From Magnetococcales bacterium DCbin4 (GTDB taxonomy: Bacteria > Pseudomonadota > Magnetococcia > Magnetococcales > UBA8363): a DNA stretch of 36,817 nucleotides. The stretch spans positions 1 to 36,817 of the forward strand of contig PEAN01000036.1 in assembly GCA_002753735.1 (NCBI GenBank), written 5' to 3'. Under the pieces are notes generated by a model. That model had not been told where the DNA came from. It worked only from the letters and a program-made list of their open reading frames with translations, and did not search any database. The position numbers were made by a program, and so were the translations under genes. This document shows, piece after piece, positions 1 to 36,817 of this stretch; position 1 is the first letter of the stretch; every line of letters begins with the position of its first letter.

Positions 1-78
1 TGTACCGATCCCTCCAGGTCTCCCCTTCAGGTTCGGCCAATCGACGTGAGTCTGCGCCCACACCTATGGTTACACCAG

Positions 79-91
79 ATTGTCAAAGAAC
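79..91 (-). promoter_or_regulatory. boxA-like rRNA antitermination element
   Basis: The minus strand reads GTTCTTTGACAAT, close to the conserved boxA core (CTCTTTAACAAT type) bound by NusB/S10 in rRNA leaders. It lies about 150 bases downstream of P2, where such an element would act on the 16S-23S transcript. Confidence 0.55.
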
Positions 92-239
92 TTTATGGGA
101 CGGCTCATCGGGCCGGTGCCCAGGTACTTCTCAGCGGTATCTCTCAAACGGTCTCTCTACACTCAACTGCATGAGACATGCTAGAGAACCTTCACTCCCT
201 TTGTTAAGACACTCAAGTCTTACTCTTCAGGAGCAGACG

Positions 240-268
240 ACTCTAACAAACTCCGCTCAGACCGTCAA
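240..268 (-). promoter_or_regulatory. Downstream rRNA-type promoter (P2)
   Basis: On the minus strand the -35 hexamer TTGACG (268-263) and -10 hexamer TAGAGT (245-240) again have a 17-base spacer. The sequence around the -35, TTTTTCCTGTTGACGG, resembles that of P1, and both spacers end in TTTGT, so the two look like a duplicated promoter cassette. Tandem P1/P2 promoters are typical of rRNA operons. Confidence 0.6.
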
Positions 269-352
269 CAGGAAAAATCACACCGTCCAACTTTTTTTGT
301 GAGACCTTTCCTTCCTTTCGCAAACCGCTTCATTCCGCTCCAGGAATCTATT

Positions 353-381
353 AATCTAACAAAGAACCCGTAAGCCGTCAA
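353..381 (-). promoter_or_regulatory. Upstream rRNA-type promoter (P1)
   Basis: On the minus strand the -35 hexamer TTGACG (381-376) and -10 hexamer TAGATT (358-353) are separated by exactly 17 bases. An A/T-rich stretch lies just upstream (about 382-402) and could act as an UP element. The hexamers and spacing are the same as in the second promoter at 240-268. Confidence 0.65.
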
Positions 382-425
382 CAAATAAAACAGGAAAAAA
401 GCATTTTTCTGTTAACAATCTGATT

Positions 426-1250
426 TTAAAGAATATATCCGCGAACCCACTTGACCCCGAAAAACGCCAACACCAAAAACAGATACCCGGACAAAATGAA
501 TTTCGCCCCCTTCACCCCTCGCCATCCCCAATAATATCGCCCAACAAACAACGTCGCCAAACTGATCCACGTCGCCCAGGTGAAGATGACCTTATGATTG
601 AAAGCAAAGAGCGTGCCGTGCTGCTGCCACGAATAGATCCCCCCGGAGATGATCGAAAACGTCAGCAGGGCGAATCCCACCTCAACCATATGATAAAGTG
701 TCGTTTCCAATCGATACAGTGCCGGCAACAGATGAAACAGCCGGCCCAGATGTTTGCTCTTCAAGGCATGATCCTGAAAGGCATCCATCAGCGCAAAGAT
801 CGCCGCAATCGTCAACAAACCATAGGCCAACAATGACATCACCAGGTGGGCAATCAAAATCGGATGCGTCACCGTCAATAATTCGCTACGATGCGCCTGT
901 GGAAGAACCCTCGACGCCAGGACCGACAGCGCCAGCATCGGCAACACCACAATCCCGACAATCGGTGCCTCCACCCCCGGTATCCGGCAACTCACCAGAT
1001 AAAGAAGCGCCACCGCCAATGATACAAATTCCAATGACACCTTCAGGTCAAATGCCACGGCCCCATGGTGCGCCATGAGGGTACTGGACATGGCCACCAG
1101 ATGCGTGAAAAATCCCAGGGCAACCAACCACCAACCCAATATCGAAGGTTCGCCATGACCTCGAAGTTGCCGGTAGGTGACAAGAACCGCCCCCAGTCCA
1201 TAAGCGACTGTCACCCATGCGATGACAAGATGGTCCATCCATATGCTCAT
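426..1250 (-). CDS. CcsA/YpjD-family cytochrome c assembly-like membrane protein
   Basis: A 274-residue integral membrane protein with about eight hydrophobic segments and almost no soluble part. It matches the YpjD/CorE branch of the cytochrome c assembly (CcsA/CcmC) superfamily: conserved histidines occur in the TLYHMVEVGF and FNHKVIFTW segments, followed by a tryptophan-rich stretch (YYWGWRG) where CcsA proteins carry the WWD heme-handling motif. Family members handle heme at the inner membrane, but the YpjD branch has no firmly assigned reaction. The ATG at 1250 is preceded by an AAAAGGG ribosome binding site. In many proteobacteria this gene neighbours ffh; here it sits between ispD (divergent) and an rRNA leader on the same strand. 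Confidence 0.8.
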   Translation of the reverse strand: MSIWMDHLVIAWVTVAYGLGAVLVTYRQLRGHGEPSILGWWLVALGFFTHLVAMSSTLMAHHGAVAFDLKVSLEFVSLAVALLYLVSCRIPGVEAPIVGIVVLPMLALSVLASRVLPQAHRSELLTVTHPILIAHLVMSLLAYGLLTIAAIFALMDAFQDHALKSKHLGRLFHLLPALYRLETTLYHMVEVGFALLTFSIISGGIYSWQQHGTLFAFNHKVIFTWATWISLATLFVGRYYWGWRGVKGAKFILSGYLFLVLAFFGVKWVRGYIL

Positions 1251-1338
1251 GATCGTACCCTTTTCTCAACCTTGGGTTGAACTTCTTGACCTCATTGGCA
1301 GTATCTTCAATCTTACCTCTTTTTGCTGGTAAACGCAC

Positions 1339-2052
1339 ATGACCCTTGATCTCCCCCTCACCATGATCGTGGTTGCTGCCGGCAGCGGCCAACGATTCGG
1401 TGGTCCTCGGCCCAAACAATACCTTGACCTGGCTGGACGGCCGGTCGTATTTCACACCCTGCATTCCTTTCATGAGCACCCAAACATCAAGGCCATCCTC
1501 CCGGTGATTGCTGCCGATGGTCATGAATTATGGCACCATTGTCTGGATCCCCATCTGTCCGAACTGCCACGGGTGTTGTCTCCGGTGACCGGCGGGGCGA
1601 CACGACAGGAATCGGTCTGGCGTGGATTGTCCGCACTGGATCTGCCGGCAGATGCCTGGGTCGGGATTCATGATGCCGCACGGCCGTTCCCGGGGAAAAA
1701 ACTATTGGAGCGACTTCTGGAGGCACGAAATGAAAACATGGCCTTGATTGCCGCCCTTCCCGCCTCGGATACGGTCAAAAGAGTCGATCCCCAGCGCAAC
1801 ATCATTCTGGAAACCTTGAATCGATCGCATCTATGGTTGGCACAGACCCCGCAATTGTTCCACCATGGACCCATTCTTCAATTGCATCAGCGTGCGCGGG
1901 CCGCCGGATTTGAAGCAACCGATGATGCTTCGCTGGCTGAATGGGGAGGTCTTGAGGTACGCGTCGTTCCCGGGGATCCCCGTAACATCAAAATCACCCA
2001 TCCCCGGGATTTGGAACTGGCCCGGCAATGGTTGCAGGAGGAGCTGCCATGA
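1339..2052 (+). CDS. ispD: 2-C-methyl-D-erythritol 4-phosphate cytidylyltransferase
   Basis: IspD transfers CMP from CTP to methylerythritol phosphate, the third step of the non-mevalonate isoprenoid pathway, in the cytoplasm. The 237-residue length is typical. The nucleotide-binding signature VVAAGSGQRFGG with the following PKQY is at residues 11-28. The substrate loop GIHDAARPF, the TDDASL segment and the C-terminal DPRNIKITHPRDLELA are all present. The gene overlaps ispF by four bases (ATGA), a standard coupled arrangement, and a Shine-Dalgarno for ispF (AGGAGGAG) lies inside its last codons. The start ATG has only a weak upstream ribosome binding site. Confidence 0.96.
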   Translation: MTLDLPLTMIVVAAGSGQRFGGPRPKQYLDLAGRPVVFHTLHSFHEHPNIKAILPVIAADGHELWHHCLDPHLSELPRVLSPVTGGATRQESVWRGLSALDLPADAWVGIHDAARPFPGKKLLERLLEARNENMALIAALPASDTVKRVDPQRNIILETLNRSHLWLAQTPQLFHHGPILQLHQRARAAGFEATDDASLAEWGGLEVRVVPGDPRNIKITHPRDLELARQWLQEELP

Positions 2053-2534
2053 AATTACGTGTCGGACAGGGATTGGACGTACACCGTTGGATCGCGGGAC
2101 GGCCCCTGATGTTGGGCGGGATCAACATCCCTCATGACCAGGGATTGTTGGGCCATTCCGACGCCGATGTCTTGTTGCATGCCATCATCGACGCCCTGTT
2201 GGGCGGAGCCGGTCTAGGTGATATCGGTCGCCTGTTTCCTGACACCGATGCTGCCTATGCGGGGATCGACAGCAAATTATTGCTCGCTTCGGTCGCGGAA
2301 AAAGTAAAATCTCACAACTGGCGCATTCTCAACATTGATGCAACAGTGATCTGTCAACGCCCCAGGTTGGCCCCATACATGCCCCTCATGGCTCAGACCA
2401 TTGCAAATATTCTGAACATGGAGGTTACCGAAGTCAACATCAAGGCAACCACCACGGAAAAACTAGGATTTACCGGACGTAACGAAGGAGTTGCAGCCCA
2501 GGCGGTAGCGCTGTTGATCGGCATGAACGACTGA
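2049..2534 (+). CDS. ispF: 2-C-methyl-D-erythritol 2,4-cyclodiphosphate synthase
   Basis: IspF converts CDP-methylerythritol 2-phosphate to the cyclic diphosphate with release of CMP. The 161-residue protein starts MKLRVGQGLDVHRW, with the metal ligands Asp and His of the DVH motif. GHSDADVLLHAIIDALLGG carries the third metal histidine region, and KATTTEKLGFTGRNEG is the conserved C-terminal signature. I chose the ATG at 2049 rather than the in-frame ATG at 2028 because AGGAGGAG sits correctly before it and the family N-terminus begins there. It is translationally coupled to ispD. Confidence 0.96.
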   Translation: MKLRVGQGLDVHRWIAGRPLMLGGINIPHDQGLLGHSDADVLLHAIIDALLGGAGLGDIGRLFPDTDAAYAGIDSKLLLASVAEKVKSHNWRILNIDATVICQRPRLAPYMPLMAQTIANILNMEVTEVNIKATTTEKLGFTGRNEGVAAQAVALLIGMND

Positions 2535-2584
2535 CCACTTCCTTCTCCCATTTCATTGTTTTAATTCCTATACAAGGAACACAC

Positions 2585-3190
2585 ATGGTCACCATCATCG
2601 AACGCTTCAGAAAACCTGTCAGCTGGGTTTTTGGAATCATGTCAGCGTTCCTGATTGTCTTTTCCCTTTCCAATCATGCCACCAGCATGTATTTCGAGTT
2701 GGCAGAGCTGGTCGGTCTCGTCCTCATCATCATTGCAACCCTGGGACGCATCTGGAGCAGCCTTCACATCGTCGGGTCGAAAAACAGCGTATTATGCGAC
2801 ATCGGACCGTACTCCATGTGTCGCAATCCGCTCTACGTTTTTTCCTTTCTGGGGATGATCGGCATCATTCTGGTCTCGGGAATCCTCATTCTACTTCCAC
2901 CCTCAATCATTCTCTTCACCGTCTATTACGGTTTTGTCGTCCGCAAGGAAGAAGAACGTCTTCTTTCCCTGTTCGGACTCAATTTTCAGAATTATTGCTC
3001 CAAAACACCACGATTATTGTTTCGGATGTCAAACTATCGCCCAGGTGGCGCCGTGACAGTCAATCTGGAGTTGATCCAAAAACGGATCATCGACGCCATG
3101 TGGTTTCTATGGCTCTATTTCATGCTGGAAATTCTGGAAATATTCAAAAACACCCATGTAGTTCCCATCCTGCTGCATACCCCGTTCTGA
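2585..3190 (+). CDS. Isoprenylcysteine carboxyl methyltransferase (ICMT/PEMT)-like membrane protein
   Basis: A 201-residue membrane protein with about five hydrophobic segments. The central part has the family signature: GPYSMCRNPLYV followed by a hydrophobic hairpin and then the acidic, S-adenosylmethionine-side motif RKEEERLLSLFG, as in bacterial ICMT/phospholipid N-methyltransferase-like enzymes. The substrate is not known for most bacterial members; small lipids or prenylated molecules are plausible. It follows ispF by 50 bases with its own ribosome binding site (AAGGAA), so it may share the isp transcript. The C-terminal extension after residue 160 is hydrophobic and not typical of the core fold. 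Confidence 0.75.
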   Translation: MVTIIERFRKPVSWVFGIMSAFLIVFSLSNHATSMYFELAELVGLVLIIIATLGRIWSSLHIVGSKNSVLCDIGPYSMCRNPLYVFSFLGMIGIILVSGILILLPPSIILFTVYYGFVVRKEEERLLSLFGLNFQNYCSKTPRLLFRMSNYRPGGAVTVNLELIQKRIIDAMWFLWLYFMLEILEIFKNTHVVPILLHTPF

Positions 3191-3284
3191 ACCATTCGGG
3201 GATGAAGCAATCCGGATGAAAAATCGATGGATCCCTGACTTCGTGGAAAAGACGGGAGGGGATCATGACGGGCGGGGATCATGA

Positions 3285-3296
3285 GGGCGATTGCCC
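3285..3296. terminator. Short hairpin between convergent genes
   Basis: GGGC-GATT-GCCC forms a small perfect stem in the 123-base gap between the converging ICMT-like gene and parC. An 11-base direct repeat (GGGGATCATGA) sits just to its left. The surrounding CGATTGCCCCCAG resembles one arm of the larger hairpin elements at 13258 and 24474, so this may be a decayed copy. A terminator role is plausible, but there is no clear U-tract. Confidence 0.3.
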
Positions 3297-3313
3297 CCAG
3301 AACCTTTCTTCAC

Positions 3314-5578
3314 TCAGTCAAACAATTCACCCGTATACCCCTTCCCCGCAACCAAAAGCGAAGCACCCGTACCGCCAAACACCGCCCCTCCCCGAAACCC
3401 GAACGGCAACATGCTCCCGCGACTGCCACGACTGCCACGCCAGGCATCAAGATCACGCAATACCATATCCTTTTTGCCCGAATCCAACGTCACCCCCTGC
3501 TCGGCATCAAAGGTGATCACATCCACCAACAGCTCATCCTTTGCCAGTTTGATGATCCGTACCCCTTTCCCCTTGGGAAGCAACGGAAATTCTTCCAAAT
3601 TGCACACCAGCAAGGTACGACCACGACTGATGGCCGCCACCGACTGACCCCATACCGGATGGATATGAAGGGGATAATCATTCTCCTCCTTGAAGGAGAC
3701 CACCTGTTTGCCCGCACGATAGTTGGTCAATAAATCCTTGCCCAAAATGCGAAACCCCTGGCCAAACCGGGTCGCGACAAAATATTCACGTTCCGGCTCG
3801 ACCGCCAATCCCCATACCACCCGGTCACCCGAATCCATGTCGAACAACACCGACATGGGATCACCAAATCCCTTGCCATCAGCCAGTCGATAGGCAAACA
3901 CCGAATAAACCTTGCCCGACCGGGCAACAAAAGAAATCTGTTGATTGGCATAGGCGGGAAAGGCGCGCAACAATTCATCCTCCACCTTGAAGCGGACCTT
4001 TTCCACCAACGCCGGATCATGCCCCTTGATCGACTTGACCCACCCCTTCTGCGATACGATCACCGTGACCGGCTCTTTTTGCACCAGATCCTCGGGACGA
4101 AGGGTGATCTCCCGGGTCGCCTCTTCCAGGGTGGTTCGCCGCACATCGGCAAAGGCTTTTCTGGTTTTGACCAGATCGGTACGAATGTCGCCCCACATTT
4201 TTCCCGGATCGGCCAACAATCCCCGCAACAAGGTCGCCCGAAGTTCCTTTTCCGCCATTTCCTTGCGGATTGCCATCTCTTCGAGCTTGCGCAGCGAACG
4301 CAGGCGCATGTTGAGGATCGCCTCCGCCTGTCCCGCATCCAGTCCGAATCGCGCCATCAATACCGGAGCGGGATCATCATGTTCCTTGATGATGGCGATC
4401 ACCTCGTCAATATTGAGGTGGACCACCAGATAACCCGCTAAAAGATGCAACCGTTGATCGATCTGATCCAATTCATAGCGGGCACGCCGGGTATGCACTT
4501 CAAACCGATGGGACAACCATGCCTGAAGCAGCGATTTCAAATCCATCACCTCGGGGCGCATCTGCCGGGTGATGACATTGAAATTAATGATGATCCTGGT
4601 TTCCAACTCGCTGTTCTTGAACAGATAGGCCATCACCATTTCCGGGTCGAGACGGCTTGAACGCGGTTCCAAAACGATACGGATCGCTTCATCCGACTCG
4701 TCCCGCACATCCACCAGAAAAGGGCATTTTTTTTCGGTGATCAGCAGCGCGATCCGTTCGATCAACCTTGATTTCTGTACCTGGTAGGGAATTTCGGTGA
4801 CCACCAGATTCCACTGGCCATAATCCAACGATTCCTTGTGCCAGCGAGCGCGCAGACGCAAACTCCCGCGACCCGTTTCATAAGCCTCGCGCCGTTCTTC
4901 AAAATCGGAAACCAAAATGCCACCGGTGGGGAAATCAGGCCCCGGTACCAACTTCATGAGCGAAACCACCGTACACTCGGGATCATCAATCAACGCCATG
5001 CAGGCATCGAGGATTTCACCCACATGATGCGGGGGAATCGATGTGGACATCCCCACGGCAATCCCTGAAGAGCCGTTGGCCAGAAGATTGGGAAAACGGG
5101 CGGGGAGAACCCGTGGTTCCGTCATGGAACCATCATAGGTTTCGTTGAAATCGACCGTATCCTGATCGATGTCTTCCAGAAGCGCCATCGCAATTCGGGT
5201 GAGACGGGCCTCGGTATATCGCATGGCGGCGGCACCATCACCATCGATGTTGCCAAAATTGCCCTGGCCATCCACCAGGGGATAGCGGGCGGCGAACTCC
5301 TGGGCCATCCGTACCATGGCGTCATAGGCGGCCTGATCGCCATGGGGATGATATTTGCCGATGACATCACCCACCACCCGCGCCGACTTTTTCGGTGGCA
5401 GGTTCGGTTCCAGGTGAAGACCGCGCATCGCATACAGGATACGCCGGTGGACCGGCTTCAACCCGTCGCGTACGTCGGGCAGGGAACGGCTGATGATGGT
5501 GGAAAGGGCATAGGCGAGATAACGGCTTTCCAGTTCCAGCCGTATCGGCGCATCCTGGATACGATCCTCACCCGCCAT
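3314..5578 (-). CDS. parC: DNA topoisomerase IV subunit A
   Basis: ParC is the DNA-breaking and rejoining subunit of topoisomerase IV, which with ParE decatenates replicated chromosomes. The 754-residue length matches ParC. Residues 34-47 ([14 protein letters not shown]) and 75-93 ([19 protein letters not shown]) are the breakage-reunion domain core, and the catalytic tyrosine is Tyr121 in [11 protein letters not shown]. The quinolone-determining positions equivalent to E. coli Ser80 and Glu84 are Gln82 and Asp86. C-terminal beta-pinwheel repeats follow, without a GyrA-box signature that I can see. The ATG at 5578 shares its A with the recA stop (TGATG); an in-frame TTG precedes it, but the ATG is favoured. 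Confidence 0.93.
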
Positions 5579-6630
5579 CAAACCGGCTCAGCCTCACGTC
5601 CCGGATTGGCCGTCTTGCTGCCGGCCCCATGTTTGGGGGGCAAACCCGCTTTTTCCCGCAAGGCATCTTCAAGCAGACGAAGCAACCCAGGATTCTCCTT
5701 GAGATATTTTTTGGCATTCTCCCGGCCCTGGCCGATCCGTTCACCATTGTGGGAATACCAGGCACCCGATTTTTCCACCAGATTTTGTTCCACCGCCATA
5801 TCCAGAACTTCTCCCTCCAGAGAAATCCCTTCGCCATAATTGATGTCGAATTCGACACTGCAAAATGGCGGTGCCATCTTGTTCTTGACCACCTTGACCT
5901 TGGTGCGGCTGCCGACCACCTGGTCACGATCCTTGATCGAGTTGACCCGGCGAATGTCCAGACGGACCGAGGCATAGAACTTCAGGGCATTGCCGCCGGT
6001 CGTGGTCTCGGGCGAACCGAACATCACCCCGATTTTCATGCGAATCTGGTTGATGAACAAAACAATGGAGCGCGAACGGGAAATGGAACCCGTCAGTTTA
6101 CGCAACGCCTGGGACATGAGCCGGGCCTGAAGACCCATATGGGAATCGCCCATCTCCCCTTCGAGTTCCGCCTTGGGCGTCAACGCCGCCACCGAATCGA
6201 CCACCACCAGATCCACGGCCCCGGAACGAATCAGCATATCCACGATTTCCAGCGCCTGTTCACCGGTATCAGGTTGGGAAATCAACAGTTCATCGACATT
6301 GACCCCCAGCTTGCGGGCATATCCCGGATCGAGGGCATGTTCCGCATCGACATAGGCCGCCACCCCGCCCTGGCGTTGGATTTCCGCCGCCACATGCAAT
6401 GCCAGGGTCGTCTTGCCGGAGGCTTCCGGGCCGAACACTTCACACACGCGCCCCCGGGGCAGACCACCGATGCCCAGGGCGATATCCACACCCAATGAAC
6501 CCGTGGACACCGTGGCCACATCGGCGATCACCTGGTCACCCATCCGCATGATGGAGCCTTTGCCATACTGGCGTTCAATCTGTGCCAGGGCCGCTTCCAG
6601 TGCTTTGGCTTTTTGTGGATCCATGGACAT
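5578..6630 (-). CDS. recA: Recombinase A
   Basis: RecA forms the ATP-dependent filament for strand exchange and SOS induction. The 350-residue protein has Walker [10 protein letters not shown] at residues 67-75, Walker B in [10 protein letters not shown] near 140, the L2 loop [16 protein letters not shown] near 205, and the C-terminal NPGLLRLLE region. The start was set at the ATG at 6630 ([15 protein letters not shown]). GAGGAG lies 7 bases upstream, and the family N-terminus begins there; a longer reading from 6729 adds an unrelated, arginine-rich stretch. The stop overlaps the parC start by one base. Confidence 0.98.
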
Positions 6631-6744
6631 CTCAAGGCTCCTCTCGTAGCAATCGGATACGTTGCGTGACGTGTACCCTACCGGTGGTTCCGACCTCGCG
6701 CGTACCGGACGAACCCTTGTCGGCACCACGCCTCACTTCCAGGC

Positions 6745-6773
6745 TACATTAACAGATTTATTCAAATTGACAA
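6745..6773 (-). promoter_or_regulatory. Possible recA-parC promoter
   Basis: An A/T-rich island in an otherwise GC-rich gap carries, on the minus strand, a -35-like TTGTCA (6773-6768) and a weak -10-like AATGTA or TAATGT 16-17 bases on. It lies about 115 bases upstream of the recA start. I found no LexA box that I would defend. Confidence 0.3.
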
Positions 6774-6898
6774 TGGCGCGATCACGACCGCATCCATGCC
6801 CGATTGCCGCCAACCCGGCAACCGGCTACCATGAGACCGGTCAACCAATCGGGTTGATCATATGAGGTTTCAAGTCAACCATCTCAAGGATACCAACC

Positions 6899-7936
6899 AT
6901 GGATATTGCCGAACTCCTCGCGTTCAGCGTCAAAAATAAAGCTTCCGACCTCCACCTTTCCGCCGGCATGCCCCCCCTGATCCGGGTCGATGGTGACATT
7001 CGCCGCATCAATGTCCCACCCCTGGAACATGAAGCAGTCCATGACATGGTCTACGACATCATGAACGACAAACAGCGCAAGGAATACGAGGAAAGCCTGG
7101 AGGCGGACTTCTCCTTCGAAGTGCCCAAACTGGCCCGTTTCCGCGTCAATGCATTCAACCAGAACCGTGGTGCCGCAGCAGTCTTCCGCACCATCCCCTC
7201 CGATATCCTGAGCCTGGAACAGTTGGACTGCCCCGCCATCTTCAAGGAATTCGCCGAAACCCCCCGTGGCATCGTCCTGGTGACCGGTCCCACCGGCTCC
7301 GGCAAATCGACCACACTGGCCGCCATCATCGATTACAAAAACAAAAATGAGTATGGCCATATCCTGACCATGGAAGATCCCATCGAATTTGTCCATCAGT
7401 CCCACAAATGCCTCATCAACCAGCGCGAAGTCCATCGCGATACCCACAGTTTCGCCAATGCCCTCCGTTCCGCCCTGCGCGAAGATCCCGATGTCATCAT
7501 GGTCGGCGAAATGCGGGACCTGGAAACCATCCGTCTGGCATTATCGGCGGCAGAAACGGGTCACCTGGTGTTCGGAACCCTCCATACCACTTCGGCGGCC
7601 AAAACCATCGACCGGATCGTCGATGTCTTTCCCGCCGCGGAAAAAGACATGATCCGCACCATGCTCTCCGAATCCTTGAGAGCGGTGATCTCTCAAACCC
7701 TGCTCAAGAAAAAGGGGGGCGGTCGCGTGGCGGCCCACGAAATTCTCGTCGGAACCCATGCCATCCGCAACCTGATCCGCGAAAACAAGGTGGCCCAGAT
7801 GTACTCCTCCATCCAAACGGGTCGCAACTTTGGCATGCAGACTTTGGAACAATGCTTGCAAGAGTTGCTGGACAAAAAATTGATCACCAAGGAGGCCGCC
7901 AGGGAAAAGGCCAATGTCAAGGACTCCTTCAAATAG
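6899..7936 (+). CDS. pilT: Type IV pilus retraction ATPase PilT
   Basis: PilT is the hexameric ATPase that depolymerises type IV pili and so drives twitching. The 345-residue length is standard. It has the N-terminal KASDLHLSAG segment, Walker A GPTGSGKST near residue 132, the Asp box with MEDPIEF, Walker B GEMRDLETIRLAL, and the His box HLVFGTLHTTSAAKTIDR. It also has the PilT-specific C-terminal AIRNLIRE motif needed for retraction, which the two other paralogues here lack. AAGGA precedes the ATG. It is divergent from recA and is followed by two FlgO-like lipoproteins that are probably co-transcribed. Confidence 0.96.
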   Translation: MDIAELLAFSVKNKASDLHLSAGMPPLIRVDGDIRRINVPPLEHEAVHDMVYDIMNDKQRKEYEESLEADFSFEVPKLARFRVNAFNQNRGAAAVFRTIPSDILSLEQLDCPAIFKEFAETPRGIVLVTGPTGSGKSTTLAAIIDYKNKNEYGHILTMEDPIEFVHQSHKCLINQREVHRDTHSFANALRSALREDPDVIMVGEMRDLETIRLALSAAETGHLVFGTLHTTSAAKTIDRIVDVFPAAEKDMIRTMLSESLRAVISQTLLKKKGGGRVAAHEILVGTHAIRNLIRENKVAQMYSSIQTGRNFGMQTLEQCLQELLDKKLITKEAAREKANVKDSFK

Positions 7937-7975
7937 ATCAACCTCAAGAACGTACTGACGTGCGGGGAACGCCTC

Positions 7976-8623
7976 ATGAAGAAATTGCTTCCACCAACAT
8001 CCATGGCCTGTCTGTTCCTGGCCGCAAGCCTCGGCGGCTGTATGGTACCACCGCCACCGCCACCGCCGGTTCCTGTGCTTCCCATGGGTAGTACCCCGGT
8101 GCTCAATGAGCTTCTCCCGCCAAAGATCGACGCTGAAATCGACCTGATCCGCATGAGTCATGCCGTAACCGATGCCCTGGTCGCGGAATTGAGAAAAAAT
8201 CATCCCTCCTTTCACCGCCGCAAACCCATTCTGGTCGCCAGTTTCGTGGATCGCAACACCCTGGATACCAGTTCGGAACTGGGACTTCTGATTTCCGATC
8301 ATGTCTCATCGCGGTTCACCCAGCAGGGATTCCGGGTGGTGGAACCCAAACTCAGAGAAAATCTCGCCATCCGCAAGGACAAAGGCGATTTCATCCTGTC
8401 GCGGGATGTGGAAAAACTGGCGCAGGAAAACAAAGCCTATGCGGTCGTCGTCGGCACCTATACCGAAACCCGCGACCTTCTGGATTTCACTGCAAAACTC
8501 ATCCAGATCGTCGATCGGCAGGTTCTGGCTTCGGTTGATGCCAAGATTCCCCTGGGAACCACCACCCGCGATCTGCTGTTGAATACAGGTGGTGGCACCC
8601 CGATGTCCATCGTGGAACGCTGA
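7976..8623 (+). CDS. FlgO-like outer-membrane lipoprotein (first copy)
   Basis: A 215-residue secreted lipoprotein: a short signal peptide ends in a lipobox (SLGGC, Cys about residue 22), followed by a run of seven prolines. The mature part matches the FlgO domain, with PILVASFVDRNTLDTSSELGLLISDHVSSRF, then QGFRVVEPKLRENL and the VVVGTYTETRDLLDFTAKLI strand pair. FlgO proteins were first described with flagellar outer-membrane rings in vibrios, but the domain is widespread. Next to pilT it may support an envelope structure for pili; that role is inference. It is about 40 bases downstream of pilT on the same strand. Confidence 0.75.
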   Translation: MKKLLPPTSMACLFLAASLGGCMVPPPPPPPVPVLPMGSTPVLNELLPPKIDAEIDLIRMSHAVTDALVAELRKNHPSFHRRKPILVASFVDRNTLDTSSELGLLISDHVSSRFTQQGFRVVEPKLRENLAIRKDKGDFILSRDVEKLAQENKAYAVVVGTYTETRDLLDFTAKLIQIVDRQVLASVDAKIPLGTTTRDLLLNTGGGTPMSIVER

Positions 8624-8642
8624 CGGCGGGGAGTGTACGTTC

Positions 8643-9209
8643 ATGTTGCGTTTCCTGTTGAGCTTTCCCCTGATCGGTATGGGACTCCTGGCGGGTGGTT
8701 GTCTGCACGACACGGAGTCCTATCCCCTGGTCTCGCAGCCCTTGGCACTTTATCAGGCACCCGACCTGAAAATGACCGTCTATATGGCCGCCGATTCCAT
8801 GATCAACGCCGTTCATGAAAAAATGCACAAGCGGGCCGCCATTCTTCCCGCCAGTTTTGTCGATGAACAAAACATGGATCAGACCACCCCTCTGGGACGG
8901 CTGCTGTCACGGCAGATGTCGGCCCGATTCACCCAGTCGGGATACAAGATGTTGGAAGTCAAACTGCGTAACAATCTGTTGCTGCAAAAAGGAAGTGGAC
9001 AATTCCTCCTGTCCGATGAAGTCGCCAAGATTCGCGATACCCATGAAGCCCATGTGGTCCTCGCGGGCAGTTATTCCGTAGCCAAAAACCGGGTATTTGC
9101 CAATGCCCAACTGATCCGCATCAGCGATGGCGTCGTCCTGGCCGCCGAAGATTTCAGCATGCCGCTGACCCCGGATCTGCGCCGGCTCCTTCAGGTTTCC
9201 CAATTTTAA
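8643..9209 (+). CDS. FlgO-like outer-membrane lipoprotein (second copy)
   Basis: A 188-residue lipoprotein with signal peptide and lipobox LLAGGC, then a FlgO-type domain clearly paralogous to the preceding gene: ILPASFVDEQNMDQTTPLGRLLSRQMSARF, SGYKMLEVKLRNNLLL and VVLAGSYSVAKNRVFANAQLIR align block by block with its neighbour. The ATG at 8643 was preferred over an in-frame ATG at 8589 because only the former gives a signal peptide. It ends in front of a strong terminator hairpin at 9239, so pilT and the two lipoproteins look like one transcription unit. Confidence 0.75.
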   Translation: MLRFLLSFPLIGMGLLAGGCLHDTESYPLVSQPLALYQAPDLKMTVYMAADSMINAVHEKMHKRAAILPASFVDEQNMDQTTPLGRLLSRQMSARFTQSGYKMLEVKLRNNLLLQKGSGQFLLSDEVAKIRDTHEAHVVLAGSYSVAKNRVFANAQLIRISDGVVLAAEDFSMPLTPDLRRLLQVSQF

Positions 9210-9238
9210 TCCTTGCACCCATTGCCGTCTGAAACACC

Positions 9239-9263
9239 ACCGGGGAGGGTTCCCCTCCCCGGT
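9239..9263 (+). terminator. Rho-independent terminator after the pilT-flgO-flgO unit
   Basis: ACCGGGGAGGG and CCCTCCCCGGT form a perfect 11-bp stem with a TTC loop, followed by ATGATTTT. It lies 30 bases after the second lipoprotein gene. The remaining 190 bases up to pilU hold no visible gene. Confidence 0.75.
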
Positions 9264-9451
9264 ATGATTTTCCCACCCCTCGGTTCTCCCCCTTTTACAC
9301 CGCAATCAATCACCGGTATTCTGCATCATACCCGTGGTGCGCCATGAAACCGACACCGGGTGCGTCATGGAAACCACTCATGACGTAAACCCAGTCGATC
9401 CCGCCGCACGCAAAAACACGCAACCCGTTCAATCCTTAAGGAGAAGGGTCC

Positions 9452-10603
9452 ATGGAACGCGATCAAGCCATTAAATTCATGTTGGACGCCTTGAAGGCGA
9501 TGAAGTCCAAGGGGGGGTCCGATCTCTTCATCACCTCAGGCTTTCCGCCTGCATGTAAACTCGACGGCATCATGACCCCTCTGACCAAACAGCCCCTGGA
9601 TTCCAAAGACGCCAACATTCTGGTCCGCTCCATCATGAATGATCGACAGATCAAGGAATTCGATGCAACCCGTGAATGCAACTTCGCCATCGCCCCACCC
9701 GGCATCGGTCGCTTCCGGGTCAACGCCTTCGTGCAGCAGGGACGTTCCGGCATGGTGATGCGAACCATCACCACCGATATCCCCGATTTCCAACAACTCG
9801 GACTCCCCCCCATCCTCAAGGATGTGGTGATGGCCAAAACGGGTCTGGTTCTGGTCGTCGGCGGCACCGGATCGGGTAAATCGACCACCCTGGCCGCCAT
9901 GATCGGTCTGCGCAACAAGGAATCCCATGGTCACATCATCACCATTGAAGACCCGATTGAATACGTCCATCCCCACATCAACTGCATCATCACCCAACGC
10001 GAGGTCGGCGTCGATACCGACTCCTGGCATGCCGCCCTGAAAAACACGTTACGGCAGGCCCCCAATGTCATCCTCATCGGCGAAATCCGCGATCAGGAAA
10101 CCATGGAACACGCCATCAACTTTGCCGAAACCGGACACCTGGCCCTCTCCACCCTGCATGCCAACAATGCCAACCAGGCGTTGGATCGGATCATCAACCT
10201 GTTCCCTTCGGAAAAGCGCCAACAATTGCTCATGGATCTCTCCTTGAACATACGCGCCATCATATCCCAACGATTGTTGCGCAAAAAAACGGGGGGACGG
10301 GTCGCCGCCATCGAAATCATGCTCAATTCACCGCTCATCTCTGATTTGATCTTCAAGGGAGAGGTTGCCGGGATCAAGGAGATCATGGGGCGGTCCAACG
10401 AGTTGGGGATGAAAACCTTCGATCAGGCATTGTTCGATCTGTATGAAGCGGACCTGATCAACTATGAAGATGCCATGCGTTCTGCCGATTCGGCCAATGA
10501 ATTGCGCCTCAGAATCAAGCTGGAAGGAAAAGCGGCAAAGGAAAAAAGCCACGATTCGGGCCTCGAAGGGCTCTCTTTGGTCAGCAAGGAAGGAGAACAC
10601 TAA
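9452..10603 (+). CDS. pilU: PilU-type accessory pilus retraction ATPase (first copy)
   Basis: A 383-residue PilT/PilU-family ATPase. Walker A is GGTGSGKST, the Asp box is TIEDPIEYVHPH, Walker B is GEIRDQETMEHAI and the His box is HLALSTLHANNANQALDR. It lacks the PilT AIRNLIRE motif and carries the longer, charged C-terminal tail typical of PilU, which assists PilT-dependent retraction under load. A strong ribosome binding site (AAGGAGAAGG) precedes the ATG at 9452. It resembles the copy at 11400 more than pilT at 6899. Confidence 0.9.
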   Translation: MERDQAIKFMLDALKAMKSKGGSDLFITSGFPPACKLDGIMTPLTKQPLDSKDANILVRSIMNDRQIKEFDATRECNFAIAPPGIGRFRVNAFVQQGRSGMVMRTITTDIPDFQQLGLPPILKDVVMAKTGLVLVVGGTGSGKSTTLAAMIGLRNKESHGHIITIEDPIEYVHPHINCIITQREVGVDTDSWHAALKNTLRQAPNVILIGEIRDQETMEHAINFAETGHLALSTLHANNANQALDRIINLFPSEKRQQLLMDLSLNIRAIISQRLLRKKTGGRVAAIEIMLNSPLISDLIFKGEVAGIKEIMGRSNELGMKTFDQALFDLYEADLINYEDAMRSADSANELRLRIKLEGKAAKEKSHDSGLEGLSLVSKEGEH

Positions 10604-10631
10604 AAGCCAAGGATCCATCGAGGAGTGGGTG

Positions 10632-11372
10632 ATGCAGGCACTGCGTTGGAAACATCGGTTCGACAACTGCCTTAAGGCATTGCAAACCCTGGATGCGGCC
10701 ATGACCCTGGCGCGGGAACGGGAATTGTCCCCGCTGGAGCAGCAGGGCTTGATCCAGGGCTTCGAGGTCACCCATGAACTTGCCTGGAACGTGCTCAAAG
10801 ATTATCTGGAGTACCGGGGAATATTCGGGCTGGTGGAATCGCGGGACGCCACCCGCAGCGCCTTCAAGAATGGTCTGATTGAGCAGGGCGAGGTTTGGAT
10901 GCAGATGATCGCGGATCGCAACCTGACCTCCCACACCTACGACCAAAGCCGGGCGCAGACCATTGCCGACGCCATTTCCGAGCGTTATTACCCCGCATTC
11001 AAAGAGATGGCGGCGCGGTTCACCCAACGCTACCAGCAGCCGGAGGGTGAACCCGTGCGCCGCCACCACGACCACGGACTGACCGCCGACACCGTAGCAC
11101 GTATTCAGGGCGTTCTGGCGCGTTTCCCAGCCATCGAGAAAGCGCTGCTGTACGGGTCCCGCTCCAGGGGGAACCACAAGCCGGGATCGGATATCGATCT
11201 GACCCTGTGCGGGGCGTCGCTGACTTCGGAGCAACTCGCCCTCATCGCCTCGGAGCTGGATGATCTGCTGCTGCCCTATACCCTGGATCTGTCGATCTTT
11301 GACCGGTTGGACCACACTGCCCTGCGCCAGATCATGATACGGGAGGGGATCGTGTTTTACGAACGGCGATGA
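10632..11372 (+). CDS. Single-chain HEPN-nucleotidyltransferase protein (HepT-MntA type)
   Basis: A 246-residue fusion of two domains usually encoded by adjacent toxin-antitoxin genes. Residues 1-135 are an HI0074-type HEPN domain with the RNase motif RNLTSHTY (Arg96, His101, Tyr103), which is the RX4HXY pattern of HepT. Residues 150-246 are a minimal nucleotidyltransferase with GSRSRG (175-180), the metal aspartates SDIDL (187, 189) and a third aspartate near 219 (LDLSIF). In known HepT-MntA pairs the transferase AMPylates the HEPN tyrosine to silence it; here both would act within one chain. The ATG at 10632 follows GAGGAG; a longer frame from 10464 overlaps pilU and is not supported. It sits between two pilU genes, suggesting insertion. 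Confidence 0.85.
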   Translation: MQALRWKHRFDNCLKALQTLDAAMTLARERELSPLEQQGLIQGFEVTHELAWNVLKDYLEYRGIFGLVESRDATRSAFKNGLIEQGEVWMQMIADRNLTSHTYDQSRAQTIADAISERYYPAFKEMAARFTQRYQQPEGEPVRRHHDHGLTADTVARIQGVLARFPAIEKALLYGSRSRGNHKPGSDIDLTLCGASLTSEQLALIASELDDLLLPYTLDLSIFDRLDHTALRQIMIREGIVFYERR

Positions 11373-11399
11373 TCATCAACCCCAACAGGAAACCAAGAC

Positions 11400-12455
11400 A
11401 TGGACATCACACCCTATCTGCAACTGATGGTGCAAAAGAAAGGTTCCGACCTGTTCTTCACCCCGGGCACCACCGTCAAAATGAAACTGGATGGCCAACT
11501 GGCCTCCGTCGGCAAGGAAATACTCACCCCGGAAGTCGTCCGTGCGGCGGTACAGGGAATCATGACCGACGAACAGAAAAAAATATTCGAGGAACAGCTT
11601 GAAGTCGATTTCGCCATCGCCCTGGAAGACAAAGGGCGGTTCCGCGTCAACGCCTTTCGCCAAAAAGGTCACCCCGCCATGGTCCTGCGGCTGATTTCCG
11701 CCGAGGTCCCCAACATCGATTCATTACGCGTGCCCGAAATCCTCAAAGAGTTGATCATGCACAAACGGGGTCTGCTCCTGATGGTGGGCGGAACCGGCTC
11801 GGGCAAATCCACCACCTTGGCCGCGATGGTGGACCATCGCAACGCCAACCTCGGCGGTCATATTCTGACCATCGAAGATCCTGTGGAATACGTCCACCCC
11901 CACAAACGTTCCATCATCAACCAACGCGAACTGGGACCCGACACCCGTTCCTACGCCAATGCGCTGAAAAGCAGCCTGCGGGAAGCCCCCGATGTCATCC
12001 TCATCGGCGAAATCCGTACCCGGGAAACCATGGAAGCGGCGCTTGAACTGGCAGGAACCGGTCATCTCGCCATCTCGACCCTGCACGCCAACAATGCCTA
12101 TCAGGCGTTGACCCGCATCATCAACATGTTTCCCCAAAGCCATCACAAACAGTTGTTCATGGATCTGTCCCTCTATCTGCGCGCCATCCTGTCGCAACGC
12201 CTGGTACGCAGCAAAGATGGCAAACGCCGTGCCGCCGTCGAAGTCATGGTCAATACCCCCCTCATCGCCGAAAACATCCTCAAAGGCGATATCGAAGCGG
12301 TCAAGGAAGCCTTGGAATCGGGATCGGAAAAAGGGATGCAATCTTTCGATGCCGCCCTCCTGCAACTTTATCACGAAGAAGCGGTCACTCTGGAAGAGGC
12401 TCTGGCCAATGCCGACTCCAAGGCCAACCTTGAAGCCAGATTGCATTTTGGATGA
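11400..12455 (+). CDS. PilU-type accessory pilus retraction ATPase (second copy)
   Basis: A 351-residue PilT/PilU-family ATPase with Walker A GGTGSGKST, TIEDPVEYVHPH, Walker B GEIRTRETMEAAL and His box HLAISTLHANNAYQALTR. It lacks the AIRNLIRE retraction motif and is closest to the pilU at 9452 (shared VGGTGSGKSTTLAAM and STLHANNA blocks), consistent with an old tandem duplication now split by the HEPN-nucleotidyltransferase gene. AGGAAA precedes the ATG. It is a third retraction-type ATPase in the same cluster; no pilB, pilC or pilin gene is in the window. Confidence 0.9.
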   Translation: MDITPYLQLMVQKKGSDLFFTPGTTVKMKLDGQLASVGKEILTPEVVRAAVQGIMTDEQKKIFEEQLEVDFAIALEDKGRFRVNAFRQKGHPAMVLRLISAEVPNIDSLRVPEILKELIMHKRGLLLMVGGTGSGKSTTLAAMVDHRNANLGGHILTIEDPVEYVHPHKRSIINQRELGPDTRSYANALKSSLREAPDVILIGEIRTRETMEAALELAGTGHLAISTLHANNAYQALTRIINMFPQSHHKQLFMDLSLYLRAILSQRLVRSKDGKRRAAVEVMVNTPLIAENILKGDIEAVKEALESGSEKGMQSFDAALLQLYHEEAVTLEEALANADSKANLEARLHFG

Positions 12456-12516
12456 CAAACCACGTTCCTGAATTTAAAATATCGTCATGAATCTTGCATT
12501 TTGATTTCTCATCTCC

Positions 12517-13218
12517 ATGTCTGACACGGGTATGACCGTCATGTCACAAACCGCAACCTATGAAAGTGTCTGGGCCTTGTTCCAGGAAATGGTCCGCGAA
12601 GATCGGGAACAAAGAGCGGAAACCACACGTCAGATCCGCGAAATGAAAGCGGAAACGGACCAGCGCTTCAAGGAAAACGAGCAAAGATTCAAGGAAAACG
12701 AGCAAAGATTCAAGGAAACCAAACAACTATTCGAGGAAACTGATCGTCAAATCCAGGCGACCAGCCTCAAAGTCCAGGAGGTTTCCGCGCAAATCGGCAG
12801 ACTTGGAGGACGGCTGGGAGAATTTGTCGAAGGGTTTGTCGCCCCGGCCTGTACGACGTTGTTTGCGCAAAGAGGGATCCCGATACACAAGGTCAGCCGA
12901 CGGGTCGAGGTCAAGCGACCTGGGGGACGCCACATGGAAATTGATCTTCTGGTGGTCAATACCGACACGGTGGCATTGGTGGAAGTCAAAAGCAAACTGG
13001 TCCAGGACGACGTGCGGGAACACCTGATCCGGTTAGGGGAATTCAAGGAATTTTTTCCCGAATATGCGGACAAAAGGGCCATTGGAGCGGTTGCGGGAAT
13101 GGTGGTCGAGGAAAACGTCATCCACTTTGCCATCAAGAGCGGATTGTTCGTCATCGTGCAGTCGGGTGAATCCTTGCACTTTGCCAACAGTGAGGAATTT
13201 GTTCCAAGAGCCTGGTGA
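12517..13218 (+). CDS. Coiled-coil PD-(D/E)XK nuclease-like protein (DUF3782-type)
   Basis: A 233-residue soluble protein. Residues 20-85 are a long charged coiled coil containing three QRFKEN/QRFKET units; at the DNA level two are an identical 21-base repeat (about 12667-12708). The C-terminal half reads as a PD-(D/E)XK nuclease-like fold: EIDLLVVNTDTVALVEVKSKL gives the Asp and the Glu-X-Lys of the catalytic motif. It resembles the DUF3782 proteins common in cyanobacteria and some proteobacteria, whose role is not established. The start is uncertain: ATGs at 12517, 12532 and 12541 are all in frame and none has a good ribosome binding site. Confidence 0.65.
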   Translation: MSDTGMTVMSQTATYESVWALFQEMVREDREQRAETTRQIREMKAETDQRFKENEQRFKENEQRFKETKQLFEETDRQIQATSLKVQEVSAQIGRLGGRLGEFVEGFVAPACTTLFAQRGIPIHKVSRRVEVKRPGGRHMEIDLLVVNTDTVALVEVKSKLVQDDVREHLIRLGEFKEFFPEYADKRAIGAVAGMVVEENVIHFAIKSGLFVIVQSGESLHFANSEEFVPRAW

Positions 13219-13220
13219 AT

Positions 13221-13438
13221 CGTAACTGCCAAGGTACCTCCCCGGCTCTGGATTATTGAAAAAAAAGGGGGGATTAAATGATCGCCCCCAGGGTGTTGAT
13301 TTTTGAAACAAAATCAGAAGCGAAGCATGGAAACCTTTTTGTTTGAAGTCAAAATCAAAGTCAACACCCTGGGGGCAATCCCTTAAGCCCCCTTTTTTCT
13401 TTCAACCATCGAATCCGGAGAGTATCTGGGCAGTTACG
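13221..13438. mobile_element. Small inverted-repeat element (MITE-like) with internal hairpin
   Basis: A 218-bp non-coding element. Its ends are imperfect inverted repeats of about 24 bases: CGTAACTGCCAAGGTACC at the left and, on the opposite strand from 13438, CGTAACTGCCCAGATACT. Inside lies a long hairpin (about 13258-13403) with arms carrying GCCCCCAGGGTGTTGA and its complement. There is no transposase. A related core hairpin is at 24474-24613 and a related left end at 36681, so this is a repeat family. I see no clear target-site duplication. Confidence 0.6.
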
Positions 13439-13481
13439 GTAAATCTTCATCCAAAGGAAAAGATCGAAACGCCGCTCCATG

Positions 13482-13515
13482 AATCCCGGTCCCACCCTTT
13501 GGAGGGACCGGGATT
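13482..13515 (-). terminator. Hairpin after groEL
   Basis: AATCCCGGTCCC and GGGACCGGGATT form a perfect 12-bp stem around a 10-base loop, 17 bases past the groEL stop. It is placed as a transcription terminator for the hsp20-groES-groEL unit, although the U-tract on the minus strand is weak. Confidence 0.6.
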
Positions 13516-13531
13516 TGTTTGAAATCGGCGC

Positions 13532-15202
<1,671 letters not shown>

Positions 15203-15236
15203 TCATATTGACCGTTTCCCGCACCTGTCGCGGCAA

Positions 15237-15530
15237 TCAGCCGATGATCCCCAGCACATCCGATTCCCGCAGGATCAGGAATTCATGACCATCGATTTTG
15301 ACCTCGGTGCCACCATACTTGCCAAACAAAATCCGGTCCCCGACCTTGACATCCATGGGTCGAACCCGTCCTTCGTCATCCACTGCCCCCTTGCCCGCAG
15401 CGATCACTTCACCCTGGATGGGTTTTTCCTTGGCGGTATCGGGAATGATGATCCCACTTGCTGTTTTTTGTTCATCTTCCAAACGCTTGACCAGCAAGCG
15501 ATCATGCAAGGGGCGAAACTTTGTTTTCAT
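15237..15530 (-). CDS. groES: Co-chaperonin GroES
   Basis: GroES is the heptameric lid of GroEL. The 97-residue protein starts [20 protein letters not shown], has the mobile-loop segment [16 protein letters not shown], then [26 protein letters not shown]. The ATG at 15530 follows AGGAG; an upstream in-frame ATG at 15578 adds 16 unconserved residues. It lies 70 bases before groEL and 75 bases after hsp20. Confidence 0.97.
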
Positions 15531-15579
15531 GGCACGCTTTCTCCTTGATTTTGCCTGTAGACACGAAAAGTTCTTCAAC

Positions 15580-15602
15580 CCACAGCCGAATTGATGCTGT
15601 GG
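15580..15602 (-). promoter_or_regulatory. Inverted repeat in the hsp20-groES gap
   Basis: CCACAGC and GCTGTGG form perfect 7-bp arms separated by exactly 9 bases. The 9-base gap recalls the CIRCE operator geometry (TTAGCACTC-N9-GAGTGCTAA), but the arm sequence is different. It could be an operator, or an mRNA hairpin that sets relative expression of hsp20 and groES. Confidence 0.35.
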
Positions 15603-15605
15603 TGA

Positions 15606-16043
15606 TCAATGGACCTGGACCGCGATGGAACGGAGACGGGCCGCTTCCAGTTTGGGCAGCGTCACCTCCAGAACCCCATTCTTGTAGGTGGCACCGATGT
15701 TGGCAACATCGATCATTTCCGGCAGTTGGAAAGTCCGGCTGAATCTTCCATAACTCCGTTCCACCCAATAATCATTGTTCCCGCCCCCCTCCTCCTCCAA
15801 CTTGCGTTCACCCGAAATGGTCAGATACCCATTTTCAACATGAACGTCGATGTCTTTCAATTCCATCCCCGGCAAATCGGCCTGAATGACGACCTGTTGG
15901 TCCTTTTCACGGATGTCCACCGCGATTGCAATCCGGGACATCCCCCCTGCGGATTCATTCATAACCTGATCAAAAAGGTGACCGTTGCCACCTTGAAGCT
16001 TACAAACTTTCCGGAACGGTTCCAAACCTGAAGCGTATAACAT
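15606..16043 (-). CDS. Small heat shock protein, Hsp20/alpha-crystallin family
   Basis: A 145-residue Hsp20 holdase that binds unfolding proteins without ATP. The alpha-crystallin domain runs from about residue 45: IAVDIREKDQQVVIQADLPGMELKDIDVHVENGYLTISGERK, then the phenylalanine-rich RSYGRFSRTFQLPE and the conserved YKNGVLEVTLPK. The start at 16043 (MLYASGLEPFRK) is set by AGGAG seven bases before it; longer in-frame starts lack one. It is the promoter-proximal gene of an hsp20-groES-groEL unit with a sigma-32-type promoter at 16121-16148. Confidence 0.9.
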   Translation of the reverse strand: MLYASGLEPFRKVCKLQGGNGHLFDQVMNESAGGMSRIAIAVDIREKDQQVVIQADLPGMELKDIDVHVENGYLTISGERKLEEEGGGNNDYWVERSYGRFSRTFQLPEMIDVANIGATYKNGVLEVTLPKLEAARLRSIAVQVH

Positions 16044-16120
16044 CGTCGTCTCCTTCGTGGTCATGACGTAAGCGCACTTGGCCTCAAGAAACGCAGACCC
16101 GGTTGACTTGCTGCTGATAC

Positions 16121-16148
16121 AGATAGGGGACCTCAATCCGCTTTCAAG
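16121..16148 (-). promoter_or_regulatory. Sigma-32 (RpoH)-type heat-shock promoter
   Basis: On the minus strand CTTGAAA (16148-16142) is followed, after 12 bases, by CCCCTATCT (16129-16121). This closely fits the RpoH consensus CTTGAAA-N(11-16)-CCCCATNT. It lies about 80 bases upstream of hsp20 and would drive hsp20-groES-groEL. No CIRCE site is seen. Confidence 0.75.
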
Positions 16149-16185
16149 AGGGGGGAACGATTTTTTTTCGCCGCCGGCGACCGGT

Positions 16186-16812
16186 TCACCACAGACGGGT
16201 CAACGCCAATCCCGCCAACAGCAGGAAAAACAGGCCACTGACCCGCTGGACCGTCTTGACCGCAACCCGATGCAACCATTTTTGTCCCACAACCACCGCC
16301 AACAAAACGGAACACCCTTCCCCCAGGGTCGCCCCGATCCAGACGGGAAAGGCCGGGGCGGTCACCGCCAATCCGGCGGCGGCAATCTGGGTCTTGTCAC
16401 CCAGTTCGGCCAGAAAAATCATCAAAAACGTCGTCATGAAGACCCCATGCCGCCCCAGTGGCGCAGTGGATCCCTCCGCCCCTTCTTCCGCGCCGGAAGC
16501 ACGCAACGCCTGAATTCCGAAAAATGCGAACAGAAGGGCCACGCCGATGATCAACCATGATTCCGGAATCCATTGGGTCAACGCCGCACCAAACACAACC
16601 GCCAGGGCATTGAGTATCGCAAAGGCGATCATGGCACCCAGGATAATCGGCCCCCCCCGATAACGGGCCGCCAGCGTCATGCAGACCAACTGGCTCTTGT
16701 CTCCCAACTCAGCGAGAAAAATTGTCAGAAAAGAGGTTCCAATCGTTGCCAGCCAACTGGAAAAAGGGGACGCCAGAAACTCGGTGAGGATGGTTTCGAA
16801 CTGGATTGTCAT
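16186..16812 (-). CDS. GDT1/TMEM165 (UPF0016) family cation transporter
   Basis: A 208-residue membrane protein with about six transmembrane segments in two homologous halves. Each half carries the family signature E-X-G-D-K-(S/T): ELGDKSQ and ELGDKTQ. Bacterial members (MneA/Mnx type) export manganese, and eukaryotic members move Mn2+/Ca2+ with proton exchange. The start at 16812 (MTIQFETILTEF) is preferred over 16848 because a purine-rich AAAGG lies upstream and the extra 12 residues are unconserved. The leader does not convincingly fold as the manganese (yybP-ykoY) riboswitch. Confidence 0.88.
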   Translation of the reverse strand: MTIQFETILTEFLASPFSSWLATIGTSFLTIFLAELGDKSQLVCMTLAARYRGGPIILGAMIAFAILNALAVVFGAALTQWIPESWLIIGVALLFAFFGIQALRASGAEEGAEGSTAPLGRHGVFMTTFLMIFLAELGDKTQIAAAGLAVTAPAFPVWIGATLGEGCSVLLAVVVGQKWLHRVAVKTVQRVSGLFFLLLAGLALTRLW

Positions 16813-17018
16813 CAAATGGAACCTTTGAAGGGGAAGTCGAATGTTCAAAACTCATGCGCGGGACATCATCGTTGAACCCAGTTGATGACGCAAGTGAAAA
16901 CCCGAGACATGACATTATTTTTTCAGATGTTTTTTTATAATGGCCCAATTTTTGCTTGATACAGCTTGCGCCGAATCGTCGCGTTGATGCAAAGCTTTTG
17001 CAAGGATGATGGCCATAC

Positions 17019-18059
17019 ATGAACGCTTTCACGCAACCTCCCTTGGCTTTGCTGCTGGCTTTCACCGCAACCTGGGGCTGGTTATGGCTGCTTCACCGGT
17101 GGGCTCCCTTTCTGAGACTCCTGGACCGTCCCGGTGGCCGCAAACAACATGCCCAACCCACCCCCATGGTTGGCGGAATCGCAATGTTTCTCGCCTTCTG
17201 GCCAGCGATGCTCCTGTTCGAACGGACCATGGAGCACCTGGAACGTTTTTTTCTGGTCACCCTCCTGGTCGTATGCATCGGGACCTGGGATGATGCCATG
17301 AAACTGCGTGTCCGATATCGGTTCGGTGCGGAACTGGCCATGGGGCTGTTCATGTCGGCGGGGGGCGGCGTCACCGTGGTGACCCTGGGTGACCTGGTGG
17401 GGATGGGAGAACTCCTCCTGGGCTGGTTCGCAGTCCCCTTTTCAGTCATCTGCTTCATCGGCGTCATCAACGCCCTGAACATGGCGGATGGTGTCGATGG
17501 ATTGGCAGCGGGAACCACTCTGGTCTCGGCAAGCCTCATGATGCTTCTGGCCTGGTGGAACCAGCGCACCAGTGAAGCGTGGACCCTGGGGCTGTTCCTG
17601 ACGGTGATCATCCCTTTTTTTTGCGTCAATGCCCGCATGTTCCGCAAAACCGCATGGGTCTTCCTGGGCGATGCCGGCAGCCTGTTTCTGGGGACGACCC
17701 TGGCATGGTTCACCATGACCCTGAGTCAGGGGGAGCATCCCGCCTTCAAACCGGTGGTCGCCCTGTGGCTGGTCGCGGTCCCCCTGATCGAAATGTTCAG
17801 TTCATTCCTGCGGCGAATTCTCGCGGGCAGATCGCCATTTTCTCCCGACCGGCACCACGCCCACCACCTGCTGCGGCAATTGCAGTTCAGTGATGGCGCG
17901 GTCACCGCCATTCTGATGGGGGCAACCCTGATCTTCGCCCTGATCGGAATCACCCTCGAACGTCTCGGCGTCGCCGAAGTTCATCTATTTATCGGTTTGC
18001 TGGTGTTGTACGCCCTTTATTGCGCGATCACCATCCACTTTTGGAAGCACCATGCCTGA
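17019..18059 (+). CDS. WecA/MraY-family polyprenyl-phosphate sugar-1-phosphate transferase
   Basis: A 346-residue protein with about eleven transmembrane segments. It would load the first sugar phosphate (commonly GlcNAc-1-P) onto undecaprenyl phosphate to start a surface polysaccharide. Family motifs are present: the acidic cytoplasmic loop GTWDDAMKLRVRYRF, the nucleotide/metal motif NALNMADGVDGLAAG, and the histidine-rich loop SPDRHHAHHLL typical of WecA rather than MraY. It is the first gene of a polysaccharide locus and overlaps the next gene by eight bases. Confidence 0.9.
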   Translation: MNAFTQPPLALLLAFTATWGWLWLLHRWAPFLRLLDRPGGRKQHAQPTPMVGGIAMFLAFWPAMLLFERTMEHLERFFLVTLLVVCIGTWDDAMKLRVRYRFGAELAMGLFMSAGGGVTVVTLGDLVGMGELLLGWFAVPFSVICFIGVINALNMADGVDGLAAGTTLVSASLMMLLAWWNQRTSEAWTLGLFLTVIIPFFCVNARMFRKTAWVFLGDAGSLFLGTTLAWFTMTLSQGEHPAFKPVVALWLVAVPLIEMFSSFLRRILAGRSPFSPDRHHAHHLLRQLQFSDGAVTAILMGATLIFALIGITLERLGVAEVHLFIGLLVLYALYCAITIHFWKHHA

Positions 18060-19260
18060 ACGTCACCCCCCTCATTGGATCGCCCAAGTGCTCGCCACCG
18101 CCGCCAGGATTCCAGGTGCTGCGCTCCTGCTGCCGTTTCTCCTCGGCCCCGCCCAACCGGGAATCGCCAATGAACCACGCGGCATCCCGGTCGGCATCTT
18201 CAGGACCAAACCCGAGGTGACCCTGTCCAGTACATGGGAAAATAATATTTACAAGTCACAAGATCATGAATCGAGTGATTTCATCCACGGCATCGAACCG
18301 GAAATCACCCTGGTCACCCATTGGCGCAAGGACAGCTACCAGCTTTCATGGAAAGGGAAACACCAGGATTATCTGAACCACAACCTGGAAGACCGCACCG
18401 ATCACACCCTCTCGGCAAAAGCCGAATGGTCCCCCAACCGTAAAACCGTCATCACCATGGAATACCAATTCAAGGATGAACACGATGAACGGGGTGCCCC
18501 GGGCACGGGATCGGTCAATCCGGCCACCCCCCCCAACGAATGGTTTGAAAACATCCTCTCCGGATCAACCCAATGGACCTCGGGACGGTTCAGGACGGTC
18601 CTCGATCTGGAACGGGGATACCGGGAATCGGAGAATAACGGTCAATCGAGTCAGGATCGCTATTGGGATGAGTTGGGCCTCACCCTCCTGTATGCCTTGG
18701 CCCCCAAGACCAAACTGTTGGTGGAAACGGGATTGAAAGACATCACCTATGACACCGCCCCGGAGAACAACAGCCTGGAAAGCCGCGTCCTGGCAGGTGT
18801 CACCTGGAGCGCGACCGCCAAGACCGAAGGGGGATTCAAGCTCGGCGCCATGCACAAGGAGATGGATGACGATGCCAAGGAGGATGGCAACGGTATCACC
18901 CTGTCAAGCGATGTCACCTGGAAACCCCTGTCCCGCTCCAGTGTCCATCTGTTGGCCAGCCGCGGCTTCGACGAGGGGGAAACCGGATCGGAACATTTCA
19001 TCGCCACCGATTTCAAAGTGGATGCCAGTCATGATATTCGACCCAAAATCAAACTCAAGGGAGACATGGGATTCAACAATTCAGACTATTCCGGACCACG
19101 GAACGAAGATTTATGGTCGGCCGGGGTGGGATTGGACTACAAACTGCCCAAATGGTTTTTCGTCACCGGGCGTCTGGGCCACAGTACCAAAAAATCGACC
19201 GAGGCAAATGCCGATTATGACAGCGATCTATTCACGATTGCATTGACCGGATCCCTATGA
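18052..19260 (+). CDS. Outer-membrane beta-barrel protein of the polysaccharide locus
   Basis: A 402-residue exported protein with an N-terminal signal (hydrophobic stretch IPGAALLLPFLLGPAQPGIA). The mature part is an alternating amphipathic pattern of about 14-16 strands ending in a terminal strand (LFTIALTGSL), as in the BBP2/EpsX-like barrels found beside Wza- and Wzc-type genes. Such proteins are thought to help polysaccharide cross the outer membrane; the direct evidence here is only strand pattern and neighbourhood. It overlaps the upstream transferase, so it is probably translationally coupled. Confidence 0.7.
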   Translation: MPERHPPHWIAQVLATAARIPGAALLLPFLLGPAQPGIANEPRGIPVGIFRTKPEVTLSSTWENNIYKSQDHESSDFIHGIEPEITLVTHWRKDSYQLSWKGKHQDYLNHNLEDRTDHTLSAKAEWSPNRKTVITMEYQFKDEHDERGAPGTGSVNPATPPNEWFENILSGSTQWTSGRFRTVLDLERGYRESENNGQSSQDRYWDELGLTLLYALAPKTKLLVETGLKDITYDTAPENNSLESRVLAGVTWSATAKTEGGFKLGAMHKEMDDDAKEDGNGITLSSDVTWKPLSRSSVHLLASRGFDEGETGSEHFIATDFKVDASHDIRPKIKLKGDMGFNNSDYSGPRNEDLWSAGVGLDYKLPKWFFVTGRLGHSTKKSTEANADYDSDLFTIALTGSL

Positions 19261-19866
19261 TTGACCTCCATGGTCGCCGCACAATGCACGGTTAGAAAGG
19301 CCATCCGCCATGGTTTGCGCCTGACATTACTCGCGTTGTTGAAACTGACGCTGGTGTGGTGTTTTGTCCGGTTGGGAGTGATGGCGGGTCCGGAAAATTT
19401 GGAGGAGAGCGATTATCGCCTGGGTGCGGGCGATGTCATCCAGATCACGGTCAACGACGAACCCGATCTGACGTTGCAATCAAAAATATCGCTCAATGGC
19501 AAGATTTCATTTTCATTCTTGGGAGAAATTCACGTCTCCGGCCTGACCGTCAAGGAATTGGAGGAGTTGCTGAAGGCCAAACTGTTGGATGGCTATCTGT
19601 TGAAACCCGTTGTATTCGTGTCGATCGTCGAACACCGGATCTATTTCGTCAATGGCGAGGTTGACAAGGCGGGGGGATATCCATTCAAGCCCGGTTTGAC
19701 GGTACGCAAGGCGGTCGTACTGGCTGGGGGATTCACGGAACGGGCGGATCGGGACCGCATCGTGGTCATTCGCGGCAACGATCCGTTGTACAAAGAGAAA
19801 CCCATCGGAATGGATGACCGGATCTATCCCGGGGATATTCTGACCATTCAGGAAAGTTTTTGGTAA
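19261..19866 (+). CDS. Wza-like polysaccharide export protein
   Basis: A 201-residue periplasmic/outer-membrane export protein. After an N-terminal hydrophobic signal (LRLTLLALLKLTLVWCFVRLGV) comes the polysaccharide-export domain: DYRLGAGDVIQITVNDEPDLT, the central FLGEIHVSGLTVKELEELL block, then an SLBB-type domain (VNGEVDKAGGYPFKPGLTVRKAVVLAGGFTERADRDRI). It is short for Wza and has one SLBB domain, like the EpsE/ExoF class. The start may be the TTG at 19261 directly after the preceding stop or the ATG at 19270; neither has a good ribosome binding site. No lipobox is seen. Confidence 0.85.
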   Translation: MTSMVAAQCTVRKAIRHGLRLTLLALLKLTLVWCFVRLGVMAGPENLEESDYRLGAGDVIQITVNDEPDLTLQSKISLNGKISFSFLGEIHVSGLTVKELEELLKAKLLDGYLLKPVVFVSIVEHRIYFVNGEVDKAGGYPFKPGLTVRKAVVLAGGFTERADRDRIVVIRGNDPLYKEKPIGMDDRIYPGDILTIQESFW

Positions 19867-19875
19867 AGCGCAATC

Positions 19876-22281
19876 ATGGAAGCCTTGGCAGACATGGTGG
19901 AAGGACTCCCGGCGACGGGAGCCGACCCGGTTCGAGGACAACACCGCATGCTCCCGGCATTGTCGGAGGAGGATCGCGACCAGGTGGTGCCGTTGCGCCA
20001 ATACTGGCTGATCGTACGCAAACGCAAATGGCAGATCCTGGCGGTGATCATTCTGGTGTTGCTCCCGACGGCGGTTCACGTCTCCTCGCTGGTGCCCCAA
20101 TATCGTTCCTCGACCTCGATGCTCATCGAAAAACAGGCGGGCAAACTGGTCTCCCTTTCGCTTGGGGATCTGTTGGGGACCGATACGGGTGGCAAGGAGT
20201 ACATGCAAACGCAATTGGAATTGCTCAAGAGTCGTTATCTGGTTGAAGAGGTGATCCGGCGGGAACGTTTGGATCTGGCCCCGGAATTCAATCCCAAGCC
20301 CAAAAAAGCGCGCAGGGGTTGGAATGCGGATGATTGGTTACCCAAGGGATTGCGCGACTTTTTGCCTGCGGAAGCCAAAATTCAGCCCAAGACGGAAGCG
20401 GACAGCGTTCAGGAAGCCAACCGGTTCGCGCGTCTGGTCGACATGGTGACGGGTCGGATCACTGTCGCCCTGGTCCCGAACAGTCAACTGGTCGTCGTCA
20501 GTTTTGTTGCGGAAGACCCGGAACTCGCCGCCCGAGGCGCCAACGCGGTCGCGCAGACCTACATTGACCAGCAACTCGAAGCCAAGCTGCAAGTGACGCA
20601 GCATGCTGCCAACTGGTTGATGAAACGGCTGGAAGGGTTGCGGACGACGTTGGAAGAATCGGAGAAAAATCTGCAATCCTACCGGGAAGAGACTGGTCTG
20701 GTGGGGACCGAAGACAAGGAGAATGTCGTCAGTCAACAGTTGGACGCAGTCAACGTGCAATGGGTCCGGGTCCAGACGAAAAAGAGCGAAACCAAGGCCA
20801 GGTATATCAAATTACAGGAAATGTTGAAGGAGTTCGGCGACAAGCTGACCGACATGCCGGTGGATGACAGTCCGCTGCTGGTCAGCCTGAAGGATGAAAA
20901 ACACAAGGCGGAATTGAAGGTGAGTGAATATGCTGAACGCTATGGTCCCAAACATCCCAAAATGATCCGGGCACAAAACGAACTGACCACCATCACTGAG
21001 AAGATCACTGAGGAGGTCAAACGGGCCATCGAACGGATGAGTCAGGAATACAACGTGGTGGACGCCCAGGAACGGCAACTGGCGATGCAGTTGGAGCAGC
21101 AGAAACAGGCGGTCCAGGAATATCAGCAAAAGGCGTTCAAGCTGGGCAAACTGGAACGTGAGACCGAGGCCAACCGGCAATTGTTCGATCTGTTCCTCAA
21201 ACGGTTCAAGGAAGCGGGGGTCATCGAAGGGATGGAGGGTGCCAATGCCCGGATCGTTGATTCGGCACGCCTCCCCCAATCGAGCTTCAAACCCACCAAG
21301 GGACGGACCATGCTTTTGGCGGGACTGGTGGGCTTGGCCATTGGTCTTTTGCTGGCGTTCATCCTGGAATACATGGATCGGAGCATCAAAACGCCCGAAC
21401 AACTCGAACAAGCCTCCGGCCTGCCCATCTTCGCCATCCTCCCCTTGCTGCGCCTGAACAAGAAGGACAACATCGCTCCGGAAGAGATGTTGGCTGAGCA
21501 ACCCAAATCGACCTATGCCGAAGCGGTACGAAGCATTCGGACAGGGATTCTTTTTGCCGATATCGACCAGACCAACCAGATCATCATGGTCACCTCGGCG
21601 GTTCCGGAAGAGGGCAAAACCACCGTATCGGTCAATCTGGCCCAGGCATTTTTCCAGGCGGGGGACCGGGTATTGCTGCTGGAAGCGGATCTGCGCCGTC
21701 CACGGCTGCACAAGGTTTTCAAGGGACAGACCACGCGTGGCGTCACCGGATTGCTGTCACAACATGCCGCATCACACCATCAGGTTGCCTTTCCCTTGCT
21801 CGAAGAGAAGGAATCCCCCCTTCAAAACCAATATATTCTGGATCGGGATCGCATCCGCGGGGAGATCATCCAATCCATCCATGGCCTGCATGTCCTCCTT
21901 GCGGGTCCGATCCCCCCCTTCCCCAGCGAAATTCTCGCCTCTCAGCGTTGGATGGACATGTTGAATCTACTGCGACAGGATTATGATCGCATCATCATCG
22001 ATGCCCCGCCCACCCTGATGGTCACCGATTCCCAAATCCTCGGAGCACGGGCGGATGGTGCCATCCTTGTCGTCCATTCGTCCAAAACCACGCTGGAGAT
22101 GGCACTGGCGGCACTGAAACAATTGTATCAATCCCATGTTCCCATGATGGGGTGTGTGTTGAACCATGTCGATATGAAAAAATTGATGTATTACAGTGGC
22201 GGATACGGCTATGGCTACGGGTATGGCTATGGTTATGGCTACAAGAGCGGCTATTATGGTGAAGCGGAACCCTCGGTTTGA
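19876..22281 (+). CDS. Wzc-like polysaccharide co-polymerase and tyrosine autokinase
   Basis: An 801-residue inner-membrane protein combining chain-length control and a BY-kinase. Transmembrane segments are near residues 54-72 and 478-498, flanking a Wzz domain and long periplasmic coiled coils (about 220-440). The cytoplasmic kinase has Walker A SAVPEEGKTT (about 574), Walker A' LLLEADLRRPR (about 600) and Walker B DRIIIDAPP (about 704). The tail holds 11 tyrosines, including seven consecutive Gly-Tyr units encoded at 22201-22242, the expected autophosphorylation cluster. Cycling of this phosphorylation controls polymer length and export in Wzc systems. Confidence 0.93.
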   Translation: MEALADMVEGLPATGADPVRGQHRMLPALSEEDRDQVVPLRQYWLIVRKRKWQILAVIILVLLPTAVHVSSLVPQYRSSTSMLIEKQAGKLVSLSLGDLLGTDTGGKEYMQTQLELLKSRYLVEEVIRRERLDLAPEFNPKPKKARRGWNADDWLPKGLRDFLPAEAKIQPKTEADSVQEANRFARLVDMVTGRITVALVPNSQLVVVSFVAEDPELAARGANAVAQTYIDQQLEAKLQVTQHAANWLMKRLEGLRTTLEESEKNLQSYREETGLVGTEDKENVVSQQLDAVNVQWVRVQTKKSETKARYIKLQEMLKEFGDKLTDMPVDDSPLLVSLKDEKHKAELKVSEYAERYGPKHPKMIRAQNELTTITEKITEEVKRAIERMSQEYNVVDAQERQLAMQLEQQKQAVQEYQQKAFKLGKLERETEANRQLFDLFLKRFKEAGVIEGMEGANARIVDSARLPQSSFKPTKGRTMLLAGLVGLAIGLLLAFILEYMDRSIKTPEQLEQASGLPIFAILPLLRLNKKDNIAPEEMLAEQPKSTYAEAVRSIRTGILFADIDQTNQIIMVTSAVPEEGKTTVSVNLAQAFFQAGDRVLLLEADLRRPRLHKVFKGQTTRGVTGLLSQHAASHHQVAFPLLEEKESPLQNQYILDRDRIRGEIIQSIHGLHVLLAGPIPPFPSEILASQRWMDMLNLLRQDYDRIIIDAPPTLMVTDSQILGARADGAILVVHSSKTTLEMALAALKQLYQSHVPMMGCVLNHVDMKKLMYYSGGYGYGYGYGYGYGYKSGYYGEAEPSV

Positions 22282-22337
22282 GGTGGCGCGATGACCCTGC
22301 CCGACCTGGATGAACCCATGGTATGGAGCGTCGGTTC

Positions 22338-23027
22338 ATGACGCGGTCCCTCCCCTTTCTCATGTTGGCAAGCCTGGGACTGGCCATCTGGTCGGGTACC
22401 TATCTGATTGCCGAACTCTGGGTCAATCCGGCCCGTCACCTGATCCAGATCATGAGCAACCCGGATCTGGCACGGGGTGCAGACACCATTGATGATCTGT
22501 GGCCAAGGGCCACCGCATCCTTGTTGTCGGCCCGACTCCTGGTGCCGGGAAATGCCGAGTACCACCTGTGGGATGGTTGGTTGCACCAGCGCCAGGCGGA
22601 ACGCTCCCCCCCCTGGTCGAATGCGGCCAAAGGGGCGTTGCAATCGGCTGAAAACGCCTATGGGGAAGCGTTGCACCAGCGCCCCTCCTGGGGCCTTCCC
22701 TGGATCAACCGGGCACAGGTCCGAGTCCGTCAAGGGTTCACCGATGAGGTCACCATGGCCGATTTGCAACGGGCCGTCCACTTCGACCCGCACAACCCCC
22801 ACATCGTCAAACAGGCGATGCGTCTGGGGTTTGCCCTTTGGCATGGGATGGACCGGGATGAACGTGTGGGGTTCTTACACCTGTTACAGAAAAATGTGTC
22901 CCTGATGCCTTATGACACCATCGACCTGGCACGACGCCAGGGACTTTTGGATCAGATCCGTCCCTTTTATGCCGCCGATCCCAAATTTCGGCAGCTATGG
23001 GAAAAGAAACTTGGACCGGGACGATGA
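22338..23027 (+). CDS. VpsP-like helical protein of the polysaccharide locus
   Basis: A 229-residue protein with an N-terminal membrane anchor (SLPFLMLASLGLAIWSGTYLIAEL) and a periplasmic helical domain with TPR-like spacing (AAKGALQSAENAYGEALHQRP, then TMADLQRAVHFDPHNPHIV). It resembles the VpsP-type proteins found in Wzy-dependent polysaccharide loci; the function is unknown. An in-frame ATG at 22323 is an alternative start, but GGAG lies nine bases before the ATG at 22338. It overlaps the next gene by four bases (ATGA). Confidence 0.6.
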   Translation: MTRSLPFLMLASLGLAIWSGTYLIAELWVNPARHLIQIMSNPDLARGADTIDDLWPRATASLLSARLLVPGNAEYHLWDGWLHQRQAERSPPWSNAAKGALQSAENAYGEALHQRPSWGLPWINRAQVRVRQGFTDEVTMADLQRAVHFDPHNPHIVKQAMRLGFALWHGMDRDERVGFLHLLQKNVSLMPYDTIDLARRQGLLDQIRPFYAADPKFRQLWEKKLGPGR

Positions 23028-24460
23028 GCAAGGAACCGTTCATGATGCCACCTCCCTCCTCGAACCGGGATCCCCTGTCGGACCGGTGGGCCTTTTATGG
23101 CCTTCTGGTATTGCTGTTGTGGCTCCCACTCCCCCTGGGATCCAACCGTCCCTGGGCCTGGGGCTTGATGGAGGTATGGGTATTCACCATCCTTTTTTTC
23201 TGGTTCCTGGACCGCTACCGCAATCCCCGCCCCCTGGAAGGGGTCTTCATCCTGTATCCCCTGATTTTCATCCTGCCCGCCCTGTGGACCTGCTATCCCC
23301 TGCTCCAGCTCATTCCCCTGCCGGAACGAATTCTGAAGCTGCTCTCGCCCGCATCCCTGGAGGTGGCCCGTATTGCGGGGATGACGGGTGGCTGGCGCCC
23401 CATTTCCCTTGATCCCCACCTGACCCTCACCGCCTGGTTGAAAGGGATGGCCTATCTGGCGGTGTTCTGGCTCACCCTGGTCACGACCACCACCCGGCCC
23501 CGTCTGCGACTGTTGGCCATCACCATTTTTTGTTGCGGAACCCTTCAGGCGCTCTGGGGTATCCTGTCGGGCAACATGCTTTCCTCCATGGGATTGCATG
23601 GCACCTTCGTCAATCGCAATCATTTCGCCGGATTCCTTGAATTGACCATTCCGGTGGGCTTCGGTCTGCTGGTCGCCTGGCTGGACCATCAATCGATGCG
23701 CAACCGACCCACCTGGGGCGAAAGTCTGCAACATGCCCTGCACGCCCTGGGAACGGGCAAGGGGATGGTCTCCATACTGCTCGTCACCCAATTCCTGGCG
23801 CTGTTTTTATCCCGTTCCCGTGGCGGCAGCGCCGCTTTGCTGTGTTCCTTGTTCATCGTCACCCTCATGACAAATCAAAGAATGCACAAATCGAGTCGGG
23901 AACAACGGTTGATCCTCCCGTTGCTGCTGGTATCGGTGGTGGCGGGTGCCTGGTTCGGTCTGGAACATCTGGTGGAACGGATGTTGGCCACCACACTTCA
24001 GCAACTGGATCGATGGGAAATTGCGGTCAGCGTCACCGGATTGATCCGGGATTATTTCCTGGTCGGGGTCGGTGCGGGGGCGTTTGCGACCATTTTTTCC
24101 ATGTATCGCAACCCCGGCCTGACGGGGGAATTCTACGATCATGCCCATAACGATCATCTGGAACTCATCGCCGAACAGGGATTGCTGGGATATCTCCTCC
24201 TGGCCCTGGCGATGGCTTATTCCTGGAGGGTGATGGGACGGGCGTTCGTACAACGCCGCGACCCGTTCGCCCGGGGAATGCTCCTGGCGGGGTTGGCGGG
24301 CACGCTCTCCCTGGAACTCCATGCATTGGTCGATTTCAATTTTCACATTCCCGCCAATGCGGTTTTTTTCATGGTCGTCATGGCCATGGGGTTGCAAGGA
24401 GCCGCCATTCACCATCCCAACCGATATCAAGTGCGGGAACGACGGCAGCAGCATGTGTGA
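23024..24460 (+). CDS. O-antigen ligase/polymerase (Wzy/WaaL) family membrane protein
   Basis: A 478-residue protein with about twelve hydrophobic segments and one large periplasmic loop near residues 290-370. The loop has the family layout: a GTFVNRNHFAGFLEL motif, LSRSRGG, then VGVGAGAFATIF and YDHAHNDHLELIAEQGLLG, the conserved H-N-D-x-L-E/Q block of O-antigen ligases and Wzy polymerases. In this locus polymerisation of repeat units is the likelier role. The ATG at 23024 overlaps the preceding stop; a longer in-frame start at 22997 would lie deeper inside the upstream gene. Confidence 0.85.
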   Translation: MSKEPFMMPPPSSNRDPLSDRWAFYGLLVLLLWLPLPLGSNRPWAWGLMEVWVFTILFFWFLDRYRNPRPLEGVFILYPLIFILPALWTCYPLLQLIPLPERILKLLSPASLEVARIAGMTGGWRPISLDPHLTLTAWLKGMAYLAVFWLTLVTTTTRPRLRLLAITIFCCGTLQALWGILSGNMLSSMGLHGTFVNRNHFAGFLELTIPVGFGLLVAWLDHQSMRNRPTWGESLQHALHALGTGKGMVSILLVTQFLALFLSRSRGGSAALLCSLFIVTLMTNQRMHKSSREQRLILPLLLVSVVAGAWFGLEHLVERMLATTLQQLDRWEIAVSVTGLIRDYFLVGVGAGAFATIFSMYRNPGLTGEFYDHAHNDHLELIAEQGLLGYLLLALAMAYSWRVMGRAFVQRRDPFARGMLLAGLAGTLSLELHALVDFNFHIPANAVFFMVVMAMGLQGAAIHHPNRYQVRERRQQHV

Positions 24461-24473
24461 CCGGGAACGATCA

Positions 24474-24613
24474 GGAAAAAAAAGGGGTCTGGGGGACTGC
24501 CCCCAGGGTTTTGACTTTAATGACAAAGTCAAAAGCAGGGTATGGAAACCTTTTTGTTTACATTCAAAAACAAAGTCAACACCCTGGGGGCAATCCCCCA
24601 GACCCCTTTTTCC
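24474..24613. repeat. Large intergenic hairpin, related to the element at 13221
   Basis: A 140-bp inverted repeat fills the gap between the polymerase gene and the next gene. The arms pair over more than 40 bases, containing GGGGTCTGGGGGA and CCCCCAGGGT with their complements. The loop contains ATGGAAACCTTTTTGTTT, which is shared almost exactly with the loop of the hairpin at 13258-13403. The CGTAACTGCC termini of that element are missing here. It may terminate or attenuate transcription. Confidence 0.65.
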
Positions 24614-24653
24614 TTTTGATCATTTTTCTATAAAATCGATACGTCCCATTCTA

Positions 24654-26105
24654 ATGACAGGGTTGGTCTTGAACCTTCTGATCACCACTCCGGTCCTGGC
24701 AGGGGCACCGGGTGCCCTGCGGGGTGACCGTTCCATTGAGCAGACGGCGCGGGAATGGATCGACTGGGTACGGGAACATCTCCCACCGTTACGCCACCCC
24801 CGGGGAAATCGCTGGCCCCTGGTGACCTGGCTCGGACCGGAACACCGTCCCCTGAGCCGGGCGCAGATCGACTCATTATTGGCACGCGGTCTGACCCAGC
24901 ATCTGGAAGTTGATGTCACCATGATCCGGGCGGCGCAAAGGCTGCAAGCGGCGGGTGCTCCCGTCATCCTCATGGAAGGAAGGCGGGGGAACTGGCCTTA
25001 CGACCTGGCGGGAGATCCCGCCGTCTGGAGCCATGACCATCCCCAATCCCTTCGGGTGCCCGAGACATGGCGGCGCGAACCCTCCCCGGGAATCTTCCTG
25101 GGATGGGCCAAAGAGGGGCAACACCTGCGGCACACCCTGGAAACGTTCAAAAGAGCAGGGGTCACCGTCGATGGGATGTGGCTCGATTATGAAGGGCAAC
25201 CGAGTCATGCAGCCTATTACCCGGCCCTGCTGGCACCCAAAACCCGTTCCATCCTCCCCAAGGGGGCGCTGAAGGATGAACCCGCTTTTGCCATATTCCG
25301 GCGGCAATTATGGATGCAACTCCTCTCCACCTATGTCGCCGCCCCCGCCCGGGAGGTGTTTCCCGCCGTGACGGTCACCAACTGGGTCGCCACCCTGTCC
25401 ACCCCCGAACATGCGCCGAAGGGGTGGGACGACACCCCCCACCCCCTTGCGGGTCCCACCCTGATGACCCATTCCGCCCCCCTGGCCTATGGGGTGGACT
25501 CTTATTTTTTGACGGTCTGGGACAAGAAACAACCTTGGGATGCGCGCCGGGTGGACCGTTTGTTCACCCATTTGTTGCTGCGTCAGGTTTCCGAGGATAC
25601 CTTCAACCGGACCCGTGATGCCCCCTACCTCGGTTCCCTCCCCTGGGTTGCCCGCCGGGTGGTGGACCATCCCCAAACCCCCACCCCCGCCATGAGCCGC
25701 AGCACCTATCGCGAAGTGTTGCGACACCTGTGGCTGCGCGGCATCGATGGCATGCAAATCTTCAACGCCGCCCCCCAGGGGGCCAACGACCCGCTCGCCC
25801 GGGAAGAACTCCAGGACACCCAGGCCATCTACGACGAAATGCTGGCCTACCGTTCTTTTCTCGACCAGGGAACGGTCATGAACGTGGGTTACCCCGGTCC
25901 CCGGGATGAAACCATCGTCTGGTCCGGTTTGCTCACCCCGGGCCAAGCCCTCATCCGCCTGTTTTTCCAGGGCGAAGGAGAACGTCCCCTCCCCCTCGAA
26001 CCCTGGCCCGGCCACACCGTCACCTTGACCGCCACCCCCACCGGATCCACCTGCCTTTTGCACAAGACCAAAAACCAAACGGTCAAGGTTGAATGCCAAA
26101 AATAA
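24654..26105 (+). CDS. Secreted protein of unknown function, possibly glycoside hydrolase-like
   Basis: A 483-residue exported protein (signal MTGLVLNLLITTPVLAGAPG). I do not recognise the family with certainty. The middle reads like a TIM-barrel carbohydrate-active enzyme: alternating strands and helices, an acidic pair at a strand end in DGMWLDYEGQPSH (about residues 173-185), and a small all-beta C-terminal domain (LIRLFFQGEGERPLPLEPWPGHTVTLTATPTGS). A polysaccharide-trimming role would suit its position after the export genes, but that is inference. The start was put after the hairpin at 24474-24613; the open frame runs further upstream through the hairpin and the end of the polymerase gene and is not credible there. 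A TATAAA lies just before the ATG. Confidence 0.5.
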   Translation: MTGLVLNLLITTPVLAGAPGALRGDRSIEQTAREWIDWVREHLPPLRHPRGNRWPLVTWLGPEHRPLSRAQIDSLLARGLTQHLEVDVTMIRAAQRLQAAGAPVILMEGRRGNWPYDLAGDPAVWSHDHPQSLRVPETWRREPSPGIFLGWAKEGQHLRHTLETFKRAGVTVDGMWLDYEGQPSHAAYYPALLAPKTRSILPKGALKDEPAFAIFRRQLWMQLLSTYVAAPAREVFPAVTVTNWVATLSTPEHAPKGWDDTPHPLAGPTLMTHSAPLAYGVDSYFLTVWDKKQPWDARRVDRLFTHLLLRQVSEDTFNRTRDAPYLGSLPWVARRVVDHPQTPTPAMSRSTYREVLRHLWLRGIDGMQIFNAAPQGANDPLAREELQDTQAIYDEMLAYRSFLDQGTVMNVGYPGPRDETIVWSGLLTPGQALIRLFFQGEGERPLPLEPWPGHTVTLTATPTGSTCLLHKTKNQTVKVECQK

Positions 26106-26147
26106 ACGCATCCGAAACCGGTTTACAACAACCAGACATTTGATTAC

Positions 26148-26178
26148 TGTAGGGGTATATTCTATTTTTACTCCTACA
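26148..26178. promoter_or_regulatory. Palindrome upstream of the first MPP-NACHT-FGE gene
   Basis: TGTAGGGGTA and TACTCCTACA form a 10-base inverted repeat with one mismatch and an 11-base A/T-rich gap (TATTCTATTTT). It ends 19 bases before the start codon and overlaps the likely -10 region (TATATT at 26156), so it could be an operator, or a hairpin in the mRNA leader. Confidence 0.4.
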
Positions 26179-26197
26179 ATTCAAAAGGAACCCTCTC

Positions 26198-29100
26198 ATG
26201 CGTTGGCTTCACCTGTCCGATCTACACATGGGCGCCCCAGGCCGATCCCAATGGTGGCAGGTGCATCAGGAATTTAAAAAAAGCATTCTCCAAGATGTTG
26301 CTGACAAAGGACATCCCGATGTGATTTTCATCACCGGGGATTTGACCAACCGTGGAGCCAAAAAGGAATTTGAACTGCTTGACCAATTCCTGAACGAACT
26401 GCGTGACTGGTTACGCCCACAAAACCAGGCCGAACCCCTCATCATCCCCGTTCCGGGTAATCATGACTTGGTTCGACCGAAAGGGATGGCCTCTCTGAAA
26501 TTCAATGTCCTGAAAAATTTCAACATGGGTCGGGAAGATCCCCAAATAGCCTTCCTGCTGGACACCCTCTGGAACAAGAAAAAAACACAATTTTTCAAAC
26601 CTCTCTTTGGCAATTATCAAGAGTGGCTGAAACGTTCCATCCTTCCCCCTTTGGAGCAACGTGGCATCAAGTTTACCCCCTCCCACTTCCCTGGAGATTT
26701 GCTGGTTCATCTTGAGCTGCCGGACAAAATGCCCCTGTCGGTGGTGGGACTCAATTCGGCGTGGTTGGCGCTGGATGATACGGCCGATGGACGGTTGGAA
26801 GTGGCCACGGAACAATTACAGGCACTCGGACCAATACTGGAAGATCGGGCCGCCCTGCTGCTCATGCATCATCCCCCCGCATGGTTGTCGGAAGCGGCGC
26901 GGGATCGGTTTCGGGAGACCCTCTATACCCCGGACCGGTTTTTGGCCTGCCTGCACGGTCACATGCACAAACACCGCACCGAAACCATCGCCATCTCGGG
27001 GGGCAAACCCCGTTGCCACCTCCAGGGGGCCTCTCTGTTCGGTCTGGAAAGGTTTGGCACCCGTAATGAAACCCGACTCATGGGGTACGCCTGGGGTGAG
27101 CTGCAACCGGACAAAACGATTCGCCTTTGGCCCCGAAAACGGGAAGTGACCGGCAACGGCGAAGCCCTGTTCCTGCATGATCCCTCTTTCGGGGCTGAAC
27201 ATCCCGACGGCGTTCCGGTGTGTTCATGGACACCAGGGACCACCTCCCCGCAGGAAACCATCGACCTCTCCCCCTGGCTGCGTTCCCTATTGAGCCGGGT
27301 AGATCATATCAACATCCCGGAAATCTCCAGTAAGGCAGTCTGGGAAAAAAACGTCAACCGTTTCCCCATAGAACGGTTGTTCACCCCTTTAAACATCCGC
27401 CACGAAAACTTGGAAGGTCCTCTTCCCATAGTCAGTTTGCTCCCAAAGCACAAACATCTGCTACTTGAAGGACAACCAGGGTCAGGTAAAAGTACATTTC
27501 TAAAATTTGCTATAACCATGTTTGCCCGTGATGCCCTGGGGATGGAGTGTCCTGACAGCACATCCTGGCGTAAACGGTTTCTCGGTCTGGAAGATCATGA
27601 AACACCCCCGCTCCCCCTATTCCTCCGTCTTTCGGAATTGGCGAATTTTCTGGCCAAGGAGGCCACCGAAAGCCCGAATGATCGTTTTCGCCTGCTCGAC
27701 CTTCTCGACCGCACGACAGATGCCCAGCCTGGGTGGCGGAAGTATTGGGAACAAAAGTTGATTGATGGACATGTCGTCATCCTTTTGGACGGTCTGGATG
27801 AAGTGGATGACGACCTTTTGCGGAAACGGGTATTTGATATCGTCAAAAATACCCTCCTCCATTGGAATCAAACCCGAATCGTGGTCACCAGCCGCCCCTT
27901 TGGGATTTCATTGATGCAAACCTTAGAGATATTCCATGTAGTCATCGAACCCTTCGGCAAGGAAGAAATTAAAGAATTCCTGGAACGATGGATTTCCTGT
28001 TTCTACGGCCATTCGATCAGCGAACATCCAGGTAGTGATGCAATAAATTATGGCGATCGACTGGGCAATGCCATTCTGGAGCGTCCCGCCATCCGCAACC
28101 TCGCCGCCACCCCAATTATTCTCACATGCCTGTGTGCCGTATATAAAGAAGAGCAACTGCCTGAATGGAGGTCCCGATGCTACATGGTGGTCATCGACTG
28201 GCTGCTCTCCTCCCGGAAGCAGATGCGAAGAAATGCAGGCTTCAAAGATGAGTTAACAATACATGCAATAGGATTGCTTGCCTATTCCATGATGTGCGGC
28301 AGTGAGGAAAAAAGTAAACAGACTCTTTGGGATAGGGATCATGCCATCCGTGCAATCGATCCCATCATATCCCGTAAATTTCCCGAACTGTCTGGAGAAG
28401 AACGCCACCAAAAGAAAATTGCTTGGCTCTTTTTTGAATGCCGCAATAGTGGCATCATCGAAGAAGCTGGACTAGGCCATATCCGGTTTTGCCATCTGAC
28501 ATTTCAAGAGTTCATGGCAGCCCAGAAACTTTCCTGGATGGAGGAACATGAAGCATGGTTCATTATCAAAACCCGACTGGACAACCTGCTATGGTGGGAA
28601 ACTATCGACATGCTCACGGGATGCCTGTTGAAAGAGGGGAATGGACCGATGGACCGGTTGCTGGAACGGGTATTGACCTTGCTTGGTCCCAACCCATCCC
28701 TGGCCGACAACGCTCGAGTTGCCGGAATTACGGGACGACTGCTCGCTTCCATACCCACGAAAAACTACCATCCACCACGGGAAATCGAGGAAAAATTCCG
28801 AGAACTTCTGGAACAGGCGATGGCCATCTTTACCCAGGAAGGTGCCACCAAAGTCCCCATCCAGACCCGTATTGCCGCTGCCGAAGCCATAGGGCAGGGA
28901 TGCGACCCAAGATTAAACCAAGATCAGTTGATTGAGGTCCCTGGCACGGGTTGGAAGTTGGGGAAATATCTTGTTTCAGTTCAGGAATTTCAACGGTTCG
29001 TTGAACAGGGAGGGTATGATGAACCTCAATGGTGGAGTAAAACCTGGCCCCTTCGGAAAAAACATTCACGAACCAACCCGGAATATTGGGAGACACAAAT

Positions 29101-29617
29101 AAAACATCCCAACCGACCTGTCACCTATGTTTCCTGGTTTGAAGCCATGGCGTATTGCCGTTGGTTGAGCGAACAAAGGGGGAAAACCATATGTCTTCCC
29201 TGCGATACTTTGTGGCAAACGGCAGCAACCTTTTCACAAGGAGACGAATACCCATGGGGAAAGAAGACCCCAACCCCAGAGTTGGCCAATTTTGGCAATA
29301 ATGTTGGTAGTCCGACTCCGGTAGGAATTTACCCTGCAGGTAACGGACCCTTGGGTCATTGTGACTTGGCGGGTAATGTATGGGAGTGGTGCCGAAACCT
29401 CTATGACAATAGCAGTCTTCCTGTCAATGCAACACCATTGGACCCAGAAAATATAACAGAAGGCAGTATCCCATGCGTCAGAGGTGGATCTTGGTCCGGT
29501 CCAGCGTCTTTCGACCAAGCACCGACTTTCCTTAAGGTTGGCTTCCGAAGTGGCTACCCTGCGGAGGAAAGCCTAGGCGCTCTAGGCTTTCGCCTCGCCG
29601 CCCCCGCCAGCCGTTGA
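26198..29617 (+). CDS. Metallophosphoesterase-NACHT-FGE/lectin-fold NLR-like protein (paralogue A)
   Basis: A 1139-residue multidomain protein. Residues 1-330 are a calcineurin-like metallophosphoesterase with all metal motifs: SDLH (7-10), GDLTNRG (47-53), GNHD (87-90), HH (224-225) and GHMH (254-257). Residues 415-620 are a NACHT-type STAND ATPase: Walker A GQPGSGKST (425-433), Walker B ILLDGLDE (528-535) and the TSR sensor (564-566). A helical region follows, then from about 910 an FGE-sulfatase/SUMF1 domain (GNVWEW, CVRGGSW, LGFRLA) without the catalytic cysteine pair, so probably a ligand-binding scaffold. AAGGAA precedes the ATG. The architecture resembles NLR-like conflict proteins: FGE as sensor, NACHT as switch, phosphoesterase as effector. 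That assignment of roles is inference. Confidence 0.85.
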   Translation: MRWLHLSDLHMGAPGRSQWWQVHQEFKKSILQDVADKGHPDVIFITGDLTNRGAKKEFELLDQFLNELRDWLRPQNQAEPLIIPVPGNHDLVRPKGMASLKFNVLKNFNMGREDPQIAFLLDTLWNKKKTQFFKPLFGNYQEWLKRSILPPLEQRGIKFTPSHFPGDLLVHLELPDKMPLSVVGLNSAWLALDDTADGRLEVATEQLQALGPILEDRAALLLMHHPPAWLSEAARDRFRETLYTPDRFLACLHGHMHKHRTETIAISGGKPRCHLQGASLFGLERFGTRNETRLMGYAWGELQPDKTIRLWPRKREVTGNGEALFLHDPSFGAEHPDGVPVCSWTPGTTSPQETIDLSPWLRSLLSRVDHINIPEISSKAVWEKNVNRFPIERLFTPLNIRHENLEGPLPIVSLLPKHKHLLLEGQPGSGKSTFLKFAITMFARDALGMECPDSTSWRKRFLGLEDHETPPLPLFLRLSELANFLAKEATESPNDRFRLLDLLDRTTDAQPGWRKYWEQKLIDGHVVILLDGLDEVDDDLLRKRVFDIVKNTLLHWNQTRIVVTSRPFGISLMQTLEIFHVVIEPFGKEEIKEFLERWISCFYGHSISEHPGSDAINYGDRLGNAILERPAIRNLAATPIILTCLCAVYKEEQLPEWRSRCYMVVIDWLLSSRKQMRRNAGFKDELTIHAIGLLAYSMMCGSEEKSKQTLWDRDHAIRAIDPIISRKFPELSGEERHQKKIAWLFFECRNSGIIEEAGLGHIRFCHLTFQEFMAAQKLSWMEEHEAWFIIKTRLDNLLWWETIDMLTGCLLKEGNGPMDRLLERVLTLLGPNPSLADNARVAGITGRLLASIPTKNYHPPREIEEKFRELLEQAMAIFTQEGATKVPIQTRIAAAEAIGQGCDPRLNQDQLIEVPGTGWKLGKYLVSVQEFQRFVEQGGYDEPQWWSKTWPLRKKHSRTNPEYWETQIKHPNRPVTYVSWFEAMAYCRWLSEQRGKTICLPCDTLWQTAATFSQGDEYPWGKKTPTPELANFGNNVGSPTPVGIYPAGNGPLGHCDLAGNVWEWCRNLYDNSSLPVNATPLDPENITEGSIPCVRGGSWSGPASFDQAPTFLKVGFRSGYPAEESLGALGFRLAAPASR
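29483..29614 (+). other. Candidate hypervariable C-terminal segment, paralogue A
   Basis: Codons from GGSW to the end of paralogue A. The anchors GGSW and LGFRLAA are conserved with paralogue B, while the codons between differ at most positions and include a six-codon length difference. This is where diversity-generating retroelements place their variable region in FGE/C-type-lectin targets. Several codons here (GAG, GAA, CTA) do not end in C, so this copy fits an adenine-mutagenised AAC-rich template less well than paralogue B and may be older. Confidence 0.4.
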
Positions 29618-29652
29618 TTCTTGGTTGTTGTTTTATTGTTTTTTTGTGGGGT

Positions 29653-29671
29653 CCAGGGGCGAAGCCCCTGG
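29653..29671 (+). terminator. GAA-loop hairpin after paralogue A
   Basis: CCAGGGGC and GCCCCTGG form a perfect 8-bp stem closed by GAA, 35 bases past the stop of paralogue A. A degraded version lies at the same place after paralogue B (35931-35949). It could be a terminator, or, by analogy with the hairpins that follow DGR variable regions, a homing determinant. Confidence 0.5.
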
Positions 29672-29682
29672 TCGTTGTAACA

Positions 29683-29996
29683 TGACAAAGCAAAATGACA
29701 AAATGAGCGTTTTTTGTCACTTTTATTGATTTAAAATGGTTTTTTCCACCCTACACATCCATCCCGCATGCCATGATTGTCAAACTCATGAACAAATGTG
29801 TCATCTTGTCAGCACAATGTCAGCAATAGTGACACTTTTGTCCATGAAGAATGACAAACGACGGCCTTTTTTGTACGTCAGAGTGACATTCTGTCCGTTT
29901 AAACTGACAAACTTCCCCTTGAATGACATTTTCGTCACTCTTAATTGACAAAACGTCTGACATTGCCGAACAATGCCTGTCACCGACCCCTTGACA
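29683..29996. repeat. Cluster of 16 TGACA/TGTCA repeats
   Basis: This non-coding stretch contains ten TGACA (starting 29683, 29696, 29830, 29852, 29884, 29905, 29924, 29946, 29958, 29992) and six TGTCA (29715, 29779, 29799, 29807, 29818, 29978). About 0.6 would be expected by chance. Several neighbours are 19-22 bp apart, roughly two helical turns, and the right half is mainly direct TGACA copies often followed by AAAC or TTCT. It ends at the promoter of the following operon. It looks like an iteron-like or regulator-binding array. Confidence 0.6.
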
Positions 29997-30019
29997 TAAG
30001 AAAACAGTCGATCAATATT
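29991..30019 (+). promoter_or_regulatory. Promoter of the three-gene conflict operon
   Basis: TTGACA (29991-29996), a 17-base spacer, and AATATT (30014-30019) in an A/T-rich setting, 63 bases before the first start codon. The -35 is itself the last TGACA of the repeat cluster, so a protein bound to those repeats would compete with RNA polymerase. Confidence 0.5.
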
Positions 30020-30081
30020 TACAATTATTTTGTATCATCCAACTTCACGGTCTCATCATAAAAATTTACCGCGTCAAGACG

Positions 30082-30936
30082 ATGACCAGTCCTGCCTCCC
30101 CTTCCCCGGCGCCTCTGAACCTTTTTGCCCTGGCCCAGGCCAATGATCCGGCTTTGGAGCGACAATTTGCAGCACAAAGCGCAGGCACGTCCACCAACGC
30201 AACCGCCTTGCGTGACATGAGCGCATTGGTTTTTGCAACGGGAAACGTGACGGTCAACATGCGTATCGATGTCATGAACCAGTTTTTCGCTACCGAGCAC
30301 ATGACCAACATCTACGAGTGGGCGAAAGAACATTCATTGCATCATGGAAGAACACAGGAGGAATTGCTCAGGGAAAAATTGGGACGATGGTATGAACAAC
30401 GCGTAAAATTTGATGAAGCTTTTATTGATGGTAATCAATTTCGCTATGGAGCCTTGAATATTGACAGCCTGGGACCTTCCAAGTTTGGCGACCTTTGCGT
30501 CGTCATCAAAGAACCCTTTTGGGACGATCACCCCGTCGCCTATCTCAAAGGGGACAGTTTGAAAACGTTCATGGACAGTCACCATAATTTATTGGAGGAT
30601 AGGTTACGCGTCTCCGTCTCCAGCAAAGACCGGCGTCACCAAATGATGGCACTCAAACATTCGTCTCACTTGACACAATGGGAGAAAAAAGATTGGCCGA
30701 GAAAAGTTTGTTACACAGATGAATTCGTTGAGGCAATTTTTGTCAAATCATTTACCTCTTCACAGATCCAAGAAGTTCGCATTGATAAGGGCTTGTTTTT
30801 CAGAATGAATAATATCGCTTTCAATAACAACGCAAGAATTCAGTGCACCCCAGAAGAAATATTTCAAGCAAATTCGTTTGAAATCATTAATAAAATATTG
30901 CACCGACTTGGTATACCATTGAAGGTTATTTGTTGA
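30082..30936 (+). CDS. Unknown protein, possible ADP-ribosyltransferase-like effector (DUF3626-like)
   Basis: A 284-residue soluble protein. I do not recognise it with certainty. YGALN (122-126) followed by KFGDLCVVIKE (134-144), and later DEFVEAIFVKSFTSSQIQEVRI (213-234), resemble the layout of DUF3626 proteins. In that layout, and in DarT-type ADP-ribosyltransferases, a catalytic glutamate lies in an E-A-hydrophobic strand before an S-x-x-I-x-x-V/I helix; Glu217 would be the candidate. If so, it could be a toxic effector controlled by the large protein two genes downstream. The N-terminal 50 residues are Ala/Pro-rich and probably disordered. It lies directly before the next gene on the same strand. 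The ATG has only a weak ribosome binding site. Confidence 0.45.
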   Translation: MTSPASPSPAPLNLFALAQANDPALERQFAAQSAGTSTNATALRDMSALVFATGNVTVNMRIDVMNQFFATEHMTNIYEWAKEHSLHHGRTQEELLREKLGRWYEQRVKFDEAFIDGNQFRYGALNIDSLGPSKFGDLCVVIKEPFWDDHPVAYLKGDSLKTFMDSHHNLLEDRLRVSVSSKDRRHQMMALKHSSHLTQWEKKDWPRKVCYTDEFVEAIFVKSFTSSQIQEVRIDKGLFFRMNNIAFNNNARIQCTPEEIFQANSFEIINKILHRLGIPLKVIC

Positions 30937-30942
30937 GTGCCA

Positions 30943-31548
30943 ATGATGATAAAACTTTGCGCAATATCCAAAAAAGATGGCTGGGCTGTCATTCAGACTC
31001 CGGAAGGACTTCGCCTTTTGCGTCCTCCTTACACCGAGGATCAATGCCCTTTCCTCCACGATTCGGATGTCATCCGACTTTTGTCTGAGCCGGGTTTTGA
31101 TGCCGTCATCGAAGAACCCACCATGCCTGACCTGGCCAGCGTCATTACCCATCTCAAGACCACCATGGTCGAAACCAACGCAGAAGAACCTTTGGCGCAC
31201 CCAAAGGAAGTAGGACGTTTTCTTTTACAGACTGCCCCCCCTGATTTCATTCGGCATTCCCTCGAACGAATACAGAATGAACTCCTCCCCCAACGTCAGT
31301 TCATTCCCTCGATCAAAGTTCTGAGAATTCTGGAAGAATCGGACGCAGCCAAAGCGGACCCACTACTGCACGATGATGTAAAGAAACTACTCAATGATGC
31401 GATGGATTCTCTGGAGTCTGATAATAATGACATATCCGGGACAAACATATTGGATTACTTTGCAAGGGCCAGGAAAATACAGACATATCACACACCGATA
31501 TCTGAAGATATTCAGCGTGAGGGTCAAATTCTCAAGCCCGCAGCCTAG
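30943..31548 (+). CDS. Unknown protein between the candidate effector and the NLR-like sensor
   Basis: A 201-residue soluble protein, not recognised. The first 60 residues look like a small beta-rich module (KLCAISKKDGWAVIQTPEGLRLLRPPY); the remainder is mostly helical and acidic. It begins within seven bases of the preceding stop and ends immediately before the next gene, so the three are one operon. A GTG at 30937 is an alternative start. It may be an adaptor or inhibitor linking effector and sensor, but only the position supports that. Confidence 0.6.
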   Translation: MMIKLCAISKKDGWAVIQTPEGLRLLRPPYTEDQCPFLHDSDVIRLLSEPGFDAVIEEPTMPDLASVITHLKTTMVETNAEEPLAHPKEVGRFLLQTAPPDFIRHSLERIQNELLPQRQFIPSIKVLRILEESDAAKADPLLHDDVKKLLNDAMDSLESDNNDISGTNILDYFARARKIQTYHTPISEDIQREGQILKPAA

Positions 31549-31557
31549 GTGCAATGC

Positions 31558-34500
31558 ATGGCAACCTTACAGACCATCGTATTTTATTCCTACAAAGGGG
31601 GCGTTGGACGGACCCTGGCCTTGGCAAGTCTGGCAAAATATCTGGCCCGTGAGGGGAAAAAAACCTTTTTAATCGACTTCGACCTGGAGGCCCCGGGGCT
31701 GCACTATAAACTGAATCTGGTCGAAAAAGTTTCCGGGGGCATGGTCGATCTGCTACACGATTTTGCCACGCACAAAGAAAATCCCGAACAAAAACTTCCG
31801 AAATTGGTGTTGCAGCCTCGTTTTATCGAACAGGAACAAGGACTATGGCCCGGATTTTCCCCCGTGCGATTCCTTGCCGCCGGCAACCCCCGGGATCCCG
31901 GCTATTGGCAGCGCCTCGCCCGATTGAACTGGCATGACATTTTTTATGGCCCCGCCCCATGGGGCGTCCCCTTCTTTGTCGAACTGAAAGAAATCATCCG
32001 CGAATTTTATGATCCCGACTTTCTTTTGATCGACGCTCGTACCGGCGTCACGGAAATCGGAGGGGCAGCCCTGACCCTGATGGCGGATCAGGCAATCTGT
32101 CTTTTTGTCAATAATGATGAAAATATTGAGGGAATCCGGTCGATCATGCGCAGTGTCCGCGCCACCATGCGGCCCCCTGGAGCCGAGCTGATCGGAGTGA
32201 TCCCCGTCGTGACCCGCATTCCGGAAAAAATGACTTCCGAAAACGACCTGATCACGAAACTCAAAGAAAAGTTCAATGAACCCACGAAACACCTTGCCGC
32301 CACCCTGAACATCAACAAAATTTTCCTCCTTCATACCTATCCGTCCCTGGAATTGAACGAGTTCCTTGAAGGAAAAATCAATATTCCATCCGACAGCGCC
32401 CTGGGGATGGACATGGAAAAATTGTTTGAATTTTTGTCTCCCAAACCACCCATACCACCCGATCGCCCCCTGCGTTGGCTTCACCTGTCCGATTTGCACA
32501 TGGGCGCCCCTGGCCGATCCCTTTGGTGGCAGGTGCATCAGGAGTTTAAAAAAAGCATCCTTGAAGAGGTCAAGCGCAAAGGGCCTCCCGATGTGATTTT
32601 CCTCACCGGGGATTTGACCTGGAGGGGGCAACCTGAAGAATTTCAATTCCTGGACCATTTTCTTAAAGAGTTATCAAGCTGGTTGCATACCCCGGGTCAC
32701 CCCGATCCATTGATCCTCCCCGTTCCGGGCAATCATGACCTGGTTCGCCCCAAGGGAATGGCGTCCCTCCCCTACGCCATTTTGAAAGAATTCAACAAAG
32801 GTCGGGAACATCCCGAAATCGCCATCCTGCTGGACACCCTGTGGAAAGAAAATGACGCAACCTACTTCACCCACATCTTTAAACATTATCAAGAGTGGCT
32901 GGAACGTTCCATCCTCCCCCCCCTGAAACAATGCGGCATCACGTTCGCCATTTCCCATTTCCCCGGAGACATGTTGGTTCACCTTGACCTGCCGGGGAAA
33001 ATGCCCCTGTCGGTGGTAGGACTCAATTCGGCATGGCTGGCGCTGGATGATACGGCCGATGGACGGTTGGAAGTGGCCACGGAACAATTGCACACCCTGC
33101 TCCGCCCCGGACCGGGAGGGGAATCGCCCTTGAGTGTGCTGGAAGATCGGGCCGCCCTGCTGCTCATGCATCATCCCCCCTCATGGTTTTCGGAAGCGGC
33201 GCGGGATCGGTTTCGGGAGACCCTCTATACCCCGGACCGGTTTTTGGCCTGCCTGCATGGTCACATGCACAAACACCGCACCGAAGCCATCGCCATCTCG
33301 GGGGGCAAACCCCGTTGCTACCTCCAGGGGGCCTCTCTGTTTGGTCTGGAACGGTTTGGCACCCGCAATGAAACCCGACTCATGGGGTACGCCTGGGGTG
33401 AACTGCAACCGGACAAAACGATTCGCCTTTGGCCCCGGAAACGGGAAGTGACCGGCAACGGCGAAGCCCTGTTCCTGCATGATCCCTCTTTCGGGGCTGA
33501 ACATCCCGACGGCGTTCCAGTGTGTTCATGGACACCAGGGACCCCCTCCCCGCAGGAAACCATCGACCATTCCCCCTGGCTGCGTTCCCTGCTGGACCAG
33601 GTCGATCACATCAACATCATGGGGATCAGCTCCAAGGCAGGACGGGGACAAAGCGCCAACCGCTACCCCATCGAACAGTTGTTCACCACCCTGCGCAGCC
33701 GCGGCGAAACCACGGACGGAAATCTATCCCTGGCCGATCTGTTCCCCAAACACAAACATCTGCTCCTCGAAGGACAACCGGGGGCGGGCAAGAGTACCTT
33801 TCTTAAACTTGCCGCCACCATGCTCGCCCGTGATGCCCTGGGGATCGAGTGTCCCGACAGCACCTCCTGGCGCAAACGGTTTCTCGGACTGGAAGATCGT
33901 GAATCCCCCCCGCTCCCCCTGTTCCTCCGTCTTGCAGAATTGGCAAATTTCCTGACCAGGGAGGCCACCGCCAGCCCGAATGATCGTTTTCGCCTGCTCG
34001 ACCTCCTCGACCGCACGACGGATGCCCAACCGGGGTGGCGGAACGATTGGGAACAAAAATTGAACGGCGGACAGGTCGTCCTTCTTCTGGACGGTCTGGA
34101 TGAAGTGGACGACGACTCTTTGCGGGAACGGGTGTTCGCGATTGTCAAGAATGCCCTCCTCCATTGGAAGCAAACCCGGATCGTGGTCACCAGCCGTCCC
34201 TCCGGGGTGGAATTGATGCAAAACATGGGTTTTTTCCATGGGGTGATCGAACCCTTCGGCAAAGAGGAAATCAAGGAGTTTTTGGATCGATGGATCGCCT
34301 GTTTCTACGGCATTTCCTTCAACGAACCTCCCGGGGGCGAGGCGGGGCGTTATGGTGCTCAACTTGAAAAAGCCATCCTGGACCGCCCCACCATCCGCCG
34401 ACTGGCCACCAACCCGGTCATGCTCACCTGCCTGTGTGTCGTGCATTGGAATGAAGGACAACTGCCCGAAGGGCGATCCCGGGTTTATATGGCGGTCATC

Positions 34501-35904
34501 CGTTGGCTGCTCTCCTCCCGAAAAACTTTACGGGAAAAGGCAGGCTTTAACAATGGATTCACGGAACGCGCCATGGTCGTGCTGGCCTATGCCATGATAG
34601 GCGGCAGCAGGGGAGGAAAAAAACTGTCAATTTGGGATTGGGAAGAGGCCATCCGGGCAATCGATCCCATCGTGGCACGCGATTTTTCCGGGTTATCCGA
34701 GGAAGAACACCGCCATAAAGGGAGGGCCTGGCTCCGTTTTGAATGCCTCAACAGTGGCATCATCGAAGAAGTGGGGCTGGGCCGCATCCGGTTTTGGCAT
34801 TTGACCTTTCAGGAATTCATGGCGGCCCGGCAACTTTCCTGGATGGAGGAACAGGAAGCATGGTCCGTGATCCAACCCCGACTGGACAATCTGCAATGGT
34901 GGGAAACCATCGGCCTACTCCCGGGATGCCTGTTGGACGGGGGTCATGGACCGATGGACCGGTTGCTTGAACGGGTATTGACCCTGCGCGGTTCCACCCT
35001 ATCCCTGGCCGACAACGCCCGGGTCGCCGGGATCATGGGACGACTGCTCGCCCCCATGCCCGCACTGAACTACCAACCACCACGGGAAATCGAGAAAAAA
35101 TACCGGGATCTCCTGGAGCAGGCGATGGCCATCTTTACCCGGGACGGAGCAGCCAAAGTCCCCATAAAAACCCGCATCGCCGCCGCCGAAGCCTTGGGAC
35201 GGGGAGGCGACCCGAGATTGAACCGGGAGCAGTTGATCGAAGTCCCCGGCACGGGGTGGAAGCTGGGAAAATATTTGGTCACGGTCCAGGAATTTCAACA
35301 GTTCGTAGAACAGGGAGGGTATGAGGAACCGCGATGGTGGAACGAAACCTGGACCATTCGGCAAAAGCATTCATGGACCAGCCCAGAGAATTGGGAAACC
35401 CAGACGGAACACCCCAACAGGCCCGTCATCCGCGTTTCCTGGTTTGAGGCCATGGCGTATTGCCGCTGGTTGAGCGAACAGCGGGAAGCAACCATACGTC
35501 TCCCCTGCGAAACTTTATGGCAAACGGCAGCGACCCCTTTGCAAGGAGGTGAATACCCCTGGGAAAATACCGAACCAACGCCGGAGTTGGCCAATTTTGG
35601 TAACAGCGTTGGCAGTCCGACGCCAGTGGGGCTTTACCCGGCGGGTGACGGTCCTTTGGGGCATTGTGACTTGGCGGGTAATGTTTTGGAGTGGTGCCGA
35701 AACCTGTATAAGAACGGTCAGCTACCGGTCGACGCAACGCCGTTGAACCCCAAGGATATCACCAAAGATGATAGCCTATGTGTCAGGGGCGGGTCCTGGT
35801 ACGGCCCGGCTTCCGACCTCCGGGTCGGCAGCCGCGGCGGCATCCGTGCGGGCATCCGCCGCGACCTTCTAGGCTTTCGCCTCGCCGCCCTCATCAGTCG
35901 TTGA
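31558..35904 (+). CDS. MinD-like ATPase-metallophosphoesterase-NACHT-FGE NLR-like protein (paralogue B)
   Basis: A 1448-residue protein. Residues 1-290 form a ParA/MinD-like ATPase whose deviant P-loop is KGGVGRT (13-19), with Arg in place of the usual Lys, followed by LIDFDLEAPGLHY. From about 304 it repeats the architecture of paralogue A: metallophosphoesterase (LSDLHMG, GDLTWRG, GNHD, GHMH), NACHT ATPase (GQPGAGKST near 740, LLLDGLDEVDDD near 842, TSRPSG), a helical stretch and an FGE/lectin domain from about 1224 to the end. The domains are 80-97% alike by eye to paralogue A. Paralogue B has a 12-residue insertion (PGPGGESPLSV region) in the phosphoesterase. The start at 31558 (MATLQTIVFYSYKGGVGRT) is preferred over the GTG at 31549 next to the upstream stop. 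KGGVGR ATPases are known in bacterial conflict systems. Confidence 0.87.
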   Translation: MATLQTIVFYSYKGGVGRTLALASLAKYLAREGKKTFLIDFDLEAPGLHYKLNLVEKVSGGMVDLLHDFATHKENPEQKLPKLVLQPRFIEQEQGLWPGFSPVRFLAAGNPRDPGYWQRLARLNWHDIFYGPAPWGVPFFVELKEIIREFYDPDFLLIDARTGVTEIGGAALTLMADQAICLFVNNDENIEGIRSIMRSVRATMRPPGAELIGVIPVVTRIPEKMTSENDLITKLKEKFNEPTKHLAATLNINKIFLLHTYPSLELNEFLEGKINIPSDSALGMDMEKLFEFLSPKPPIPPDRPLRWLHLSDLHMGAPGRSLWWQVHQEFKKSILEEVKRKGPPDVIFLTGDLTWRGQPEEFQFLDHFLKELSSWLHTPGHPDPLILPVPGNHDLVRPKGMASLPYAILKEFNKGREHPEIAILLDTLWKENDATYFTHIFKHYQEWLERSILPPLKQCGITFAISHFPGDMLVHLDLPGKMPLSVVGLNSAWLALDDTADGRLEVATEQLHTLLRPGPGGESPLSVLEDRAALLLMHHPPSWFSEAARDRFRETLYTPDRFLACLHGHMHKHRTEAIAISGGKPRCYLQGASLFGLERFGTRNETRLMGYAWGELQPDKTIRLWPRKREVTGNGEALFLHDPSFGAEHPDGVPVCSWTPGTPSPQETIDHSPWLRSLLDQVDHINIMGISSKAGRGQSANRYPIEQLFTTLRSRGETTDGNLSLADLFPKHKHLLLEGQPGAGKSTFLKLAATMLARDALGIECPDSTSWRKRFLGLEDRESPPLPLFLRLAELANFLTREATASPNDRFRLLDLLDRTTDAQPGWRNDWEQKLNGGQVVLLLDGLDEVDDDSLRERVFAIVKNALLHWKQTRIVVTSRPSGVELMQNMGFFHGVIEPFGKEEIKEFLDRWIACFYGISFNEPPGGEAGRYGAQLEKAILDRPTIRRLATNPVMLTCLCVVHWNEGQLPEGRSRVYMAVIRWLLSSRKTLREKAGFNNGFTERAMVVLAYAMIGGSRGGKKLSIWDWEEAIRAIDPIVARDFSGLSEEEHRHKGRAWLRFECLNSGIIEEVGLGRIRFWHLTFQEFMAARQLSWMEEQEAWSVIQPRLDNLQWWETIGLLPGCLLDGGHGPMDRLLERVLTLRGSTLSLADNARVAGIMGRLLAPMPALNYQPPREIEKKYRDLLEQAMAIFTRDGAAKVPIKTRIAAAEALGRGGDPRLNREQLIEVPGTGWKLGKYLVTVQEFQQFVEQGGYEEPRWWNETWTIRQKHSWTSPENWETQTEHPNRPVIRVSWFEAMAYCRWLSEQREATIRLPCETLWQTAATPLQGGEYPWENTEPTPELANFGNSVGSPTPVGLYPAGDGPLGHCDLAGNVLEWCRNLYKNGQLPVDATPLNPKDITKDDSLCVRGGSWYGPASDLRVGSRGGIRAGIRRDLLGFRLAALISR
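35788..35901 (+). other. Candidate DGR variable region, paralogue B
   Basis: Between GGSW and LLGFRLA nearly every codon ends in C or is a fixed non-adenine codon: TAC GGC CCG GCT TCC GAC CTC, then AGC CGC GGC GGC ATC, then GGC ATC CGC CGC GAC. This NNC pattern is what adenine-directed mutagenesis of AAC codons in a template repeat would give. The order of fixed positions (GGSW-x-x-P, LR-x, R-x-x-x, R, GFRLA) matches DGR targets with the FGE/lectin fold. No template repeat or reverse transcriptase is in the window. Confidence 0.5.
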
Positions 35905-36087
35905 TTTTTGGTTGTTGTTTTTTTGTGGATCCAGGGACGAACCCCATGGTCAATCAAGATGACAAAACGTCCGACATGTTCAAACGTAACGAAACGTACC
36001 ATAAATACATAAGCGCAGATCTTGATCAATCCAAGAATAGATCTTATCCTGATCCGACAGGAGATTAATCATTGCTCGTATTCATTG
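35905..36087. other. 3' flank of paralogue B, related to the flank of paralogue A
   Basis: No gene is seen. The first 65 bases follow the 3' flank of paralogue A (TGATT.TTGGTTGTTGTTTT, then a decayed CCAGGGAC-GAA-CCCCATGG hairpin at 35931-35949). TGACAAAACGTCCGACAT at 35960 nearly repeats TGACAAAACGTCTGACAT at 29946. The duplication of the two large genes therefore included downstream DNA. Confidence 0.6.
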
Positions 36088-36340
36088 ATGAACAGCAGAC
36101 ATCGCAAAACCCTTGAGGCCATCTTCTCGCTTCCGGTTCCCGCATCGCTCGCATGGAACAGGATTGAAGCGTTGTTCGTAGCGCTCGGAGCCGAGGTGAT
36201 CGAAGGCAGCGGTTCACGGGTCGGATTCAAGCTGCATGGCGAACGCGCCGACTTTCAGTCCGCATCCGGGCAAAGAAGCCAAGCCCTATCAAGTCCGCGC
36301 AACCCGCGACTTTCTGGAACGAATTGGAGTCAGGCCATGA
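36088..36340 (+). pseudogene. hicA: hicA toxin gene, frameshifted
   Basis: The N-terminal part reads MNSRHRKTLEAIFSLPVPAS and continues through GSGSRVGFKLHGERADF in one frame. The rest of HicA (SPHPGKEAKPYQVRATRDFL, then ERIGVRP and a stop at 36340) is in another frame. Restoring two bases between 36257 and 36258 would turn TTT-CA-GT-CCG into the usual F-H-R-P-H-P of this HicA branch, so a two-base deletion is the simplest cause; it removes the conserved His-Arg. The reading frame after the shift runs into hicB in frame, giving a spurious fusion. A functional toxin is unlikely, so the antitoxin would be unopposed. Confidence 0.75.
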
Positions 36341-36669
36341 CCCCCATGATGCACAAGGGCTATGCCGCCCGGATCGAATACAGCGACGAGGACGAATGCT
36401 TCGTTGGTCGGGTCGCGGGCATCAAATCGATCATCACCTTCCACGGTGAGTCCGTCTCCGAAGTGCGACAGGCATTCCGAGAGGCCATCGATTTCTATCT
36501 GGAAACCTGCGCGGCCAGAGGCGAAAGTCCTGACAACCCCTTCTCCGGCAAGATCATGACGAGCATTCCGCCGGAACTGCACGCCCGGGCCATCTCGGTG
36601 GCCGAGACCCTTGGCAAAAGTCTCAATCAGTTCGTTGCCGAAGCCATCGAACGGGCGGTGAAATCCTGA
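36337..36669 (+). CDS. hicB: HicB-family antitoxin
   Basis: A 110-residue antitoxin with the partial RNase-H-like HicB domain (GYAARIEYSDEDECFVGRVAGIKSIITFHGESVSEVRQAFREAIDFYL) and a C-terminal ribbon-helix-helix-like DNA-binding segment (TSIPPELHARAISVAETLGKSLNQFVAEAI). The ATG at 36337 overlaps the hicA stop by four bases, the normal coupled arrangement; ATGs at 36346 and 36349 are alternatives. It looks intact although its toxin partner is broken. Confidence 0.88.
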   Translation: MTPMMHKGYAARIEYSDEDECFVGRVAGIKSIITFHGESVSEVRQAFREAIDFYLETCAARGESPDNPFSGKIMTSIPPELHARAISVAETLGKSLNQFVAEAIERAVKS

Positions 36670-36680
36670 TACTGAAGTTT

Positions 36681-36817
36681 GTAACAGCCCAAGTACCTTC
36701 CGGATTCGTAACTATTCAGCACCCCCTCCATATTGGAATTATTGAAAGAAAAAAGGGGTCTAATGGTATGGTCCGCCCCGTTCCCAACGGCCTCGAAATG
36801 GGCCAAGATGGAGTTTC
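36681..36817. mobile_element. Left part of another copy of the inverted-repeat element, cut by the window edge
   Basis: GTAACAGCCCAAGTACCTTCC at 36681, without its last base, matches the terminal repeat of the element at 13221. AATTATTGAAAGAAAAAAGGGG (read as its first 20 bases) then parallels the start of that element's internal hairpin. A second CGTAACTATTCAGC sits between them (36707). The remainder to 36817 is different sequence and could be the start of a larger mobile element or gene; it is too short to name. Confidence 0.4.

What the first reader, a model, noticed from the sequence alone, without database searches (positions are those of the whole stretch)
29683..29996. Sixteen TGACA/TGTCA pentamers in 314 bp upstream of the conflict operon
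This is about 25 times the chance frequency. Runs are spaced 19-22 bp (for example 29884, 29905, 29924, 29946; and 29779, 29799, 29818), so proteins would bind one face of the helix. The last copy is the -35 of the operon. It might be a cooperative repressor array, an iteron-like origin, or a sensing element; a related TGACAAAACGTC block lies after paralogue B.
Basis: seen in the sequence. Interest (0 to 1): 0.6.

Follow-up and report, generated by a model that had tools for sequence, protein, structure and literature searches.

The report
TGACA array beside retroelement hypermutation target
The cluster of sixteen short TGACA words is the tail of a gene once rewritten by a hypermutation machine (a diversity-generating retroelement); relatives that still carry the machine have the same cluster after every target gene that shows fresh mutation, so it is probably a docking site telling the machine where to write.

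Summary
In detail: 16 TGACA/TGTCA in 29683-29996, about 28 times local background. The reading "promoter array of the downstream conflict operon" is not supported: homologues of that operon's first gene lack it.

The array belongs to the gene before it. NACHT protein A (26198-29617) ends in a formylglycine-enzyme-like (C-type lectin fold) domain carrying a decayed variable repeat (VR) of a diversity-generating retroelement (DGR), followed by a GC hairpin (29653-29671) and the array. In five relatives, mostly from the same genus, two convergent targets, each VR-hairpin-array, flank a core: HTH protein, Avd, template repeat (TR), reverse transcriptase (RT). The HTH gene occurs in exactly those 5 of 61 genomes; 20 other DGR loci without it have no array. 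Where the RT is intact, the ten targets with hairpin and array, two of them remote, differ from the TR almost only at adenines (5/908 other sites); the four lacking both have drifted (41/365).

Best reading: a DGR target-site module whose TGACA words are bound by the DGR's own Xis/BldC-like HTH protein, marking genes for mutagenic homing. Binding is inferred. In this genome the core is gone, so the array is a relic. I found no report of such arrays.

The parts
26198..29617 (+). Paralogue A: calcineurin-like phosphoesterase - NACHT - FGE-sulfatase (C-type-lectin-fold) protein; former DGR target gene, owner of the array
   Evidence: Pfam; VR and IMH at its 3' end
29501..29612 (+). Decayed variable repeat (VR) of A, with the IMH-like 3' end GGCTTTCGCCTCGCCGCC at 29585-29602
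   Evidence: Pattern shared with VRs of relatives; 21 non-A differences from the TR of relative G006
29653..29671 (+). Intact GC hairpin CCAGGGGC-GAA-GCCCCTGG, the DGR target hairpin/cruciform element
   Evidence: same element at all intact targets of relatives; compare Guo 2011
29683..29996 (.). Array of 16 TGACA/TGTCA words
29683..29719 (.). Proximal part of the array (TGACA, TGACA, TGTCA) next to the hairpin; with the hairpin and T-rich spacer it lies in a 117-column stretch 91% identical to the flank of the G006 C16 target
29991..30019 (+). Sigma-70-like match (TTGACA-17-AATATT) upstream of the B operon; uncertain
30082..30936 (+). First gene of the downstream operon (284 aa, no family); homologues lack an array upstream
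30937..31548 (+). Second gene of the downstream operon (203 aa, no family)
31549..35904 (+). Paralogue B: ParA-like ATPase - phosphoesterase - NACHT - FGE-sulfatase protein; a second former DGR target
   Evidence: 1454-codon counterpart at G006 C16 with intact hairpin
35872..35889 (+). IMH-like 3' end of the VR of B (6 non-A differences from G006 TR)
35931..35949 (+). Degenerate hairpin of B (CCAGGGACGAACCCCATGG)
35960..35978 (+). Remnant of the array of B (TGACAAAACGTCCGACATG)

Best explanation
The array is the distal part of a DGR target-site module: variable repeat with IMH, GC hairpin, then 8-16 TGACA half-sites. Shown: this layout recurs at DGR targets of related Magnetococcales and tracks one DGR lineage that carries an extra HTH gene in its Avd-TR-RT core. 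Inferred: the HTH protein (Xis/BldC-like winged helix plus an Avd-like helical bundle) binds the TGACA words cooperatively beside each VR and brings or stabilises the RT-Avd-cDNA complex there, also at targets elsewhere in the chromosome; on the core side it may also regulate its own operon. In the window's genome the core has been lost, so the array here is a surviving landing site without its machine.
For: Anatomy: every VR/IMH-like site with a perfect GC hairpin 43-54 nt downstream of the IMH pattern also has 8-16 TGACA/TGTCA in the next 500 bp (10 complete sites, plus one cut by a contig end with 3 in 205 bp); template repeats have 0-1. DGR identity: adenine-specific TR/VR differences, RVT_1 and bAvd matches. 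Lineage link: the HTH gene is in 5 of 61 genomes, each with arrays on both sides of the core; 20 other DGR-like RT loci (32-40% RT identity), none with the HTH gene and several with Avd, have no TGACA array. The module TGTCA-N6-10-TGACA-N3-TGACA occurs 12 times in 61 genomes, 11 of them at these loci; the reversed control gives 0. Activity link: with intact RT, hairpin+array VRs (n=10) have 0-1 non-A differences each, VRs without both (n=4) have 2-15 (Mann-Whitney P=0.002). Constraint: TGACA columns are 88% (HTH side) and 75% (RT side) identical between species, other columns 50% and 38%. HTH model: N-terminus like BldC 6amk (rmsd 1.2) and Xis 4j2n; C-terminus like 2gsc and Avd 8ub7/4dwl. BldC binds direct repeats cooperatively (PMC5859096).
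Against: No binding is shown. Hairpin and array come and go together, so the activity link cannot be credited to the array alone; at the dead G006 C6 locus an array without an intact hairpin accompanies partly drifted VRs (4-5 non-A). The lineage link may rest on a single evolutionary event (five genomes, two genera). BPP-1 needs only about 35 bp downstream of VR (PMC3240598). The structural matches have no significant E-value (best 0.02); helical bundles match widely; HTH_17 is under its Pfam cut-off. The alignment statistic is biased towards words the aligner can match; in a whole-word control TGACA ranks first on the HTH side (0.69) but only fourth on the RT side. In the window the VR has decayed more than the array, which is unexplained.
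Confidence: 0.55

Rival explanations
1. DNA structure: the inverted TGACA/TGTCA words form AT-rich hairpins or cruciforms that help the GC hairpin extrude, with no dedicated protein.
For: Eight core-flanking arrays fold as single-stranded DNA far better than shuffles (z -3.7 to -7.2); the first unit is often a long inverted pair (CAAAATGACAAAA / TTTTGTCATTTTG).
Against: The remote target at G026 C56 has a fresh VR (0/91 non-A differences) and 15 words but its array does not fold better than shuffles (z -1.15); the window array gives 0.46 and -2.07. Direct steps of 8 bp recur (13 of 51 direct steps) and cannot form hairpins with each other.
Confidence: 0.2
2. Operator: the array is an autoregulatory site for the HTH-Avd-RT operon, spread to other targets by gene conversion or duplication of the target 3' end.
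For: On one side the array runs up to the HTH start codon; Xis- and MerR-like proteins are often regulators.
Against: The other array of each core lies between the convergent RT and target genes, where no promoter is needed; remote targets without the core keep arrays.
Confidence: 0.15
3. Promoter or operator array of the downstream B operon, as first proposed, possibly after exaptation in this genome.
For: Position just upstream; TTGACA -35-like match; A kept hairpin and array while the other targets of this genome lost theirs.
Against: Homologues of the operon's first gene lack the array; the array is explained by the gene upstream.
Confidence: 0.06
4. End of a transposon of the Tn7/CAST or MITE kind.
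For: TGACA/TGTCA-rich ends are recalled from type V-K CAST (memory, a lead only); arrays flank the core as inverted repeats; MITE-like repeats have been described at Thiohalocapsa DGRs (PMC10907252).
Against: No TniQ or Mu-transpos_C match in the genome (weak, as no control genome rang); the arrays follow VR and hairpin at single remote genes. Target-site duplications were not searched for.
Confidence: 0.04

Closest known systems
Diversity-generating retroelement target site (VR, IMH, hairpin/cruciform), prototype phage BPP-1 (PMC3240598)
   Same: VR with adenine-only differences from TR, IMH at the 3' end, GC-rich 7-9 bp stem hairpin downstream, C-type-lectin-fold target, RT and bAvd
   Different: An array of 8-16 TGACA words follows the hairpin, whereas BPP-1 needs only about 35 bp downstream of VR; hairpin loops are not GRNA; the core carries an additional HTH gene
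Conflict-system DGRs with NACHT/C-type-lectin targets (PMC10907252)
   Same: NACHT or TIR-NACHT proteins with a DGR-diversified C-terminal domain; several targets, some remote
   Different: MITE-like repeats reported there match insertion-sequence ends; here the words sit in a fixed place after each hairpin
BldC / Xis direct-repeat-binding winged-helix proteins (PMC5859096)
   Same: Predicted N-terminal fold of the HTH protein; a site made of repeated short words
   Different: Here the words occur in both orientations with steps of 8, 12, 14 and about 20, not regular 9-10 bp direct repeats; the protein has an extra helical bundle

Membership tests
Diversity-generating retroelement (relatives' loci) | Reverse transcriptase with an Avd gene | tested here: met
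   RVT_1 41.6 bits (cut-off 29.6); bAvd 44.0 bits (cut-off 40) for the G006 protein, 35.8 (below) for G004
Diversity-generating retroelement (relatives' loci) | TR/VR pair differing at TR adenines | tested here: met
   Ten VRs: 10-19 A differences each, 5/908 non-A sites in total
Diversity-generating retroelement (relatives' loci) | IMH and downstream hairpin | tested here: met
DGR target (window paralogue A) | VR-like 3' end with IMH and hairpin in a C-type-lectin-fold gene | tested here: met
   FGE-sulfatase domain, IMH and hairpin
DGR target (window paralogue A) | Adenine-specific differences from a cognate TR | tested here: inconclusive
   No TR of this lineage was identified in the genome; against the G006 TR 21 non-A differences, that is, decayed or from another TR
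DGR target (window paralogue A) | Functional RT/Avd core of this lineage in the same genome | tested here: not met
   No HTH match in the genome; no close RT, best is 34-35% identity, a different DGR without array. The assembly is 96% complete. A likely scrap of the lost RT 3' end lies in L093
HTH_17 / MerR-Xis-BldC winged helix (accessory protein) | Pfam HTH_17 score over cut-off | tested here: not met
   21.1 bits against 27; the fold match to 6amk and 4j2n is suggestive only
Avd fold (C-terminal half of the HTH protein) | Four-helix bundle related to Avd | tested here: inconclusive
   8ub7_B Z 11.4, 4dwl Z 9.8, 2gsc Z 12.3, within the range of unrelated bundles; no profile match
Tn7/CAST transposon end | TnsB/TniQ genes in the genome | tested here: inconclusive
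   No match, but no control genome rang either
Pho box | TGTCA direct repeats at 11 bp | tested here: not met
   Only one 11-bp direct step in the window array (29807-29818); family steps are 8, 12, 14 and about 20

The most novel reading that the evidence does not exclude
A DGR lineage with its own sequence-specific targeting system: an HTH-Avd-like accessory protein recognises TGACA arrays placed after each VR and so licenses chosen immune-receptor-like genes, including remote ones, for hypermutation.
Probability: 0.4. Interest if true: 0.8.

Novelty: new variant of a known kind. Interest (0 to 1): 0.62.

Why it matters
How DGRs choose their target genes beyond homology and a hairpin is poorly known. 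A defined array plus a co-inherited putative DNA-binding protein would give a testable addressing mechanism for directed hypermutation of bacterial immune-type receptors, and a handle for finding remote targets in genomes.

Tried and rejected
Promoter array of the B operon: homologues lack it. Tn7/CAST end: no TniQ/TnsB match, and the layout fits DGR targets better. Pho box: spacing wrong here (L007 in the same genome is pho-like). Iteron origin: nothing found that supports it; not tested further. Other TGACA-rich places in the genome (L001, L006-L008) are less dense and were not among the VR sites found. HTH relatives outside this group: genome contigs gave only three Magnetococcales records and viral contigs none. 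Plasmids hold no relative of the 284-aa protein. A profile comparison of the HTH protein's C-terminal half with Avd found nothing. HTH profile against PDB sequences: no credible match. Literature: no held paper names both DGRs and Magnetococcales, and the passages read in five papers on DGRs describe no such arrays; Wu 2018 is not held. A first version of the TR/VR count failed on a slicing error and was redone.

Full report
Observation. Sixteen TGACA/TGTCA words lie in 29683-29996. Background in the same genome is 1.82 per kb, so 0.57 are expected in 314 bp, 28-fold fewer; the densest other stretch in 126.6 kb has 6. No pentamer reached 16 in 5000 Markov sequences of the region. The 19-22 bp spacing is real but only part of the pattern.

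What it is next to. Homologues of the first gene of the downstream operon in relatives have no array upstream. A search for TGACA clusters in 60 relatives found dense arrays in G026 beside FGE-sulfatase genes, and these had the marks of a diversity-generating retroelement (DGR). The window genes A and B share the same 3' end (GGCTTTCGCCTCGCCGCC...), which is the IMH end of a VR. The group is Magnetococcales, as shown by three public records holding the same loci.

The module. For VR/IMH-like sites in the window and in fetched loci, I counted words in the 500 bp downstream. All ten complete sites with a perfect GC hairpin (CCAGGG...CCCTGG) 43-54 nt downstream have 8-16; an eleventh is cut by a contig end (3 in 205 bp). 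Sites without it have 0-3; the exceptions are the two convergent targets of the dead locus L099, which share one array. Template repeats have 0. In L048, L098, L100, L101 and L102 two convergent targets flank a core of about 2.8 kb: HTH protein (221-234 aa), bAvd-like protein, TR and RT. The targets of L048 are NACHT-FGE and TIR-NACHT-FGE proteins.

It is a DGR. Over 114 TR positions, the ten hairpin+array VRs in the four genomes with intact RT differ from their TR at 10-19 adenines but at only 5 of 908 other sites. Two of these are remote targets, G026 C56 (0/91) and G006 C16 (1/91), the latter being the counterpart of window gene B. Four VRs in the same genomes without hairpin and array have 2, 10, 14 and 15 non-A differences (41/365; P=0.002 by Mann-Whitney). 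In G005, whose RT match contains two stop codons, hairpin+array VRs have 6 and 9. So the hairpin+array mark goes with recent homing where the enzyme works. Hairpin and array are confounded.

Link to the HTH gene. It occurs in 5 of 61 genomes, all with arrays on both sides of the core; a remnant with a stop codon sits in the dead locus L099. Twenty other DGR-like RT loci (19 fetched plus L096), RT 32-40% identical, lack it and have no such array; TGACA reaches at most 4 in 200 bp there. The module TGTCA-N6-10-TGACA-N3-TGACA is found 12 times in 61 genomes, 11 at these loci, control 0. These genomes belong to two genera, so this may be one evolutionary event.

What the words look like. The extended consensus is roughly AAA(G/A)TGACAAA. 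Divergent pairs are almost all 12-14 bp apart (23 of 25); direct steps are mostly 8, 11-14 and 19-22. Between species the TGACA columns are 88% and 75% identical against 50% and 38% elsewhere; this statistic favours any word the aligner can match, and in a whole-word control TGACA ranks first on the HTH side and fourth on the RT side. Core-flanking arrays fold well as single-stranded DNA (z -3.7 to -7.2), but the array of the fresh remote target G026 C56 (z -1.15) and the window array (0.46, -2.07) do not, which favours protein sites over structure.

The HTH protein. AlphaFold2 model, mean pLDDT 71. The N-terminal part matches BldC on DNA (6amk_B, 45 columns, rmsd 1.2) and Xis (4j2n); the C-terminal bundle matches 2gsc and Avd (8ub7, 4dwl). 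None of these E-values is significant and helical bundles match widely. Avd and 2gsc are described as homologous (PMC10053308). BldC binds direct repeats as head-to-tail multimers (PMC5859096).

The window's genome. It has no HTH match and no close RT. It has another DGR-like RT locus (L096) without array. L093 holds a decayed hairpin, array words and a stretch resembling the RT 3' end of G006, so the core was probably present and lost. The six other VR-like ends found in this genome have lost hairpin and array to different degrees and show 6-28 non-A differences from the G006 TR; A has 21 yet keeps a perfect hairpin and 16 words. The flank of A (stop codon to the third word and a little beyond) is 107/117 identical to that of G006 C16, while the 284-aa proteins are 46% identical. 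Constraint, recent exchange or a new use could explain this; I cannot tell which.

Mechanism. Shown: anatomy, DGR nature in relatives, co-occurrence with the HTH gene, and association of hairpin+array with maintained VRs. Inferred: binding of TGACA by the HTH protein, recruitment of the RT-Avd-cDNA complex, licensing of remote targets. I put the anatomical part at about 0.93 and the binding/recruitment part at about 0.45. The known hairpin requirement comes from BPP-1, where nothing beyond about 35 bp downstream of VR is needed (PMC3240598), so an array is an addition to the known scheme.

Noticed in passing
L100, L101, L102 against L098, L048: The HTH-Avd-TR-RT core lies in opposite orientation relative to the flanking, collinear target genes: it has inverted at least once, presumably between the inverted VR-hairpin-array repeats (blastn).
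   Followed up: partly
L096 (G000:C8), RT at 6843-8216 minus: A second, different DGR-like locus in the window's genome, with FGE-type genes and no TGACA array.
   Followed up: partly
L102 (G005:C107): A decaying DGR: the RT match contains two stop codons and the Avd match is split, yet hairpins and arrays remain; an inverted-repeat MITE-like insert (GGATCCCCGCTTTCGCGGGGATGACA) sits in one array.
   Followed up: partly
L099 (G006:C6), 6625-7106: Two convergent targets with a shared array and only a remnant of the HTH gene between them: a deleted core.
   Followed up: partly
L093 (G000:C60), after 10486: Decayed hairpin and array words followed by a stretch resembling the RT 3' end of G006: a likely relic of the lost core.
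   Followed up: partly
window 29618-29735 and L053 1-190: The non-coding flank of A is 107/117 identical to that of the G006 C16 target although the 284-aa proteins of the two species are 46% identical.
   Followed up: partly
window 36022-36669: HicB-family protein gene after paralogue B.
   Followed up: no
L007 1501-1540 (G000:C78): Pho-box-like TGTCA repeats before a response-regulator-like gene.
   Followed up: no
L008 1395-1575 (G000:C146): Repeats of GTGACAAGAAAATTATCGCGTTACA beside what looks like a tRNA gene.
   Followed up: no
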